Shown here: piece by piece, positions 1 through 64,000 of the stretch
How positions within the stretch are numbered: the first letter of the stretch is position 1
Layout of the letters: every line of letters starts with the position of its first letter
Source of the DNA: Alloyangia pacifica
Lineage (GTDB): Bacteria > Pseudomonadota > Alphaproteobacteria > Rhodobacterales > Rhodobacteraceae
NCBI RefSeq assembly: GCF_020524285.1
Contig: NZ_JAIVKX010000010.1
Location: 62,001 to 126,000 of the forward strand
Length of the DNA: 64,000 nucleotides
Direction of reading: 5' to 3'
Notes under the pieces: model-generated
The model's database searches: none
What the model saw: the letters and a program-made list of their open reading frames with translations, nothing else
Told to the model about the DNA's origin: nothing
Program-made: the position numbers and the translations under genes

Positions 1-1325
1 CGCGCTACGTGGTCGCGACCTTGGCGCTGCTGCTGTTGCTGGTGGGGGCGGCGACGCTCTTTGCCGGGGACCGCAAGATCACCCTCTGGACCGCCGCCGG
101 GCTGATCGCCGCGCTGGCCGTTCTTGCCCTCGCGGCGACCGGCATCCGCTGGCTGGCGCATCGCGCGGCGCCGCTGTCGCGCGGGCGTCCCGCGCTGCGG
201 TGGGCGCTTTCGGCCATCGGCGGCCCGCGCGAGACCGCGGCCTCGGTGGTGCTCTCGCTGGGGCTGGGGCTGACGGTGCTGGCCGCGATCGGGCAGATCG
301 ACGGCAACCTGCGCGCGGCCATTTCCCGTGACCTGCCCGAGGTCGCGCCGTCCTATTTCTTCGTCGACATCCAGCCGAACCAGATCGACGGTTTCCGCAC
401 CCGCCTCGCCGAGGATCCGGCGGTGAGCCGGGTCGACAGCGCGCCGATGCTGCGCGGCGTGGTCACCCAGATCAACGGGCGTGATGCGCGCGAGGTGGCG
501 GGCGGCCATTGGGTGGTGCGCGGCGACCGGGGCATTACCTACGCGGCGCAGCCCGACGAACGCACCACGATCACCGCTGGCGAATGGTGGCCAGAGGATT
601 ACGCCGGCCCGCCGCAGGTGAGCTTCGCCGCCGAGGAGGCCGAGGAGATCGGCCTCGAACTGGGCGACGAGATCACCCTCAATATCCTCGGGCGCGACAT
701 CACCGCCACGATCACCAGCTTCCGCGAGGTGGATTTCTCCACCGCCGGGATAGGCTTTGTCATGTCGCTGAACCCCGCGGCGCTGGCCGGGGCGCCGCAC
801 ACCTGGATTTCCACGGTCTACGCCGAGCCGCAGGCTGAGGCGGCGATCCTGCGCGACCTGGCGAATGCCTACCCCAACATCACCGCGATCCGCGTGCGCG
901 ACGCCATCGACCGGGTGTCGGAACTGCTCGAGGGCGTCGCGGGCGCGATCCGCTGGGGCGCGGCGGCAACGCTGCTCACCGGCTTCCTGGTGCTCATCGG
1001 CGCGGCCTCGGCGGGCGAGGCGGCGCGCAGCTACGAGGCGGCGGTGCTGAAGACCCTCGGCGCCTCGCGCGCGCGCATCCTGCAGAGCTTCGCGCTGCGC
1101 TCGGCCCTGCTTGGCGCGGCGGCGGGCGGCGTGGCGCTGGTGGCGGGCATCCTCGGGGGCTGGGCGGTGAGCCACTTCCTCATGGAAACCGAGTTCAGCG
1201 TCATGTGGGGCTCGGCGCTCGGGATCATCCTCGGCGGGGCGTTGGCCACGCTGCTGGCCGGGCTCGCCTTCGCCTGGCGCCCGCTCAGCACGCGGCCGGC
1301 GCGGGTTCTGCGGGCGCGGGAATAG
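1..1325 (+). CDS. FtsX-like ABC transporter permease, C-terminal part (5' end outside window)
   Basis: The reading frame is open at the left edge, so the GTG at 9 is probably internal. About 440 residues are visible: two hydrophobic segments at once, a soluble periplasmic stretch (roughly residues 100-310), then three membrane helices. The segment before the second-last helix (AVLKTLGASRARIL) is the usual FtsX/MacB-family signature, and the protein ends in the arginine-rich tail common in the YbbP-like permeases of about 840 residues. Such permeases pair with a LolD-like ATPase, often to move lipids or lipoproteins out of the inner membrane. The partner must lie to the left. The substrate cannot be inferred. 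Confidence 0.85.
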   Translation, partial: RYVVATLALLLLLVGAATLFAGDRKITLWTAAGLIAALAVLALAATGIRWLAHRAAPLSRGRPALRWALSAIGGPRETAASVVLSLGLGLTVLAAIGQIDGNLRAAISRDLPEVAPSYFFVDIQPNQIDGFRTRLAEDPAVSRVDSAPMLRGVVTQINGRDAREVAGGHWVVRGDRGITYAAQPDERTTITAGEWWPEDYAGPPQVSFAAEEAEEIGLELGDEITLNILGRDITATITSFREVDFSTAGIGFVMSLNPAALAGAPHTWISTVYAEPQAEAAILRDLANAYPNITAIRVRDAIDRVSELLEGVAGAIRWGAAATLLTGFLVLIGAASAGEAARSYEAAVLKTLGASRARILQSFALRSALLGAAAGGVALVAGILGGWAVSHFLMETEFSVMWGSALGIILGGALATLLAGLAFAWRPLSTRPARVLRARE

Positions 1326-1433
1326 GCGGCCCGCCCCCGGCGTCGGCCCCGGCTTCGGCCTTGTGTCTTGATCCTCGGGGCGGGGGCTGGCAGGTCAGTC
1401 CCGACCAAAGGCTGCAAAGGACGGACCTCCTCC

Positions 1434-2312
1434 ATGACCGATTCCCTGCCGATGCCGATCTCGGCCCCGATCACCCCGGCGCAGCGGACCAGCATCCTCA
1501 ACCTGTTGCGCCGCGCCGCGCGGGCCGAGATCCTGCCCCGGTTCCGCGCGCTCGACCCTTCGGAGATCTCCGAGAAATCCGGGCGGCAGGACCTGGTGAC
1601 CGCCGCCGACAAGGGCGCCGAGGCGATGATCGCGCGCGGGCTGCAGCGCATGTACCCGCACGCGCTGATCGTCGGCGAGGAGGCCGTGGCCGAGCATCCC
1701 GAGATCCGCGACAGGATCGGCGACGCGGAACTGGCCTTCACCATCGATCCGGTCGACGGCACCTGGAACTACGCGCACGGGCTGGCAACCTTCGGCATCA
1801 TCCTGTCGGCCACCCGTTTCGGCGTTCCGGTCTTCGGGATGATCTACGATCCGATCATGGATGACGTGGTGATGGCCGAGACCGGCGGCCCCGCCGAGAT
1901 GTACCTGCCGAAGCGTCGTCTCAGCCGCCACATCGGCGTGTCGCCCGGCGGCCAGCTGTCCGAACTGCACGGTTTCGTGCCGCTCTACCTCTTTCCCGAG
2001 GAGAAACAGGCGCAGGCCGCGGCGGTGCTGCCACGCTTCGAGCGCAGCTACACCCTGCGCTGCTCGGCGCATGAATTCCGCCTCTTCGCGCAGGGTTCGG
2101 TGGATTTCCATTTTTCCGCGCGGCTGACCCCCTGGGACCATGCGGCAGGGGCGCTGATCGCCAAATGTGCCGGCGGCCACGTGGCGATGCTGGACGGCTC
2201 GGAATACAACGCGGCCAACCGCGACGGGGTGCTGCTCTGCGCCGCCAACAAGGAGACCTGGGAGCGTATCCGCGACGCCTTCGCTTGCCTGCTGGAGCCG
2301 GCGCAGGCCTGA
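1434..2312 (+). CDS. Inositol monophosphatase family protein
   Basis: The 292-residue protein carries the metal-binding motifs of the Mg2+-dependent FIG/IMPase superfamily: GEEAV at residues 81-85, DPVDGTWNY at 105-113 and PWDHAAG near 220. Family members hydrolyse inositol phosphates, histidinol phosphate, 3'-phosphoadenosine 5'-phosphate or fructose bisphosphate, and the substrate cannot be told from these motifs. The ATG at 1434 was chosen over an upstream in-frame start at 1368 because the extension looks non-coding and AAAGGA lies about 12 nt before it. The gene stands alone, followed directly by a terminator hairpin. Confidence 0.85.
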   Translation: MTDSLPMPISAPITPAQRTSILNLLRRAARAEILPRFRALDPSEISEKSGRQDLVTAADKGAEAMIARGLQRMYPHALIVGEEAVAEHPEIRDRIGDAELAFTIDPVDGTWNYAHGLATFGIILSATRFGVPVFGMIYDPIMDDVVMAETGGPAEMYLPKRRLSRHIGVSPGGQLSELHGFVPLYLFPEEKQAQAAAVLPRFERSYTLRCSAHEFRLFAQGSVDFHFSARLTPWDHAAGALIAKCAGGHVAMLDGSEYNAANRDGVLLCAANKETWERIRDAFACLLEPAQA

Positions 2313-2334
2313 GGCAGCCCGCGCAGCAAAGCGA

Positions 2335-2363
2335 AAAGAGCGGGACCGAGGTCCCGCCCTTTT
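2335..2363. terminator. Intrinsic terminator between convergent genes
   Basis: A seven-bp stem GCGGGAC/GTCCCGC (2340-2346 and 2351-2357) closes a CGAG tetraloop and is flanked by AAAAG on the left and CTTTT on the right. The T-tracts on both strands suggest bidirectional use for the IMPase gene and gcvP. The rest of the gap up to 2541 shows nothing further. Confidence 0.8.
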
Positions 2364-2541
2364 GCGTTGAAAGCCTTCGGCTTGCCTCCGGCGGCGATAT
2401 TGTCATCTAGACGAAGAGCGGAGCGTTCCGCCTTTCCCTCTTCCGGATTCAGGTTGGGCGGGGAGCGCGCGGGGCACACATCGTGGTGCCATCGGTTCGA
2501 GCGCCCGATGGACGATGCCCCTCGCGCCCGCCCTTTCCGTC

Positions 2542-5391
<2,850 letters not shown>

Positions 5392-5490
5392 GAGGATCTG
5401 TCCCGAAACAGCAGGTTCAGCAGGGATTGGGGGGCAAGGTACGGCCCTGCCCCTTTCATCTTTCTTCAATGAGGCGCCGGCCCCGCGTGA

Positions 5491-5509
5491 CCGCCGCGCG
5501 ATGCGGCGG
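5491..5509 (-). other. Intercistronic hairpin between gcvH and gcvP
   Basis: CCGCCGC (5491-5497) and GCGGCGG (5503-5509) form a 7-bp GC stem with a 5-nt loop in the 135-bp gap. There is no T-tract, so a role in mRNA processing or stability is more likely than termination. This is inference from the sequence alone. Confidence 0.4.
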
Positions 5510-5526
5510 GGCAGGGCGCGGAGACA

Positions 5527-5886
5527 TCAGCCGATGAAGGTCTTGTAGGCGGCTTCGTCCATGTAGTCGTCGAGCGCCGAGAGGTCCTCGATCTTCATCT
5601 TGAAGAACCAGGCCTCGCCCTCGGGGTCGTCGTTGACCTTCGACGGCTCGTCGGCGAGCGGGCTGTTCACCTCGACGATCTCGCCGTCGAGCGGGGCGAG
5701 GATGTCGGAGGCGGCCTTGACCGACTCGATCACCACGACCTCGTCGTCCTTGCTGACCGTGGTGCCCTCTTCCGGCAGTTCCACGAAGACGACGTCACCG
5801 AGCTGCTCGGCGGCGTGGGTGGTGATGCCGACGACGACCAGGTCGCCCTCGACGCGGAGCCATTCGTGCTCTTCGGTAAATTTCAT
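5527..5886 (-). CDS. gcvH: Glycine cleavage system H protein
   Basis: GcvH is the small lipoyl carrier that shuttles the aminomethyl intermediate between P-, T- and L-proteins. The 119 residues match the usual family length. The lipoylated lysine is K57 in ESVKAASD, and the N-terminus (MKFTEEHEW) and the acidic C-terminal helix are typical. A longer frame runs upstream into gcvT but is a shadow. The start lies 19 nt after the gcvT stop, consistent with a single operon under the glycine riboswitch. Confidence 0.97.
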
Positions 5887-5905
5887 CGTGCTGTCCCTGT
5901 CTGTG

Positions 5906-7033
5906 TCAGCGTTTGTAGGTCTGGGTGACGAAGGGCATCTGGGCCACTTCGACGGCGAGGCGCTTGCCGCGCACCTCCCCGAAAAGCTTGGTGCCCGGGG
6001 CGGCGTGGTCAATATCGACGTAGCCCATGGCGACCGGGGCGCCGGTGGTCGGCCCGAATCCGCCCGAGGTGACATGGCCGATCGGCGCGCCGCCCTCGGC
6101 CTCGGCAAAGATCTCCACGCCTTCGCGCATCGGGGCCCGGCCCTCGGGGCGCAGGCCGACGCGGGCGCGGGGGGCGCCATTGTCGAACTCGGCGAGGATC
6201 TTTTCGGCCCCGGGGAAGCCGCCCTCGCGGGCACCGCCGGTGCGGCGGATCTTCTGGATCGCCCAGGTCAGCGCCGCCTCGACGGGGGTGGTGGTGCTGT
6301 CGATGTCGTGGCCGTAGAGGCAGAGCCCCGCCTCGAGCCGCAGCGAGTCGCGCGCGCCGAGGCCAATGGGCTCCACGGCCTCCTGCGCCAGCAGGGCGCG
6401 GGCGAGCTCGACCGCCTTGTCCTCGGGCACCGAGATCTCAAAGCCGTCCTCGCCGGTGTAGCCCGAGCGCGAAATCCAGCACTCGGCGCCGACCAGCTCG
6501 ACCGTTGCCACATCCATGAAGCGCATCTCGCGCACCGCGGGATTGAGCGCGGCCAGGGCATCCTCGGCCGCCGGACCCTGCAGCGCCAGAAGCGCGCGGT
6601 CGCCAAGCAGGCGCGGCGTCACGCCCTTGGGCTCGAGCCCGGCGCGCATATGGGCCATGTCCTGGGTCTTGCAGGCGGCGTTGACCACGACAAACAGGTG
6701 ATCGCCGCGGTTGGCGATCATCAGGTCGTCCTCGATCCCGCCGGCGTCATTGGTGAAGAAGCCGTAGCGCTGGCGGTTCTCGGCGAGCCCGGCGATGTTC
6801 ACCGGCACCAGCGATTCCAGCGCCAGTGCGATGCTCTCCACGCTCTCGCCGGACAGGATCACCTGTCCCATGTGGCTGACGTCGAACAGCCCGGCCTTCT
6901 CGCGCGCGTGCAGGTGTTCCTTGAGCACCCCGAGCTTGTATTGCACCGGCATCTCGTAGCCGGCGAAGGGCACCATCTTGGCGCCCAGCTCGATGTGCAG
7001 ATCATGTAGTGGCGTGCGTTTCAGCTCGTCCAT
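5906..7033 (-). CDS. gcvT: Aminomethyltransferase (glycine cleavage T protein)
   Basis: GcvT releases ammonia from the aminomethyl-lipoyl group of GcvH and transfers the one-carbon unit to tetrahydrofolate. The 375-residue protein has the family N-terminus ([25 protein letters not shown] is positions about 6-30), the FDVSHMGQ folate-site region, and the C-terminal barrel with [15 protein letters not shown]. The ATG at 7033 has GGGGAG just before it; an in-frame extension to 7081 would run into the riboswitch expression platform and is rejected. It is the first gene of the gcv operon. Confidence 0.96.
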
Positions 7034-7078
7034 GCGCTCCCCGATCCTCTCGGCCCGGAATGGCGCAGAGCCCCCGGA

Positions 7079-7113
7079 CATTTCCCGCGCGGATCCCGTC
7101 CGCGCCCGAAATG
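7079..7113 (-). promoter_or_regulatory. Candidate expression-platform hairpin of the gcv riboswitch
   Basis: Downstream of the second aptamer, CATTTC (7113-7108) can pair with GAAATG (7084-7079), enclosing GCGCGGA/TCCGCGC (7105-7099 with 7093-7087). The outer arm begins inside the last bases of aptamer 2, so ligand binding and hairpin formation could compete. No T-tract follows, which points to control of translation or of Rho access rather than intrinsic termination. Confidence 0.45.
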
Positions 7114-7265
7114 CCCCCTCTGTCCTTTCGCCTGAGATCGTTATCCCTTCGGCGGGCGCTAGGAACGCCTCTCTCCAGAGTTTTCAAGTGCCGCGAAGGT
7201 CCTGTGGCCTGAGAGTTTCCGGGGCGGTTGCTCCTTCGGCACCGGCAAGGCCGGTTCTCCCATCG
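7112..7265 (-). promoter_or_regulatory. Tandem glycine riboswitch (gcvT motif)
   Basis: Read on the minus strand the leader shows two consecutive copies of the glycine aptamer core. The first has GGGAGAA, CCGAAGGAGCAA, AAACTCTCAGG and ACAGGACC in order. The second has CTCTGGAGAG, CCGAAGGGATAACG, ATCTCAGGCGAAAGGAC and a closing AGAG. These are the hallmark segments of the two-aptamer glycine riboswitch that switches on glycine cleavage genes when glycine is abundant. It lies directly upstream of gcvT, about 10 nt after a TATAAT box. Confidence 0.95.
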
Positions 7266-7281
7266 CGATGGCGGTGAAACT

Positions 7282-7287
7282 ATTATA
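7282..7287 (-). promoter_or_regulatory. Perfect -10 box for the gcv leader, overlapping the nsrR stop
   Basis: TATAAT reads on the minus strand, with its TAA serving as the stop codon of the upstream Rrf2-family gene. Transcription from it would begin near 7275, some 10 nt before the first aptamer. No good -35 hexamer is visible at 16-18 bp (the region is GC-rich coding DNA), so an activator or extended contacts may be needed. Confidence 0.55.
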
Positions 7288-7771
7288 CTTGCGCGGTCGC
7301 CGCAAGCGCGCCCGCGCTCGAGGGGATCGAACAGGCCTTGCCGGGCACGAGGATGTCGATCAGCGGGGCATTGTCGCACACGAGTGCATCCAGCGTGATC
7401 GGGTCGAGCGTGGCGTAGAAGGCGTTCGCCGCCTCGGTGAGTGCGAGTCGCAGGCGGCAGGCCTCGGTCAGCGGGCAGGTGTTGTCGGCGTCGGCAAAGC
7501 ACTCGGCCAGCGGCACCGGCGATTCGAGCGTCCGGAACACTTCGCCGATCTGGATCTGGCTGGCCGGTCGTGCCAGTTCGAGCCCGCCGTTGCGGCCGCG
7601 GTGCGTGCTGAGGAAACCCAGTTGCGCCAGTTGGTTGATGACCTGCGCGAGGTGGTTTTCCGAGGCGTTGCAGCACTTGGCGATCTCGGATTTGGTCACC
7701 AGTCGCCCGGTGTTGGCCGCGCAATGCATCAAGACGCGGATCGCGATATTCGTTCTCTTGGTCACGCGCAC
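7283..7771 (-). CDS. nsrR: Rrf2 family transcriptional regulator, NsrR-type
   Basis: The 162-residue protein has the Rrf2 winged-helix N-terminus (RVTKRTNIAIRVLM) and three cysteines C91, C99 and C105 in the C-x7-C-x5-C arrangement of NsrR, which ligate an Fe-S cluster sensing nitric oxide. The GTG start at 7771 was chosen because family members begin at this point and AGGA lies about 8 nt upstream; an ATG at 7876 would add 35 residues unlike the family. It sits upstream of the gcv operon on the same strand but probably belongs to a separate regulon. An FNR-type box lies 62 bp upstream. Confidence 0.8.
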   Translation of the reverse strand: MRVTKRTNIAIRVLMHCAANTGRLVTKSEIAKCCNASENHLAQVINQLAQLGFLSTHRGRNGGLELARPASQIQIGEVFRTLESPVPLAECFADADNTCPLTEACRLRLALTEAANAFYATLDPITLDALVCDNAPLIDILVPGKACSIPSSAGALAATAQV

Positions 7772-7832
7772 GGGAAATATCCTCGCTTTGAATGATTGCC
7801 GGGTTAAATACAGGGGTCTGGCAAAGGCTGGT

Positions 7833-7846
7833 TTGACACATATCAA
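7833..7846. promoter_or_regulatory. FNR/DNR-type operator in the nsrR divergent promoter region
   Basis: TTGACACATATCAA matches the FNR-family half-site pattern TTGAY-N4-ATCAA exactly. It lies between nsrR (minus, start 7771) and the cyclotransferase gene (plus, start 7869). In this bacterial group such boxes are read by FnrL or NnrR-type regulators under low oxygen or nitric oxide, which would fit nsrR control. Confidence 0.55.
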
Positions 7847-7868
7847 TTGGGTGAAAGAAAAGCGCGAA

Positions 7869-8435
7869 ATGAGCACATCATATTTTTTCGGTTATGGCTC
7901 TCTCGTCAACCGCCGCACGCATGGGTTCGCGCCGGTGCACCGGGCCTCGGCCTCGGGCTGGCGCCGGGTCTGGGCCCAGGTGCCGGGGCGGCCGGTGTCG
8001 CTGCTGACGGTGCTGCGCGACCCCTCTTGCGAGATCGAGGGGCTGATCGCCCCCGTCGACGATGATGGCTGGACGGCGCTCGACCTGCGCGAGGCGTGCT
8101 ATGACCGGACCGATGCGCTGCGCGACGTGCGTCACCCCGCCGAGGCCGTCGAGGCGCTGGCGATCTACGTGGTGCCCGAGGCGGACCGCCTGCCGCCCGA
8201 CGCGGAGCACCCGGTGCTGCTGAGCTATCTCGACGTGGTGCTGCAGGGCTACCTCGGCGAGTTCGGCAAGGCGGGCGCAGAGCGGTTCCTCGCCAGCACC
8301 GCCAATTGGGACGCGCCGATCCTCAACGACCGCGCCGCGCCGCAATACCCGCGGGCGCAGAGCCTGACGGATGACGAGCGCGGCTTCGTCGATGCGGCGC
8401 TCTCGGGGCTGGGCGCGCGGGTGCTCGCCGGATGA
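7869..8435 (+). CDS. Gamma-glutamylcyclotransferase-like family protein
   Basis: The 188-residue protein starts with SYFFGYGSLVNRRTH. The YGSL loop is the substrate-binding signature of the AIG2/GGCT fold, whose members release 5-oxoproline from gamma-glutamyl peptides or amines. The rest is compatible in length and has a mixed alpha/beta composition, but the substrate is unknown. The ATG at 7869 was chosen because an upstream in-frame extension runs through the nsrR promoter region. The stop overlaps the next start by 4 bp (ATGA), so it is translationally coupled to the DUF2254 gene. Confidence 0.75.
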   Translation: MSTSYFFGYGSLVNRRTHGFAPVHRASASGWRRVWAQVPGRPVSLLTVLRDPSCEIEGLIAPVDDDGWTALDLREACYDRTDALRDVRHPAEAVEALAIYVVPEADRLPPDAEHPVLLSYLDVVLQGYLGEFGKAGAERFLASTANWDAPILNDRAAPQYPRAQSLTDDERGFVDAALSGLGARVLAG

Positions 8436-9661
8436 CGCCGCGCTGGCTCCTGCTGCTCTACCGCCTGTCGAAGCGGCTCGGGGTGCGGGTGCTGATGGGT
8501 GCGGTGCTGGCGCTGCTCGCCGTGGCACTGGCGCCGCTGTTCCAGCCGTTGATCCCCGACTGGATGAAGGACCGTTTCGGCGCAGAGGCGGTGACCCCGA
8601 TCCTATCGATCCTCGCCACGACCATGCTGACGGTCACCACCTTCTCGCTCTCGGTCATGGTACAGGCCTTCCAGTCCGCGGCCAGCCAAGCCACGCCGCG
8701 CGCCTACCGGCTGCATCTTGAGGACAGCACGGCGCAGACCGCGCTGGCGGCCTTCACCGGCACCTTCCTGTTTTCGCTGACCGCGCTGGTTTTGTTCAAC
8801 GCCGGGCTCTACTCCGAGGAATCGGCGGTGGTGATCTTCTTCCTTACCATCGCCAGCATCGTCGCGGTGATCGCCGCCATGCTGCGCTGGATCGGCCACC
8901 TGAGCGTCATGGGCAGCATGGATCACACGCTGGACCGGGTCGTGGAAAGCGCCCTGCCGCCGCTGGAGCGCGCCATGGCCAAGCCCTCTCTGGGCGCGGC
9001 CCTGCCCGGGCATGCGCTGCCGTCGGACGCGCTGGAGGTCCCGGCATCCACCGCAGGCTACGTGCAATACATCAACCTCGAGGCGCTGGAGGAGAAACTG
9101 GCGGCCTCCGAGGCGGTGTTCCGGGTGATCGCCCACCCCGGCGCGCACCTGGTGCCGGGGATGCCGCTGGGGATGGTGGCGGGCGGCCATGTCGCGCCCG
9201 AGAAGATTGCCGAGTGCTTCACCCTGGGGGCCGAGCGCACCATGGAGCAGGACGCCCGCTACGGGGTCATGGTGATGAACGAGGTCGCCATCCGTGCGCT
9301 CTCGCCCGCGGTCAACGATCCGGGCACGGCGATCGACGTGGTGCAGCGGCTGGAGCGGATGCTGATGGGGCTCGGCTGCCCCGAAGAGGCGCCGCCCGAT
9401 TTCCCGCACGTGCAGATGGCGCCGCTCAACCCGGCGCACCTGCTCGAGGACGGCTTCTACCCGCTCATCCGCGACGGCGCGGCGCGGCCCGAGGTGGTCT
9501 CCTGCGTGCTCTCGGCGATGAAGGTGCTGCGGCGCGCGGAGTGGCCCGCTCTGGCCGAGGCAGCCGAGGTCACGCGGGACTACACCTTCGCCCATGCCAG
9601 GGCGGCGCTGGAGGTGGAGGCGGACCGGCGCTGGCTGGAGGCGAAGCGCGAGGAGGTCTGA
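8432..9661 (+). CDS. DUF2254 family membrane protein
   Basis: The 409-residue protein has four hydrophobic segments in its first 160 residues (near 17-40, 60-85, 105-130 and 135-155) and a long C-terminal soluble domain. The pattern, and the conserved stretch TTFSLSVMVQAFQSAASQATPRA after the second helix, is that of DUF2254, widespread predicted inner-membrane proteins without a known function. The coupling to a GGCT-like gene by a 4-bp overlap does not yet suggest a role. Confidence 0.8.
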   Translation: MTPRWLLLLYRLSKRLGVRVLMGAVLALLAVALAPLFQPLIPDWMKDRFGAEAVTPILSILATTMLTVTTFSLSVMVQAFQSAASQATPRAYRLHLEDSTAQTALAAFTGTFLFSLTALVLFNAGLYSEESAVVIFFLTIASIVAVIAAMLRWIGHLSVMGSMDHTLDRVVESALPPLERAMAKPSLGAALPGHALPSDALEVPASTAGYVQYINLEALEEKLAASEAVFRVIAHPGAHLVPGMPLGMVAGGHVAPEKIAECFTLGAERTMEQDARYGVMVMNEVAIRALSPAVNDPGTAIDVVQRLERMLMGLGCPEEAPPDFPHVQMAPLNPAHLLEDGFYPLIRDGAARPEVVSCVLSAMKVLRRAEWPALAEAAEVTRDYTFAHARAALEVEADRRWLEAKREEV

Positions 9662-9724
9662 GGCGGCGCGCCCGGTACCTTCGGCGTGATCCCGGGCGGG
9701 CTCGCGTGACGACGCATACATGAA

Positions 9725-9749
9725 AAAGGCGGACCCGGAGCCCGCCTTT
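9725..9749. terminator. Bidirectional terminator between DUF2254 gene and gltX
   Basis: AAAGGCGG (9725-9732) pairs with CCGCCTTT (9742-9749) around a 9-nt loop, with A- and T-rich ends on both strands. It lies between convergent genes, 22 bp from the gltX stop. Confidence 0.75.
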
Positions 9750-9770
9750 CGCATTTCGATGGAACGGCGC

Positions 9771-11105
9771 TTACTTCGCCAGACCTTTCGCCGGGATCTT
9801 CTCCAGCAGCGGCAGCACGTCGGCCATTTCCGGCCCGCGCTCCAGCCCGGTCAGGGCCTTGCGCAGCGGCATGAAGAGCCCCTTGCCCTTGCGGCCCGTC
9901 GCCTCTTTCACCGTCTTGGTCCACTCGCCCCAGGTGTCACGCGTGTAGGGCCCCTCGGGCAGCAGCGCCATCGCCTCGGCGATGAACTCCCGGTCCTCGT
10001 CGGCGATCAGCGGCTCGGCACCGTCACGGAACAGCGCCCACCAGCCGGGAATGTCCTTGCGGGTGGTGATGTTGTCGCGGGCGACGCCCCAGAACAGCTC
10101 CTGCTTCTCGGCGGGCACGCCGATCTCGATGAGCTGCGGCGCCACCGCCTCGAGCGGCAGCTGGTGCAGCTTGCGCGCGGTCAGCGGGTAGAGGTCCTGC
10201 TCGTCGAACTTCGTCGGCGCCGCGCCGAACTGGCTCAGCTCGAAGTCCTCGGCGATCTCGTCCAGCGACAGGCGCAGTTCCACCGGCTGGCTGGAGCCCA
10301 GGCGGGCCATCAGCGACAGCAGCGCCTCGGGCTCGACGCCCGCTTCGCGCAGGTCGCGGATCGACAGCACGCCGAGGCGCTTCGACAGCGACTCGCCCTG
10401 CGGACCGGTGAGCAGCGAGTGGTGCGCAAAGCCCGGAGGGGTGCCGCCGAGCGCCTCGATGATCTGGATCTGGGTCGCGGTGTTGGTCACGTGGTCCGAG
10501 CCGCGCACGATGTTGGTGACGCCCATGTCCATGTCGTCGACCACCGAGGCCAGCGTATAGAGGATCTGCCCGTCGCCGCGGATCAGCACCGGGTCCGACA
10601 CCGAGGCGGCGTCGATCGAGATGTCGCCGAGGATGCCGTCGGTCCAGTCGATGCGCTGCTGGTCGAGCTTGAAGCGCCACACGCCGTTGCCGCGCTCTTC
10701 GCGCAGGGCGTCCTTCTCGGCCTCCGACAACTCCAGCGCGGCGCGGTCGTAGACCGGCGGCTTGCCCATGTTGAGCAGCTTCTTGCGCTTCAGGTCGAGC
10801 TCGGTCGGCGTCTCGAAGGCCTCGTAGAAGCGGCCCATGGCGCGCAGCTCGTCCGCGGCGGCGTGGTAGCGGTCCAGCCGCGTGCTCTGTCGCTCCGTCT
10901 TGTCCCAGTGCAGACCGAGCCATTCGAGGTCGCGCTTGATGCCGTCGACGTATTCTTCCTTGCTGCGCTCGGCATCGGTGTCGTCGATGCGCAGGATGAA
11001 GGTGCCGCCGGCCTTGCGCGCGATCAGGTAGTTGAACAGCGCGGTGCGGAGGTTGCCCACATGGATGTGACCGGTGGGCGACGGTGCGAAACGGGTGGTG
11101 GTCAT
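9771..11105 (-). CDS. gltX: Glutamate-tRNA ligase
   Basis: This class I aminoacyl-tRNA synthetase charges tRNA with glutamate. The 444 residues contain the HIGH-type motif at 13-17 (HIHVGN in context APSPTGHIHVGN) and the KMSKS-type loop SLSKRLG with K242. Many alphaproteobacteria carry two gltX copies of 440-470 residues, one discriminating and one not, so this may be one of a pair. The ATG at 11105 was preferred to 11120 because the family begins TTTRFAPSPTG. The gene is divergent from a PfkB-family kinase with a 99-bp gap in which no clear operator is seen. Confidence 0.95.
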   Translation of the reverse strand: MTTTRFAPSPTGHIHVGNLRTALFNYLIARKAGGTFILRIDDTDAERSKEEYVDGIKRDLEWLGLHWDKTERQSTRLDRYHAAADELRAMGRFYEAFETPTELDLKRKKLLNMGKPPVYDRAALELSEAEKDALREERGNGVWRFKLDQQRIDWTDGILGDISIDAASVSDPVLIRGDGQILYTLASVVDDMDMGVTNIVRGSDHVTNTATQIQIIEALGGTPPGFAHHSLLTGPQGESLSKRLGVLSIRDLREAGVEPEALLSLMARLGSSQPVELRLSLDEIAEDFELSQFGAAPTKFDEQDLYPLTARKLHQLPLEAVAPQLIEIGVPAEKQELFWGVARDNITTRKDIPGWWALFRDGAEPLIADEDREFIAEAMALLPEGPYTRDTWGEWTKTVKEATGRKGKGLFMPLRKALTGLERGPEMADVLPLLEKIPAKGLAK

Positions 11106-11204
11106 GCTAGCCTCCTGCATACGCGGGTGGCAATTTCACAAGCGCGGCGGTTTGTCCAGTTCGCGGCCCTTGGCGAGGTGCCGAACCCGTGTATTCTCCG
11201 CCCT

Positions 11205-12158
11205 ATGAGAGACATTCTGACCGTCACGCTCAATCCCGCGCTTGATCTGTCGACCACCACCGACCGCGTGGTGGCCGGCCCGAAGCTGCGCTGCGCCACA
11301 CCCAGCGTCGATCCCGGTGGCGGTGGCATCAACGTGGCGCGGGTGGCCGCCGAGCTTGGCGGCCCGGCGCGGGCTTTCCTGGCGCTCGGCGGGCCCACGG
11401 GCATGCGGCTCGAGGCGGCATTGGCCGAGCTCGGACTGCCGATGGTGCGGATGCGCGCCCCGGGCGAGACCCGCGAGAGCCTCGCGGTGCACGACCGGAA
11501 CCGTGGCGAGCAGTACCGCTTCGTCATGCCCGGCCCGGTCTGGAGCGAGGGCGACGTGCGCGATGCGCTCTCCTCGATCGCCAGCGCGGTGCACGCGGGC
11601 GGCATCGTGGTGCTCAGCGGCAGCCAGCCGCCGGGGGTGCCCGACGATTTTCCGGTCGAGCTTGCCCGGGCGCTGCGGGATCGCGAGGCACATCTGATCG
11701 TCGACACCTCGGGGCCGGTGCTGGAGCTTCTGGCACGCGGCACCGATCCGGCGCCGGCGGTGCTGCGGATGGACAGTCTCGAGGCCGAGGAGCTGGCGGG
11801 TCGGCCGCTGATGACCCGCGCCGACTCCGCTCGGTTCGCCGCCGAGCTGGTGGCGCGGGGCGCGGCCGAGCGGGTGATCCTCGCGCGCGGCGCGGATGGC
11901 TCGGTGATGGCCGGGCCGGACGGGCTCTGGCAGGTGAGCGCGGCCAAGGTCTCGGTGCTCTCGGCGGTCGGGGCCGGGGACAGCTTCGTCGGGGCCTATG
12001 CCTTCGGCATTTCCTCGGGCCTGAGCGCGCCGGAGGCACTGGCACTGGGCGCGGCGGCGGCCAGCGCGACGGTGACCACGCCCGGCACAACGCTTTGCAC
12101 CCGGGCCATGGTGCGCGGGCTCCTGGAGCAATGCGGGGCGAGCGAAATCCGGGGCTGA
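11205..12158 (+). CDS. PfkB-family sugar-phosphate kinase (1-phosphofructokinase/6-phosphofructokinase II type)
   Basis: The 317 residues show both PfkB signatures: the glycine-rich DPGGGGINVARV near 36-47 and AVGAGDSFVGAYAFG with catalytic D259. The N-terminus ILTVTLNPALDLS is characteristic of the FruK/LacC/PfkB branch, whose members phosphorylate fructose 6-phosphate, fructose 1-phosphate or tagatose 6-phosphate. No PTS or fructose genes are next to it, so 6-phosphofructokinase II or tagatose-6-phosphate kinase remain as likely as FruK. The gene appears monocistronic. Confidence 0.8.
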   Translation: MRDILTVTLNPALDLSTTTDRVVAGPKLRCATPSVDPGGGGINVARVAAELGGPARAFLALGGPTGMRLEAALAELGLPMVRMRAPGETRESLAVHDRNRGEQYRFVMPGPVWSEGDVRDALSSIASAVHAGGIVVLSGSQPPGVPDDFPVELARALRDREAHLIVDTSGPVLELLARGTDPAPAVLRMDSLEAEELAGRPLMTRADSARFAAELVARGAAERVILARGADGSVMAGPDGLWQVSAAKVSVLSAVGAGDSFVGAYAFGISSGLSAPEALALGAAAASATVTTPGTTLCTRAMVRGLLEQCGASEIRG

Positions 12159-12230
12159 CCGGGTTTTGCGGATGGCGGCGCGCGGCGCCGGAGCGATCCG
12201 TCGGCAGGCGAGATTGCTGACGGCCCGGTC

Positions 12231-12262
12231 AACGCCATGCGAATTCTTAACGTCATGCGAAT
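12231..12262 (+). repeat. Short direct repeat in the promoter region of the MBL-fold gene
   Basis: AACGYCATGCGAAT occurs twice (12231-12244 and 12249-12262), 18 bp apart, in a 223-bp gap that is otherwise unremarkable. Paired sites at this spacing can be activator half-sites. No regulator gene is adjacent. Confidence 0.35.
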
Positions 12263-12381
12263 ACGCGGATGTGATCATGCGTCAGGGGCCGCGTTCTGGC
12301 CTGATGGTTCGCGCGCGCTAGGCTTTCCGCTGGGGAAAGCGCCCAGACGCCCCCCGAGTCCCACAGGAGAGGAAGACGACA

Positions 12382-13311
12382 ATGGAGAAGGACAAGATCA
12401 CGCGCCGCGCCGCGATGACCTGCGCCGCAGCGCTGCCGATTGCCGCCGGTCTCGGCAGCACGGGGCCGGCCCGCGCGCAGGCGGCTCAGGGCCCGCAGGT
12501 GCCGCGCACCTACCGCGTGCCGCTCGGCGACTTCGAGGTCACCGCGATGATGGCGGGCACCCGCACCGTGCCCGATCCGCAGGGCACCTTCGGGACGAAT
12601 GCCAGCGAAGAGGAATTCGCCGAGGTCTCGAAGGCGGCGCATATCCCCACCGACAAGGCGCAGTTCTTCTTCACCCCGACTCTGGTCAACACCGGCAGCG
12701 CGGTGATCCTCTTTGACACCGGGCTCGACCCGGCCGGGATCGTCGCCGCGGTCGAGGCGGCGGGCTACGCGGCCGACGACGTGACCCACGTGGTGCTCAC
12801 CCACATGCACGGCGACCACATCGGCGGGCTCTCGGACGGCGGCACCCCGACCTTTGCCAATGCCGAACTGCTGGCCGGGCAGGAGGAATGGGATCACTGG
12901 TCCGCCGCCGGCAACGAGACCTTCGACGGCAAGGTGCGTCCGCTCGGGGACAGCTTCAGCTTCCTCACCACGGGCGGGCAGGTGGCACCGGGGATCACCG
13001 CCGTGCTCGCGCCGGGGCACACGCCCGGACACATGTGCTTCATGCTCGAAAGCGGCGGGCAGAAGATGATGCTGACCGCCGATCTGGCCAACCACTACGT
13101 CTGGTCGGTCGGCAAGCCGGACTGGGAGGTGCGCTTCGACATGGACAAGCAGCTCGCCGCCTCGTCGCGCCGCAAGATCCTCGGAACGCTGGCGGAAGAG
13201 AAGATCCCCTTCATTGGCTACCACATGCCGTTCCCGGCGATCGGCTATGTCGAGGCCGAGGGCGACGGTTTCCGCTATATCCCGCACAGCTATCAGTTGC
13301 TGATGACCTGA
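12382..13311 (+). CDS. Tat-exported metallo-beta-lactamase-fold hydrolase
   Basis: The 309-residue protein begins with a twin-arginine signal (ITRRAAMTCAAALPIAAG, cleavage near ARA-QA around residue 33), so it should be folded with its metals before export to the periplasm. The MBL zinc motif THMHGDHIGG spans H141, H143, D145 and H146, and further ligands are in GHTPGHM, TADLANH and the late GYHMPFP. The arrangement resembles AHL-lactonase and arylsulfatase-like members more than true beta-lactamases; the substrate is unknown. The gene is alone, preceded by a pair of direct repeats. Confidence 0.8.
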   Translation: MEKDKITRRAAMTCAAALPIAAGLGSTGPARAQAAQGPQVPRTYRVPLGDFEVTAMMAGTRTVPDPQGTFGTNASEEEFAEVSKAAHIPTDKAQFFFTPTLVNTGSAVILFDTGLDPAGIVAAVEAAGYAADDVTHVVLTHMHGDHIGGLSDGGTPTFANAELLAGQEEWDHWSAAGNETFDGKVRPLGDSFSFLTTGGQVAPGITAVLAPGHTPGHMCFMLESGGQKMMLTADLANHYVWSVGKPDWEVRFDMDKQLAASSRRKILGTLAEEKIPFIGYHMPFPAIGYVEAEGDGFRYIPHSYQLLMT

Positions 13312-13352
13312 ACGCGCCGGGCTGACCGGCGCGCCTGCATCGCCTAGAGGGC

Positions 13353-13382
13353 CTGTCCCACGCGCCCGTGGCGCCGGGACAG
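13353..13382. terminator. Stem-loop between convergent genes
   Basis: CTGTCCC (13353-13359) and GGGACAG (13376-13382) pair around a GC-rich loop that can itself fold through GGCGCC. No T-tract follows, so the terminator assignment is tentative. Confidence 0.4.
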
Positions 13383-13444
13383 TCTATCCGGTGCGCCTGT
13401 CGCGCGCGGGAAAGGCGAACTTGCGCGACTTTGCCGCGCGGGCC

Positions 13445-13996
13445 TCAGCGAAACGCCGGCCCGTGCGCCCAGATGGTCAGGGAATGGCGCTCGCCGCCGG
13501 TGACCGGCGTCACCCGGTGCAGCATGTAGGAGGGAAACAGCGTGGCGGTGCCGCGCTCTTTCTTTGCCGTGACGATGTGGTTCGAGGGCATGAGCTCCAG
13601 CGCGCCGCCCTCGTAGTCGCCCGCGTCCGAGAGCTGCACCACCATGGTCAGCTTGCGCCGCGCCGCGAGACGGCCCTCGCCGATGTCCGAATGCCAGTCG
13701 AAATGCCCCTCGCGCTCGGCGCCGTAGCGTGCCAGCTGCGCGCTCTCGTCGAAGGCGTCCAGCGCGAAATCGTAGGCGCCGCGGTTGGCATCGCGCACGA
13801 TCTCGATGATCCGGTCCATGACCCAGCCGGTGTCCTCGACGTCGTCGAGCCACACGAGGTCGGCGCGGCGCAGGTTGTGCGCGCGCTGCTGTCCCACGAG
13901 CCGCGCGTCCGAGGCCTCGGCGCCGCGCGCGATCTCGATGAGTCGGTTGCAGTCGGTCTCGGAAAAGGCCTGGGGGATGCTGTGGACGGTGATCAT
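13445..13996 (-). CDS. 2-oxoglutarate/Fe(II)-dependent oxygenase (prolyl 4-hydroxylase-like)
   Basis: The 183 residues contain the facial triad of the 2OG-Fe(II) superfamily: H102 and D104 in DWHSDIG, H160 in MLHRVTPV, and R170 in ERHSLTIW for the 2-oxoglutarate carboxylate. These enzymes hydroxylate protein side chains or small molecules, and the substrate here is unknown. AGGAGA sits 6 nt before the ATG at 13996; a longer frame to 14515 runs antisense through the next gene and is rejected. It is divergent from the zincin gene with a 180-bp gap. Confidence 0.85.
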   Translation of the reverse strand: MITVHSIPQAFSETDCNRLIEIARGAEASDARLVGQQRAHNLRRADLVWLDDVEDTGWVMDRIIEIVRDANRGAYDFALDAFDESAQLARYGAEREGHFDWHSDIGEGRLAARRKLTMVVQLSDAGDYEGGALELMPSNHIVTAKKERGTATLFPSYMLHRVTPVTGGERHSLTIWAHGPAFR

Positions 13997-14176
13997 GCGA
14001 CTCTCCTGGAAGCGGAGCGCGCAGCTAAGGCCGGGGGCGTGGAAAATCTGCGCCATTTGCGACGCGATATGCGGAAAGCGACCTGTCTTTGCGTCACCGA
14101 GGCCGGAGGTCTTCGCCGGGCGTCCGTTGTGCGGTTGCCCCTTTTCCAGCGCCGCCCGACGCGCCATATCGCTTGC

Positions 14177-14566
14177 ATGAAAGATCCCGATCTCGCCGCC
14201 TTCGAGACCCTGGCCCGCGCCGCGGTCGATGCCCTTCCCGAACCCTTCCGCGCCGCCGCCGCCGAGGTGGTGCTGCGCATCGAGGACTGGCCGCCGGACG
14301 AGATCCTGGACGAGATGGAGATCGACGATCCGCTTGATCTGACCGGGCTCTACGAGGGCATCCCGATGACCGAGAAATCCTCGAGCTGGCCCTCGCCCTA
14401 TCCCGACACGGTCTGGCTGTTCCGCGAGCCGATCCTGCAGGAGTGGCGCGAGCGGGACGACGTGACGCTGGAAGAGCTGGTCACCCATGTCACGGTGCAC
14501 GAGTTTGCCCACCACTTCGGCTGGTCCGACGACGACATCGCCAGCATCGACCGCTGGTGGGAGTGA
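14177..14566 (+). CDS. Small zincin-like metallopeptidase family protein
   Basis: The 129-residue protein has the HExxH zinc motif (H108-E109-F-A-H112, in VTVHEFAHHFG) near its C-terminus and the conserved acidic middle with a GLYEG segment, as in the minimal-zincin/DUF1025 family found widely in bacteria. The fold is known, but substrates are largely undefined. The ATG at 14177 follows an intergenic region; a longer in-frame extension to 13391 is antisense to the oxygenase gene. It ends 6 bp from the convergent glycosyltransferase gene. Confidence 0.8.
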   Translation: MKDPDLAAFETLARAAVDALPEPFRAAAAEVVLRIEDWPPDEILDEMEIDDPLDLTGLYEGIPMTEKSSSWPSPYPDTVWLFREPILQEWRERDDVTLEELVTHVTVHEFAHHFGWSDDDIASIDRWWE

Positions 14567-14572
14567 GACCGC

Positions 14573-15625
14573 CTAGGCGGTGACGCCGCTCTCGCGCAGC
14601 AGCGCGCGCATCCGTTCCACGAAGCGCTCGGCGCCCAGTTCGCCCTCGGCGGTCCGCTTCGCGGCGGCGCCGAGGCGCTGGCGCAGCGCAGGGTCGTCGA
14701 TGAGCGCGGTCAGCACCGCTTCGACCGCGCCGGGCTCGGTGACGTCCACACGCAGGCCATTCTCGCCGGGCTTCACGTATCCCGCCGAGCCGGCGTCGGT
14801 CGAGATCACCGGCACGCAGCCATAGGCCATGGATTCCACCGGCGCGAAGCCGAGCGGTTCGCGCACCGAGGGCAGGATGCAGATATCGGCCTGCCGGTAG
14901 AGGTCGGGCATCTGCTTGAAGGGCACGTTGGCGTGCAACTCGAGCCAGGGCTCGGCGGCGGCCACCTCTTCCAGCGCGGCGATCTGCGCGGCGTTGTGCA
15001 CCGGATCACCGGTGGTGCCCGCCAGCAGCAGCTTTACCTTGCCCGCGCGGCCCTGCGCCCGCAGCGCGTCGATCACCATGCCGTGGTTCTTGCGCGGGTT
15101 GTAGAGCTTGGCGACGCAGAGCACGGTCACCGGCCCATCGCCGCGCCGCTCCGGCACATCGGGCGCGGCGACGACCGGCCAGGGGATATAGCGCGCGCCC
15201 GTGTCGGGGCGGATCGCGGTGTCGAGCCCCAGCACCGGCGTCACCCGGCGCAGCGGCAGGCCCTGGAAACGACGGGTCAGTCGGCGCTTCAGCGGCTCGC
15301 GCCAATGGTAGGGGTTGAGGTCGTAGAACCAGGCGGGCACGCCATCGCGCCGGGCCAGCCGGGCCACGGCGCGGCGGTGCTGCGCGACGTTGCGCAGGAT
15401 CACCAGGTCGGGCTTCAGCGCGTCCCAGGCCGCGCGCAGCTCGGCGGGGTCGACGTGATCGGGAAACAGCCGCGGCGCGACGACGCTGTGATCCTCGGTA
15501 TTGCCCTGTCCACCGCCCCAGACCGCCACGTCGATCTCGGCGGCGTTCAAGGCGCGCGTCGCCTCCCAGAGGTTGGTGTGGAACCTCTGGACGACGAAAA
15601 GGACCCGGGGCCGCACCGCGCTCAC
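14573..15625 (-). CDS. Glycosyltransferase family 4 protein
   Basis: The 350-residue protein has a GT-B fold: an N-terminal acceptor domain (RVLFVVQRFHTNLW) and a C-terminal nucleotide-sugar domain with VAKLYNPRKNHG, then EPLGFAPVESMAYGCVPVISTDAG, which is the E-x7-E motif of GT4 enzymes. It probably adds a sugar to a surface or capsular glycan, but no other glycan genes are nearby. Its start overlaps the nadE stop by 4 bp (ATGA), so the two are co-translated, a chance pairing in functional terms as far as can be seen. Confidence 0.85.
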   Translation of the reverse strand: MSAVRPRVLFVVQRFHTNLWEATRALNAAEIDVAVWGGGQGNTEDHSVVAPRLFPDHVDPAELRAAWDALKPDLVILRNVAQHRRAVARLARRDGVPAWFYDLNPYHWREPLKRRLTRRFQGLPLRRVTPVLGLDTAIRPDTGARYIPWPVVAAPDVPERRGDGPVTVLCVAKLYNPRKNHGMVIDALRAQGRAGKVKLLLAGTTGDPVHNAAQIAALEEVAAAEPWLELHANVPFKQMPDLYRQADICILPSVREPLGFAPVESMAYGCVPVISTDAGSAGYVKPGENGLRVDVTEPGAVEAVLTALIDDPALRQRLGAAAKRTAEGELGAERFVERMRALLRESGVTA

Positions 15626-17280
15626 CCGTTGTCGCGCCAGCGGTTGGCGATCGGGTAGCGCCGGTCGAGCCAGAAGGCCTTTTGCGACAGCCGCGCGCCA
15701 GGGGCGGACTGGAAACGCTTGTATTCCGAGATGTAGAGCAGGTGCTCGACCTTCTTGGCATCGGCGCGGTCATAGCCCGCCGCGATGCAATCGTCGATCG
15801 AGCCGTCGCGATCGACGAGGATCTCGAGAATGCCGTCCAGCACCGGGTAGTCGGGCAGGCTGTCGCTGTCCTTCTGGTCCTCGCGCAGCTCGGCCGAGGG
15901 CGGCTTGGTGATGATCCGCTCGGGGATCACCTCGCCCTCGGGGCCCTTCATCCAGGGCCGCTGGTTCTCGTTGCGCCAGCGGCAGATGGCGAACACCCGG
16001 GTCTTGTAGAGATCCTTGATCGGATTGTAGCCGCCGGCCATGTCGCCGTAGATCGTGGCATAGCCGACCGAGACCTCGGACTTATTGCCGGTGGTCAGCA
16101 GCATTTCCCCGAACTTGTTCGACAGCGCCATCAGCAGCAGCCCGCGCAGGCGCGATTGGATGTTTTCCTCGGTGAGGTCCGGCTTCAGCCCCTCGAACAG
16201 CGGCGCCAGCGTGTTGGCGATGGCCGTGCGCCCCTCGGCGATCGGCACGAAGTCGTAGTGGCAGCCGAGGTTGGTTGCGCAGGCCTTGGCATCCTCGAGC
16301 GAATGCTCGGAGGTGTATTCAGACGGCAGCATCACGCAGCGAACGTTCTCGGCGCCGAGCGCATCGGTGGCGATGGTCGCCACCAGCGCCGAGTCGATAC
16401 CGCCCGACATGCCGAGCAGCACCTTGCCGAAGCCGGTCTTGCGGCAATAGTCGCGCAGGGCCAGCACCATGGCGTGGTAGTCCTGCTCCATCTCGCAGGG
16501 GTGCTGGACGAACTCGCCATCCTCGGCGCGCCAGCCTTCGGGGGTGCGCACCAGGTCGACGTGGGCGATGTCTTCCTCGAAGACGGGCAACTGCAGCGCC
16601 GCCTGGCCGCCGGGGTTCAGCACGAAGGAGCCGCCGTCGAAGATCTGGTCGTCCTGGCCGCCCACCATGTTGAGGTAGACCAGCGGCAGCCCGGTCTCGA
16701 CGACCCGCGCAACCATCTTGTTCAGGCGCGTCTCGTGCTTGTTGCGGCGGTAGGGCGAGCCATTGGGCACGAGCAGGAACTCGGCGCCGGTCTCGGCCAG
16801 CGTCTCGGCCACGTCCTCGTACCAGGCGTCCTCGCAGATCGGCGAGCCGATGCGCACGTTGCCCACCGCGTAGGGGCCGCCGATGGCGCCGCTGTCGAAG
16901 ACCCGCACCTCGTCGAAGACGCCGTAGTTCGGCAGGTGGTGCTTGAAGACCTGGGTGACGATGCGCCCGCCCCGGCAGATGAGATAGGCGTTGTAGAGCT
17001 CGGTGCCCTCGACCCAGGGGCAGCCGATCGCCAGGGCCGGGCCGTCGGCGCAGTCCTCGGCCAGCTTGCGCACCGCCGCCATGCAGTCGAGCGTGAAGGC
17101 GTGCTTCATCGGCAGGTCCTGCGCGTTGTAGCCGGCGATGAACATCTCGGGCAGGGCGACGAGCTGCGCGCCGGCCTCGCGGCCCTTTTCCCAGGCGGCC
17201 TTGGCCTTGGCGGCATTGCCGGCAAGATCGCCCACGGTCGGGTTGAGCTGCGCGAGGGTCAGGCGGAAACGGTCGGCCAT
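15622..17280 (-). CDS. nadE: Glutamine-dependent NAD+ synthetase
   Basis: This enzyme amidates deamido-NAD to NAD using ammonia from glutamine. The 552 residues contain an N-terminal nitrilase-type glutaminase domain (catalytic Glu in LPEMFIAGYN, Lys in FKHHLPNYG, Cys in GSPICEDAWY) and a C-terminal synthetase domain with the PP-loop GMSGGIDSAL. The start MADRFRLTLAQLNP at 17280 was chosen over an in-frame extension to 17328. It heads the nadE-glycosyltransferase pair and is divergent from the MORN gene; the 191-bp gap shows no recognisable site. Confidence 0.95.
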   Translation of the reverse strand: MADRFRLTLAQLNPTVGDLAGNAAKAKAAWEKGREAGAQLVALPEMFIAGYNAQDLPMKHAFTLDCMAAVRKLAEDCADGPALAIGCPWVEGTELYNAYLICRGGRIVTQVFKHHLPNYGVFDEVRVFDSGAIGGPYAVGNVRIGSPICEDAWYEDVAETLAETGAEFLLVPNGSPYRRNKHETRLNKMVARVVETGLPLVYLNMVGGQDDQIFDGGSFVLNPGGQAALQLPVFEEDIAHVDLVRTPEGWRAEDGEFVQHPCEMEQDYHAMVLALRDYCRKTGFGKVLLGMSGGIDSALVATIATDALGAENVRCVMLPSEYTSEHSLEDAKACATNLGCHYDFVPIAEGRTAIANTLAPLFEGLKPDLTEENIQSRLRGLLLMALSNKFGEMLLTTGNKSEVSVGYATIYGDMAGGYNPIKDLYKTRVFAICRWRNENQRPWMKGPEGEVIPERIITKPPSAELREDQKDSDSLPDYPVLDGILEILVDRDGSIDDCIAAGYDRADAKKVEHLLYISEYKRFQSAPGARLSQKAFWLDRRYPIANRWRDNG

Positions 17281-17471
17281 GAGCCACATCCTTTTGGTCA
17301 CATCCGCGTGCCCACATAGCAGAACCACGCCGGAGGGGAAGAAGCTGAGGGCAAAAGAGATTGTCAGCCAAGGGGGTGTTGTTTAGTTTCGCGGCGGCAG
17401 ACAGGCCGATTTCGGACAGATTTTCGGGGCAAAACAACAGGCATCCGGCACGCGGCCGGCAGGGAAGGCGC

Positions 17472-19010
17472 ATGAAGCTCTCAGGCAGAACCATCCTCAC
17501 GGCGGCGGCGATTGCGGCGCTGACCTATCCCGCTCTGGCGCAGGTCGAGGGCGGCGAGGTCCAGACCAAGCAGTACGATGACGGCGGGGTCTACGAGGGC
17601 ACCTTCCAGAACGGTCTGCAGCACGGCACCGGCACCTACCGGCTGCCCAACGGCTATGAATACACCGGCGACTGGGCCGAGGGCGAGATCCGCGGCGAGG
17701 GCGTCGCGCGCTTCCCCAACGGCTCGGTCTACGAGGGCCAGTTCGCCAAGGGCAAGCCCGAGGGCATCGGCCGCATCGTCTTTGCCGATGGCGGCACCTA
17801 CGAGGGCTCCTGGCTCGACGGCAAGATCACCGGCAAGGGCGTGATGCAATACGCCAACGGCATGCGCTACGAGGGCGCCTTCCGCAACGCGCTGCACCAC
17901 GGGCGCGGCGTGATGACCGGCCCCAATGGCTACCGCTACGAGGGCGACTGGGTGAACGGCGTCAAGCAGGGCAACGCCGAGATCGCCTATCCCGACGGCT
18001 CGGTCTACGAGGGTCGCGTCGCCAACGGTCTGCGGGATGGTCAGGGAAAGCTCACCATGCCCGACGGGTTGGTCTATGAGGGCACCTGGCGCGAGGGGCA
18101 GATCGACGGCGTCGGCACGCTTACCCAACCCAACGGCGATGTCTACGAGGGCGAGCTGGTCGACGGCCGCCGCGAGGGGCAGGGCAAGGTCACCTATGCC
18201 AACGGCGACATCTACGAGGGCCAGTTCGACAACGACCAGCGGCAGGGCACCGGCGCCTTCATCGGCGAGGATGGCTACCGCTACGAGGGCGACTGGGTCT
18301 CGGGCCAGATCGAGGGGCAGGGCAAGGTCACCTATCCCGACGGGTCTGTCTACGAGGGCGCCTTTGTCGGCGATCTCGCCAATGGCGAGGGCAAGATCAC
18401 CTATCCCGACGGCTCGACCTACGAGGGCGACTGGGTCGACGGGGTGATCGAGGGGCAAGGCGTGGCGCGCTACGCCAACGGCCTTGTCTACGAGGGCGAC
18501 TTCAAGAACGCCCGCAACGACGGGCGGGGGGTGATGACCTACCCCGACGGCTACCGCTACGAGGGCGACTGGCAGGACGGCCAGCGCCACGGCGAGGGCA
18601 CCGCCACCTATCCCGACGGCACGGTCTACACCGGCGCCTTCCGCGACGGTCAGCGCCACGGCCAGGGCACGATCACCATGCCCGACGGCTTCCGCTACGA
18701 GGGCGCCTGGGCGGCGGGCGAGATCGAGGGCGAGGGCGTGGCGACCTATGCCAACGGCGACGTCTACGAGGGCCACTTTGCCGACGGCAAGCGCCAGGGC
18801 GAGGGCACCATGCGCTATGCCACCGGCGAGGAAAGCACCGGCGAATGGGTCAATGGCGTGCTGACCACCGACACACCGGTACAGGACAGCGAACGCCCCG
18901 CCGAGGCGGCGGGAGACGGCGCCGAGGCTCCCGCCGACGAGGAGGCTCCCGCCGACGAGGAGGTGCCCGCCGAACCCGGCACGCCGGACGAGGCGCCCGC
19001 CACCGAATAA
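17472..19010 (+). CDS. Secreted MORN-repeat protein with acidic tail
   Basis: The 512-residue protein has a Sec signal peptide (residues 1-23, ending ALAQ), then 18 complete 23-residue MORN repeats of the form YEG-x-W/F-x2-G-x3-G-x-G-x3-YPDG-x2, plus a partial nineteenth, and an Ala/Pro/Asp/Glu-rich tail of about 40 residues. MORN arrays form elongated beta-hairpin ladders that bind lipids or partner proteins. With a signal peptide and no membrane anchor, this one should sit in the periplasm or outside. AGGGAAGG lies close before the ATG. The gene is monocistronic. Role unknown. Confidence 0.85.
   Translation: MKLSGRTILTAAAIAALTYPALAQVEGGEVQTKQYDDGGVYEGTFQNGLQHGTGTYRLPNGYEYTGDWAEGEIRGEGVARFPNGSVYEGQFAKGKPEGIGRIVFADGGTYEGSWLDGKITGKGVMQYANGMRYEGAFRNALHHGRGVMTGPNGYRYEGDWVNGVKQGNAEIAYPDGSVYEGRVANGLRDGQGKLTMPDGLVYEGTWREGQIDGVGTLTQPNGDVYEGELVDGRREGQGKVTYANGDIYEGQFDNDQRQGTGAFIGEDGYRYEGDWVSGQIEGQGKVTYPDGSVYEGAFVGDLANGEGKITYPDGSTYEGDWVDGVIEGQGVARYANGLVYEGDFKNARNDGRGVMTYPDGYRYEGDWQDGQRHGEGTATYPDGTVYTGAFRDGQRHGQGTITMPDGFRYEGAWAAGEIEGEGVATYANGDVYEGHFADGKRQGEGTMRYATGEESTGEWVNGVLTTDTPVQDSERPAEAAGDGAEAPADEEAPADEEVPAEPGTPDEAPATE
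17592..18860 (+). repeat. 69-bp tandem coding repeats (MORN array)
   Basis: Eighteen in-frame units of 69 bp encode the 23-residue MORN repeats. Units diverge at the nucleotide level, but YEGDW and YPDG blocks recur almost identically, so copy-number change by recombination is possible. Confidence 0.85.
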
Positions 19011-19072
19011 GGTCGGAACATCCTGCCCCTGCACGTGTTTTCCCCTAGGTAAAGCAACAGGGGGAAACCAAG

Positions 19073-19288
19073 ATGAGCAAGTTTCAGGTCGGAGAAATCG
19101 TCCAGTGGAACTGGGGCGCGGGAACCGCGCGCGGCAAGATCGCCGAACGCTTCGAGAAGCGGGTGACCCGGCAGATCGAGGGTGAGGAGATCACTCGGAA
19201 CGGCTCCGGAGACACGCCGGCCTTCCTGATCGAGCAGGATGACGGCGGCCGGGTCCTCAAGCTGGAGAGCGAGTTGGAGAAGACCTGA
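19073..19288 (+). CDS. DUF2945 (hypervirulence-associated TUDOR-domain) protein
   Basis: The 71-residue protein begins FQVGEIVQWNWGAGTARGKI and ends in LIEQDDGGRVLKLESEL, the small SH3/Tudor-like barrel of the DUF2945 family. Family members are short, cytosolic and of unknown function. A strong GGGGA ribosome-binding site lies 9 nt before the ATG. A copy of the stop-proximal repeat begins 13 nt after the stop. Confidence 0.8.
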   Translation: MSKFQVGEIVQWNWGAGTARGKIAERFEKRVTRQIEGEEITRNGSGDTPAFLIEQDDGGRVLKLESELEKT

Positions 19289-19301
19289 GCCGGCGGCGGC
19301 C

Positions 19302-19323
19302 CTTCTTCTCTTTCCAAATACGC
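19302..19323 (+). repeat. Stop-proximal dispersed repeat, copy 1
   Basis: CTTCTTCTCTTTCCAAATAC followed by GC, starting 13 nt after the DUF2945 stop in the sense orientation. Near-identical 22-nt copies occur at 41233-41254, 43459-43480, 49027-49048 and 58812-58833. This copy is not followed by the paired hairpins seen at two other sites. Confidence 0.75.
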
Positions 19324-19360
19324 ATCTCCCGCCCTCGCCGCCCCGCACGGCGCCGGGCTG

Positions 19361-20887
19361 TCAGACCGTCTCACCCGCCGAAAGTCGCTCCAGGAACTCT
19401 TCGGCCCCGGCCAGCACGGTCTCGCGCTTGTCCTCGTCCATCCGGTCCCAGGTGCGGTACATATTGCCCATGCGGGGGTTGTTCTCGAACCTCTCGCGGT
19501 GGCGGGTCAGGAAGTGCCAGTAGAGCAGGTTGAACGGGCAGGCGTCCTCGCCGGTCTTCTGCTTCACGTCATAGGCGCAGTGCTTGCAGTGGTCCGACAT
19601 GCGGTCGATGTAGGCGCCCGACGACACATAGGGCTTCGAGGCGATCACCCCGCCATCGGCGAACTGGCTCATGCCCACGGTGTTCGGCGCTTCGACCCAC
19701 TCATAGGCATCGGCGTAGACCGACAGGTACCATTCGTGCACCTCGGCCGGGTCGATCCCGGCGATGAGGGCGAAGTTGCCGGTGACCATCAGCCGCTGGA
19801 TGTGGTGGGCATAGGCCTCGTCCCGCGTCTGCGCCACCGCCTTCGACAGGCAGCGCATCTTGGTCTCGGCGCCCCAGTAGAGTGGCGGCAGCTTGCGCTG
19901 CTGGTTCAGCCGGTTGCGGCGCGGGTAGTCCGGCCCTTCAAGAAAGTAGATGCCGCGCACGTATTCGCGCCAGCCGATGATCTGGCGGATGAAGCCCTCG
20001 ACCGAGTTCAGCGGTGCATCGCCCTTGCGGTAGGCCTCTGCCGCCGCCTCGCAGACCTCGAGCGGCGAGAGCAGCCCGAGGTTGATGTAGGGCGAGAGCA
20101 GCGCGTGGTTGAGGTACTTGTGCCCGTCCACCATGGCGTCCTGGTAGGCGCCGAAGTCGGGCAGGGCGTGGCGGATGAAATGCGCCAGCGCGCGCCGGGC
20201 CTGCCCGCGGTCGGTGGCGAAGGTGAACGGGCGCAACGTGCCGAAGTTGTCGGCAAAGCGCGCCTCGACCAGGTCGAGCACCTCCTCGACGGTCTCGTCC
20301 GGGGTGAAATTCATCGGGCCGCCGTGGGAGATGCCATCGGGGGGCGGCTTGCGGTTCTCGCTGTCGTAGTTCCATTCGCCGCCCTCGGGCTTGCCGCCGG
20401 CCATCAGCAGCCCGGTCTTGCGGCGCATCTCTCGGTAGAAATACTCCATGCGCAGCGCCTTGCGGCCCTTGGCCCAACCCTCGAACTCGGCATGCGAGGC
20501 GAGAAACCGGTCGTCCTCCAGCAGCGTGATGTCGAGCGGGGTGTCCCGCAGAGCCTCGATCAGCCGCCATTCGCCCGGTTCGGTGGCCAGCACCTTGTCG
20601 AAGCCGGTCTGCTCGGCGCGGCGCAGCAGCTCGCCGGGGATCGAGCCGGCGTTGTCGGTGTCGTCGAGCTGGGTGTAGCGCACCTCCCATCCATCCCCGC
20701 GCAGGCGGGTCGCGAACTTGCGCATGGCGGCGAAGATCAGCGCGATCTTCTTGGGGTGGTGCGGGGCATAGTCGGTCTCGGCGGCGACCTCTGCCATGAC
20801 CACCACGTCACGTGTCTTGTCGGCCTTGCGCAGGGCGATCAGCTCTTCCGAAAGCTGGTCGCCCAGCACCAGAACCAGCCGGCTCAC
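19361..20887 (-). CDS. FeS-cluster bacterial cryptochrome/(6-4) photolyase
   Basis: The 508-residue protein belongs to the cryptochrome/photolyase-related FeS-BCP group (PhrB/CryB-like), which bind FAD, a ribolumazine antenna and a [4Fe-4S] cluster and repair (6-4) photoproducts or act as blue-light sensors. The cluster cysteines are visible: one in KMRCLSK, two in HCKHC, and one 13 residues later in EDACPF. The N-terminal Rossmann domain starts LVLVLGDQLS. It follows an SDR gene with a 4-bp overlap. Function as a repair enzyme or regulator cannot be decided from sequence. Confidence 0.9.
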   Translation of the reverse strand: MSRLVLVLGDQLSEELIALRKADKTRDVVVMAEVAAETDYAPHHPKKIALIFAAMRKFATRLRGDGWEVRYTQLDDTDNAGSIPGELLRRAEQTGFDKVLATEPGEWRLIEALRDTPLDITLLEDDRFLASHAEFEGWAKGRKALRMEYFYREMRRKTGLLMAGGKPEGGEWNYDSENRKPPPDGISHGGPMNFTPDETVEEVLDLVEARFADNFGTLRPFTFATDRGQARRALAHFIRHALPDFGAYQDAMVDGHKYLNHALLSPYINLGLLSPLEVCEAAAEAYRKGDAPLNSVEGFIRQIIGWREYVRGIYFLEGPDYPRRNRLNQQRKLPPLYWGAETKMRCLSKAVAQTRDEAYAHHIQRLMVTGNFALIAGIDPAEVHEWYLSVYADAYEWVEAPNTVGMSQFADGGVIASKPYVSSGAYIDRMSDHCKHCAYDVKQKTGEDACPFNLLYWHFLTRHRERFENNPRMGNMYRTWDRMDEDKRETVLAGAEEFLERLSAGETV

Positions 20888-21570
20888 CAGGGCACCTCCT
20901 TGCCCGCCCAGTCGAAGAAGCGGCCGGTGTGCTCGGGCCCCAGCCCGTCCAGCACGGTCAGCAGGTTCTGCGCGGCCTCCTCCGGCGCCACCGAGGGGTG
21001 GCGGCCGAGGTAATCGGCGGTGAAGGGCGTGGCCACGGTCCCCGGGTGCAGCGCGACGCAGGCGAGCTGGCGGTGGGTGCGCGCCATCTCCACCGAGGCG
21101 CTGCGGATCATCTGGTTCAGCGCCGCCTTGGAGGCGCGGTAGGAATACCAGCCGCCCAGCCGGTTGTCGCCGATCGAGCCGACCCGGGCCGAGAGCGCGG
21201 CGAAGGTCGCAGGGCGGTCGCGCGGCAGCAGGCGGCGCGCGTGTTTCAGCACCAGAGCCGGGCCAAGCGCGTTGAGCGCCATCTGCTGCAGGAACTGCTC
21301 CGGCTCCAGCGCCTTGAGGGTCTTTTCCGGCTCCGAGCCCTGCAGGGCCAGCGCGCCAGTTGCGACGAAGATCAGGTCGAATTTTCCATCGAGCGCCCCG
21401 ATGTGTTCGGCGACCGACTCTGGGGCGGTCACATCAAGCCCGTGGTCGCGGCGCGACAGGCCGATGACCTCTGTGCCGCGCGCGGTCAGAGCGGCCTGCA
21501 GCGCGCTGCCGATGCCGCCGCTCGATCCGATCAGAAGTGCGCGTTCGCCGTTGGGGTCGCCGTGGGTCAT
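20884..21570 (-). CDS. Short-chain dehydrogenase/reductase family protein
   Basis: The 228 residues show the SDR nucleotide-binding loop GSSGGIG at 15-21 and the catalytic YxxxK as YRASK in GGWYSYRASKAALNQM. It resembles the CsgA-like branch often found beside FeS-type photolyases. The second D/R position after beta-2 (SRRD) favours NADPH. The ATGA overlap with the photolyase gene implies co-expression, so a role in pterin or flavin cofactor supply or stress response is possible but unproven. Confidence 0.85.
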   Translation of the reverse strand: MTHGDPNGERALLIGSSGGIGSALQAALTARGTEVIGLSRRDHGLDVTAPESVAEHIGALDGKFDLIFVATGALALQGSEPEKTLKALEPEQFLQQMALNALGPALVLKHARRLLPRDRPATFAALSARVGSIGDNRLGGWYSYRASKAALNQMIRSASVEMARTHRQLACVALHPGTVATPFTADYLGRHPSVAPEEAAQNLLTVLDGLGPEHTGRFFDWAGKEVPW

Positions 21571-21612
21571 GACCGCCGAGATAGCGGTGCGGGGCGCAGC
21601 GGCAAGCGCGGT

Positions 21613-22440
21613 TCAGCCCAATTCCAGCGTCGCCACCGCGTGCAGGCCGGGGCCGGGCAGCGGCGCGGGGCCGCGGTACATGCGCGCCGTGTGGAACATC
21701 GGCTCCAGTCCCATCTCGAGGCAATGCGCCGCCAGGGGGGCCGATTCCGAGGGCAGGTCGATCATCACCGGATCGTCGCCGCTGTGCTGCGCCGCGGCTT
21801 CCAGCAGCGCCCCGGCGATCGCCATGTCGGGCGCGCAGAGCGGGCCGATCTTCCAGCCGTCGCGGCAGCGGCGAATGGTCAGGAAGCCGTCCGGCGCGCC
21901 GTTGCTGCGGTGCACCAGCGTGTGGCGGGTCTGCGCCGGCTCCAGCCAGGCAGCGCTGAAGGTGGGCTTGGCGTAGCCGCAGGCGCGGCGCTCCATCTCG
22001 ATCAGGATCGGATGGTCTGTCGCCGAGGCCGAGGTCACCCCCTTGCCGTGGCCGGCGCGCAGCACCCCGGAGTAGCGCTTGGTCTGCCCGGCCAGCACGA
22101 AGCCCGACTTGCGGTAGTTCTCCTGCTGCGCCGGAACGCCATCGAGCCCGACCGTGCGGTCCCCCGCGTGTTTCAGCGCATGCGTCCACAGCGCGTGCGC
22201 GATGCCCTGACCGCGGTAGGCGGGCGCGCAGAGGTAGAGCCCGAGGAAGGCGAGGCTGTCCGAATGGTTCACAACCGAGATCGCCGCCGCCATCTTGCCG
22301 CCGAGCTCGGCGCAGAAAAAGCCTTCGGGGTCGGTGCCGTAGAACACGTCGAGATCCTCGAGGCCGGGGTTCCAGCCCTCGTCGGCGGCCCAGTCGAGCG
22401 CCCGGCCGAGATCGGCCCGGGTCATGGTCCGCAGCATCAT
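21613..22440 (-). CDS. GNAT family N-acetyltransferase with C-terminal YitH-like domain
   Basis: The 275-residue protein has an N-terminal GNAT domain (acetyl-CoA loop near APAYRGQGIAHALW, followed by LDGVPAQQENYRKSGF) and a second half resembling the Acetyltransf_18/YitH domain, ending MFHTARMYRG. Such two-domain proteins acetylate small amines or amino acids; the substrate is unknown. The start overlaps the stop of the upstream GntR regulator by 4 bp, so both are one transcript. Confidence 0.85.
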   Translation of the reverse strand: MMLRTMTRADLGRALDWAADEGWNPGLEDLDVFYGTDPEGFFCAELGGKMAAAISVVNHSDSLAFLGLYLCAPAYRGQGIAHALWTHALKHAGDRTVGLDGVPAQQENYRKSGFVLAGQTKRYSGVLRAGHGKGVTSASATDHPILIEMERRACGYAKPTFSAAWLEPAQTRHTLVHRSNGAPDGFLTIRRCRDGWKIGPLCAPDMAIAGALLEAAAQHSGDDPVMIDLPSESAPLAAHCLEMGLEPMFHTARMYRGPAPLPGPGLHAVATLELG

Positions 22441-23162
22441 GGCCGCAACGCGTCGCGCAGGGTCCGCGGCGCGGCCGGGGTCTCGCGCAGGTCGAGCGAT
22501 GACAGCAGATCGAGCAGGTGGCCCTTCATCAATTCCTCCGCCGTGGCGCCGTCGCCCTGTTCGAGGGCGGTCAGCAGCGCCTCATGGGCGTGAGTTTCGC
22601 ACATTGCCTTGGGTCTGCGCCAGTAAAGAGCGACGACCAGCGACGAGCGCGCGATCAACTGCGCGATGAATTCCGCGATGGTGGACTGGTCGGCGATGCG
22701 GGCCAGCTCGATGTGGAACTCGCCCGACAGCCGCACGGCCATGCCGAAATCGCCGCGATCCAGCGCCGCGTGCTCGGCGGCGTTGTGGGCGCGCAGCGTG
22801 GCGACGTCCTGCGGGGTGATGCGTTCGGCGGCGGAACGGGCGGTGCGCGGCTCGAGCAGGGCGCGGGCCTCGAAGACCTCGCGCGCCTCGCGGATCGAGG
22901 GCTCGGCGACAAAGGCGCCACGGTTCGGCTCGATCGTCACGAGCTGGTCATGTGCCAGCATCTGCAGGGCCGAGCGCACGATGGTCCGCCCGACGCCGAA
23001 GATCTCGCCGACCTCGTCCTCATTCAGTTTCAGCCCCGGCGCCAGACGGTGCTCGTGCACCGCAAGCGTCAGCGCGTCGGCCACGGCCCGCGCTTTCGAC
23101 CCCTTGGCCTTGTCCGCGGCCTTGTCCGCCTCTCTTGCCGGTTTCCCCGCCTCTTTGGTCAC
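22437..23162 (-). CDS. GntR family (FadR/FCD subfamily) transcriptional regulator
   Basis: The 241 residues comprise a basic N-terminal extension (about 25 residues rich in Lys/Ala), a GntR winged helix (EDEVGEIFGVGRTIVRSALQML around 47-68) and an all-helical FCD ligand domain with the metal-binding histidine motif in GEFHIELARIA and ETHAHEALL. It is divergent from an ABC importer with a hydantoin racemase-type gene, which is its probable target. A candidate FadR-type operator lies at 23242-23257. Confidence 0.9.
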   Translation of the reverse strand: MTKEAGKPAREADKAADKAKGSKARAVADALTLAVHEHRLAPGLKLNEDEVGEIFGVGRTIVRSALQMLAHDQLVTIEPNRGAFVAEPSIREAREVFEARALLEPRTARSAAERITPQDVATLRAHNAAEHAALDRGDFGMAVRLSGEFHIELARIADQSTIAEFIAQLIARSSLVVALYWRRPKAMCETHAHEALLTALEQGDGATAEELMKGHLLDLLSSLDLRETPAAPRTLRDALRP

Positions 23163-23241
23163 GTGCGTCTCCTTTGAGGTCTATGTTCCCGAACGGGCCT
23201 CCGGAGACAAGAGAACGGCCCATTGCATGTGATGATTTTTA

Positions 23242-23257
23242 AGATCGTGTACAATCT
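23242..23257. promoter_or_regulatory. Candidate GntR operator in the divergent region
   Basis: AGATCGTGTACAATCT is a 16-bp inverted repeat (AGATnGTnnACnATCT) with the GT-nn-AC core expected for FadR-subfamily regulators. It lies in the 261-bp gap between the GntR gene and the ABC ATPase gene and contains a TACAAT that could serve as a -10 element. Confidence 0.5.
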
Positions 23258-23423
23258 GATCTCAAAAAGCGCACATATGGCTCATGTATTGGTGAAAATT
23301 TGGGCGGGCTTCAGAATCTGACCTCCCGCGACGTCGGCCGTGCTTCGTTTTCCGCGCGGGCCGGGGACAGGATCGGGAAGTCACCGCAGATGCGGACCTG
23401 AAGGCAGACCACCCGGGGGATAC

Positions 23424-24407
23424 ATGCGCCAAGGACTCGATCTCGAACTCGTCGGCCTGACAAAGCGTTACGGGGACACCGTGGCCGTCGATGCGATCAA
23501 CCACCACTTCGGCTCGGGCGTTTACGCCTGCCTGCTCGGCCCCTCGGGTTGCGGCAAGTCCTCGACGCTGCGGATGATCGCGGGCCACGAGAGCGTCAGC
23601 GACGGATCGATCGTGCTGGGCGGCGCCGACATCTCCTACCTGCCGCCGGCCAAGCGCGGCACGGCGATGATGTTCCAGAGCTACGCGCTTTTCCCGCACC
23701 TGTCTGTGGCCGACAATGTCGCCTTCAGCCTCAAGATGAAGGGCGTCGACGCCGCCACCCGCCGCAAGAAGGCGATGGAGATGCTCGCGCTCGTCGACAT
23801 GACCCAATACGCCGAGCGGCTGCCCTCGCAGCTCTCGGGTGGCCAGCAGCAGCGGGTCGCGCTGGCCCGCGCGCTGATCACCGAGCCGCAGATCCTGCTG
23901 CTCGACGAGCCGCTCTCGGCGCTCGACCCGTTCCTGCGCATCCGCATGCGCGCCGAGCTGAAGCGCCTGCAGCGCGAGCTCGGCATCACCTTCGTGCACG
24001 TCACCCACGGCCAGGACGAGGCGCTGGCGCTGGCCGACGAGATCGTCGTGATGAACAACGCCGTCATCGAACAGGCCGGCAGCGCGCGCGACGTGTTCAA
24101 CGCGCCGAAGACCGAGTTCGTCGCCCGCTTCATGGGCGGGCATAACGTGCTGGCGCTGCCGCAGGGCCATTTCGCGATCCGCAACGACCTGACGCGCATC
24201 GCCCCCGAGGCCGGTGCCAAGCTGGGCGGCAAGGTCACCTCGGTGGAGTTCCAGGGCACGCATGTGGCGGTGACCGTGGTCGCCGCGGGCGATCAGGACG
24301 TCACCGCCTGGGTGCCCGAGGAGCAATTCTTCTCCGATCCGAAATCCCCCGGCGACGGGGTCGGCCTGGTCTGGGACGACCAGGCGCTGCATCCGCTTTC
24401 GGCCTGA
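23424..24407 (+). CDS. ABC transporter ATP-binding protein (polyamine/small-molecule importer type)
   Basis: The 327-residue ATPase has Walker A GPSGCGKSS, the signature LSGGQQQRVALARAL, Walker B ILLLDEPLSALD and the H-loop HVTHGQDEA, followed by a short C-terminal regulatory barrel (TOBE-like, from about residue 255). The class is the PotA/AfuC/CysA group of importers. It is the first gene of a five-gene cluster with a solute-binding protein, two permeases and a racemase-family gene, divergent from a GntR regulator. Confidence 0.92.
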   Translation: MRQGLDLELVGLTKRYGDTVAVDAINHHFGSGVYACLLGPSGCGKSSTLRMIAGHESVSDGSIVLGGADISYLPPAKRGTAMMFQSYALFPHLSVADNVAFSLKMKGVDAATRRKKAMEMLALVDMTQYAERLPSQLSGGQQQRVALARALITEPQILLLDEPLSALDPFLRIRMRAELKRLQRELGITFVHVTHGQDEALALADEIVVMNNAVIEQAGSARDVFNAPKTEFVARFMGGHNVLALPQGHFAIRNDLTRIAPEAGAKLGGKVTSVEFQGTHVAVTVVAAGDQDVTAWVPEEQFFSDPKSPGDGVGLVWDDQALHPLSA

Positions 24408-24474
24408 ACGGGGCCGGAGGGGTCAAGGGCCGAAAAGGTCCGGTCAAGACAAGTCCAACACAGGGAGTTAGGAC

Positions 24475-25740
24475 ATGACGACGAAGAAACTCAGCCGCCG
24501 CGGCCTGCTGAAAGGCGCCGCCGCCGCAGGCGCGGCAACCGCCTTCCCGGCACCGATGATCTGGGCACAGAACATCAAGGACGTCACCCTGCGCCAGTTC
24601 GGCACCGGTGTGTCGAACCTCAACGAAGTGGCGCAGAAGGTGAAGGAAGACCTCGGTTTCACGCTCGAGATGACCGCGCTCGACTCCGACGCCGTGACCC
24701 AGCGCGCCGCCACCCAGCCCGGCAGCTTCGACATCGCCGACATCGAGTACTGGATCTGCAAGAAGGTCTGGCCGACCGGCAACCTGCAAGCGATGGATGT
24801 CAGCAAGATCAAGAACTACGACAAGATCGTCGGCATCTTCAAGGACGGCAAGTTGACCCCCGAGTCGACCATCGCCCAGGGCACCGCGCCGCACACCGTC
24901 GGCTTCACCGATGGTCCCGACGGCACCACCTTCGCCGACGAGCAGACCAACTGGATGACGCTCATCCCGACGATCTACAACGCCGACACGCTGGGCATCC
25001 GCCCCGACCTCATCGGCCGTCCGATCGAGACCTGGGCCGAGCTGCTGAACCCCGAATTCAAGGGCAAGGCGTCGATCCTCGACATTTCGTCGATCGGCAT
25101 CATGGACGCCGCCATGGTCTGCGAGGCCATGGGTGAAATCCAGTACGGCGACAAGGGCAACATGACCCGTGAAGAGATCGACAAGACCATGGCGATCTTC
25201 ACCGAGGCCAAGCGCAACGGCCAGTTCCGTGCCTTCTGGAAGACCTTCGACGAGAGCGTCAACCTGATGGCCTCGGGCGAGGTGGTGATCCAGTCCATGT
25301 GGTCGCCCGCCATCACCGCGGTGAAATCGCGCGGCATCGACTGCGTCTACCAGCCGCTGAAGGAAGGCTATCGTTCCTGGGGCGGTGGCATTGGCCTGTC
25401 GAAGAACCTCTCGGGTCTCGAACTGGATGCGGCCTACGAGTACATCAACTGGTACCTCGACGGCTGGGTCGGCGGCTTCCTGATGCGCCAGGGCTACTAC
25501 TCGGCGGTTCCGGAAACCTCGAAGAACTTCATGAGCGAAAACGAGTGGGGCTACTGGTTCGAGGGCAAGGAAGCCACCGACACCATCACCAACCCGTTCG
25601 GCGACGCCATGGCACAGGCCGGCGAAGTGCGCGACGGCGGTTCCTTCGAAGAGCGCATGGGCTCGGTGGCCTGCTGGAACGCCGTCATGGACGAGAACCA
25701 GTACATGGTCCGCAAGTGGAACGAGTTCATCGCGGCCTGA
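24475..25740 (+). CDS. ABC transporter substrate-binding protein with Tat signal
   Basis: The 421-residue protein begins with a twin-arginine signal (LSRRGLLKGAAAAGAATA, processing after about residue 30), so it is exported folded. The mature part is a family 1 extracellular solute-binding protein of the spermidine/putrescine-like type (conserved NADTLG-like segment, and GGGIGLSKN near residue 300). The ligand is unknown; the downstream racemase gene suggests a hydantoin, cyclic amide or amino-acid derivative. AGGGAG lies 8 nt before the ATG. A strong hairpin follows the gene. Confidence 0.9.
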   Translation: MTTKKLSRRGLLKGAAAAGAATAFPAPMIWAQNIKDVTLRQFGTGVSNLNEVAQKVKEDLGFTLEMTALDSDAVTQRAATQPGSFDIADIEYWICKKVWPTGNLQAMDVSKIKNYDKIVGIFKDGKLTPESTIAQGTAPHTVGFTDGPDGTTFADEQTNWMTLIPTIYNADTLGIRPDLIGRPIETWAELLNPEFKGKASILDISSIGIMDAAMVCEAMGEIQYGDKGNMTREEIDKTMAIFTEAKRNGQFRAFWKTFDESVNLMASGEVVIQSMWSPAITAVKSRGIDCVYQPLKEGYRSWGGGIGLSKNLSGLELDAAYEYINWYLDGWVGGFLMRQGYYSAVPETSKNFMSENEWGYWFEGKEATDTITNPFGDAMAQAGEVRDGGSFEERMGSVACWNAVMDENQYMVRKWNEFIAA

Positions 25741-25770
25741 TCCGCGGGTTCCTGACCTGACCGAGATCGC

Positions 25771-25797
25771 CGCGCCCCGGGGACAGCCCGGGGCGCG
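25771..25797 (+). other. Intercistronic GC hairpin after the solute-binding protein gene
   Basis: CGCGCCCCGG (25771-25780) pairs with CCGGGGCGCG (25788-25797), extendable by one pair, with a 5-7-nt loop and no T-tract. It lies 31 bp after the stop of the binding-protein gene and 51 bp before the permease start. It probably protects the upstream mRNA 3' end so that binding protein is made in excess. Confidence 0.6.
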
Positions 25798-25847
25798 GCC
25801 CCATGCAGGCCGCTCCTGCATCTCAAGACCCATCTCCCGGAGGCCCC

Positions 25848-26711
25848 ATGCGCGCTGGCGAAACGAACCGACACCTGACCGGCTGGCTGCTGGCCTCGCC
25901 CCTGACGCTTGTCCTGATCTTCTTCCTCGTGCTGCCCATCGCGATGATCGTCATCGTCAGCTTCTGGCAGGCGACGGAGTTCTCGATCATCCCGGCCTTC
26001 AGCTGGGAGAACTACGATTTCCTGTTCGGCTCTCCGGTGACCTACCGGGTGTTCGGAAACACGATAAAATACGCGCTGATCGTCTGGGTGTTCACGCTGG
26101 CGATCGGCTTCACCGTGGCCTATTTCCTCGCCTTCCACGTGCGCACGCAGACCTGGCAGATCGCGCTTTTCCTGCTCTGCACCATCCCGTTCTGGACCTC
26201 GAACATCATCCGGATGATCTCGTGGATCCCCTTCCTCGGGCGCAACGGGCTGGCCAACTCGGCGCTGATCTCGGCGGGCATCGTCGACGAGCCGGTGGAA
26301 TGGCTGCTCTATTCCGACTTCTCGGTGATCCTAGCCTTCGTGCACCTCTACACGCTGTTCATGGTGGTTCCGATCTTCAACACCATGATGCGCATCGACA
26401 AGTCGCTGATCGAGGCGGCCTATGATGGCGGTGCCTCGGGCTTCCAGACGCTGACCAACGTGATCATCCCGCTGTGCAAGCCGGGCATCATGATCGGCAC
26501 GATCTTCGTTGTCACATTGGTGATGGGCGACTTCGTTACGGTGCGCTTCATGTCAGGCTCGCAATCGGCCAACGTCGGCCGCCTCATCCAGAACGACATC
26601 GCGCTGCTGCAATATCCCTCGGCCTCGGCCACGGCGGTGGTGCTGTTGATCACCGTGCTGATGGTCATCGGCATCCTTCTGCGCTTCGTCGACATCCGCA
26701 AGGAGCTCTGA
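25848..26711 (+). CDS. ABC transporter permease (PotB-like)
   Basis: The 287-residue inner-membrane protein has six predicted helices and the EAA loop (EAAYDGGASGFQTLTNVIIPLCKPG around 199-223) that docks onto the ATPase. The ATG at 25848 was chosen because CGGAGG lies 5 nt upstream; an in-frame ATG at 25803 falls inside the intercistronic region. It pairs with the next permease to form the channel. Confidence 0.9.
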   Translation: MRAGETNRHLTGWLLASPLTLVLIFFLVLPIAMIVIVSFWQATEFSIIPAFSWENYDFLFGSPVTYRVFGNTIKYALIVWVFTLAIGFTVAYFLAFHVRTQTWQIALFLLCTIPFWTSNIIRMISWIPFLGRNGLANSALISAGIVDEPVEWLLYSDFSVILAFVHLYTLFMVVPIFNTMMRIDKSLIEAAYDGGASGFQTLTNVIIPLCKPGIMIGTIFVVTLVMGDFVTVRFMSGSQSANVGRLIQNDIALLQYPSASATAVVLLITVLMVIGILLRFVDIRKEL

Positions 26712-26714
26712 TCC

Positions 26715-27554
26715 ATGGAATCCCGTCCCCGCTCCTTCTACGTTCTCTGCGCCTTCTTCGTGCTGTTCCTGCTGTTCCTCTACGGCCCCACTTTCACCAT
26801 CGCGATCCTCAGCTTCCAGGGTCCGCAGGGGGGGCTCACCTTCCCGATGCGCGGCGCCTCGCTGCACTGGTTCTTCGATCTGTTCCAGCAGCAGGCGGTG
26901 GGCGACATCTGGGGCAGCTTCCGCCGCAGCTTCGTACTCGGGCTGATGGTGATGATCACCACGGTGGTTGTCTCGGTGATGGGCGGCCTTGCCTTCCGAA
27001 AGCGCTTCGCCGGCAACGGGGTACTTTTCTATCTCGTCATCACCGCCTTGGTGATCCCCTCGATCCTCGTCTCGCTCGGCGTCGGTCTGATCTTCAGCCA
27101 GGCGGGGCTGCCGATCCACTGGGCGAGCTCGGGGTTCGGCTCACAGCTGACATGGACGCTGCCCTTCGGCCTGCTGATCATGTTCGCCGTTTTCAACCGT
27201 TTCGACAAATCCTTCGAGGAGGCGGCCCGCGACCAGGGCGCGAGCAACTGGCAGGCGCTGCAGCATGTGGTTCTGCCGATCATCGCGCCCTCGCTGATCG
27301 GGGTCGCGCTCTTCGGCTTCACCCTGAGCTACGACGAGTTCGCCCGCACCCTGCTGACCGCCGGCAGCTACAACACGCTGCCGCTGGAGATCTACGGCAT
27401 GACCACCAATGTCACCACGCCGGTGATCTTCGCGCTCGGCACGCTGACCACCGCCTTCTCGCTGGTGATCATCGGGGTCTTCCTGCTGACCGTCTGGTCG
27501 ATGAACAAGCGCCGCGCCAAGCAGGGATCGGATGCGGGCAAGGGCATGGTCTGA
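26715..27554 (+). CDS. ABC transporter permease (PotC-like)
   Basis: The 279-residue protein has six hydrophobic segments and an EAA loop (EEAARDQGASNWQALQHVVLPIIAPS around 171-196). It begins 3 bp after the previous permease and its TGA overlaps the ATG of the racemase gene by one base, so the three are tightly coupled. Confidence 0.9.
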   Translation: MESRPRSFYVLCAFFVLFLLFLYGPTFTIAILSFQGPQGGLTFPMRGASLHWFFDLFQQQAVGDIWGSFRRSFVLGLMVMITTVVVSVMGGLAFRKRFAGNGVLFYLVITALVIPSILVSLGVGLIFSQAGLPIHWASSGFGSQLTWTLPFGLLIMFAVFNRFDKSFEEAARDQGASNWQALQHVVLPIIAPSLIGVALFGFTLSYDEFARTLLTAGSYNTLPLEIYGMTTNVTTPVIFALGTLTTAFSLVIIGVFLLTVWSMNKRRAKQGSDAGKGMV

Positions 27555-28192
27555 TGGCCTATGTGATCATCAATCCCAACAGCACCGCGGCGATGACCGA
27601 CGGCATGCTCGAGGTCGCGCGCGCCGCCGTGCCGGGCGTGACGATCGAGGGCTGGACCAACGCCGGTGGCCCGCCCGCGATTCAGGGCCACGAGGACGGG
27701 CTGAAGGCCGCGCCGTCGCTGCTGGAGTTGATCGACAAGGCCAATGCCCAGGGGGTCGACGGCATCATCGTCGGCTGTTTCGATGACACGGCGCTGGCGC
27801 AGGCCCAGGCGCGCTCCGGCGTGCCGGTGATCGGCATCGGGCAGGCGGCCTATCACGCCGCGGCGCTGCGCGGATGGAGCTTCTCGGTGGTGACGACGCT
27901 CGCAGTATCGGTGCCGATCCTCGAGGAAAACATCATCGGCTACGGCTTCGAGCACCTGCTGGGCAAGGTGCGCGCTTCGGACGTGCCGGTGCTGGCGCTG
28001 GAAGAGGATCCGGAGACGGCGACCGAGGCGGTGGCCGCCGAGACCGCCCGCGCCATGGCGGGGGACGGGGTGGATTGCGTGATCCTCGGCTGCGCCGGCA
28101 TGGCGAAGCTGACGGCGCACCTGCGGGACCGTTTCGACAAGCCGGTGATCGACGGCGTCGAAAGCGCGGCGCGGCTGATTTCGGTGCTCTGA
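27554..28192 (+). CDS. Aspartate/glutamate/hydantoin racemase family protein
   Basis: The 212-residue protein has the two-domain Asp/Glu racemase fold with the paired catalytic cysteines C75 (IIVGCFDDT) and C180 (VILGCAGMAK). The N-terminal INPNS motif is characteristic of the hydantoin racemase (HyuE-like) branch, which racemises 5-substituted hydantoins without cofactor. No hydantoinase or carbamoylase gene is visible here, so an uncommon substrate or a partner elsewhere is needed. It is the last gene of the ABC cluster. Confidence 0.85.
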   Translation: MAYVIINPNSTAAMTDGMLEVARAAVPGVTIEGWTNAGGPPAIQGHEDGLKAAPSLLELIDKANAQGVDGIIVGCFDDTALAQAQARSGVPVIGIGQAAYHAAALRGWSFSVVTTLAVSVPILEENIIGYGFEHLLGKVRASDVPVLALEEDPETATEAVAAETARAMAGDGVDCVILGCAGMAKLTAHLRDRFDKPVIDGVESAARLISVL

Positions 28193-28193
28193 C

Positions 28194-28227
28194 AGCCCCA
28201 GAAATTTCGACTTTTCGGAAAGGGGCT
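28194..28227 (+). terminator. Stem-loop after the racemase gene
   Basis: AGCCCC (28194-28199) and GGGGCT (28222-28227) pair around an AT-rich loop that can form an inner TTTC/GAAA stem. It is followed by CATTT. It starts right after the stop codon and probably ends the ABC-racemase transcript. Confidence 0.5.
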
Positions 28228-28253
28228 CATTTGGCCGGGATCAAGGCGAACCC

Positions 28254-28464
28254 GCCGGGCGAGCGCCTGCCCGTCGCACCAGAGGTGCGCGACCAATACT
28301 TGGCACCAGAGGTGCGCGATCAATATTTGCACGCCTGTGGCGTGCGGGGCGGGCTGGCGCTTTGTCACCTTCGCGCAACGAACGGAATTCCCACGGACTT
28401 GGCTGGCATAAAGCGGCGACCACGCCCGTTGCAGCGCCATCCCACGGGCAGGCGCTCGCCCGGC
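28254..28464. repeat. 211-bp non-coding element bounded by a perfect 21-bp inverted repeat
   Basis: The arm beginning GCCGGGCGAGCGCC at 28254-28274 is the exact reverse complement of 28444-28464. Between them lie three small hairpins (28275-28289, 28303-28315, 28329-28345) and a tandem direct repeat. No target-site duplication is visible outside the arms. The element fills most of the gap between the racemase gene and cobA, which converge on it. It could be a MITE-like repeat, a large hairpin terminator or a structured RNA; a long minus-strand frame through it is not supported as a gene. Confidence 0.75.
28276..28329 (+). repeat. Tandem 27-nt direct repeat with embedded hairpins
   Basis: Two adjacent 27-nt units (28276-28302 and 28303-28329) differ at only two positions. 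Each starts with the hairpin GCACC-AGA-GGTGC and ends in an AT-rich CAATAYTTG spacer. The third hairpin, GCACGCC-TGT-GGCGTGC, follows at once. Confidence 0.8.
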
Positions 28465-28483
28465 TACTGTCACACGGAGTGGC

Positions 28484-29287
28484 TCAGGCGAGGGCTTTCG
28501 CCGTCGCTTCCAGCGCCACCCCGGCCTTTGCCATCTTCGGCCAACTGGCGATGATCGCCGCGCATCCGCTCACCTCGTGCCGCGCCAGCAGCTCCGGCAG
28601 CTCGACAAGGCGCCCGGTGATGATCCGCTCGCCGGGTTTCGAGACCTCCACCGCGATGGTCAGCGGCGCATCCTCGGGCATCCCGGTCTCCAGCAGCGAG
28701 CGGGTGATCCGCTCCGACTGGCTCACCGCCATGTAGAGCGCCAGGGCGACGCCGGGACGGGCGTGGCGGGCGCAGTCGGGCATGGGGTCGCCGGCGCGGG
28801 CGTGGCCGGTGGCCAGCACCAGCGCATCGGTCTCGCCGCGGGTGGTCAGCGGAATGCCGGCGCGCGCGGCGGCGGCCATGGCGGCGGTCACGCCCGGGAC
28901 GATCTCGGTCTCGATGCCATGCATGTGCGCGGCCTCGAGCTCCTCGGCGGCGCGGCCGAAGATGCCGGGATCGCCGGACTTCAGGCGCACGACATTGCGG
29001 CCCTGCAGGGCGGCGGCGACGATGACGGCGTTGATCTGCTCCTGCGGCCAGGAATGCGCCCCGACCTCCTTGCCGACGAAGACCAGCTCGGCCCGCGGCC
29101 CGGCCAGCGCCAGTACCTCGGGATCGACGAGCCGGTCGTAGAAAATCACATCCGCCGATTGCAGCCTTGCGACCGCGCGCAGGGTGAGCAGGTCCGCCGC
29201 GCCCGGCCCGGCACCGACGAGGGCAATGGTCCCCTTGGCCGGCATCTCGTCCGGCGTGGCGAGGGGAAAGCTGGGAAGAACGCTCAT
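28484..29287 (-). CDS. cobA: Uroporphyrinogen-III C-methyltransferase
   Basis: This SAM-dependent enzyme methylates uroporphyrinogen III twice to precorrin-2, the precursor of siroheme and cobalamin. The 267 residues contain the family N-terminal VGAGPGAADLLTLRA, DRLVDPEVLALA and the VPGVTAAMAAAARAGIPLTTRG substrate region. Here it closes the nitrate assimilation operon, where siroheme is needed as the nitrite reductase cofactor. The stop is 20 bp from the right arm of the inverted-repeat element. Confidence 0.93.
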   Translation of the reverse strand: MSVLPSFPLATPDEMPAKGTIALVGAGPGAADLLTLRAVARLQSADVIFYDRLVDPEVLALAGPRAELVFVGKEVGAHSWPQEQINAVIVAAALQGRNVVRLKSGDPGIFGRAAEELEAAHMHGIETEIVPGVTAAMAAAARAGIPLTTRGETDALVLATGHARAGDPMPDCARHARPGVALALYMAVSQSERITRSLLETGMPEDAPLTIAVEVSKPGERIITGRLVELPELLARHEVSGCAAIIASWPKMAKAGVALEATAKALA

Positions 29288-29297
29288 CTCGGGATCC

Positions 29298-31949
29298 TCA
29301 TTCTGCGGCTTCGGGAGAGACTTCGGGGGCGGGGGTCTTGGCGCGGGCCAGCAGGGCGGCCAGTTCGGGGCGGCAGGAGCCGCAGTTGCTGCCCGCCTGC
29401 AACGCCGCGCCGATGGCGTCGACGCTCATGAGGCCCTGCCCCTCGATCGCATCGAGGATGGTGTTCACGCCCACGTTGAAGCAGGCGCAGACCACCGGGC
29501 CCGGGTCGGGCTGGTCGGCGGGGGCGCGGCCGGTGAGCACGTGTGGTGCTTCTTCGCCCGGCAGGGCGGCGACATGGCTGCGCATCACCACCACCGGCTC
29601 CGGCGAAACAAAGAGCGCGGCGAGCAGCCGGCCCTCGGCGTGGAAGGCGATGCGGACCGAACCGCGGCGCGGGTCGGCAACCACCTGTGCCTCGGCGCGG
29701 GGCAGGCCGAAGAGCCGGCGTGCCTCGGCTTCCCAATCGGCGGATACGTCGCTGCCGGCCATCTCCAGCCGCCAGCCGCTCTCGGTGCGGGCAACAGCCC
29801 AGTAGTCGCTTTGCGGGGCCATCTCGGTGCAGGACACGGCAAAGCCGTACCACTTGGCCTCATAGGGCGCGAGCGCGACCACCGCGCCCTTGCTCTCGGG
29901 CTGGCCCGAGACCGGGTCGGTGACCGGGGGCACGAGCGCGTCGATCCGCGCAGCGGGGGCGGTCTCGCCGGTCCAGTGCATGGGCGCGAAGACCTCGCCC
30001 TTCTGCACCTTGTCGGTGATCAGCGCCCGCAGCAGGGCGCTGCCCCGGTTGGAGGAGACGCGCACGAGGCTGGCAGGCGAGATCGCCAGGTCCGCCGCGT
30101 CCGCAGGGTGAATCTCGAGGAAGGGCTCGGCGAGATGGGCCGAGAGCCGCGGCGAGCGAGCGGTGCGGGTCATCGTGTGCCACTGGTCGCGGATGCGCCC
30201 GGTGTTGAAGCGGAAGGGGAAGCGTGGCGCTGTCTTCTGGGCGAAGTCCTTCCACTTGACGGGCACCATGCGGGCGCGGCCGCTCTCGGTGTAGAAGGCA
30301 CCGTCCGCGAAGAACCGCCCGCCCCTGCGCGCCCTGGCAAAGGGCCAGCGGAAGGGGGCGAGCGTGGCGTATTCACCATCGGTGAGACCCGCATGACCGG
30401 AGATGTCGAAATCCTTGCCGAAGCCGCCCGCGATGCCCGAGAGCGCGGCGTACTCGCGGAAGATCTCGGCGGGGGAGGCGTAGTCGAAACCCGAGGGCCA
30501 TCCCATGCGCTTTCCCACTTCGGAGAGGATTTCCCAGTCGGGCTTCGTGTCACCCGGCGCGGGCAGGGCGGCGCGCTGGCGCGAGATGGTGCGGTCAGAA
30601 TTGGTGACGGTGCCCTCCTTCTCGCTCCAGGCGGCGGCGGGCAGCAGCACGTGGGCGAGCCGGGCGGTGTCGGTGGCGGCGGTGATGTCGCTGACCACGA
30701 CGAAAGGGCAGTCCTTGATCGCATCGCGCACCCGGTCGGCGTCGGGCATGGTCACGGCGGGGTTGGTGTGGATCACCCAGAGCGCCTTGATCTTGCCCTC
30801 GCTCACGGCCTGGAAGAGGTCCACCGCCTTCAGACCGGGCTTGTCGGGGATCGTTGGAGAGGACCAGAACTCGCGCACTGCCGAGCGGTGGGAAACATTC
30901 TCAATATCGAGATGGCAGGCCAGCATATTGGCCAGACCGCCCACCTCGCGCCCGCCCATGGCGTTGGGCTGCCCGGTGACCGAAAGCGGCCCCATGCCCG
31001 GCTTGCCGATACGGCCGGTGGCCAGGTGGCAGTTGAGGATCGAATTGACCTTGTCGGTGCCCGAGGAGGATTGGTTCACGCCCTGGCTGAAGACGGTGAC
31101 GACTTTTTCGGTCCGCACAAACAGATCGTAGAACTCGCGCAGCGTGGCGGCGTCGAGGCCGGTGCGCGCCGGATCGTCGTCCGAGGCGCTCTCCAGCGTG
31201 GCATCGAAGCCCTCGACATGCGCCATGAAGGCTTCGTCCGCCGCGCCCTGCACGGCGATCTCGGTCAGCAGCCCGTTGAACAGCGCCACATCGGTCCCGG
31301 CCTTCAGCGGCAGGTGCAGATCGGCGATGTCGCAGGTGGCGGTGCGGCGCGGATCGACGACCACGACCTTCAGGGTCGGGCGGGCTTTCTTGGCGGCGGC
31401 GACGCGCTGGAACAGCACCGGGTGGCACCAGGCGAGATTGCTGCCCACCAGAACCACCAGGTCGGCCTCTTCGAGGTCCTCGTAGGTACCTGGCACGGTG
31501 TCGGTGCCGAAGGCGCGCTTGTGGCCCGCCACGGTCGAGGCCATGCAAAGCCGCGAATTAGTGTCGATATTGGCCGAGCCGATGAAGCCCTTCATCAGCT
31601 TGTTGGCAACGTAGTAATCCTCGGTCAGCATCTGGCCGGAGACGTAGAAGGCGACGCTGTCGGGCCCGTGCTCGGCGATGGTCTCGCGGAAGCGCAGGGC
31701 AACGAGATCGAGCGCGGCGTCCCAACCCGTCTCGATTCCGTTAACCCTTGGGGCCAGCAGGCGACCCGCCAGTCCCACCGTCTCGCCCAGCTGCGAGCCC
31801 TTGGAGCAGAGGCGCCCCTTGTTTGCAGGGTGCGCGGGGTCGCCGCGCACATCGAGCCCGCCCGCCCCGTCGGGGCGCAGCAGCACGCCGCAGCCGACGC
31901 CGCAATAGGCGCAGGTCGAGCGGATTTCAGGCAGGCCCGACCCGTCCAT
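29298..31949 (-). CDS. nasA: Assimilatory nitrate reductase, catalytic subunit
   Basis: The 883-residue cytoplasmic molybdoenzyme reduces nitrate to nitrite. It begins with a [4Fe-4S] site (TCAYCGVGCGV and RLCSKG), continues through Mo-bisMGD domains, and ends with a BFD-type [2Fe-2S] domain (VCACFNVG and NCGSCRPEL) typical of NasA that takes electrons directly from a partner. The ATG at 31949 overlaps the nirD stop by one base (TGATG). No separate electron-transfer subunit (NasB) is seen, so ferredoxin or another donor is likely. Confidence 0.95.
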   Translation of the reverse strand: MDGSGLPEIRSTCAYCGVGCGVLLRPDGAGGLDVRGDPAHPANKGRLCSKGSQLGETVGLAGRLLAPRVNGIETGWDAALDLVALRFRETIAEHGPDSVAFYVSGQMLTEDYYVANKLMKGFIGSANIDTNSRLCMASTVAGHKRAFGTDTVPGTYEDLEEADLVVLVGSNLAWCHPVLFQRVAAAKKARPTLKVVVVDPRRTATCDIADLHLPLKAGTDVALFNGLLTEIAVQGAADEAFMAHVEGFDATLESASDDDPARTGLDAATLREFYDLFVRTEKVVTVFSQGVNQSSSGTDKVNSILNCHLATGRIGKPGMGPLSVTGQPNAMGGREVGGLANMLACHLDIENVSHRSAVREFWSSPTIPDKPGLKAVDLFQAVSEGKIKALWVIHTNPAVTMPDADRVRDAIKDCPFVVVSDITAATDTARLAHVLLPAAAWSEKEGTVTNSDRTISRQRAALPAPGDTKPDWEILSEVGKRMGWPSGFDYASPAEIFREYAALSGIAGGFGKDFDISGHAGLTDGEYATLAPFRWPFARARRGGRFFADGAFYTESGRARMVPVKWKDFAQKTAPRFPFRFNTGRIRDQWHTMTRTARSPRLSAHLAEPFLEIHPADAADLAISPASLVRVSSNRGSALLRALITDKVQKGEVFAPMHWTGETAPAARIDALVPPVTDPVSGQPESKGAVVALAPYEAKWYGFAVSCTEMAPQSDYWAVARTESGWRLEMAGSDVSADWEAEARRLFGLPRAEAQVVADPRRGSVRIAFHAEGRLLAALFVSPEPVVVMRSHVAALPGEEAPHVLTGRAPADQPDPGPVVCACFNVGVNTILDAIEGQGLMSVDAIGAALQAGSNCGSCRPELAALLARAKTPAPEVSPEAAE

Positions 31950-32281
31950 CACGCGGCGCTCCGCTTTCCGACGGCCACGCCGTCGAGCAGGATGCGTTCG
32001 CCTTCGAGGCGCACCGGGAAGGTGGCGATGCGGCCCTCGTCGGCGCCCTGCGCCTCTCCGGTGTTCAGATCGAACACCCAGTTGTGCAGCGGGCAGGTGA
32101 CCTTCTGGCCGTGCACGATGCCCTCGGACAGCGGGCCGGCCTTGTGCGGGCAGGCGTTGGAGGCGGCGAAGACCTCGGCCTCGGCGGTGCGGAAGATCGC
32201 CACGCAGCCCACCGGGGTTTTCACCAGCCGTGCCCCGCGCAGGGGGATGTCGTCGATATGTCCGATGTCGATCCAGCTCAT
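31949..32281 (-). CDS. nirD: Nitrite reductase (NADH) small subunit
   Basis: NirD is the Rieske-like small subunit of the NADH-dependent siroheme nitrite reductase. The 110 residues have the two halves of the fold, with ACPHKAGPLSEG and CPLHNWVFDLNTG carrying the Cys-x-His and Cys-x2-His pattern; here both boxes look intact (CPH and CPLH), so a [2Fe-2S] cluster may be bound. It overlaps nirB by 4 bp. Confidence 0.93.
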   Translation of the reverse strand: MSWIDIGHIDDIPLRGARLVKTPVGCVAIFRTAEAEVFAASNACPHKAGPLSEGIVHGQKVTCPLHNWVFDLNTGEAQGADEGRIATFPVRLEGERILLDGVAVGKRSAA

Positions 32282-34713
32282 TCCGCAGCCTCCAGCGTGA
32301 GATCGGCGAGCGGGTGGAAGCGGCGTGCCACCTCCGGCTTGGCCCGCTCGGCCCAGGGGTCTTTTTGGTAGACGGACTGGGAGATATCGAAGCGCTCGAC
32401 CAGCGCCTGCCGTTCGGCGGCGTCGGCGAGGGTCTCCTTCACCCAGTCGAGCCCGACCTTGGCGACCCACTTGTAGGGCCGGTCGAGATACTTGGCGTGC
32501 TCCCGGTAGAGCTGCACGAAGGCGACGGTCCATTCGATCGCCTCTTCCTCGGTGCGCACGTCCACCAGCCGCTCGGTCTCTTTCACGTCCATGCCCGCCG
32601 CCCCGGCAACGCCGATCTGAAAGCCGCTGTCGACGCAGACGATGCCCACATCCTTGCAGGTGGCCTCGGCGCAGTTGCGCGGGCAGCCAGAGACGCCAAG
32701 CTTGACCTTATGCGGCGTCCAAGAGCCCCAGAGCCGCCGCTCGAGCGCGATGCCGAGCCCGGTGCTGTCCTGCGTGCCGAAGCGGCACCATTCGGAACCG
32801 ACGCAGGTTTTCACCGTGCGCAGACCCTTGGTGTAGGCATGGCCCGAGACCATGCCGGCCTGGTTCAGATCGTGCCAGATGGCGGGCAGGTCTTCCTTCT
32901 TCACGCCCAGCAGGTCGATGCGCTGGCCACCGGTGACCTTGACCGTGGCGCCGTATTTCTCTGCCGCCTGGGCGATGGCCATCAGTTCCTGCGGGGTGGT
33001 CATGCCGCCCCACATGCGGGGCATCACCGAATAGGTGCCGTCCTTCTGGATGTTGGCGTGGTTGCGCTCGTTGACGAAGCGGCTTTGCGGGTCGTCCACA
33101 TAGTCGAGCGGCCAGTCGGCGAGCAGGTAGAAGTTCACCGCCGGGCGGCAGACATGGCAGCCGTTGCGGGTGGTCCAGCCCAGTTCCTGCCAGACCGCCT
33201 CCTGCGACTTCAGTTCCTGCGACTTGATCAGCTGGCGCACGTCCTCGTGCGACAGGTCGGTACAGCCGCAGATGGATTGCGCGGCGGGGATGACGAAGTC
33301 GTCGCCCAGCGTTGCGCCGAGGATCTGCTCGACCAGCCCGGTGCAGGTGCCGCAGGAGGCGCTGGCCTTGGTCTTGGCGCGCACCGCGCCGAGATCGCCC
33401 GCACCGGCGTTGATTGCGTCTTCGATCTGCCCCTTGCAGACGCCGTTGCAGCCGCAGATCTCCGCGTCACGCGGTAAGGCTGCAACGGCCGCCATAGGGT
33501 CCGCAGCGGCCCCCCCCTGATAAGCCGGGCCGAAGATCAGCGTCTCGCGCATTTCCTCGACATCGCTGGCGTCCTTGATGAGGCCGTGGAACCAGGCGCC
33601 GTCGGCGGTGTCGCCGTACATGACCGCGCCGATCAGGCGGTTCCCTTCGAGGATCAGGCGCTTGTAGACGCCGCGCGCCGGGTCGCGGAACACGATGTCC
33701 TCGCGGCCCTCGCCCTCGGCGAAGTCGCCCGCCGAGAAGAGATCGCATCCGGTGACCTTGAGCTTGGTGGCGACCTCCTTCTGCACGAAGCGGGCCTCCT
33801 CGCCGAGCAGGGTCTTGGCCAGCACCTTGGCCTGATCGTAGAGCGGCGCGACGAGGCCGAAGATCGCCCCTGCGTGCTCAACGCATTCGCCAAGCGCCAG
33901 AACATCGGGGTTCGAGGTGACCATGTGATCATCGACGACGATGCCGCGGTTCACCTCGAGGCCGGCTTCCTTGCCAAGCGCGGTGCTGGGGCGGATGCCC
34001 ACCGCCATGACCAGCAGGTCGCAGGGCAGCTCGGTGCCGTCGTCGAGTTGCAGGGCACGGACGTGGCCGTTGCCGTCGGAAAGGATCTGCTTGGAGTTGG
34101 CCTTGCAGTGGATGCGAATTCCCTTGTCGACCAGCGACTTGCGCAGCAGGTAGCCCGCCGCTTCGTCGAGTTGGCGCTCCATCAGATGGCCCATGATGTG
34201 CACCACGTCGACCTCGGTGCCGCGCGCGGCCATGCCGGCGGCGGCTTCCAGCCCCAGAAGGCCGCCGCCGATGACCACCGCGCGCTTGCCAGCGCCGAGG
34301 GCCATCATCGCCTCGGTGTCCTCGAGATCGCGGTAGGGGATCACCCCTTCCAGATCGTGACCCGGAAGCGGGATGATGAACGGGTTCGACCCGGTGGCGA
34401 TGACCAGCTTGTCGTAGGGCAGGGCGCCGTTTTCGCCGGTCACGACCTTCTTCTCGGTGTCGATCGCCACGACCTTCTCGCCGAAGCGGCAGGTCACGCC
34501 GCGCTCTTCGTACCAGGCGGCGTCGTGCGTGACGATTTCCTCGTAGGTCTTCTCGCCCGACAGCACCGGCGAGAGCATCAGGCGGTTGTAGTTACCGCGC
34601 GGCTCGGCGTTGAAGAGGGTGATTTCATAGGCCCCGGGGGCCGCGTCGATCAGGTGTTCGAGCATCCGGCCAGAGGCCATGCCGGCACCGATCACGATGA
34701 GTTTCTTCGTCAT
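32278..34713 (-). CDS. nirB: Nitrite reductase (NADH) large subunit
   Basis: The 811-residue flavo-siroheme enzyme reduces nitrite to ammonium. Domains in order: FAD/NAD oxidoreductase (IVIGAGMASGRML at the N-terminus), BFD-type [2Fe-2S] motifs (ICGCNGVCKG and SCGTCTG), then the siroheme/[4Fe-4S] half with TCVGSEWC and GCPRNCAEATC. The ATG at 34713 with GGAG eight nt before it was chosen; a GTG at 34722 overlapping the upstream stop by 4 bp is an alternative. Confidence 0.95.
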   Translation of the reverse strand: MTKKLIVIGAGMASGRMLEHLIDAAPGAYEITLFNAEPRGNYNRLMLSPVLSGEKTYEEIVTHDAAWYEERGVTCRFGEKVVAIDTEKKVVTGENGALPYDKLVIATGSNPFIIPLPGHDLEGVIPYRDLEDTEAMMALGAGKRAVVIGGGLLGLEAAAGMAARGTEVDVVHIMGHLMERQLDEAAGYLLRKSLVDKGIRIHCKANSKQILSDGNGHVRALQLDDGTELPCDLLVMAVGIRPSTALGKEAGLEVNRGIVVDDHMVTSNPDVLALGECVEHAGAIFGLVAPLYDQAKVLAKTLLGEEARFVQKEVATKLKVTGCDLFSAGDFAEGEGREDIVFRDPARGVYKRLILEGNRLIGAVMYGDTADGAWFHGLIKDASDVEEMRETLIFGPAYQGGAAADPMAAVAALPRDAEICGCNGVCKGQIEDAINAGAGDLGAVRAKTKASASCGTCTGLVEQILGATLGDDFVIPAAQSICGCTDLSHEDVRQLIKSQELKSQEAVWQELGWTTRNGCHVCRPAVNFYLLADWPLDYVDDPQSRFVNERNHANIQKDGTYSVMPRMWGGMTTPQELMAIAQAAEKYGATVKVTGGQRIDLLGVKKEDLPAIWHDLNQAGMVSGHAYTKGLRTVKTCVGSEWCRFGTQDSTGLGIALERRLWGSWTPHKVKLGVSGCPRNCAEATCKDVGIVCVDSGFQIGVAGAAGMDVKETERLVDVRTEEEAIEWTVAFVQLYREHAKYLDRPYKWVAKVGLDWVKETLADAAERQALVERFDISQSVYQKDPWAERAKPEVARRFHPLADLTLEAAE

Positions 34714-34718
34714 CTCGG

Positions 34719-36425
34719 TCACTCCGCTGCGATGGCCTTGGCGGCCGGTTTGGCTTGAGGTGTCGCGCCGGAGGCGCGCTTGGACTGGTTGCCGTGCTCG
34801 TACTCTTCGAGGAAATCGAGCACTTCCTGCCGGTAGGCGTAGTAGTCGGGGTGCTCGAGCAGCGCCTTGCGGGTGCGCGGGCGGGGCAGGTTCACATCGG
34901 TGATCTTGCCGATGGTGGCCTGCGGGCCGTTGGTCATCATCACCACGCGGTCAGCCAGCAGGATCGCCTCGTCGACGTCATGGGTGACGCAGATCGCGGT
35001 GACCTTGGTGCGGCTCCAGACCTCCATGAGAACTTCCTGAAGCTCCCAGCGGGTCAGGCTGTCGAGCATGCCGAACGGCTCGTCGAGCAGCAGCAGCTTG
35101 GGCGACAGGGCGAAGGCGCGGGCGATGCCGACGCGCTGCTTCATGCCGTTGGACATGTCGGCGGCGCCGCGGTCCATGGCATCGGCCAGACCGACCCGCT
35201 CGAGGTAGTATTCCACCACGTCCTGACGCTCGGCCTGACTGGCCTTGGGATAGACCTTGTCGACCCCGATGGCGCAGTTCTCGCGGGCGGTGAGCCACGG
35301 GAAGAGGTTCGGCGACTGGAACACCACGGCGCGCTCGGGATCGGCGCCTTCGACATGGCGGCCGTCGAGCTTGATCGCGCCCTTGGAGATGCCGTTGAGC
35401 CCCGCCGCCATGGTCAGCACAGTGGACTTGCCGCAGCCCGAGTGGCCGATCAGCGAGATGAACTCGCCGCGGTTGATCTTGAGGTTGAAGTCCTCGACCA
35501 CCGTGAGCGGACCCTTGGGCGTGGGGTAGATCTTGTGGAGCTGCGAGAAGTCGAGGAAGCGCTCGTCGATCAGCCCTTCCTGCGCCTGCTGCACGGCGGC
35601 GGGCACGGCGTGGATCGGGGTGACGTTGGGCAGGATGCGCGAGCCTTCGACCTTGCCCTTGATGCCCACATCCATGAGGTAGCCGGTGACCTCGGCGCGC
35701 AGCTTCTTGAAGCCTTCGTGGTGGTTCATCTCGCTGCGCTCGCGCGGGCGAGGGATGCTGACGCGGAATTCCTGCCCAAGCGTGCCGTCGGGGTTCAGCG
35801 CGATGATCCGGTCGGCGAGGGTGATCGCCTCGTCGACGTCATTGGTGATCAGCACGCAGGTCTTCTTGTCCTGCTCCCAGATCGCCTCGATCTCATCGGC
35901 GAGGTTGGCGCGGGTCAGCGCATCAAGCGCCGAGAGCGGCTCGTCGAGCAGCAGCATCTCGGGCGACATGGCGAGGGCCCGGGCGACGTTGACCCGCTGG
36001 CGCATGCCCCCCGACAGTTCGGCGGGGCGGCGGTGAGTGGCGTGGGAAAGGCCGACCATCTTGATGTAATGGGCGGTCTTCTTCGCCTTCTCGGTCTTGG
36101 TCATCTCGGGGAAAACCGCGTCGAGCGCGAGGCGCACGTTGCCCTCGACCGTCAGCCACGGCATCAGCGAGTAGCTCTGGAAGATCACGCCGCGCTCGGG
36201 ACCGGGGCCCTCGATGTCGAAGCCCTTGAAGGCGACGCGGCCTTTGGAGGGCTTCTCGAGCCCGGCCATCAGGTTGATCAGCGTGGTCTTGCCGGTGCCG
36301 GAGAAGCCGAGGATCACGAGGAACTCGCCTTCTTCCACCGAGAGGTTGATGTCCTTCAGCACGTGGGTCGCGTGGGTACCCTCGCCGAAGCTTTTCGAGA
36401 CGTTCTGGAACTCTAGGATGCTCAT
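34719..36425 (-). CDS. Nitrate ABC transporter ATPase with two fused ATP-binding domains
   Basis: The 568-residue protein is two complete ABC ATPases in tandem. The first has Walker A GFSGTGKTT and LSGGMRQRVNVARAL with LLLDEPLSALD; the second (from about residue 290) has GHSGCGKST, MSNGMKQRVGIARAF and LLLDEPFGMLD. Both belong to the NrtC/NrtD/SsuB/TauB group, so the dimer is built within one chain. NrtC of cyanobacteria instead carries a binding-protein-like domain, absent here. The stop overlaps the alternative nirB GTG. Confidence 0.92.
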   Translation of the reverse strand: MSILEFQNVSKSFGEGTHATHVLKDINLSVEEGEFLVILGFSGTGKTTLINLMAGLEKPSKGRVAFKGFDIEGPGPERGVIFQSYSLMPWLTVEGNVRLALDAVFPEMTKTEKAKKTAHYIKMVGLSHATHRRPAELSGGMRQRVNVARALAMSPEMLLLDEPLSALDALTRANLADEIEAIWEQDKKTCVLITNDVDEAITLADRIIALNPDGTLGQEFRVSIPRPRERSEMNHHEGFKKLRAEVTGYLMDVGIKGKVEGSRILPNVTPIHAVPAAVQQAQEGLIDERFLDFSQLHKIYPTPKGPLTVVEDFNLKINRGEFISLIGHSGCGKSTVLTMAAGLNGISKGAIKLDGRHVEGADPERAVVFQSPNLFPWLTARENCAIGVDKVYPKASQAERQDVVEYYLERVGLADAMDRGAADMSNGMKQRVGIARAFALSPKLLLLDEPFGMLDSLTRWELQEVLMEVWSRTKVTAICVTHDVDEAILLADRVVMMTNGPQATIGKITDVNLPRPRTRKALLEHPDYYAYRQEVLDFLEEYEHGNQSKRASGATPQAKPAAKAIAAE

Positions 36426-36468
36426 CGCATGTCCTTTCGCGCTATGGGGTCGCTTGCTTGAGCGCCGC

Positions 36469-37551
36469 TCAGCGGTTGTTCGAGAAGGTGAAGAGGGACT
36501 GCAGGGCGAACATCACGCGATCCAGCAGGAAGCCGATGATGCCGATGGTGAAGACCGCGACCATTATCTTGGCCAGCGAGGAGGACGAGCCGTTCTGGAA
36601 CTCGTCCCAGACGAACTTGCCGAGGCCGGGGTTCTGGGCGAGCATCTCGGCGGCGATCAGCACCATCCAGCCCACACCGAGCGACAGGCGCAGGCCGGTG
36701 AAGATCAGCGGCAGGGCCGAGGGCAGCACCAGCTTGGTGATCTTGGTGTAGGTGTTCATCTTGAGCACCTTCGAGACGTTCACCAGATCCTTGTCGATCG
36801 AGGCCACGCCAAGCGCGGTGTTGATCAGCGTCGGCCAGAGCGAGCAGAGCGTCACGGTGATCGCCGAGATCAGGAAGGATTTCGAGAACATGCCGTCGTT
36901 GGTGGCATAGGCGGCCGAGACCACCATGGTGACGATCGGCAGCCATGCCAGCGGAGAGACCGGCTTGAAGATCTGCACCAGCGGGTTGATCGCGGCGTTG
37001 GCGGTGGGCGAGAGGCCCGCGCAGATGCCGAGCGGAATGGCCACGGCGGAGGCGATCAGGAAGCCGAAGAAGACGGTTTTGATCGAGGTCCAGATCTGCT
37101 GGTAGTAGCTCGGCGCGCCGGTATAGGCGACGTCCTTGACCTGGTCGGCCTTGCCGGCGGCGATCAGCTTTTCGTTGCGCTTGTCGACCATGGCCTCGAA
37201 CTTGGCCTGCTTGGCGGCCTTGGCCTGCGCGTCGTGGTGCAGGTTCACCGCCTCCTCCCAGACTTGCGCCGGGCCGGGGACCGCGCCGAGCGAGGTCTGC
37301 ACTTGCGGCGCCAGCGTGCCCCAGAGCAGCAGGAAGGCGGCGATGGCCACGAGCGGCACGCCCAGCAGGCGCCAGACATCCTTCATCTGGGACTTGGGGT
37401 TGTCGCCGGCGGCGGCCTTGAGCAGCGGCGTGATCCAGGCAAGGCCGAGGACCTTGAACCAGGCATCCGCCTTGTTGATGCGGGTGAACAGACGCGCCCG
37501 GCGAGCCTCGCGTTCGGCGTCTCGGGCGAAATCGGGGTCGACGGTGGTCAT
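36469..37551 (-). CDS. nrtB: Nitrate ABC transporter permease
   Basis: The 360-residue permease has an N-terminal cytosolic stretch, TM1 near residue 65-82, then an unusually long charged insertion (about 95-145, rich in Ala/Lys/Gln and likely helical) before five more helices and the EAA-type loop VSKVLKMNTYTKITKLVLPSALP. Typical NrtB proteins are about 280-300 residues. It lies between nrtA and the fused ATPase on one transcript. Confidence 0.92.
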   Translation of the reverse strand: MTTVDPDFARDAEREARRARLFTRINKADAWFKVLGLAWITPLLKAAAGDNPKSQMKDVWRLLGVPLVAIAAFLLLWGTLAPQVQTSLGAVPGPAQVWEEAVNLHHDAQAKAAKQAKFEAMVDKRNEKLIAAGKADQVKDVAYTGAPSYYQQIWTSIKTVFFGFLIASAVAIPLGICAGLSPTANAAINPLVQIFKPVSPLAWLPIVTMVVSAAYATNDGMFSKSFLISAITVTLCSLWPTLINTALGVASIDKDLVNVSKVLKMNTYTKITKLVLPSALPLIFTGLRLSLGVGWMVLIAAEMLAQNPGLGKFVWDEFQNGSSSSLAKIMVAVFTIGIIGFLLDRVMFALQSLFTFSNNR

Positions 37552-37691
37552 GGGTCCGGTCCTTGGTCTGGATGGCGCAGGGAGGGAGCGGCGCGCATCG
37601 GGATGAGGAAGAGAGGTGTGTGGTGGGCGTCTGGGAAAAATGGCCGGGCTTTGGAGGGAGCGCCGCCCGGCCTCAGTCTCGGCTGAAGAGG

Positions 37692-39053
37692 TCAGCCCTG
37701 AACTTCGTTGCCGATGACCTTCTGATCGCCCTTCAGGCCGATCGGCAGGCTGTCGAGGTAGGCGTTCGGGGCTTTGCCGTCGTAGGCGATGCCGTCGATG
37801 ATGTCCTCGGAGGGGGTCGGCGCCTTGTAGCCGTCGCTGTCCCAGGGGAAGTCGGCCTCATTCGCCAGCCCCTCGTCGACCAGCGCACGCGCCGCCTCGA
37901 GGTAGATTTCCGGCTTGTAGACCGACTTGGCGACCTCGTCATACCAGCTGTCGGGCTTGGACTCGGCGATCTGGCCCCAGCGGCGCATCTGGGTCAGGTA
38001 CCAGACGGCGTCCGAGTAGAAGGGGTAGGTGGCGTTGTGGCGGAAGAAGACGTTGAAGTCGGGAACCTCGCGCACGTCGCCCTTTTCGTACTCGAAGGTG
38101 CCGGTCATCGAGTTGGCGATCACCTCGGCATCGGCGCCCACGTATTCCGGCTGCGACAGCATCTCGACCGCTTCCATGCGGTTGGCGTTGTCGTTCTCGT
38201 CGAGCCACATGGCGGCACGGATCAGCGCCTTGACCACGGCCTTGGTGGTGTTCGGGTTCTCCTCGGCGAACTCGGCGGTGATGCCGAAGACCTTCTCGGG
38301 GTTGTTCTTCCACAGCTCGTAGTCGGTGATCACCGGCACGCCGATGCCTTTGAACACGGCCTGCTGGTTCCAAGGCTCACCGACGCAGTAGCCCGAGATG
38401 GTGCCGGCCTCGAGGGTGGCAGGCATCTGCGGCGGCGGGGTGACAGAGAGCATCACGTCGGCGCTGATCTGGCCCGAGATGTTCTCAGGCGAGTAGAAGC
38501 CCGGGTTTAGGCCGCCGGCGGCGAGCCAGTAGCGCAGCTCGTAGTTGTGGGTGGAGACCGGAAAGACCATGCCCATGTTGAAGGGTTTGCCCTCGGAGCG
38601 GAACTTCTCGACCACCGGCACCAGCGCCTCGGCGCTGATCGGGTGTTGCGGCAGGCCGGCGTCGGTCTCGGGGATGTTCGGCTTCATCATTTCCCAGACC
38701 TCGTTCGACACGGTGATGCCGTTGCCGTTCAGGTCCATCGAGAAGGGGGTGATGATATGCGCCTCGGTGCCGTAGCCGATGGTGGCGGCGAGCGGCTGGC
38801 CCGCCAGCATGTGCGCGCCGTCGAGCTGGCCGCCGATCACGCCGTCGAGCAGGACCTTCCAGTTGGCCTGCGCTTCGAGCGTGACAAAAAGGCCCTCGTC
38901 GAGGAAGTAGCCCTGCTCGTAGGCCACCGCGAGCGGCGCCATGTCGGTCAGCTTGATGAAGCCGAAGGTCAGCTCGTCCTTCTCGAGGTCTTGCGCCAGC
39001 GCCGGCGAGATGAGCGCTGTGGAGGTGGCGAGAGCGATAAGAAGTTTTTTCAT
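37692..39053 (-). CDS. nrtA: Nitrate ABC transporter substrate-binding protein
   Basis: The 453-residue protein has a Sec signal peptide ([20 protein letters not shown]) and a CmpA/NrtA-type binding fold with [20 protein letters not shown] at the start of the mature protein. It binds nitrate or nitrite in the periplasm. The ATG at 39053 was chosen because the signal peptide starts there; an upstream frame to 39125 runs through the leader terminator. It is the first structural gene after the regulatory leader. Confidence 0.93.
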
Positions 39054-39110
39054 TCGTCGTTCCGTCCCTTGTTGGTGGTCCGGTGCGAGGAGAGCCCGGA
39101 CCAAATACAG

Positions 39111-39160
39111 AAAAGCCGCTGACACACCGTGATGAACATCACAGAGGTCGAGCGGCTTTG
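39111..39160 (-). terminator. Leader terminator upstream of nrtA (attenuator)
   Basis: AAAGCCGCT (39159-39151) pairs with AGCGGCTTT (39120-39112), giving a 9-bp stem followed by a T-tract. The 30-nt loop contains a second hairpin, GTGATG-TT-CATCAC. Its place 60 nt before nrtA and after two small hairpins fits the site at which NasT would prevent termination. Confidence 0.75.
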
Positions 39161-39168
39161 CTCATGGA

Positions 39169-39214
39169 TCCCAGGCATTGGGAGAAATCTTCGGGTCGGG
39201 CGCCATTGCCTGAC
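39169..39214 (-). promoter_or_regulatory. Candidate NasT (ANTAR) RNA-binding hairpin pair
   Basis: Reading the minus strand, GTCAGGC-AATGGC-GCCCGAC (39214-39195) forms a stem with one mismatch and a hexanucleotide loop having A at position 1 and G at position 4, the known ANTAR-recognition feature. Eleven nt later TCCCAATGCCTGGGA (39183-39169) forms a second hairpin whose loop carries a similar AATGCC. The second is less canonical because the loop closes as 5 or 7 nt. The pair precedes the leader terminator, as in NasT-controlled nas operons. Confidence 0.6.
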
Positions 39215-39328
39215 CGTGAGGAAGTTTTTGCCTCAGCGCGGGTCACGGATCAAAGGGAAATCTTCAATCATGCGCTTCAGACGAAGGTTTTCGCGCGCAG
39301 GTCATGCTGCATGCGCAAAATCGCGGCA

Positions 39329-40504
39329 TCAGTTTCCGTCGGGCTCAAAAATTCGGCCATCGAAGAATCGATCCGGCCCGAGAAACAGCTGTCCCGATTC
39401 TGAGGCGACGGGCAGAGGCTCGGCCAAACTGCCCTCCAGCTTCGACGAGGCGCCGGGAAGATCGGCGCTGGTTCCGGCCAGCGCGGCGCGGTGCAGGTCC
39501 GAGCGGAAGGTGGCGCGACCGGCCTTGCCCGCACCTTCGGGGTCGAGCCCCGCGCGGGCGGCGAGTTGGCGACCGATCCATTCCGCCTGGCTGCGCCAGG
39601 GGAAGCTGGCGGCGCCGTGATGGAACTCCAGCATCCGCGGCACCTGCCGTTCCTCGCCCTGCGACGAGATCACCATGCGCCCGGTCAGCGCCCGGTCGAG
39701 CACCTCGGCGGGCACCCCGAGGTAGTCGGGGCGACTGAGGATCTCCGACGCGAGCGTGCGCGAGTCGGGTTCGGCCAGCCAGCGCCCGGCGCGCCAGCTT
39801 GCGCGGATCAGCCGGCCGAGCAGGGACTGCTCGGTCTCGGCCCAGTCGCTGCGCACCGCCAGCACCTTTTCCGGCGCGAAGGACCAGATCGCCGCGCCGG
39901 GCAGCAGCAGCGCGCCGACGCCGTTTTCCACCGCCATGCTGCCCCAGGGCTCGCCGACGCAGAAGGCGTCGATCTCGCCTGCCTCCATGGCGTCGGCCAT
40001 GAGCGGCGGCGGCACGGTGCGCACCTGCAGCGCTTCGGGCACCGACAGGCCGAGCGCCGAGAGCCAGTAGTAGAGCAGCTCGGCGTGCATGGAGAAGGGG
40101 AAGGGCACGCCGATGCGCAAGGTCTCGTCGGTGGCCGCGATCAGCGCCGCACCGGCAGCGCGCGCGTCGTTGAAGCCGAAGTCATGGCCCTGCCGGCGCA
40201 GCTTCTCGGCCAGCGCGTTGCTGACCCCGATGACATTGCCGTTGACCGACAGCACCGAGACCGCCGAAAGCGGCACGCCGGCCCCGCCAAGCCCCAGCGC
40301 CGCTGCGACCGGCACCGGCGAGAGCATATGCGCGGCATCCACGCGCCCGAAGCTGAGCATGTCGCGCAGGCTCGACCACGACGGCGCGCGCTTGAGGTCG
40401 AGGGCGATGCCTTCCTCGGCGGCGTAGCCCATCTCCTGCGCGATGATCAGCGGCGCGGCATCGGTGAGCGGGATGAACCCGACGGAGAGCGTGGTGGTCT
40501 TCAT
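39329..40504 (-). CDS. nasS: Nitrate/nitrite sensor NasS
   Basis: The 391-residue protein is NrtA-like but has no signal peptide, so it stays in the cytoplasm. This is the mark of NasS, which binds nitrate or nitrite and releases NasT from inhibition. The start TTTLSVGFIPLTDAAPLIIAQEMGY is the family ligand-domain N-terminus. Its ATG overlaps the nasT stop by 4 bp, ensuring balanced amounts of the two partners. Confidence 0.9.
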   Translation of the reverse strand: MKTTTLSVGFIPLTDAAPLIIAQEMGYAAEEGIALDLKRAPSWSSLRDMLSFGRVDAAHMLSPVPVAAALGLGGAGVPLSAVSVLSVNGNVIGVSNALAEKLRRQGHDFGFNDARAAGAALIAATDETLRIGVPFPFSMHAELLYYWLSALGLSVPEALQVRTVPPPLMADAMEAGEIDAFCVGEPWGSMAVENGVGALLLPGAAIWSFAPEKVLAVRSDWAETEQSLLGRLIRASWRAGRWLAEPDSRTLASEILSRPDYLGVPAEVLDRALTGRMVISSQGEERQVPRMLEFHHGAASFPWRSQAEWIGRQLAARAGLDPEGAGKAGRATFRSDLHRAALAGTSADLPGASSKLEGSLAEPLPVASESGQLFLGPDRFFDGRIFEPDGN

Positions 40505-41088
40505 CCCAGCAGCCCCGCCGCGGTCACCAGCGCCTGCGCCACATCGGCGACGCGCTTGCCCTGGTCCATGGCGGCCTTGCGCAGCAGTGCGTAGGCCTCG
40601 TCCTCGCCGACGCCGCGGGCCTTCATCAGCATGCCCTTGGCGCGGTCGATCACCTTGCGCTCTTCCAGCGCGCGCTTGGTTTCCGCCAGCTCGGTGCGCA
40701 TGCGCTGGAACATGCGGAAGCGGGCGATGGCGGCGTCGAGCACCGGCTTCACCCGCTGCGGCTTCAGCCCGTCGACCACATAGGCAGAGACCCCGGCTTC
40801 GATCGCCGCATCGGTGAGCCCGTCACCGGAGCGGTCGACGAACATCGCCACCGGGCGCTCGAGCGGGCCCGAGGCCAGCGCCAGCTCCTCGAGCGTGTCG
40901 CGCGATGGGCTTTCGAGGTCGATCAGCACCACGTCGGGGCTGAGCGCCTGGATGCGGCGCGCGAGACCGGGAATTTCAGAGACGACGTGGATGGTGAATT
41001 CCCCGGCTTCGCGCAGGCTCTGCTCGATCAGCAAGGCGCGTTCCCGGTCGGTTTCCACGATGGCGATGGAGAGCTGGGCGGAGGACAT
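40501..41088 (-). CDS. nasT: ANTAR-domain transcription antiterminator NasT
   Basis: The 195 residues contain a degenerate receiver domain (SIAIVETDRERALLIEQ at the start, DVVLIDLE as the phosphoacceptor-like site) and a C-terminal ANTAR RNA-binding domain (RKVIDRAKGMLMKARGVGEDEAYALLRKAAMDQGKRVADVAQAL). NasT binds a two-hairpin leader RNA and suppresses a downstream terminator when NasS is loaded with nitrate. It is the first gene of the whole nas cluster. Confidence 0.93.
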   Translation of the reverse strand: MSSAQLSIAIVETDRERALLIEQSLREAGEFTIHVVSEIPGLARRIQALSPDVVLIDLESPSRDTLEELALASGPLERPVAMFVDRSGDGLTDAAIEAGVSAYVVDGLKPQRVKPVLDAAIARFRMFQRMRTELAETKRALEERKVIDRAKGMLMKARGVGEDEAYALLRKAAMDQGKRVADVAQALVTAAGLLG

Positions 41089-41190
41089 AGTTTCTATCGG
41101 CCACGCCGGCGCGGGCTTGTAAAGCGGGGCGTGCGCGGAAGGGGTTATAAATCAGGCAGCCGATGCAAATCTAGGCAGATAGAAGCATGG

Positions 41191-41254
41191 AGGGGCTCCG
41201 CCCCCTCTTGGCCGGAGGCCAATTCACCCCCGGCGTATTTTGAAAGAGAAGAAG
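41191..41254 (-). repeat. Stop-proximal dispersed repeat, copy 2, with paired hairpins
   Basis: On the minus strand, 12 nt after the puuB stop, the 22-nt core (41254-41233, one base different from copy 1) is followed by CCGGGGGTGAATT, the hairpin TTGGCC-TCC-GGCCAA (41222-41208) and a GC hairpin around GGGGC/GCCCC (41205-41191). It likely forms the 3' end of the pot-puuB transcript. The 188-bp gap to nasT holds nothing else recognisable. Confidence 0.75.
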
Positions 41255-41266
41255 CGGCGGGCGCTG

Positions 41267-42589
41267 TCAGAGGTCGAGCAACGTGGCGCCGAGATAGGCC
41301 GGGGCGAGCAGGGCGCGGCGGAAACGGCCGAGGGGGAAGCGGGTCGGAGGTGTCCGCAGCGCGGCGGGGTAGGGCGCGCGGGCGGGCTTGCCCTGCGCGA
41401 TGTCGGCCAGCAGCAGCCCGGCGTGGCTGCCCATGGCGACGCCATTGCCGTGAAAGCCCATGCCGGCGAAGAGGCCCGGATGATCCGGGACCGGGCCGAC
41501 GAAGGGGGTGAGCTGCGCCATCAGGCAGACCAGCCCGGCCCATTCGTGGCGGATGCTCACATCGCGCCAGGCCGGGAACATGGCGTGGAACTCGCGGCGG
41601 ATGCGGGCGCTGATCGCGCGCTGGGCGCGGGGCGTGGCGGTGAGCCCGCCGCGCATGCCGAAGAGGAACCGGTTGTCGGGCAGCAGCCGGAAGTAGTGCA
41701 GCAGCTGGCGCGTGTCATAGGCCATCTGGCGCGAGGTCCAGCCGGCGGCGGCGCGCTGCATCTCGGTGAGCGGCTCGGTGACGATGACACTCGATTGCAC
41801 CGGCAGGTAGCGCCCGCGCAGCCAGTCCGGCAGATCCTCCGACGAGTAGCCATTGGTGGCCAGGATCACCCGCTCGGCGGTGAGCGTCGTCCGTGGCGTG
41901 GTGAGGTGCCACTTGTCGCCGTCACGGCGCAGCGCGGTGACCGGACTATGGCCGTGCAGCGTGGCGCCGGCGGATAGCGCGGCGCGGGCGAGACCGGCGT
42001 GGTACTTGCGCGGGTTGAGCGCGAATCCGAGCGGCGTGGTCATCGCGCCGTGGAACGGGCCGGCGAGCCCCTCGGCGACAAGACCTTCCTGCGGGATCAT
42101 TCGCGGCGTGACGCCGTAGAGCGCGGGCATCGCCTCTGCCTCGGCCTGCAGGGCCGTCCAAGCGCGCGGGGTGTGGGCGAGCAGGGTCTCGCCCTCGGAA
42201 TGGGTGTCGGCCTCGATGCCGTGGTCGGCGATCAGCCCGGCGGCGGTGTCGATGGCGGCGCGTTCGGTCTGGCACCAGTCGCGCAGCCCCGCCTCGCCGA
42301 AGCGCTTGCGCAGCAGCGCGTGGGGCGCCTTGGCGCCGCCGAGGCAGCAGAAGCCGCCGTTGCGCCCGGACGCGCCGTAGCCCGGGTGATCGGCCTCGAG
42401 CAGCGCCACCTCGACCCCGTCCTGGGCCAGATGCAGCGCGGCCGAGAGCCCGGTGAAGCCGCCGCCGATCACCGCGACCTCGGCGTGGCGCGGCGCGGTC
42501 AGCGGGGCCCAGTCCATCGGCGGCACCGTGTCGGCCCAGAAGCAGGCGCCCTGCGGCCCGTAGGCCGCAGATTCGTAGATGCGTTTCAT
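41267..42589 (-). CDS. puuB: FAD-dependent gamma-glutamylputrescine oxidase-like protein
   Basis: The 440-residue DAO-family flavoenzyme has the FAD-binding VAVIGGGFTGLSAALHLA near 38-55, the SGRNGGFCC motif near 73-81 typical of PuuB-like enzymes, and the C-terminal FAD loop GMGFHGNGVAMGSHAG. PuuB oxidises gamma-glutamylputrescine. No puuA ligase is in the window, so direct oxidation of putrescine or another amine is possible. It is the last gene of the pot operon, 12 bp after potI. Confidence 0.85.
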   Translation of the reverse strand: MKRIYESAAYGPQGACFWADTVPPMDWAPLTAPRHAEVAVIGGGFTGLSAALHLAQDGVEVALLEADHPGYGASGRNGGFCCLGGAKAPHALLRKRFGEAGLRDWCQTERAAIDTAAGLIADHGIEADTHSEGETLLAHTPRAWTALQAEAEAMPALYGVTPRMIPQEGLVAEGLAGPFHGAMTTPLGFALNPRKYHAGLARAALSAGATLHGHSPVTALRRDGDKWHLTTPRTTLTAERVILATNGYSSEDLPDWLRGRYLPVQSSVIVTEPLTEMQRAAAGWTSRQMAYDTRQLLHYFRLLPDNRFLFGMRGGLTATPRAQRAISARIRREFHAMFPAWRDVSIRHEWAGLVCLMAQLTPFVGPVPDHPGLFAGMGFHGNGVAMGSHAGLLLADIAQGKPARAPYPAALRTPPTRFPLGRFRRALLAPAYLGATLLDL

Positions 42590-42601
42590 GTCTGTCTTTC
42601 G

Positions 42602-43420
42602 TTACTCGGCGCGGATCGCCGCCTGTTCGTCGCGTCGCTGTGCCACCGCCGCACGTTTCGACAGGATCGAGGCGGTGATCACCCCGACGGTGACAATGGC
42701 GATCATGATCGTCGAGAGCGCGTTGATCTGCGGGCTGACCCCGAGACGCACCGCCGAGAAGATCTTGATCGGCAGGGTGGTGGCCGAGGGGCCGGTGGTG
42801 AAGCTGGCGATCACCAGGTCGTCGAGCGACAGGGTGAAGGCGAGCAGCCAGCCCGAGATCACCGCGGGCGCGATGATCGGCAGGGTGACCAGCCGGAACG
42901 CCTCGAAGGGCGAGCAGCCGAGGTCCAGCGCGGCCTCCTCCAGCGAGCGGTCGAAGGTGGTCAGCCGCGAGGAGACCACCACCGAGACGTAGCACATGGA
43001 GAAGGTGGTATGGGCCAGCACGATGGTGAAGACGCCGCGGTCGAGGTTGATGCCGATGAACAGCAGCAGCAGCGACAGGCCGGTGATCACCTCGGGCATC
43101 ACCAGCGGCGCGTAGATCATCCCCGAGAACAGCGTGCGCCCGTGGAAGCGGCCCGCGCGCACCAGCACGTAGGCGGCCATGGTGCCGAGGATGGTGGCGA
43201 GGGTCGACGAGAAGACCGCCACCTTCACCGTCACCCAGGCGGCGTCGAGGAAGGCCTCGTCACGCAAGAGCTCGCCGTACCACTTGGTCGAGAAGCCGGC
43301 CCAGACGGTGACGAGGCGGCTTTCGTTGAAGCTGTAGAAGACCAGCAGCACCATCGGCAGGTAGAGGAAGGCGAAGCCCAGCGTCAGCGAGACCGTGTTG
43401 AACCAGCTGAAGCGTCTCAT
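42602..43420 (-). CDS. potI: Putrescine ABC transporter permease PotI
   Basis: The 272-residue permease has six helices and an EAA loop (EEAALDLGCSPFEAFRLVTLPIIAPA around 172-197). It belongs to the PotC/PotI group and forms the channel with PotH. It ends 12 bp before puuB; a copy of the dispersed repeat lies in the 70-bp gap upstream. Confidence 0.9.
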   Translation of the reverse strand: MRRFSWFNTVSLTLGFAFLYLPMVLLVFYSFNESRLVTVWAGFSTKWYGELLRDEAFLDAAWVTVKVAVFSSTLATILGTMAAYVLVRAGRFHGRTLFSGMIYAPLVMPEVITGLSLLLLFIGINLDRGVFTIVLAHTTFSMCYVSVVVSSRLTTFDRSLEEAALDLGCSPFEAFRLVTLPIIAPAVISGWLLAFTLSLDDLVIASFTTGPSATTLPIKIFSAVRLGVSPQINALSTIMIAIVTVGVITASILSKRAAVAQRRDEQAAIRAE

Positions 43421-43458
43421 GCCCGGCCTCCGGCGTTTTGGCCGGCGGTGGGGCCGGT

Positions 43459-43480
43459 GCGTATTTGGAAAGAGAAGAAG
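43459..43480 (-). repeat. Stop-proximal dispersed repeat, copy 3
   Basis: The 22-nt core matches copy 1 and begins 10 nt after the potH stop on the minus strand, inside the pot operon. It is followed by a GGCC/CCGGCC-rich stretch rather than the paired hairpins. Confidence 0.75.
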
Positions 43481-43490
43481 CTGGAGAGGC

Positions 43491-44381
43491 TCATCCTTCG
43501 GCCTCCCGCTGCTTCTGCTCGTTGCGCTGGAACAGCACGATGGGGATGATCAGGATCAGCAGCAGCACCACGGCCACGGCCGAGGCGACGGGCCAGTCGC
43601 GGTTGGAGAAGAACTCTTCCCAGAGCACCTTGCCGATCATCAGCGTGTCGGATCCACCGAGCAGCGAGGGGATGACGAATTCGCCGATGGTGGGGATGAA
43701 GACGAGGAAGCAGCCGGCGATGATGCCGTTGCGAGACAGCGGCCAGGTGACCAGCCAGAAGGCCTCGAGCCGCGAGCAGCCCAGATCCTCCGCCGCCTCG
43801 AGCAGCGAGCCGTCGAGCTTTTCCAGCGCCGAGTAGATCGGCAGGATCATGAAGGGCAGGTAGGTGTAGACCACGCCGATGTAGACCGCGGTGGTGGTGT
43901 TCATGATCTGCAGCGGCGTGTCGATGATCCCCAGCCACATCAGCAGCTGGTTCAGTACGCCCTCGTTCGACAGGATCCCCATCCACGAGTAGACGCGGAT
44001 CAGGAAGGAGGTCCAGAACGGCAGGATCACCAGCATCAGCAGCGTCGGGCGCCATTCCTCGGGGGCGCGCGCCATGGCGTAGGCCACCGGGTAGCCGACG
44101 AGCAGCGTCAGGAAGGTCGAGACGACGGCGATCTTCAGTGAGCTGAGGTAGGCCTTCCAGTAGAGATCGTCGGTGGTCAGGAAGACGAAATTCTCGAAGT
44201 CGAGTTCGGAGAAGAAGCTCTTCAGCCCCTCCCAGCCGGCGGACAGGTCGAGCTGCGGCATGTAGGGCGGGCGGGCCAGCGCGATGTCCGAGAGGGAGAT
44301 CTTCAGGACGATCAGGAAAGGCACCAGGAACAGCGCCAGCAGCCACAGGTAGGGGATCGCGATGAGGACGAGGCGGCGCAT
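43491..44381 (-). CDS. potH: Putrescine ABC transporter permease PotH
   Basis: The 296-residue permease has six predicted helices and the EAA motif (EAAEDLGCSRLEAFWLVTWPLSRNG around 194-218). It starts 3 bp after potG. The PotB/PotH group assignment rests on order and on the long periplasmic loop between helices 1 and 2. Confidence 0.9.
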   Translation of the reverse strand: MRRLVLIAIPYLWLLALFLVPFLIVLKISLSDIALARPPYMPQLDLSAGWEGLKSFFSELDFENFVFLTTDDLYWKAYLSSLKIAVVSTFLTLLVGYPVAYAMARAPEEWRPTLLMLVILPFWTSFLIRVYSWMGILSNEGVLNQLLMWLGIIDTPLQIMNTTTAVYIGVVYTYLPFMILPIYSALEKLDGSLLEAAEDLGCSRLEAFWLVTWPLSRNGIIAGCFLVFIPTIGEFVIPSLLGGSDTLMIGKVLWEEFFSNRDWPVASAVAVVLLLILIIPIVLFQRNEQKQREAEG

Positions 44382-44384
44382 GGC

Positions 44385-45506
44385 TTACTCCTCGAGCACG
44401 ACACCGGCGGTGTCGGTGAAGCCGACCCAGACCTCGTCTTCCCAGGTGATCGGGCGGTTGGCGAGGCGGCGGGCGTTGACCATCTGCGCCTTGATCATCT
44501 GACCGCCGGCAAGCTCGACGTGGTAGGTCGAGATATTGCCGAGGTAGGCGATGTCGATGACCTTGCCGCGGAAGGTGTTGGGACGATCGGGCTTTTCGAC
44601 GTCGATGGTGACCTTCTCTGGGCGGATGGCGAAATGCACGGCTTGACCGGCCTGCAGGCTCTTGGTCGGCGTGGCGAGAATCGGCGGCTGGCCCTCGGCC
44701 CAGGCGATGCCGGTCTTTTCCCCGGGTTGGGTGGCGCGGCCCTCGATGATGTTCACGTCACCGATGAAATCGGCCACGTAGACCGAGTTCGGTGCCTCGT
44801 AGATCTGCGCGGGGGTGGCGACCTGCACGAGGTTGCCCTCGTCCATCACCGCGATGCGCGAGGCGACGGTCATCGCCTCTTCCTGGTCGTGGGTGACGAT
44901 GACGAAGGTGGTGCCGGTCTTTTCCTGGATGTCCATCAGCTCGAACTGGGTCTGCTCGCGCAGCTTGCGGTCGAGCGCGCCGAGCGGCTCGTCGAGCAGC
45001 AGCAGCTTCGGCGCCTTGGCGAGCGAGCGGGCGAGCGCGACGCGCTGGCGCTGACCACCGGAAATCTGGTGCGGCTTGCGCTTGGCGAACTTGGTCAGCC
45101 GGGTGAGGCGCAGCATCTCCTCGACGCGGTCGCCGATGAAATTCTTGTCCTTGCTCTCGCGCTTCAGGCCGAAGGCGATGTTGTCCCAGATCGACAGGTG
45201 CGGGAACAGCGCGTAGCTCTGGAACATCATGTTCACCGGGCGCTGATTCGGCGGCACGTGGCCGATGTCCTTGCCCGACAGGAAGATGTGGCCGGAGGTG
45301 GCCGTCTCGAACCCCGCCAGCATCCGCATCATCGTGGTCTTGCCGCAGCCCGAGGGGCCGAGCAGGGCGAAGAACTCGCGCTCGTAGATGTTCAGCGACA
45401 GATCATGGATCGCGGTGAAGTCGCCGAAACTCTTGGTGACGTTGCGAAACTCGATGATCGGTTTCTGGTCCGGGTCGGTCCAGGGGGCGAAGGCGGTCTG
45501 AGCCAT
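44385..45506 (-). CDS. potG: Putrescine ABC transporter ATP-binding protein PotG
   Basis: The 373-residue ATPase has Walker A GPSGCGKTT, ISGGQRQRVALARSL, LLLDEPLGALD and a C-terminal TOBE domain (GVSL-like region from about 280). The ATG at 45506 with AGGA nine nt upstream was chosen over the ATG at 45524, which lies close to the preceding hairpin. It powers uptake through PotH/PotI. Confidence 0.93.
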   Translation of the reverse strand: MAQTAFAPWTDPDQKPIIEFRNVTKSFGDFTAIHDLSLNIYEREFFALLGPSGCGKTTMMRMLAGFETATSGHIFLSGKDIGHVPPNQRPVNMMFQSYALFPHLSIWDNIAFGLKRESKDKNFIGDRVEEMLRLTRLTKFAKRKPHQISGGQRQRVALARSLAKAPKLLLLDEPLGALDRKLREQTQFELMDIQEKTGTTFVIVTHDQEEAMTVASRIAVMDEGNLVQVATPAQIYEAPNSVYVADFIGDVNIIEGRATQPGEKTGIAWAEGQPPILATPTKSLQAGQAVHFAIRPEKVTIDVEKPDRPNTFRGKVIDIAYLGNISTYHVELAGGQMIKAQMVNARRLANRPITWEDEVWVGFTDTAGVVLEE

Positions 45507-45530
45507 GCGGAAGGATCCTGTCATGAAAAT

Positions 45531-45560
45531 GGCCCGCCCCCCGGTTGGGAAGGGCGGGCC
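45531..45560 (-). other. Intercistronic GC hairpin after potF
   Basis: GGCCCGCCC (45560-45552 on minus) pairs with GGGCGGGCC (45539-45531) and is followed by ATTTT. It starts 13 bp past the potF stop and could act as a leaky terminator or 3' protector, giving more binding protein than transporter. Confidence 0.65.
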
Positions 45561-45573
45561 GGATTTGTCAGGC

Positions 45574-46659
45574 TCAGGAGCCGGACTTGATCTTGGTCCA
45601 GAGGCGGGTCACCACGCGCTGAACCTTGGGCTCGTAAGGAGTCGTGGTGAACAGGTTCCCCAGCGCCTCTTCTGAGGGGTAGATCGCCGGATCGCCGATC
45701 ACGTCCTCGGCCAGGAACTCCTGCGACGCCTTGTTGCCGTTGGCGTAGTAGACGTAGTTCGACGCCGCCGCCATGTTCTCGGGATCCATGATGAAGTTCA
45801 GGAAGGTGTGCGCCGCGTCGGGGTTCGGCGCATCGACCGGGATGGCCATCTCGTCGAACCACATCTGCGCGCCTTCCTTCGGCGCGTTGTAGGCCACCTC
45901 GACGCCGTTGTCGGCCTCGGCGGCGCGGTCGCGCGCCTGCAGCACGTCACCCGACCAGCCCACGGCCACGCAGATGTCGCCATTGGCCAGAGCGTTGATG
46001 TACTCGGACGAGTGGAACTTGCTGATGTAGGGGCGGATCGCCATGTAGACGGGCTCTGCCTTGGCGATCACGTCGGGATCGTGGCTGTCCGGGTCCTCGC
46101 CGATGTACTGCAGCGCGGCCGGGATCATCTCGGAGGGGGCATCGAGGAAGTAGACGCCGCATTCGGCGAGCTTTTCCATGTTCTCCGGCTTGAACACCAG
46201 GTCCCAGCTGTCGATCGGGGCGTCCTCGCCGAGGATCTCCTTGACCTTGGGAACATTCACGCCGAGGCCGGTGGTGCCCCACATGTAGTTGATCGCGTAT
46301 TCGTTGCCGGGGTCGTACTTGGCGGTGCGCTCCGAGATCACGTCCCACATGTTGTCGATGTTCGGCAGCTTCGACTTGTCGAGCTTCTGGAAGGCACCCG
46401 CGGCGATCTGGCGCTGCAGGAAGGTGCCGGTGGGCACCACCACGTCATAGCCCGAGCCGCCGGCGAGCATCTTGGTCTCGAGAACCTCGTTGCTGTCGAA
46501 GACGTCGTAGATCAGGTCGATGCCGGTCTCTTCCTCGAATTTCTCGAGAAGCGATTCGTCGATGTAGTCGGACCAGTTGTAGACGCGGACCTCGTCGGCC
46601 TGGGCCGAGGCGGCCACGAGCGCAAGGCCCGCGGTGAAAGTCAGAAGAGATGTCTTCAT
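45574..46659 (-). CDS. potF: Putrescine-binding periplasmic protein PotF
   Basis: The 361-residue protein has a Sec signal (about 21 residues ending AQA) and the mature start DEVRVYNWSDYIDESLLEKFE, the hallmark of PotF/PotD. Aromatic and acidic residues of the polyamine pocket are in place, for example in VYNWSDY and VGWSGDVLQA. GGGAG lies 7 nt before the ATG. The promoter region carries two TGATCA operators that it may share with the divergent GntR gene. Confidence 0.93.
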   Translation of the reverse strand: MKTSLLTFTAGLALVAASAQADEVRVYNWSDYIDESLLEKFEEETGIDLIYDVFDSNEVLETKMLAGGSGYDVVVPTGTFLQRQIAAGAFQKLDKSKLPNIDNMWDVISERTAKYDPGNEYAINYMWGTTGLGVNVPKVKEILGEDAPIDSWDLVFKPENMEKLAECGVYFLDAPSEMIPAALQYIGEDPDSHDPDVIAKAEPVYMAIRPYISKFHSSEYINALANGDICVAVGWSGDVLQARDRAAEADNGVEVAYNAPKEGAQMWFDEMAIPVDAPNPDAAHTFLNFIMDPENMAAASNYVYYANGNKASQEFLAEDVIGDPAIYPSEEALGNLFTTTPYEPKVQRVVTRLWTKIKSGS

Positions 46660-46704
46660 TATGTGCTCCCGTTGGTGGCGGGGTCTTCCTCGCCCCGTTC
46701 CCGA

Positions 46705-46716
46705 ATTTGATCAAAT
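46705..46716. promoter_or_regulatory. TGATCA operator 1 (upstream of potF)
   Basis: ATTTGATCAAAT is a 12-bp perfect palindrome 46 bp upstream of the potF start. Related sites lie at 46787-46797 and 47506-47516, so a single regulator, probably the adjacent GntR protein, may bind all three. Confidence 0.6.
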
Positions 46717-46736
46717 GTTGCATCTCTTGGCAACAT
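46715..46736. promoter_or_regulatory. Inverted repeat ATGTTGC-N8-GCAACAT
   Basis: Two 7-bp arms separated by 8 bp partly overlap operator 1. The repeat may be a second operator or a hairpin in the potF leader. Confidence 0.45.
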
Positions 46737-46786
46737 CCCGGATGTTTCCATGAGGCGCGTCAGCGTGCAAGATGACGTTGCGGCGG

Positions 46787-46797
46787 ATATGATCAAA
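46787..46797. promoter_or_regulatory. TGATCA operator 2 (upstream of the GntR gene)
   Basis: ATATGATCAAA lies 13 bp before the GntR start and is the exact reverse complement of operator 3. Its position suggests autoregulation. Confidence 0.55.
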
Positions 46798-46810
46798 CGA
46801 AAGGCGGCTG

Positions 46811-47464
46811 ATGAATATGAGGGCAGAAGGTGCGGGGCCTCCGGCGCATGAGCTGGTGTACCGGCGCTTGCGCGAGATGGTTTTGTTCGGCGAGCTGGAG
46901 CCGGGGCAGGCGGTGACCATCCAGGGCCTCGTCGAGCAGCTCGGTGCCGGCATGACCCCGGTGCGCGAGGCGCTGCGGCGGATGATTTCCGAGGGCGCGC
47001 TGGCGTTTCGCGGCAACCGCCGCATTCTCGTGCCGGTTCTCGACCAAGAGGCGGTGGAGCAGCTTCTTCTTGCCCGCGTCGCGCTGGAGCCGCAGCTGGC
47101 GCGCCGCGCCGCCGAGCGCTGCACCCCCGAGGACATCGAGCGGCTGCGCGAGACCGATGCCCGGCTCGACCACGCCATCGCGCGTGGCGACGTGCGCGGC
47201 TACCTCGAGGAGAATCACCGTTTCCACGCCGAGCTGAACGCCATTGCCGCCGCGCCGATCCTGACCGAGCTGGTCGAGGGGCTGTGGCTGCGCTTCGGCC
47301 CGTCGCTGCGGGTGGTCTGCGGCATGTTCGGCACGCGCAACCTGCCGGACCGTCACAAGGATCTGCTGGAGGCCTTGGAGCGGGGCGATCCCGAGGCGGC
47401 GGCGGACGCGATGGAGGGCGACGTGCTGCAGGGGATGACGCAGATCCGTGAGGGGCTTTCCTGA
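46811..47464 (+). CDS. GntR family (FCD) transcriptional regulator of the putrescine genes
   Basis: The 217 residues have a GntR winged helix (LVEQLGAGMTPVREALRRMISEGAL around 38-62) and an FCD domain with the metal/ligand histidines in ENHRFHAELN and the late RHKDLLEAL. It lies between potF (divergent) and the aminotransferase gene (same strand), and candidate operators sit in front of all three. A second in-frame ATG at 46817 is an alternative start. Confidence 0.88.
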   Translation: MNMRAEGAGPPAHELVYRRLREMVLFGELEPGQAVTIQGLVEQLGAGMTPVREALRRMISEGALAFRGNRRILVPVLDQEAVEQLLLARVALEPQLARRAAERCTPEDIERLRETDARLDHAIARGDVRGYLEENHRFHAELNAIAAAPILTELVEGLWLRFGPSLRVVCGMFGTRNLPDRHKDLLEALERGDPEAAADAMEGDVLQGMTQIREGLS

Positions 47465-47505
47465 TTCGGATGCTCTGCCGCGCGACGGTGATTGACGCGG
47501 AATAA

Positions 47506-47516
47506 TTTGATCATAT
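47506..47516. promoter_or_regulatory. TGATCA operator 3 (upstream of the aminotransferase)
   Basis: TTTGATCATAT, reverse complement of operator 2, lies 54 bp upstream of the aminotransferase start. Confidence 0.55.
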
Positions 47517-47569
47517 TATCGGCAGCAGCTTTCCGAACAGTCGACCCGAACAATCGAAAGGTGTCCGCC

Positions 47570-48970
47570 ATGACGCTCATCTCCGTGAACTCGCCGACCT
47601 CCGAGCTGCAGGCTCTGGATGCGGCGCATCACATGCACCCCTTCACCACCGGCTCGGACCTGGCGCGGCGCGGCGCGCGGGTGATCACCCGCGCCGAAGG
47701 CTGCTGGCTGACCGACAGCGAGGGCGAGCGCATCCTCGACGGCATGGCCGGCCTGTGGTGCGTGAACGCCGGCTACGGGCGCAAGGAACTGGCGCAGGCC
47801 GCCGCCCGCCAGATGGAAGAGCTGCCCTATTACAACACCTTCTTCATGACGACCCACGTGCCGGTCATCCAGCTCTCGGCGAAGATCGCCGAGCTGGCGC
47901 CGGGCGATCTGAACACGGTGTTCTACGCGTCGTCGGGCTCCGAGGCGAATGACACCAACATCCGCCTCGTGCGCACCTACTGGGCCGAGAAGGGCCAGCC
48001 CGAGCGCGACGTGATCATCAGCCGCTGGAACGGCTACCACGGCTCCTCGGTGGGCTCGGGCTCGCTCGGCGGGATGAAGGGCATGCACGCGCAGGGCGGC
48101 ATGCCGATCCCGGGCATTCACCACATCGACCAGCCGCATTGGTACGCCGAGGGCGGCGACATGACCCCCGAGGAGTTCGGCCTCGAGCGCGCGCGCCAGC
48201 TGGAAGCCAAGATCGAGGAAATCGGCCCGCACCGCGTCGGCGCCTTCATCGCCGAGCCGATCCAGGGCGCCGGCGGGGTGATCATCCCGCCCGAGACCTA
48301 CTGGCCGGAAATCAACCGCATCGTGAAGAAATATGGCATCCTGCTGATCGCCGACGAGGTGATCTGCGGTTTCGGGCGCACCGGCAACTGGTTCGGCTCG
48401 CAGACCATGGGCATCGAGCCCGATATCATGACCATCGCCAAGGGTCTCAGCTCGGGCTACCAGCCGATCGGCGGCTCTATCCTGTCGGACGAGGTGGCCA
48501 GCGTGATCGCTAAGACCGAGTTCAATCACGGCTACACCTACTCCGGCCACCCGGTGGCCTGCGCCGTGGCGCTGGAGAACCTGCGCATCCTCGAGGAGGA
48601 GAAGATCGTCGACCGCGTGCGCGAGGAGACCGGCCCCTACCTCAAGGCGAAGTTCGAGAGCCTGACCGATCACCCGCTGGTCGGCGAGGCGAAGATCGCC
48701 GGCATGATGGGTTCGATCGCTCTGACCCCGGACAAGTCCGCGCGGGCGCCCTTCGCCGCCGAGGCGGGCACCGCCGGCTACATCGCGCGCGAGCGCTGCT
48801 TTGCCAACAACCTGATCATGCGCCATGTCGGCGACCGGATGATCATCTCGCCGCCGCTGGTGATCTCGAAGGAAGAGATCGACGTGCTGATCTCCCGCGC
48901 CTGGAAGGCGCTGGACGAGGCCCATGCCGAGCTCATGGCGCAGGGGCTGATGCAGGCCGGCACGCGCTGA
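47570..48970 (+). CDS. Class III aminotransferase, putrescine:pyruvate type
   Basis: The 466-residue PLP enzyme has the class III lysine K291 in TIAKGLSSGYQPIGG, preceded by LIADEVICGFGRTGNWFG, and the N-terminal HHMHPFT motif common in omega-aminotransferases. The context next to a putrescine importer suggests a SpuC-like reaction, putrescine plus pyruvate giving 4-aminobutanal and alanine. The ATG at 47570 has AAAGG nine nt upstream; an in-frame extension to 47492 would overlap operator 3. Confidence 0.88.
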   Translation: MTLISVNSPTSELQALDAAHHMHPFTTGSDLARRGARVITRAEGCWLTDSEGERILDGMAGLWCVNAGYGRKELAQAAARQMEELPYYNTFFMTTHVPVIQLSAKIAELAPGDLNTVFYASSGSEANDTNIRLVRTYWAEKGQPERDVIISRWNGYHGSSVGSGSLGGMKGMHAQGGMPIPGIHHIDQPHWYAEGGDMTPEEFGLERARQLEAKIEEIGPHRVGAFIAEPIQGAGGVIIPPETYWPEINRIVKKYGILLIADEVICGFGRTGNWFGSQTMGIEPDIMTIAKGLSSGYQPIGGSILSDEVASVIAKTEFNHGYTYSGHPVACAVALENLRILEEEKIVDRVREETGPYLKAKFESLTDHPLVGEAKIAGMMGSIALTPDKSARAPFAAEAGTAGYIARERCFANNLIMRHVGDRMIISPPLVISKEEIDVLISRAWKALDEAHAELMAQGLMQAGTR

Positions 48971-48981
48971 TCCGCGCGGGG

Positions 48982-49048
48982 GAGGGGGCGCTGCCCCCTC
49001 TTGGCCTTACGGCCAATTCACCCCCGGCGTATTTGGAAAGAGAAGAAG
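48982..49048 (-). repeat. Stop-proximal dispersed repeat, copy 4, with paired hairpins
   Basis: The 22-nt core starts 13 nt after the rhodanese stop on the minus strand (49048-49027), followed by the hairpin TTGGCC-GTAA-GGCCAA (49016-49001) and an 8-bp stem GAGGGGGC/GCCCCCTC (49000-48982). The layout is the same as copy 2. Since the aminotransferase converges from the left, the element may end both transcripts. Confidence 0.8.
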
Positions 49049-49061
49049 GGCTGGGGGGCGG

Positions 49062-49436
49062 TCAGCTGATCGGCGTCGGGGCTCCTGTGGCCATGTTGGT
49101 GCCGATGTAGGGCTTGTGGTTGCCCTTCCAGGCGCCGAAACCGCCTTCCATGTGGGCCACGCGCGCGAGGCCGGCGGCGATGGCGGCGCGGGCGACCTTC
49201 TCGGAGCGCACCCCGGAGCCGCAGTGGAAGACGATGCGCTTCTCGCCCTGGCCCGGCAGCTTCTCGGGCTTGAAGAAGGCCATGGGCATCAGCAGCGCGC
49301 CCTCGATGTGCTCGAACATGTATTCCTGCGGCGTGCGCACGTCGATCAGCACGATCTCGTTGCGGTCGAAAGCCTCGGCGACCTCGTCGACGGACCATGT
49401 CTCCAGCAGGGCGGCGCCCACTTCCTCGGTCTTCAT
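49062..49436 (-). CDS. Rhodanese-like domain protein
   Basis: The 124-residue single-domain protein has the CDC25/rhodanese active loop with C72 in HCGSGVRSEK and the leading VLIDVRTPQEY motif. It should transfer sulfane sulfur to cyanide, thiols or a protein acceptor in the cytosol. AAGGAG lies 8 nt before the ATG. A 12-bp palindrome lies 20 bp upstream. Confidence 0.88.
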   Translation of the reverse strand: MKTEEVGAALLETWSVDEVAEAFDRNEIVLIDVRTPQEYMFEHIEGALLMPMAFFKPEKLPGQGEKRIVFHCGSGVRSEKVARAAIAAGLARVAHMEGGFGAWKGNHKPYIGTNMATGAPTPIS

Positions 49437-49456
49437 CGCTCGGCTCCTTTCATATC

Positions 49457-49468
49457 TCGAAATTTCGA
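49457..49468. promoter_or_regulatory. Palindrome upstream of the rhodanese gene
   Basis: TCGAAATTTCGA is a perfect 12-bp palindrome in the 157-bp gap between the divergent rhodanese and ada genes, in an AT-rich stretch suitable for an operator. The regulator is unknown. Confidence 0.4.
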
Positions 49469-49593
49469 TCTTTTATCACATGTGGGCCCGCCTGCCCTCT
49501 TGGCAAGAGGTCCGCGCCGCTGCCTCTGCAGGAATGTGAATAGCCGCCCGATTTCCGGCGGCATGCCGCATGCGGATCGGCTAGACTCGTGCC

Positions 49594-50649
49594 ATGCTGT
49601 TTGCCCTTCCAGATCCCGACACGCTCTACCAGGCGCTGCTCGACCGAGACCCGTCCTACGATGGCCGGGCCTATGTCTGCGTCGCTTCGACCGGCATCTT
49701 CTGCCGGCTGACCTGCCCGGCGCGCAAACCGCTGCGCGCCAATTGCACCTTTCATGAGACAGCGGGCGACTGCATCGCCGCCGGCTTCCGGCCCTGCAAG
49801 CGCTGTCACCCGCTGAAGCCCATGGCCGAGAGCGACCCGGTGATCGCCCGGATGCTCGACGCGCTCGACGCGCGCCCCGCTTTCCGCTGGTCGGAACCGG
49901 ATCTCGTCGCCATGGGGCTCGATCCCTCGACCGTGCGCCGCGCCTTCAAGCGGCAGTTCGGCATGACATTCCTCGAGATGGCCCGCCAGCGCCGGCTGCG
50001 CGAGGGCTTCATGGCGCTGGCCTCGGGGGCTCCGGTGATCGAGGCGCAGCTCGACGCCGGGTTCGAGAGCGCCAGCGCCTTTCGCGCGGGCTTTGCCAAG
50101 GCGCTCGGCGTGGCACCGGGCGCGCTGAAGCCGGATGCGCTGCTGCGGGCGGACTGGATCGCCACGCCGCTCGGCGACATGGTGTCCGTGTGCTCCACGT
50201 CGCACCTGCACCTGCTGGAGTTCATGGACCGCAAGGCGCTGCCGCGCGAGCTGGAAAAGCTGCGCAGGGGCGCGGGCGGCGAGATCGGCGTGGGGACGTT
50301 CGGCCCCTCGGAACAGATCCGCGAGGAGCTGGCGCGCTTCTTCGCCGGGGAGAGCGCCGCCTTCGACACGCCGCTGGCGCTGCACGGCTCGGAGTTCACC
50401 AAGTCGGTCTGGCGCGCCCTGCGCGAGGTCCCGGCGGGCGAGACCCGCAGCTACGGCGCGCTGGCGCAGGCGCTGGGGCGGCCCACGGCCACGCGGGCGG
50501 TGGCGCAGGCCAATGGCGCCAACCAGATCGCGCTGGTGATCCCCTGTCACCGGGTGATCGGCGCGGATGGCGCGCTCACCGGCTACGGCGGCGGCCTCTG
50601 GCGCAAGCAGCGGCTGCTGGAGATCGAGCGGGGCTATCTCGGGGGCTGA
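49594..50649 (+). CDS. ada: Bifunctional Ada: alkylation-response regulator and O6-methylguanine-DNA methyltransferase
   Basis: The 351 residues contain the N-terminal zinc domain that takes methyl groups from phosphotriesters (C37, C41, C68, C71 in FCRLTC and CKRC), an AraC-type helix-turn-helix region (about 85-180), and a C-terminal MGMT domain with the acceptor C318 in IPCHRVIG. Methylation of C37 turns Ada into an activator of its own regulon. No alkB or aidB is next to it. An in-frame unrelated start upstream is not needed. Confidence 0.95.
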   Translation: MLFALPDPDTLYQALLDRDPSYDGRAYVCVASTGIFCRLTCPARKPLRANCTFHETAGDCIAAGFRPCKRCHPLKPMAESDPVIARMLDALDARPAFRWSEPDLVAMGLDPSTVRRAFKRQFGMTFLEMARQRRLREGFMALASGAPVIEAQLDAGFESASAFRAGFAKALGVAPGALKPDALLRADWIATPLGDMVSVCSTSHLHLLEFMDRKALPRELEKLRRGAGGEIGVGTFGPSEQIREELARFFAGESAAFDTPLALHGSEFTKSVWRALREVPAGETRSYGALAQALGRPTATRAVAQANGANQIALVIPCHRVIGADGALTGYGGGLWRKQRLLEIERGYLGG

Positions 50650-50688
50650 AGACTTGCGCCCCGCCCCCGTGCGGCTTACCCCTCTGCC

Positions 50689-51039
50689 ATGCGCATTCTC
50701 GAGAACATCATCAGCGATCGCGGCTCGAAATACGCCGTCTCGGGCGGGCCCTGCGCCTCCGAAGAGGAGGCCAAGGCCTTTCTCAAGGAGCTCAAGCGCA
50801 ACAAGAAGTTTGCCAAGGCCACGCATAACACCTGGGGCCTGCTGACCGAGGAGACGCCGATCAAGAACGACGACGGCGAGAGCGGCGCGGGCATGGTGAT
50901 CCTGCGCATGCTCGAGCGCGAGAAGTTGCGCAACCACATCATCGTGGTGACCCGCTGGTACGGCGGCAAGCACCTCGGCGGCGACCGCTTCCGCCACGTG
51001 CAGGACGCAGTGCGCACCTATCTCGAGAGCATGGAATGA
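50689..51039 (+). CDS. IMPACT/YigZ-family N-terminal domain protein
   Basis: The 116-residue protein has the UPF0029/IMPACT fold, with the signature RWYGGKHLGGDRFRHVQD near the C-terminus and DDGESGAG in the middle. Only the N-terminal half of YigZ is present, as in short bacterial forms. The family is linked to translation control or RNA binding, but this small form is uncharacterised. It ends 4 bp inside the DUF4186 gene. Confidence 0.85.
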   Translation: MRILENIISDRGSKYAVSGGPCASEEEAKAFLKELKRNKKFAKATHNTWGLLTEETPIKNDDGESGAGMVILRMLEREKLRNHIIVVTRWYGGKHLGGDRFRHVQDAVRTYLESME

Positions 51040-51398
51040 ACGCGCCGGACCAGCTCTTCGAACGGCTGGCCCGGTCCAAGTTCCGCAGCCGCTTCCGGCT
51101 CGGGCCCAGGGAAAGAGATTATGCCGACGCCAAGGGGCGGGAGGTGATCCTGTCCCACGCGCGCGATTTCATCGCCGAGCGGCTGGCGCCGGCGCAGCCG
51201 AGGAACGATGGCAAGCAGACGCCGATGCGCGGCCACCCGGTCTTCGTCGCGCAGCACGCCACGGCGACCTGCTGCCGCGGCTGCCTGGCGAAATGGCACG
51301 GGCTGGCGGCGGGGCGAACGCTGAACGCAGAAGAGCAGGCGCGGGTCGTGGCGGTCATCCTCGCGTGGATCGATCGGCAGATGGGGTATCGGGCATGA
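51036..51398 (+). CDS. DUF4186 family protein
   Basis: The 120-residue protein has conserved LFERLARSKFRSRFRL and HPVFVAQHATATCCRGCLAKWHG motifs. The CCRGC and neighbouring histidines could bind a metal. The family (DUF4186) has no assigned function. It overlaps the IMPACT gene by 4 bp and is 10 bp from the next gene. Confidence 0.8.
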   Translation: MNAPDQLFERLARSKFRSRFRLGPRERDYADAKGREVILSHARDFIAERLAPAQPRNDGKQTPMRGHPVFVAQHATATCCRGCLAKWHGLAAGRTLNAEEQARVVAVILAWIDRQMGYRA

Positions 51399-51408
51399 GG
51401 GTCTCGGC

Positions 51409-51885
51409 ATGAGCAAGGGCACACCCGCCACGCAGGCGCTGACCCGCGCCAAGGTGGCTTTCGAGCTGCTCGAGTATGATTACGTCTCCGGGCAGGCGCA
51501 GATCGGGCTGCACGCGGCCGAAGCGATCGGCTGGGATCCTTCGAGGGTGCTGAAGACGCTGATGGTCGAGGTGGATGGCACGCCCTGCTGCGCCGTGGTG
51601 CCCTCGGGCGCCACGCTGTCGATGAAGCGGGTGGCCAGCGCCTTCGGCGGCAAGTCGGCGCAGATGATGGATCCGGCCAAGGCCGAGCGGCTCACCGGCA
51701 TGCACACCGGCGGCATCAGCCCCTTCGGGCAGAAAAAACGCGTGCCCACGGCCTTCGAGGCCGCGGCGATGGCCGCCGAGCGGATCGTGCTCAACGGCGG
51801 CAAGCGCGGATTGATGGTGGTGGTCACCCCCGGCGATGCGCTAGGGGTTACCGGCGGCAAGGCGGCGGCTCTGGCAGCGGATTGA
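51409..51885 (+). CDS. ybaK: Cys-tRNA(Pro)/Cys-tRNA(Cys) deacylase, YbaK type
   Basis: The 158-residue protein is a member of the YbaK/ProX editing domain family: TPATQALTRAKVAFELLEY at the start, the catalytic-loop lysine in RVLKTLMVEVDG, and the C-terminal GGKRGLMVVVTPGDAL. It clears mischarged Cys-tRNA(Pro) in trans. It is the third of a short cluster after ada. Confidence 0.9.
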   Translation: MSKGTPATQALTRAKVAFELLEYDYVSGQAQIGLHAAEAIGWDPSRVLKTLMVEVDGTPCCAVVPSGATLSMKRVASAFGGKSAQMMDPAKAERLTGMHTGGISPFGQKKRVPTAFEAAAMAAERIVLNGGKRGLMVVVTPGDALGVTGGKAAALAAD

Positions 51886-51971
51886 CCGGGGTGACCCCGC
51901 CCGCTCCCGGTGCCTGGAGCCGGCCGCGCTAACCGTTCCAGAATCGCGAAATCCCTGCTAGGTATGGTGGC

Positions 51972-53957
51972 ATGAACACCCACAGCCCCAATATGCGTCC
52001 CGTCATCCGACAGCTCGACGAGGCCGCCATCAACCGCATCGCCGCCGGCGAGGTGGTCGAGCGCCCGGCCTCTGCGGTCAAGGAGCTGGTGGAGAACGCC
52101 ATCGACGCCGGGGCGACCCGAGTCACGGTGGAGATCGCCGACGGCGGCAAGACGCTGATCCGGGTCAGCGACGACGGCTGCGGCATGGGGCCGGACGAGC
52201 TGCCGCTGGCGCTGTCGCGCCATGCCACCTCGAAGATCGACGGCTCGGACCTGCTGAACATCCACAGCTTCGGCTTCCGCGGCGAGGCGCTGCCCTCGCT
52301 GGGCGCGGTGGGTCGGCTGACCATCCAGAGCCGGGTCGCCGGGCAGGACGGTGCCGAGGTCTCGGTCTCCGGCGGGCAGGTGGGCGCTGTGAAACCGGCG
52401 GCGCTGAACCCCGGCACCGTGGTTGCCCTGCGCGATCTCTTCTTCGCCACCCCGGCGCGGCTGAAGTTCCTGCGCACCGACCGCGCCGAGATGATGTCGA
52501 TCTCGGACGTGATGAAGCGGCTCGCCATGGCCGAGCCCTCGGTGGGCTTCACCCTGCGCGACGTCTCGCAGGGCAAGGACCGGGTGACCTTCCGCGCCGA
52601 CGCGGTCTCGGGCGATCTCTTCGATGCGCTGCGCGGGCGTCTGGCGCAGGTGCTGGGCGCCGAGTTCACCGACAACGCGCTGGCCATCGACGCCGAGCGC
52701 GAGGGCTTCCGACTGACCGGCTATGCCGCCCTGCCAACCTATTCGCGCGGCTCTTCGGTGGCGCAGCATCTCTTCGTCAACGGCCGCCCGGTGCAGGACA
52801 AGCTGCTGTTCGGCGCGCTGCGCGGCGCCTATGCAGATTACCTCAGCCGCGACCGGCACCCGGCGGTGGCGCTGTTCGTCGATTGCGACCCGCACCTGGT
52901 GGACGTGAACGTCCACCCAGCAAAATCCGAGGTGCGCTTCCGCGAGCCGGGGCTGGTGCGCGGGCTGATCGTCTCGGCGCTGCGCCACGCGCTGGCGGAT
53001 GCGGGGCATCGGGCCTCGAGCACCGTGGCGGCCGACACGCTGGCGGCACTTCGCCCCGAGACGCGACCGCAAGTCTCTTCGGAAGGGCAGATGCCGCTGC
53101 ACCAGCGGCCGTCGCGCGACAGCACCTTCGGCGCCTACGGCGGCGGCGCGCCGCTCGGCGCGGCCCCGGCGGCCGCGCCCCACGCCCGCGTCTACCAGAT
53201 GGACCGCCCCTCGGCAGGCGCGCGCAGCGCCGCCTATGCCGCGCAGGCGCCTGATCCGAACTTCGTCCCGGCCCCGCCGCGCGTGCCCCCGGCGCAGACG
53301 CAGGGCTTTGCCGAGATGCAGGGCAGCTGGTCGGGCCGCGTGGTCGAGGACGCTCCGGTCGAGCCCGAGGCCGCGCACCTGCCGCTCGGCGCGGCGCGCG
53401 GGCAGGTGCACGAGAACTACATCATCGCCCAGACCGAGAGCGGCATCGTCATCGTCGACCAGCACGCGGCGCACGAGCGGCTGGTCTACGAAAAGCTGAA
53501 GCGCCAGATGGCCGAGCGTGGCGTCGCGGCGCAGGCGCTGCTGATCCCCGAGATCGTCGAGCTGTCGCAGGATGACCTGTCCCGCCTCCTCGAGATTGCC
53601 GAGGACCTGGGGCGCATGGGCCTCTCGGTGGAGCCCTTCGGCGGCTCGGCTCTGGCGGTGCGCGAGACCCCGGCGATCCTCGGCGAGGTCAACGCCGAGG
53701 CGCTGATCAAGGATATTCTCGACGAGCTGTCGGACTACGGCAGCTCGCAGCTGGTGCAGGAGAAGCTCGAGGCGATCCTCAGCCGCGTTGCCTGCCACGG
53801 CTCGATCCGCTCGGGCCGCCGCATGCGCGCCGAGGAGATGAACGCCCTGCTGCGCGAGATGGAGGCGACGCCGCATTCCGGCCAGTGCAACCACGGCCGC
53901 CCCACCTACGTGGAGCTGAAGCTGTCGGATATCGAGAGGCTCTTCGGCCGCACATGA
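51972..53957 (+). CDS. mutL: DNA mismatch repair protein MutL
   Basis: The 661-residue protein has an N-terminal GHKL ATPase (ENAIDAGATR, DDGCGMGPDE and GFRGEALPSLGAVG) and a C-terminal dimerisation/endonuclease domain. The metal motif DQHAAHERLVYE is intact, and GQCNHGRPTYVEL occupies the last zinc/active-site element. MutL in bacteria without MutH nicks DNA itself. The linker around 350-440 is Ala/Pro rich. Its TGA overlaps the ATG of rmuC. Confidence 0.96.
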   Translation: MNTHSPNMRPVIRQLDEAAINRIAAGEVVERPASAVKELVENAIDAGATRVTVEIADGGKTLIRVSDDGCGMGPDELPLALSRHATSKIDGSDLLNIHSFGFRGEALPSLGAVGRLTIQSRVAGQDGAEVSVSGGQVGAVKPAALNPGTVVALRDLFFATPARLKFLRTDRAEMMSISDVMKRLAMAEPSVGFTLRDVSQGKDRVTFRADAVSGDLFDALRGRLAQVLGAEFTDNALAIDAEREGFRLTGYAALPTYSRGSSVAQHLFVNGRPVQDKLLFGALRGAYADYLSRDRHPAVALFVDCDPHLVDVNVHPAKSEVRFREPGLVRGLIVSALRHALADAGHRASSTVAADTLAALRPETRPQVSSEGQMPLHQRPSRDSTFGAYGGGAPLGAAPAAAPHARVYQMDRPSAGARSAAYAAQAPDPNFVPAPPRVPPAQTQGFAEMQGSWSGRVVEDAPVEPEAAHLPLGAARGQVHENYIIAQTESGIVIVDQHAAHERLVYEKLKRQMAERGVAAQALLIPEIVELSQDDLSRLLEIAEDLGRMGLSVEPFGGSALAVRETPAILGEVNAEALIKDILDELSDYGSSQLVQEKLEAILSRVACHGSIRSGRRMRAEEMNALLREMEATPHSGQCNHGRPTYVELKLSDIERLFGRT

Positions 53958-55093
53958 TCGAGATCGCCGGGCAGACCATCGGCTTCGACGACCCGCGCCT
54001 CTGGGCCGCCTTGGGCGCGGTGGTCCTCGCGCTGCTGATGATCATGGCGATCCGTGCCTCGAACCGCGCTGCGCGGCTCGGCTACCCGCTCAGCCAGCTG
54101 TCGCAGCGGGTGCAGGCGCTGTCCGAGGGGCAGGAGCGGCTCGCCGGCGGGCTGCACCACGTCAGCGAAGCGCAGGTGAAGAGTCAGAACGCCATGCTGC
54201 AGCTGATGGAGAAACGGCTGGCGCAGGTGCAGCAGAACATGTCCGAGAACCTGCATGGCACCGCCCGCCGCACCGCGCATTCGCTGGGCCAGTTGCAGGA
54301 GCGGCTGAAGACCATCGACGAGGCGCAGGAGAACATCACCCGGCTTTCGGGCGACGTGCTGTCGCTGCAGGACATCCTGTCGAACAAGCAGACCCGCGGC
54401 GCGTTCGGAGAAATCCAGCTCAACGACATCGTCTCCAAGGCGCTGCCCCCGGACAGCTACGCGATGCAGGCGACGCTCTCGAACGGGCGCCGCGCCGATT
54501 GCCTGATCAAGCTGCCGGAGCCGCCGGGCCATATCGTCATCGACGCCAAGTTCCCGCTCGAGGCCTACGAGATGCTGCGCCGCGCCGAGACGCCGGAGGC
54601 AAAGCAGCGCGCCGGGCAGGCCTTCCGGATGTCGGTGCGCAAGCACCTGCGCGACATCTCTGACCGCTACATCCTCGACGGCGAGACCGCCGACAGCGCG
54701 CTGATGTTCCTGCCCTCCGAGGCGGTCTACGCCGAGCTGCACGCGACCTTCCCCGAGGTGGTCCGTGAAGGTTTCGGCCTGCGCGTCTGGATCGTCTCGC
54801 CAACCACATGCATGGCGACGCTGAACACCCTGCGCGCGGTGCTCAAGGACGCCCGCATGCGCGAGCAGGCCGGGGCCATCCGCCGCGAGCTGGGGCTGCT
54901 GCACCAGGACGTCGAGCGGCTCGGCGCGCGGGTGGAAAATCTCGACCGCCACTTCGGCATGGCGGCCAAGGATCTCTCGGAAATCCGCATCAGCGCCGAG
55001 AAAGCGGGCCGTCGTGCCCAAAAACTCGACAATTTTGATTTCGAGGATCTGGCGCCCGAGGGGCGTATCGTGCCATTGCCACGTCAGACCTGA
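53954..55093 (+). CDS. rmuC: DNA recombination protein RmuC
   Basis: The 379-residue protein has an N-terminal membrane helix (about 15-35), a long coiled coil (about 40-130) and the RmuC nuclease-like domain with GRRADCLIKLP and VIDAKFPLEAYE, which supply catalytic acidic and lysine residues. RmuC limits recombination between short inverted repeats. The start overlaps the mutL stop by 4 bp, so mismatch repair and recombination control are co-expressed. Confidence 0.92.
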   Translation: MIEIAGQTIGFDDPRLWAALGAVVLALLMIMAIRASNRAARLGYPLSQLSQRVQALSEGQERLAGGLHHVSEAQVKSQNAMLQLMEKRLAQVQQNMSENLHGTARRTAHSLGQLQERLKTIDEAQENITRLSGDVLSLQDILSNKQTRGAFGEIQLNDIVSKALPPDSYAMQATLSNGRRADCLIKLPEPPGHIVIDAKFPLEAYEMLRRAETPEAKQRAGQAFRMSVRKHLRDISDRYILDGETADSALMFLPSEAVYAELHATFPEVVREGFGLRVWIVSPTTCMATLNTLRAVLKDARMREQAGAIRRELGLLHQDVERLGARVENLDRHFGMAAKDLSEIRISAEKAGRRAQKLDNFDFEDLAPEGRIVPLPRQT

Positions 55094-55123
55094 CTTTTCG
55101 ACCGACTCGCCAAGGAAAATCGG

Positions 55124-56140
55124 ATGCTTGCCCGCCTGACCGGCCTCGCGCTTGCGGCCCTGCTTGCTGTTCCCGGCTACGCCGCGGGCGACAAGACCGG
55201 TGTCGGGGTCAGCAGCATGATCCGCCCCGAGGCGAACTTTGGCCGCGGCGTGTCGATGACCATCTGGTACCCGGCGCAGACCGGCGGCGGCGCTTCGGAA
55301 CTGGTCGGCCGCAACGCGGTCTTCGAAGGCACCCCCGCACAGCGCGAAGCCTCGCCCGTGCCCGGCAAGCTGCCGCTGGTGCTGCTGTCGCACGGCGGAC
55401 GGCGCTCGGCCGAGCAGAGCGGCGCCTGGCTGGCGGCGCGCCTGGCCGAAGGTGGCTACATCGTCGCCGAGGTCAGCGGCCAGCGCCCGCGCGACCCGGC
55501 CTCGGCGCTCGGTGAGATCTGGCGCCGCCCGGCGGAGCTGGGACAGGCGCTCGACCTGCTGCTGAACGACCCCGACTGGCAGATGCGCATCGACGAGACC
55601 CGCGTCGCGGTGGCCGGGGCCGCGCTTGGCGGCACGGCGGCGATGATGCTCGCGGGCGGGGCGCTGGACCAGGGCGCCTACATGCTCAACTGTTGGACCG
55701 CCCATCCCTCGCCCGACTGCCTCTGGTTCTCCGAGGGCGGCATCGACCCGGCCGACGTCGACCCGCAGGCGCTGACGCTGCCGCGCCGCGATGCGCGGGT
55801 GCGCGCGGTGCTGGCCATCGCCCCCGAGTATCTCGCCGAGTTCCGCCCCGAAAGCCTGAGCGAACGCAGCGCCGAGATGCGCATCTTCGGTCTCGACCAG
55901 CCGGCCTCCGGCGAGCTGCGGCTCGCGGCGCAGACCGGCATCGAGGTGCAGCCGCTGGAAGGCGCCGCGCTTTACGACCTCTTCGCGCTCTGCACCCCCG
56001 GCGGCGCCAAGCTGCTGGAAGAGGAGGGTGGCGACCCGGCGCTCTGCGGCAGCACCGCCGAGGCGCGCGCCGCGGTGCACGACCAGCTGGCCGAAGGGGC
56101 GCTCGACTTCCTGAACCGGGCGCTTCCGCAGACGAACTGA
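55124..56140 (+). CDS. Secreted alpha/beta-hydrolase-like protein lacking the nucleophilic serine
   Basis: The 338-residue protein has a signal peptide (about 20 residues ending GYA) and the fold of predicted dienelactone hydrolases: MTIWYP near 46, LPLVLLSHGGRRS as the oxyanion region around 82-94, and RVAVAGAALGGTAAMMLAG at the nucleophile elbow. There the expected G-x-S-x-G reads GAALG, with alanine in place of serine. The enzyme may therefore be inactive or use another residue. It lies 30 bp after rmuC. Confidence 0.75.
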   Translation: MLARLTGLALAALLAVPGYAAGDKTGVGVSSMIRPEANFGRGVSMTIWYPAQTGGGASELVGRNAVFEGTPAQREASPVPGKLPLVLLSHGGRRSAEQSGAWLAARLAEGGYIVAEVSGQRPRDPASALGEIWRRPAELGQALDLLLNDPDWQMRIDETRVAVAGAALGGTAAMMLAGGALDQGAYMLNCWTAHPSPDCLWFSEGGIDPADVDPQALTLPRRDARVRAVLAIAPEYLAEFRPESLSERSAEMRIFGLDQPASGELRLAAQTGIEVQPLEGAALYDLFALCTPGGAKLLEEEGGDPALCGSTAEARAAVHDQLAEGALDFLNRALPQTN

Positions 56141-56230
56141 TCCGCCGCCATCGCGACGCACCGCTTGTCGCAGATCAAGGTGAGGGTGTACGCTTTTCTC
56201 CATGGTGTGCGGGAAGAAAGGAGACGCGCC

Positions 56231-56560
56231 ATGGAAGAAATCAGCGTCCGCACGGTTGCCGCCGTGATCCTGATGGCCCGCGAGATCGAACGGGCCGAGG
56301 GCGAGCTGCGCGGCTTCATCGACCGCATGAGCGAAGAGGAGCAGGCCGCGCTTGTCGCGGTGATGTGGATCGGCCGAGATGCCTTCGACGCCGACGAATG
56401 GGCCGAGGCCTATGGCACCGCCCTCTCCGAAGCCTCCACGCCAACCGCCGACTACCTGATCGGCACGCCGCATCTGGCCGACAACCTCGAGGCCGGGCTC
56501 GCCGCGCTTGGCTACGATCCCGAGGACGAGGAAGACGAGCTGCTGAACCGCGGCCGCTGA
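56231..56560 (+). CDS. DUF3775 family protein
   Basis: The 109-residue acidic protein begins MEEISVRTVAAVILMAREIE and contains EQAALVAVMWIGRDAFDADEW, which defines DUF3775, a small alphaproteobacterial family of unknown function. The ATG at 56231 was chosen because it follows a GGAGACG ribosome-binding site; a longer frame starts at 56165. It ends 2 bp from the convergent dinB gene. Confidence 0.8.
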   Translation: MEEISVRTVAAVILMAREIERAEGELRGFIDRMSEEEQAALVAVMWIGRDAFDADEWAEAYGTALSEASTPTADYLIGTPHLADNLEAGLAALGYDPEDEEDELLNRGR

Positions 56561-56562
56561 AC

Positions 56563-57834
56563 TCAGCGCAGCCCGCGCCCCTTCATGATCGCCGTATCGC
56601 CGAAGCGGGCGCGGATCGCATCCGTCGCCCGTTCCGCCGCCGCGCGCCTGCCCGCATCCGGGTCGAGAAGATCGCCGCCGCGGTCGGCCTGCTCGGCGCA
56701 TACCAGATCCGAGATCCCGGCCCCCAGCAGCCGCCACGGCCCCTGCCGCTCCAGCCCGTCGAGCATGCCGCGCGCCACGCGGTAGATGCGGTCGGCCATC
56801 TGCGTCGCATCGCCCAGCGACTGCCGCCTGGTGATCAGCTTGAAGTCGGCGCGCTTGACCTTCAGCGTCACCACCCGCCCCGCCAGCCCCTTGGCCTTGG
56901 CGCGGTCCGCGACCTTCTCGCTCATGCGCCAGAGGTGCCCGTCCAGAAGGTCGTGATCGCCGGTGTCCTCATTGAAGGTGGTCTCGTTGGAGATCGACTT
57001 CACCGGCGCGTTGCGCATGACCCGCCGCGTGTCCTCGCCGCGCGCGAGATGCCAGAGCCGCTGTCCCATCGACCCGAAGCGGGCGATGAGGTCACGCTGC
57101 TCCCAGCGCAGCAGGTCCTCGAAGGTGCGGATCCCGGCGCGCTCGAGCGCCTCCTGCGAGGCCATGCCCACACCCCAGATCATCCGCACGGACTTCGGCC
57201 GCAGGAACTCGGCGGTCTCTGCCTTGCCGATCACCGAGAAGCCATGTGGCTTGTCGAGGTCCGAGGCGATCTTGGCGAGGAACTTGTTGTGCGACAGCCC
57301 GACCGAACCGGTCACCCCAAGTTCCTCGCGCATGCGCTTGACCAGCCGCGCCATCATCACCGCGGGAGGATGGCCATGCAGCCGCGCGGTGCCGGTGAGA
57401 TCGAGAAACGCCTCGTCCAGCGACAGCGGCTCGATCGAGGGGGTCAGCTCTTCCATCAGCGCGCGGATCTGCCGCGAGACCTGCACGTAGAGGTCCATCC
57501 GCGGCTTCACCACCACCGCGTCGGGACAGAGCTTCAGCGCTTGGAACATCGGCATGGCGGAGCGCACGCCGCGGATGCGGGCGACGTAGCAGGCGGTCGA
57601 AACCACCCCGCGCTTGCCGCCGCCGACGATCACCGGCTTGTCGGCGAGCTCCGGGTTTTCGCGTTTTTCCACCGTGGCATAGAAGGCATCGCAATCCATG
57701 TGCGCGATCGACAGGTCCCACAGTTCGTCGTGACGCACGATCCGCGGGCGCCCGCAGCTCGGGCAGCGCGATCCGTGGTCGAATTCGGCAAGGCAGTCAC
57801 GGCAGAGCGCGGGCATGGGTGGCATTTCCGGCAA
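56563..57834 (-). CDS. dinB: DNA polymerase IV with N-terminal zinc ribbon
   Basis: The 423-residue Y-family polymerase has catalytic acidic residues in HMDCDAFYATVE (D47, D49) and PLSLDEAFLDLTG. Before the polymerase core is a 35-residue zinc ribbon with C11, C14, C24 and C27 (CRDC and CPSC), a feature of some alphaproteobacterial DinB proteins and not of E. coli DinB. The little-finger domain is present. No LexA-type box was recognised in the 61-bp upstream region. Confidence 0.92.
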   Translation of the reverse strand: MPEMPPMPALCRDCLAEFDHGSRCPSCGRPRIVRHDELWDLSIAHMDCDAFYATVEKRENPELADKPVIVGGGKRGVVSTACYVARIRGVRSAMPMFQALKLCPDAVVVKPRMDLYVQVSRQIRALMEELTPSIEPLSLDEAFLDLTGTARLHGHPPAVMMARLVKRMREELGVTGSVGLSHNKFLAKIASDLDKPHGFSVIGKAETAEFLRPKSVRMIWGVGMASQEALERAGIRTFEDLLRWEQRDLIARFGSMGQRLWHLARGEDTRRVMRNAPVKSISNETTFNEDTGDHDLLDGHLWRMSEKVADRAKAKGLAGRVVTLKVKRADFKLITRRQSLGDATQMADRIYRVARGMLDGLERQGPWRLLGAGISDLVCAEQADRGGDLLDPDAGRRAAAERATDAIRARFGDTAIMKGRGLR

Positions 57835-57895
57835 CAGGTGTTACCTCTCCAGTATAAGCCATTCCCCCGTACCAGTGCCATTGCCCGGAGGCATG

Positions 57896-58294
57896 ATGGA
57901 GTTCAGAGGCGCCAAGCTCATCCTGTTTCTCGGTGACGATCTGCTGATCCTGCGCCGCGACCATACCGAGGGCATCCCCTGGCCCGGTTATCTCGACTTC
58001 CCCGGCGGCGCGCGCGAGCCCGGTGAGACCGGCGTCGAATGCGCCCTGCGCGAAACGATCGAGGAAGTCGGTCTCGACCTGCCTCCCGAGACCCTGAGCT
58101 GGGAAAGGCTCCACGACGGGCTGTGGTACTATGCCGCGCATCTGCCCGCCGAACGAGTCGGCGACGTGGTCTGGGGCGGCGAGGGCGAGGGCTGGATGAT
58201 GATGTCCCCGGGTGAGTTCATCGCCCGCGAGGATGCCATCCCGCACTTCCGCACCGTGCTGCGCGACTACATGGAACTGCGTGAGGCCGGCTGA
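57896..58294 (+). CDS. Nudix hydrolase
   Basis: The 132-residue protein has a complete Nudix box (G-x5-E-x7-REUxEExGU) at about 38-60, with GAREPGETG and RETIEEVGLDL. It hydrolyses nucleoside diphosphate-linked substrates; the specificity is unknown. Two ATG codons occur at 57893 and 57896, and the second was chosen because GGAGG is only one base before the first. The gene is divergent from dinB. Confidence 0.88.
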   Translation: MEFRGAKLILFLGDDLLILRRDHTEGIPWPGYLDFPGGAREPGETGVECALRETIEEVGLDLPPETLSWERLHDGLWYYAAHLPAERVGDVVWGGEGEGWMMMSPGEFIAREDAIPHFRTVLRDYMELREAG

Positions 58295-58320
58295 CGGTTC
58301 GCTGACGGTCCCGCTGCGGC

Positions 58321-58629
58321 TCAGGCGGCGCGGAAGATCGACAGCCAGCCAAGTCCGGCACTGCGCGGCTTTGCATCGCGCGGCCGTCTCACCCGTTCGG
58401 AAGGCAGCGGCGCGGTGCGCGCCTGCAGGGTGCCCTCGCGGTCGAGCAGCGCCAGCGCGCGCGAGATCAGAACCCGCTCCGCGGCGTCGGGCTGGGTGGT
58501 CACCGGGGCCCTGAAGGTGCTGGCGACCCGGACTCGTCCGGCGTCACCGTGAAAGGTCACGAGGGCCTCGAATTGTTCTTCGGCGGCATTGTAGCGCATA
58601 TCGCCGATCTGTGTGCGCATCTCGGTCAT
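58321..58629 (-). CDS. Hypothetical protein
   Basis: The 102-residue protein begins MTEMRTQIGDMRYNAAEEQFEALVTF, followed by a short beta-rich part with VRVASTFRAPV and a basic C-terminus (SERVRRPRDAKPRSAG). No family was recognised. Orthologue-like character is suggested only by its regular codon use. GGAGAAAC lies a few nt before the ATG. A longer minus-strand frame to 59196 overlaps the stomatin gene and is rejected. Confidence 0.6.
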   Translation of the reverse strand: MTEMRTQIGDMRYNAAEEQFEALVTFHGDAGRVRVASTFRAPVTTQPDAAERVLISRALALLDREGTLQARTAPLPSERVRRPRDAKPRSAGLGWLSIFRAA

Positions 58630-58811
58630 GGCGTTTCTCCTGATTGCGGAAAGAACGCGGCGACGGCGCGGCAGGTTCCTCTCACCGTCCTGCACGGCCG
58701 CGTGCGCAGCGCGCGAGCAGCGCGGTACCCGTCTCCGGACACACCATGAAAGCCCAAGGCCAAAACCTCTTTCCCTTGCGGCATTCCGCAGGGCATAGTC
58801 CACGTAAACCG

Positions 58812-58833
58812 CTTCTTCTCCTGCAAAATACGC
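58812..58833 (+). repeat. Stop-proximal dispersed repeat, copy 5 (divergent)
   Basis: This 22-nt copy differs from the others at several bases in the middle (TCCTGCAAAATACGC). It lies in the 298-bp gap 58630-58927, between the hypothetical gene and the stomatin gene. No supported gene ends just upstream, although an unconvincing 61-codon plus-strand frame stops 13 nt before it. A hairpin TGCGG-CATT-CCGCA precedes it at about 58776-58789. Nothing else is recognised in the gap. Confidence 0.6.
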
Positions 58834-58927
58834 CGGAGGCGAGGCGCCGAAGTGCCGAGGGGAAAAGCGCCCCCTCATGCAACCACAGGTGCCGCAGGCG
58901 TGCGCGGCGGGGGATGGAGATAAGGTG

Positions 58928-59824
58928 ATGGGTGCGGACGAGTTGATACTGGACCTCATAGGCGGCAACCTCGTGGTGCTGCTGCTCGCGGCATTCGTGA
59001 TCCTCTGCGTGCTGCTCGGGGTGCGCATCGTGCCGCAGTCCGAGAAGCACGTGGTCGAGCGCTTCGGGCGCCTGCGCGCGGTGCTCGGGCCGGGGATCAA
59101 CTTCATCGTGCCCTTCCTCGACCGGGTGCGGCACAAGGTGTCGATCCTCGAGCGGCAGCTGCCCAACGCCAGCCAGGACGCGATCACCGCCGACAACGTG
59201 CTGGTGGAGGTCGAAACCTCGGTGTTCTACCGCATCCTCGAGCCGGAGAAGACCGTCTACCGGATCCGTGACGTCGATGCCGCCATCGCCACCACCGTCG
59301 CAGGGATCGTCCGCGCCGAGATCGGCAAGATGGAGCTCGACGAGGTGCAGTCGAACCGCGCGGCGCTGATCTCCACCATCAAGGGCAACGTCGAGGATGC
59401 GGTGGACAACTGGGGCATCGAGGTGACGCGGGCCGAGATCCTCGACGTGAACCTCGACCAGCAGACCCGCGACGCCATGCTGCAGCAGCTCAACGCCGAG
59501 CGCGCGCGCCGCGCGCAGGTGACCGAGGCAGAGGGCCGCAAGCGCGCGGTCGAACTGGCCGCCGACGCCGATCTCTACGCCGCCGAGCAGACCGCCAAGG
59601 CGCGCCGCATCTCGGCCGAGGCCGAGGCCTATGCCACGCAGGTGGTGGCCGAGGCGATCGCCAAGAACGGGCTCGAGGCAGCCCAGTACCAGGTGGCGCT
59701 GAAACAGGTCGAGGCGCTGGTGGCGCTCGGCAAGGGCGACGGCAAGCAGACCATCGTGCTGCCCGCGAACGCGCTCGACGCCTTTGCCGATGCCTTCACC
59801 CTGCTCACGGGACGCAAGCCATGA
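58928..59824 (+). CDS. qmcA: SPFH/Band 7 domain protein (stomatin/QmcA-like)
   Basis: The 298-residue protein has one N-terminal membrane helix (about 13-34), an SPFH domain (VPQSEKHVVERFGR to about 200) and a C-terminal coiled coil rich in Ala/Glu/Arg (about 200-265). Such proteins form oligomeric membrane scaffolds and pair with NfeD-type partners. The ATG at 58928 follows AAGG; an in-frame upstream start at 58877 is unlikely. The stop overlaps the nfeD start by 4 bp. Confidence 0.92.
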   Translation: MGADELILDLIGGNLVVLLLAAFVILCVLLGVRIVPQSEKHVVERFGRLRAVLGPGINFIVPFLDRVRHKVSILERQLPNASQDAITADNVLVEVETSVFYRILEPEKTVYRIRDVDAAIATTVAGIVRAEIGKMELDEVQSNRAALISTIKGNVEDAVDNWGIEVTRAEILDVNLDQQTRDAMLQQLNAERARRAQVTEAEGRKRAVELAADADLYAAEQTAKARRISAEAEAYATQVVAEAIAKNGLEAAQYQVALKQVEALVALGKGDGKQTIVLPANALDAFADAFTLLTGRKP

Positions 59825-60087
59825 TCCAGCTCTGGTGGGTCTGGCTGGCGGCCGCCGTGGTGCTGCTGGTGCTCGAGGTGCTGAGCCCGGCCTATGTCTT
59901 CCTCGGTTTCGCCATAGGTGCCGCGGTGGTCGGGCTCCTGCTGCTGCTCGGCCTGTCCACCGGCTGGCCCGTGCTGCTGCTGATCTTTGCGGTGGTGGCG
60001 GCGATCGGATGGGCCTTGCTCCGGCGCTTCATGGGCGTGCGCAAGGGGCAGACGAAAATCTGGACGCGCGACATCAACGAGGACTAG
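59821..60087 (+). CDS. NfeD-like short membrane protein
   Basis: The 88-residue protein has two or three hydrophobic helices (about 5-25, 28-48 and 50-70) and a short C-terminal OB-like tail (GQTKIWTRDINED). The short NfeD (NfeD1b/YbbK-partner type) is the usual companion of SPFH proteins and probably stabilises the QmcA scaffold. Confidence 0.85.
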   Translation: MIQLWWVWLAAAVVLLVLEVLSPAYVFLGFAIGAAVVGLLLLLGLSTGWPVLLLIFAVVAAIGWALLRRFMGVRKGQTKIWTRDINED

Positions 60088-60134
60088 CCGACGCAGGGCC
60101 TGCGGCCGCGGTGGCCGCCCTCGCGAGAAATCTT

Positions 60135-60161
60135 GGAACCTTACCCGGGGGGGATCTCATT
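60135..60161 (+). promoter_or_regulatory. Candidate ECF-sigma-type promoter
   Basis: GGAACC (60135-60140) is separated by 17 bp from CATT (60158-60161), resembling the GGAAC/GTT pattern of ECF sigma factors. A start near 60168 would give a 48-nt leader to the secreted-protein gene. The -10 part is imperfect. Confidence 0.3.
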
Positions 60162-60215
60162 GGGGACTCAGAATGCCCAAGTGGGTGAACCCAACCAAGA
60201 CGGAGGAGATCGGAC

Positions 60216-60728
60216 ATGCCCAAGCGTTTCCTGACCACCACCACTGCTGCACTTACCATGATTGTTGCCGGCGCGATCGGCGCCCAGGCCGAGAACGAGG
60301 CCAGCGTCACCGAACAGGCGAGCCAGGCCGTCGACGCGATCGGCGACACCGCCTATGCCATCGGCGAAACCGCGACCGACACGGCACAGGCCGGTGTGGA
60401 AGCGGTCGGCGCCGACGAGATCTACAGCGATGCCGCGGATGTCTCGGCACAGCTCGACGCGGCGATCACCAATGATGCCGTGGTCCGTTCGAGCGATGGC
60501 GAGATCGTCGGCACGGTGCACAAGTCCGAGATGGAGCGCGGCCTCGTGGTCATCGACCTCGACGGCGAGATGGAGGGCGCCGACACGCGCGCCATCGAAA
60601 ACGCCGCCGTGCGCGCATCGCGGCTGTCGCTCAACGCCGAGCAAGAACTGCAGCTCGACATGACCAAGGCGCAGTTCGCCGCGGCGCTCAACGACGCCGT
60701 CAAGGTGCGTGTCGACGCCGAGGGCTGA
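60216..60728 (+). CDS. Secreted protein of unknown function
   Basis: The 170-residue protein has a Sec signal peptide (about 25 residues, ending AQA-EN), an Ala/Thr/Asp-rich segment (30-70) and a C-terminal domain with DAVVRSSDGEIVGTVHKSEMERG and VVIDLDGEME, faintly similar to a PRC-barrel pattern. No family was recognised. GGAGGAG is 8 nt before the ATG. A terminator follows. Confidence 0.7.
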   Translation: MPKRFLTTTTAALTMIVAGAIGAQAENEASVTEQASQAVDAIGDTAYAIGETATDTAQAGVEAVGADEIYSDAADVSAQLDAAITNDAVVRSSDGEIVGTVHKSEMERGLVVIDLDGEMEGADTRAIENAAVRASRLSLNAEQELQLDMTKAQFAAALNDAVKVRVDAEG

Positions 60729-60769
60729 CCTCGCCCCTTTGCGGTCGGGCTCTGAGAGCCCGGAAAATT

Positions 60770-60796
60770 GCCCCCTGCGGTCCTGCCGCGGGGGGC
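60770..60796. terminator. Bidirectional terminator between convergent genes
   Basis: GCCCCC-T-GCGG (60770-60780) pairs with CCGC-G-GGGGGC (60786-60796) around a 5-nt loop. TTTG follows on plus and AATTTT on minus. A smaller hairpin GGGCT/AGCCC lies just before at about 60747-60761. Confidence 0.75.
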
Positions 60797-60826
60797 TTTG
60801 CGTGCGACCTGCCTTCCGCGTCTGGC

Positions 60827-61873
60827 TCAGAGCCGGAACAGTCCCAGCGCGTCCATCACCTCGCGCTTCGTGGCCTCGGTCACCTCGCGCGCGACCTGCG
60901 TGCCCTCGGCGATGATCCGGTGCACCTGCGCGGGATCCGAGGCGACCTCGGCCCGCCGCGCCCGGATTGGCGCCAGCAGCGCCTGCAGGATGTCCTCGAG
61001 CCGCCGCTTCAGCACCGTGTCGCCAAGCCCGCCGCGGCGGTAGTGATCTTTGAGCGCCGCCACCTCGTCCTTCGCCTCGTCGAACGCGTCGAGATAGGTG
61101 AAGACCACGTTGCCTTCGACCCGGCCCGGATCCTGCACCCGCAGGTGGTCGGGGTCGGTGAACATCGCCCGCACCGCCCGGCTGATCTCGTCTTCGGAAG
61201 CCGAGAGGGTGATCGCGTTGCCCCCGGACTTGCTCATCTTGGCGCGCCCGTCGATGCCCGGCAGGCGGCCCGCCTCGGGAATCAGCGCCTGCGCCTCGGG
61301 CAGCACCTCGCGCCCGGCGGTGGCGTTCACCCGCCGCACCACCTCGTTGCACTGCTCGATCAGCGGCGCCTGGTCCTCGCCCACCGGCACCACGGTGGCC
61401 TTGAAGGCGGTGATGTCCGCGGCCTGCGCGGCCGGGTAGCAGAGGAACCCGGCGGGGATGTCTCGGCCGAAGCCGCGGGCGCGGATCTCGTCCTTGATCG
61501 TCGGGTTGCGCTCGAGCCGCGCGACGGTGACGAAGTTCAGGTAGAGCATCGACAGCTCGGCGAGCGCGGGCAGGTGCGACTGCAGGCAGATCGTCGTCTT
61601 CCTGGGGTCGATGCCGACGGCAAGGTAGTCGCAGGCTACCTCCAGCACGTTGCGGCGCACCTTGCCGATGTCATGGGCGTTGTCGGTCAGCGCCTGCGTG
61701 TCGGCGAGCAGCAGGAACTGGCAATGCGTGTCCTGCAGCGCCAGCCGGTTCTTCAGCGAGCCCGCGTAGTGGCCGATGTGCAGCGGGCCGGTGGTGCGGT
61801 CGCCGGTGAGGATGACCGGCTTGGCCGCGGTGGCGGCGTCGGTCTCGGGGCGGGTGAGCGTGGTCTGGTCCAT
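60827..61873 (-). CDS. trpS: Tryptophanyl-tRNA synthetase, auxiliary (TrpRS II-like) type
   Basis: The 348-residue class I synthetase has the HIGH motif H32-I-G-H35 ([18 protein letters not shown]) and KMSKS at 212-216. The sequence around HIGH, the [17 protein letters not shown] segment and [16 protein letters not shown] resemble the TrpRS II group (for example that of Deinococcus) rather than the more common housekeeping form (LHLGNYLGA). Members of that group in other bacteria are indolmycin resistant or inducible. It is preceded by a Trp-codon leader and attenuator. Confidence 0.85.
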
Positions 61874-61951
61874 GGGGGTCTCCGTGTCTGGACAGGGTCT
61901 GTCGGGTCAGGGAGGTCGCCGCATGGGGGACTTGATGGGGTGTCGTACATC

Positions 61952-61981
61952 AAAAAGGCCGCCCGATGCGGCGGCCTTTTT
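61952..61981 (-). terminator. Terminator hairpin (3:4) of the trpS attenuator
   Basis: On the minus strand AAAAAGGCCGCC (61981-61970) pairs perfectly with GGCGGCCTTTTT (61963-61952) around a 6-nt loop, giving a 12-bp stem whose last five U residues form the T-tract. It ends 79 nt before the trpS start. The 5' arm (region 3) can instead pair with region 2 at 62005-61999. Confidence 0.92.
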
Positions 61982-61998
61982 GAAAACATGATACGTCG

Positions 61999-62017
61999 GG
62001 CCGCCTATGTCAGGCGG
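61999..62017 (-). promoter_or_regulatory. Regions 1 and 2 of the trpS attenuator
   Basis: Region 1, CCGCC (62017-62013), lies within the last codons of the leader peptide. Region 2, GGCGGCC (62005-61999), follows the stop. Regions 1 and 2 pair as a pause/protector hairpin, and region 2 pairs perfectly with region 3, GGCCGCC (61976-61970), as an antiterminator. A ribosome stalled at the Trp codons would cover region 1 and favour 2:3. Confidence 0.85.
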
Positions 62018-62054
62018 GCCACCAGAGAGTCGCAAGGGGCATCGGACGTGTCAT
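62010..62054 (-). CDS. trpS leader peptide with two adjacent Trp codons
   Basis: The 14-codon frame reads MTRPMPLATLWWPA and ends with TGA at 62012-62010. Two consecutive TGG codons in so short a peptide, immediately upstream of region 2 and the terminator, are the classical design of a Trp-sensing leader. There is no clear ribosome-binding site except a G-run 13 nt before the ATG, so the ATG may be near the transcript 5' end. Confidence 0.8.
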   Translation of the reverse strand: MTRPMPLATLWWPA

Positions 62055-62060
62055 GACGTC

Positions 62061-62089
62061 TGGTTAGCCCCCCGCGCGCGTCGGATCAA
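62061..62089 (-). promoter_or_regulatory. Candidate promoter of the trpS leader
   Basis: TTGATC (62089-62084) and TAACCA (62066-62061) are 17 bp apart on the minus strand. The -10 element is poor. Transcription would begin within a few nt of the leader-peptide ATG. Read-through from pyrF, whose stop lies at 62102-62100, is an alternative. Confidence 0.4.
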
Positions 62090-62099
62090 GTCTTGTTCC

Positions 62100-62831
62100 T
62101 CATGCCCTGTTGGGGCGCTGCGCCTGTGGCGAGGCCAGCTCGGCATTGATCGCCAGCGCCGCGTCACGCGGCGAGGGCGCGCGCCAGACCGGGCGGCCCA
62201 CGACGATGTGGTCGGCCCCGGCGGCGATGGCGCTGGCGGGCGTCGCGATGCGCTTCTGGTCGTCATCGGCGCTGCCTGCCGGGCGCACGCCGGGGGTGAC
62301 GATCAGACGGCCCTCGGACTCTGGCAGCGCGCGGATGCGGGCGGCCTCCATCGGCGAGGCGATGATGCCGTCGGCCCCGGCCTCGAAGGCGCGGGCGGCA
62401 CGTTCCACCACCAGATCGGCCACGTCGCCCGCCTGCATCAGACCGTCGTCGAGGTCGGCCCGGTCCAGCGAGGTCAGGATGGTCACCGCGAGGATCTTCA
62501 GGTTCGAGCCCGCGGCGCCCTGCTTGGCGGCGCGCACCACGTGCGGATCGCCATGCACCGTCAGGAAGTCGAGGTCGAACTGCGCGATGCCGCGCACCGC
62601 GTTTTCGACGGTCTGGCCGATGTCGAAGAACTTCATGTCTAGGAAGATGCGCTTGCCGTGCTCCTGCTTGAGCTCGTTGGCGAGCGCCAGTCCGCCTCCG
62701 GTGAGCATGCCGAGGCCGATCTTGTAGAAGGAGACGGCATCACCGATCTCTTCGGCGACTTTGAGCCCCTCGAGGGCGTTGGGCACGTCGAGGGCGACGA
62801 TCAGGCGGTCATCGGACACGGCTGCGGACAT
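62100..62831 (-). CDS. pyrF: Orotidine 5'-phosphate decarboxylase
   Basis: The 243-residue TIM-barrel enzyme makes UMP in pyrimidine synthesis. The signature DMKFFDIGQTVENAV supplies the catalytic Asp-Lys-Asp array, and the N-terminal LIVALDVP and C-terminal VTPGVRP and GADHIVVGRPVWRA (phosphate loop) are in place. It is upstream of the trpS leader on the same strand. Confidence 0.95.
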   Translation of the reverse strand: MSAAVSDDRLIVALDVPNALEGLKVAEEIGDAVSFYKIGLGMLTGGGLALANELKQEHGKRIFLDMKFFDIGQTVENAVRGIAQFDLDFLTVHGDPHVVRAAKQGAAGSNLKILAVTILTSLDRADLDDGLMQAGDVADLVVERAARAFEAGADGIIASPMEAARIRALPESEGRLIVTPGVRPAGSADDDQKRIATPASAIAAGADHIVVGRPVWRAPSPRDAALAINAELASPQAQRPNRA

Positions 62832-62897
62832 GGGGCGGCTCCTTTTGCGGGATTTCGCCTCTCATGTCCGCGCCGGGCGTTCAGGTCAAGCCCACGC

Positions 62898-62919
62898 CAA
62901 AAGCCTTCGAAGGCTTTTG
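62898..62919 (-). terminator. Palindromic terminator after the penicillin-binding protein gene
   Basis: A perfect 22-bp palindrome with centre GCCTTCGAAGGC and outer CAAAA/TTTTG arms. On the minus strand it provides a stem followed by four T residues. It is the probable end of the PBP transcript. Confidence 0.75.
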
Positions 62920-62941
62920 CAGGTTCCTTCGAAGGAACCTG
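62920..62941. repeat. Second perfect 22-bp palindrome abutting the terminator
   Basis: A palindrome with centre TTCCTTCGAAGGAA and CAGG/CCTG ends directly abuts the first one and shares its central CCTTCGAAGG. It lacks a T-tract. It could be an additional hairpin in the PBP 3' UTR. Confidence 0.7.
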
Positions 62942-62953
62942 CCGCCCAAAGCA

Positions 62954-64000
62954 TCAGCCGCCGCCGAGCAGATCGCGGATGACCTGCTGGATGATGTTGT
63001 CGCGGCGCTGGCGCTCGGGCTGGCGCTGCGGTTGCGGCTGCGCCACCTGCTGCGGCGGCTCCGGCGCGATGGCAGGCAGCGGCTTGGCCTCGGTGCCGTC
63101 GGTGACGCGCAGCATGGTCTCGCGCCAGATCTCCGCCGGCAGACCGCCGCCGGTCACCCCGGTCAGCGGCGAGTTGTCATCGTTGCCCATCCAGACGCCG
63201 ACCACGTAATCGGCGGTGAAGCCGATGAACCAGGCGTCGCGCGCGTCGTTCGAGGTGCCGGTCTTGCCCGCCACCTCGCGGTCGGGCAGCTTTGCCCGCC
63301 CGCCGGTGCCGCCATCCACCACGTGCTCCATCATCCAGATCAGCTGTCCCGCCGCCTCGGGCTGGATCACCCGCTCACGGATGCCGCCGCCGGTGCCCAT
63401 GAGCACCTCGTCGTCCCCCTTCAGGCGCAGGTCGACGAGGCCGTAGGGCGTCACCGCAGAGCCGCCGTTGAGGATGCCGGCATAGGCGCCGGTCATTTCC
63501 AGCAGCGAAGCCTCGGAGGTGCCGAGCGCCATGGCCGGAGAGCTGTTCACTTCGGACTTGATGCCGAAGCCCGTGGCCACCTTGGCGACGAGGTCGCGCC
63601 CGACGGATTCCGAGATCTTCACCGCCGGGATGTTCAGCGAATGCGCCAGGGCATCGGTCAGCGTGACCTTGCCCTTGTAGTTCCTGGAGTAGTTCTGCGG
63701 GCACCACTCGCCGGAGCCCGGCACGTTCATGCAGAACGGCTCGTCGACCACCGTGTCATAGGGCGAATGCCCCAGCTCGAGCGCGGTGGCATAGACGAAC
63801 GGCTTGAAGGCCGAACCGGTCTGGCGCTTGGCCTGGGTGGCGCGGTTGAACACGCCCGACACGCCGGTCTTGCGGCCGCCCACCATGGCCCGCACCGCGC
63901 CGTCGGACGACATGACGACGATCGCCGCCTGTGCCTTGGAGCCTTCCTTGACCTTGCTCTCGTAGACCGAGTTCATCGCGTCCTCGGCCGCCCGCTGCAG
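62954..64000 (-). CDS. Class A penicillin-binding protein (PBP1A family), C-terminal part
   Basis: The frame is open to the right edge; about 349 residues of the transpeptidase domain are visible. All three motifs are present: SxxK in TGSAFKPF, SxN in HSLNIPA and KTG in GKTGTSND. The C-terminal tail is rich in Pro/Gln/Arg. The enzyme cross-links peptidoglycan in the periplasm, and the missing N-terminal part should carry the membrane anchor and glycosyltransferase domain. It ends just before two perfect palindromes. Confidence 0.9.
   Translation of the reverse strand: MQRAAEDAMNSVYESKVKEGSKAQAAIVVMSSDGAVRAMVGGRKTGVSGVFNRATQAKRQTGSAFKPFVYATALELGHSPYDTVVDEPFCMNVPGSGEWCPQNYSRNYKGKVTLTDALAHSLNIPAVKISESVGRDLVAKVATGFGIKSEVNSSPAMALGTSEASLLEMTGAYAGILNGGSAVTPYGLVDLRLKGDDEVLMGTGGGIRERVIQPEAAGQLIWMMEHVVDGGTGGRAKLPDREVAGKTGTSNDARDAWFIGFTADYVVGVWMGNDDNSPLTGVTGGGLPAEIWRETMLRVTDGTEAKPLPAIAPEPPQQVAQPQPQRQPERQRRDNIIQQVIRDLLGGG

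Follow-up and report, generated by a model that had tools for sequence, protein, structure and literature searches.

The auxiliary trpS locus of Alloyangia pacifica

The DNA analysed here, referred to as the window, is a stretch of 64,000 nucleotides from contig NZ_JAIVKX010000010.1 of Alloyangia pacifica. A group of attenuator-like elements lies 5' of a trpS gene, all on the minus strand at 61950-62054, and they occupy the places where a preliminary description of this DNA had put a complete trp-type attenuator. The 14-codon leader with adjacent Trp codons that it claimed is also present, as MTRPMPLATLWWPA, running from the ATG at 62054 to the TGA at 62010. The features of the locus are as follows.

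62100..62831, minus strand: pyrF (OMPdecase, PF00215, E 3e-50), a codirectional upstream gene outside the unit
62084..62089, minus strand: putative -35 box TTGATC, 17 nt before the -10 box; TTGAC-like boxes occur at the same place in many relatives
62061..62066, minus strand: putative -10 box TAACCA, separated from the leader ATG by 6 nt
62010..62054, minus strand: leader ORF MTRPMPLATLWWPA, from sequence and conservation
62019..62024, minus strand: tandem Trp codons TGG TGG, putative stall site, conserved in second-copy relatives
62011..62020, minus strand: region 1, overlapping the second Trp codon and assigned from the 1:2 duplex (CCGCCTG is 62011-62017)
61999..62007, minus strand: region 2, TAGGCGGCC, assigned from the 2:3 duplex energy; its core is nearly invariant
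61966..61976, minus strand: region 3, GGCCGCC(GCAT), the putative switching strand and partner of region 2, 4 or 5
61957-61964, minus strand: region 4, GGGCGGCC, with T5 directly after it at 61952-61956
61950..61983, minus strand: predicted intrinsic terminator hairpin 3:4, including A5:U5 (14 bp, -25.8 kcal/mol)
61913..61924, minus strand: region 5, ATGCGGCGACCT, which is complementary to region 3 and lies past the terminator but ahead of the Shine-Dalgarno sequence of trpS
61879..61885, minus strand: Shine-Dalgarno-like ACGGAGA of trpS
60827..61873, minus strand: trpS2, predicted auxiliary TrpRS II-like tryptophanyl-tRNA synthetase of 348 aa (ATG at 61873, stop ending at 60827)

The identity of the trpS product is supported by a TIGR00233 score of 219.6 bits (cut-off 176.75). 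The genome has two TrpRS genes, whose products are 32% identical, the other being of the housekeeping type. A TrpRS match is present in 147 of 149 genomes of the host family (Rhodobacteraceae), mostly at about 30% identity, that is, of the housekeeping type; close relatives of TrpRS2 (E up to 1e-80) occur in 14 of 394 family genomes, including the window's own and counting one partial match. Across the host class, 29 of 385 genomes have a match at E up to 1e-100, seven of them (the window included) at at least 67% identity and 22 at 50-57%, the latter all in genomes of at most 2.1 Mb. Judged from these comparisons, trpS2 encodes an auxiliary, sporadically found TrpRS II-like enzyme. Its best solved relatives are PDB 1yi8 (E 9.6e-118) and 2a4m (E 9.2e-115), the second of which is titled tryptophanyl-tRNA synthetase II; both are presumably from Deinococcus radiodurans.

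Position 60 is Gln in all 126 members of the TrpRS2 family, sole copies included, and His in all 50 housekeeping enzymes. We read it as the counterpart of His43 of the B. stearothermophilus enzyme, a residue that, according to a passage of PMC9071491, contacts indolmycin. Gln60 is thus a hint of indolmycin-type insensitivity, but since sole copies have it too, it marks the family and is no proof of insensitivity.

Relatives of TrpRS2 are also carried on plasmids (91 records at E up to 1e-60). These include 24 Staphylococcus and 21 Klebsiella records, at about 53 and 61% identity, respectively, among the 60 of the 91 that were listed. One record labelled Streptomyces (NZ_CP107771, L212) matches at the identity level of the staphylococcal records, and its label may be wrong.

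Conservation of the leader peptide

The leader was defined as an ATG-initiated ORF of 7-26 codons that lies 90-260 nt 5' of trpS and has TGGTGG close to its end; this rule, like the promoter scores and helix limits used below, is our own. Leaders were counted at 107 of the 127 loci whose TrpRS has at least 50% identity. The number of TrpRS copies was taken by eye from the places that exceeded the cut-off, with split long forms taken as one and some copy numbers coming from draft or metagenome genomes. The counts leave aside L007 (no start found), L178 (upstream sequence that of L050), and L036, L075 and 16 of the 22 loci L148-L169 (copy number not searched); a Trp-Trp leader is present in L036 and L178, and none is seen in L007, L075 and the 16. 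Both L038 and L176, whose upstream sequences are identical, were counted.

A Trp-Trp leader was found at 58 of the 74 loci with a second TrpRS in the genome, at two of the 33 where this type of TrpRS is the only one found, upstream of none of the 50 trpS genes of housekeeping type, and in 4 of 3700 shuffles of the upstream sequences. Because of kinship among the loci these are not counts of independent events, and the sole-copy set is dominated by few taxa (14 Acinetobacter, four Cupriavidus and six small-genome relatives), so that the contrast between second and sole copies rests on few lineages. The Trp-Trp codons lie a median of 127.5 nt from trpS (range 111-239). Leader-bearing second-copy loci span the Alpha-, Beta- and Gammaproteobacteria and include one record named Deltaproteobacteria. 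All seven plasmid loci examined (eight were fetched) also have a Trp-Trp leader, among them records from Variovorax and Deinococcus. Conservation of the Trp codons in relatives, which the preliminary description had put forward as a check on its reading, is therefore borne out.

Sixteen second-copy loci fall outside the strict rule. Nine of these conform if a single Trp codon or a stop farther on is allowed, and in L048 and L082 the Trp-Trp frames exceed the permitted length; a leader of this kind is absent from five of the 74 loci (L044, L058, L087, L180 and L182). When one Trp codon is accepted, the counts become 67 of 74 second-copy, 6 of 33 sole-copy and 6 of 50 housekeeping loci, and of the six sole-copy cases only L076 and L105 have similar-looking leaders. 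Single-Trp leaders (ending, for example, in YWRRS, NWRRC or TWCRS) with the hairpin kept downstream occur in L084, L085, L086, L090 and L098, all from Oxalobacteraceae, in L056 from Caballeronia, and in L146; the Trp codon stands at about the same place. At L044 (Vineibacter terrae) regions 2-5 look intact by eye and the Trp leader ORF was not found, and its leader is possibly decayed or misassembled.

The association with a second TrpRS can also be seen among close relatives. Four Cupriavidus loci from genomes with one TrpRS (L043 and L045-L047) are without the leader, and it is present in their sister L040, from C. basilensis, which has two. In a tree made by a quick method, which left 44 of 119 inner branches open, the Cupriavidus, Paraburkholderia and Caballeronia copies lie inside an alphaproteobacterial group, suggesting horizontal transfer. 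Twelve loci, mostly near-duplicates, and L007 were left out of this tree, and L108 is mislabelled in it as leader-free.

A probable leaderless start

A gap of 6-7 nt separates the end of the best sigma-70-like match from the leader ATG in 63 of 72 loci; among other ATGs of these regions, taken as controls, it occurs in 149 of 535. The 72 were chosen for a Trp leader that had been seen (L108 was missed), and where more than one ATG was available (22 loci) start and promoter were picked jointly. Among loci with a single candidate ATG, 44 of 50 have this spacing. A promoter so placed would set +1 on the A of the leader ATG or immediately beside it, and the leader mRNA is probably leaderless, with the A of the ATG as its predicted first nucleotide. 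The boxes in the window (TTGATC-N17-TAACCA-N6-ATG) are weak: a scan of 61700-62900 for a strict consensus promoter gave no match, and the -10 box preferred by the automatic score is one base off (AACCAG, spacer 18, gap 5). In the nearest relative, L032, the -10 gap is 6. There are precedents for such starts, as the trpL RNA of S. meliloti begins at its ATG (a passage of PMC7298713), and trpL2, which precedes trpS in S. lividans, is described as leaderless, with the sequence MMTRTCTQLWRAA (an extract of PMC8079986).

Alternative pairings of regions 1-4

The 131 nt stretch at 61940-62070 folds at -55.0 (z -3.6); the 200 dinucleotide shuffles average -40.6 (SD 4.0), and none of them was as low as the native sequence. 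Duplex energies in the window are -14.9 kcal/mol for 1:2 and -17.4 kcal/mol for 2:3. The terminator had been described as a perfect 12 bp hairpin, and its 7 GC and 5 A:U pairs are all there, although RNAfold extends the stem to 14 contiguous pairs (-25.8 kcal/mol over 61950-61983). As had been proposed, the pairings 1:2, 2:3 and 3:4 are mutually exclusive, since neighbouring pairings use common bases.

Covariation was assessed by asking, for each locus, how the duplex energy of its own two segments compares with the energy obtained when segments are swapped among loci (5000 permutations, 49 loci). Hairpins and duplexes were examined in 69 of the 72 promoter loci (L077, L103 and L176 being out) and then in 68, after removal of L040, whose hairpin is not 3:4; these gave 51 or 49 non-redundant loci, and for L085 and L086 the limits of the hairpin were placed manually. 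Own pairings were much more stable than swapped ones for 1:2 (z -6.8) and 3:4 (z -13.4), with 0 of 5000 permutations as low in either case. For 2:3 the pairing is conserved without covariation (z -0.7 in the 49 loci, z -1.5 in 23 lineage representatives), because the core hardly varies and own and swapped duplexes are similarly strong. The compensatory changes that the preliminary description had sought in relatives are thus found for 1:2 and 3:4 and not for 2:3. Seven control pairings (r1:r3, r1:r5, r2:r5, r4:r5, r2:SD, r3:SD and leader:r5) gave no clear stabilization relative to swapped segments over all loci; the lowest was r1:r3 (z -0.7), and r2:SD (z +2.5) and r3:SD (z +2.6) were weaker than swapped. 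In the beta/gamma/delta subset only, r4:r5 reached z -2.5 (47/5000). Column covariation of 3:4 within the type A loci, to which the window belongs, has low power, two of the eight pairs being invariant.

Terminators are good in type A and in most beta loci, and the U-tract after 3:4 is missing in type B (Rhizobiales and relatives). At equilibrium the read-through RNA of the window folds into 3:4 whether or not region 2 is free, so that 2:3 would need to win kinetically. Equilibrium folding of stalled and released states at 25 loci had a mixed outcome.

These data bear on the simplest alternative, in which the hairpin is a mere terminator of pyrF and the Trp-Trp ORF is there by chance. The hairpin is flanked by A and T tracts and scores as a terminator on both strands, and pyrF, which runs in the same direction, stops about 116 nt before it. 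However, the upstream gene varies while the unit stays with trpS: among the 16 loci whose upstream genes were looked at, six were tested, and these have pyrF, Nramp, short-chain dehydrogenase, resolvase, histidine kinase and transglutaminase genes, respectively. A chance ORF is hard to reconcile with the excess of Trp-Trp leaders at second-copy loci over shuffled sequences, and 1:2 covaries even though termination does not need it. We therefore reject a plain pyrF terminator, since the unit follows trpS and not its upstream gene, and regard this explanation as most improbable.

A fifth region that pairs with region 3

The preliminary description likened the architecture to that of the trp operon. 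This holds for the four regions, but there is in addition a fifth region, 3' of the terminator, that pairs with region 3; the four-region classical model has no region of this kind. The 3:5 duplex has an energy of -19.2 kcal/mol in the window. Own segments exceed swapped ones with z -9.6 (0/5000, 49 loci), and at the level of lineages, represented by 23 hand-picked loci, with z -7.9 (0/10000). In the type A alignment A2, 83.5% of the cells of the 3:5 helix are paired, against 37-54% when the helix is slid, and 5 of its 11 pairs have changes on both sides. The pairing is kept with differing sequences, such as GCCGCCAGCC:GGCTGGCGGC in Burkholderia, CCTCGAT:ATCGAGG in Massilia and GCTGCTGGA:TCCAGTAGC in Alteromonas. 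Among the plasmid loci, 3:5 beats at least 95% of foreign partners in five of seven; it is unremarkable in Roseibium (45%) and weak in Deinococcus, where it beats only 1%, leaving region 5 unsupported there. At the sequence level, then, covariation between regions 3 and 5 holds in most lineages tested.

Lying 3' of the terminator, region 5 could act only on read-through transcripts. In 38 of 48 loci, 16-25 nt separate the end of region 5 from the trpS start (in the window the distance is about 39 nt, farther than is usual), and in several loci it overlaps, by eye, a hairpin that contains the Shine-Dalgarno sequence. Pairing between region 5 and the Shine-Dalgarno sequence gives z -3.0 overall (10/5000), about -3 in type A and in the beta/gamma/delta loci, 0.2 in type B, and -2.2 (154/10000) for the 23 representatives. 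The predicted accessibility of the Shine-Dalgarno sequence shows no clear difference between the 3:4 state (mean 0.38) and the 3:5 state (mean 0.45), being higher in 33 of 48 loci (L085 left out; p = 0.07), and it does not exceed that under a control mask (p = 0.29). By subset, type A shows no effect (higher in 8 of 13 loci, p = 1.0), and one is seen only in the beta/gamma/delta loci (14 of 18, p = 0.03).

We give about an even chance to region 5 being a second, translational checkpoint, and infer both its existence and its direction. The direction that we favour is that 3:5 would open the Shine-Dalgarno hairpin, with the reverse effect almost as probable. Lineages without the U-tract would most need a translational step, and it is perhaps the sole checkpoint there.

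Two other readings of region 5 carry weight. Attenuation may be wholly transcriptional, region 5 having another role (in mRNA stability or as a processing site) or none. Type A and most beta loci do have good terminators, and the reading accords with the non-significant result for Shine-Dalgarno accessibility and with a region 5-Shine-Dalgarno pairing that is weak and, in type B, absent. Yet 3:5 has been maintained by compensatory change across many lineages, and region 5, which cannot affect a terminator already passed, keeps its position close to the trpS start at most loci; we hold this reading as a tentative one, somewhat short of an even chance. The second reading reverses the sign, so that 3:5 would repress trpS translation on read-through of the leader and 2:3 would relieve it upon stalling. 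This is the simplest extension of the classical logic, regions 4 and 5 both being off-partners of region 3 and both beaten by region 2, and visual inspection of several type B loci places the 3:5 helix directly against the Shine-Dalgarno hairpin. Against it, 3:5 ends 5' of the Shine-Dalgarno sequence in most loci, and in type A and the beta/gamma/delta loci region 5 tends to pair with that sequence, which 3:5 would open. Repression by 3:5 is accordingly a credible possibility, to which we give less than half of our confidence.

Proposed mechanism

It is very likely, on the evidence of the sequences, that a ribosome-mediated tryptophan attenuator controls this auxiliary TrpRS; that reading, already advanced in the preliminary description, gains support from the conserved Trp-Trp leaders and from the covariation of 1:2 and 3:4. 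Transcription would begin with the first base of the leader ATG or a base beside it, and the leader peptide would be read from the extreme 5' end. With ample Trp-tRNA the ribosome would pass the Trp-Trp codons, region 2 would be masked or paired with region 1, and 3:4 would terminate transcription before trpS2. Stalling would be triggered by a shortage of charged tRNA-Trp, arising from Trp starvation or from a blocked or saturated housekeeping TrpRS; a ribosome stalled on the Trp-Trp codons would mask region 1, so that 2:3 could form, no terminator would arise and trpS2 would be made. This classical part of the mechanism follows from the anatomy of the leader. In the read-through RNA, region 3, or its loop-side half, could pair with region 5 upstream of the trpS Shine-Dalgarno sequence.

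The trigger might instead be general translation stress, for example antibiotics that slow the ribosome, with the leader indifferent to the charging of tRNA-Trp. Upstream ORFs can sense translation inhibitors. The S. meliloti leader peptide peTrpL has an antibiotic-response role, as a passage of PMC7298713 describes. The conserved codons, however, are Trp codons, the target gene charges tRNA-Trp, and the single-Trp variants retain their Trp codon, so that we consider general stress sensing unlikely and prefer tRNA-Trp charging as the signal.

The broader proposal, which could fall either way, is of a widespread dual attenuator in which region 3 would pair with region 2 (antitermination), region 4 (terminator) or region 5 (access to the trpS start), and one stalled ribosome would govern both transcription and translation; the element would move with its gene between classes, and perhaps phyla, and be lost when the auxiliary enzyme becomes the sole TrpRS. 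Many Proteobacteria would have a spare TrpRS with its own sensor for failing Trp-tRNA charging, and the lack of that sensor in most cases where this enzyme is the only TrpRS found provides a natural experiment. Region 5 raises the question of whether one switching strand can serve transcriptional and translational control in amino-acid attenuators, and the system may point to natural exposure of marine and soil bacteria to TrpRS inhibitors.

Relationship to known systems

In the trp operon attenuator of enterobacteria and rhizobia, a short leader contains Trp codons and is followed by the pairings 1:2, 2:3 and 3:4, the last with a terminator. The trpS2 leader has the corresponding parts, namely a leader ORF with Trp codons and exclusive 1:2, 2:3 and 3:4 pairings with an intrinsic terminator. 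The best Rfam match at the site is to RF02552, RcsR1 (61952-62038, minus strand; 26.6 against 60 bits), an earlier designation for the trp attenuator RNA of S. meliloti. RF00513 (Trp_leader, gathering threshold 41 bits) gave no hit there at E values up to 10; among eight relatives, L034 scores 32.7 bits against the 41 required and the other seven give none up to E 0.1. The T-box family has no match in the window, and an assignment of the site to the T-box or another known RNA family was rejected, there being no above-threshold match. The likeness to the trp operon attenuator (RF00513; S. meliloti trpLE(G)/rnTrpL) extends to the Trp leader, the pairings and, from part of the S. meliloti literature, the leaderless start; unlike it, the trpS2 leader governs a synthetase and not biosynthesis, and it has region 5. 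We also considered whether trpE of the same genome is attenuated and rejected this for the best of its three trpE-like matches: within 450 nt of that match no ATG-initiated leader contains Trp, and there are only two frames with one Trp, which overlap and start with GTG.

The pheST attenuator of gammaproteobacteria is a precedent within the Proteobacteria for a tRNA synthetase under ribosome-mediated attenuation, and pheST encodes a housekeeping synthetase. The pheST and trpS2 leaders are alike in attenuating a tRNA synthetase in this phylum but differ in the amino acid and in the housekeeping role of PheST. The pheST attenuator is named in a passage of PMC1262725.

The closest parallels are in Streptomyces, where attenuated trpS genes are described for S. 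lividans (trpL2-trpS; part of PMC8079986) and S. avermitilis (trpS2; part of PMC1262725) and an indolmycin-resistant second TrpRS is known (an extract of PMC9437257). The preliminary description had cited attenuation of an auxiliary TrpRS in Streptomyces, but the parallel is closer than it supposed, since trpS2 itself encodes an auxiliary TrpRS II-like enzyme. Vecchione and Sello reportedly found in 2010 that the attenuated trpS of S. coelicolor is the indolmycin-resistant second copy. As in Streptomyces, the regulated TrpRS coexists with a distant housekeeping TrpRS, at about the 30% identity level, and a Trp leader precedes trpS, that of S. lividans being described, in the part of the source used, as leaderless with two hairpins. 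The differences are that A. pacifica belongs to another phylum and that the same part of the S. lividans account reports one Trp codon and no U-rich stretch and mentions no region 5. Like TrpRS II, the trpS2 product is a second TrpRS in its cell, but we saw no sign here of the link to nitric oxide synthase described in a passage of PMC9437257. A small CDS before Caulobacter trpS, detected by ribosome profiling (a passage of PMC4117421), may be a related case. The open-licence PMC papers searched yielded no account of such an element from other Proteobacteria, nor any of a region 5, although an earlier mention is possible.

Gene neighbourhoods and nearby riboswitches

At three of the leader-free second-copy loci (L058, L180 and L182) the TrpRS gene adjoins an amine oxidase gene and a HemN-like radical SAM gene; the best NCBIfam match of the amine oxidase is VioA (190-229 bits, cut-off 600). 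A TrpRS gene without leader, next to a VioA-like amine oxidase gene below the family cut-off and a HemN-like radical SAM gene, was noted in three loci, given as L217 (Salinarimonas, G174), L218 (G1012) and L219 (G1097). These are possible clusters for a Trp-derived TrpRS inhibitor accompanied by its own TrpRS. In part of PMC12087186, the cluster for the TrpRS inhibitor chuangxinmycin is described as containing a TrpRS gene and a radical SAM methyltransferase, although its first step is carried out by an aminotransferase; the likeness of the leader-free loci to it may serve as a lead and is no proof. Antibiotic producers are said in a passage of PMC9437257 to escape suicide by means of a second, insensitive synthetase about 30% identical to the housekeeping enzyme.

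Two riboswitches were noted in passing. A glycine riboswitch aptamer (RF00504) lies at 7187-7272 of the window on the minus strand (55.8 bits, cut-off 32), and a Guanidine-II riboswitch (35.2 bits, cut-off 32) is found near trpS of Silicibacter lacuscaerulensis, at 3775-3822 of L034 on the minus strand.
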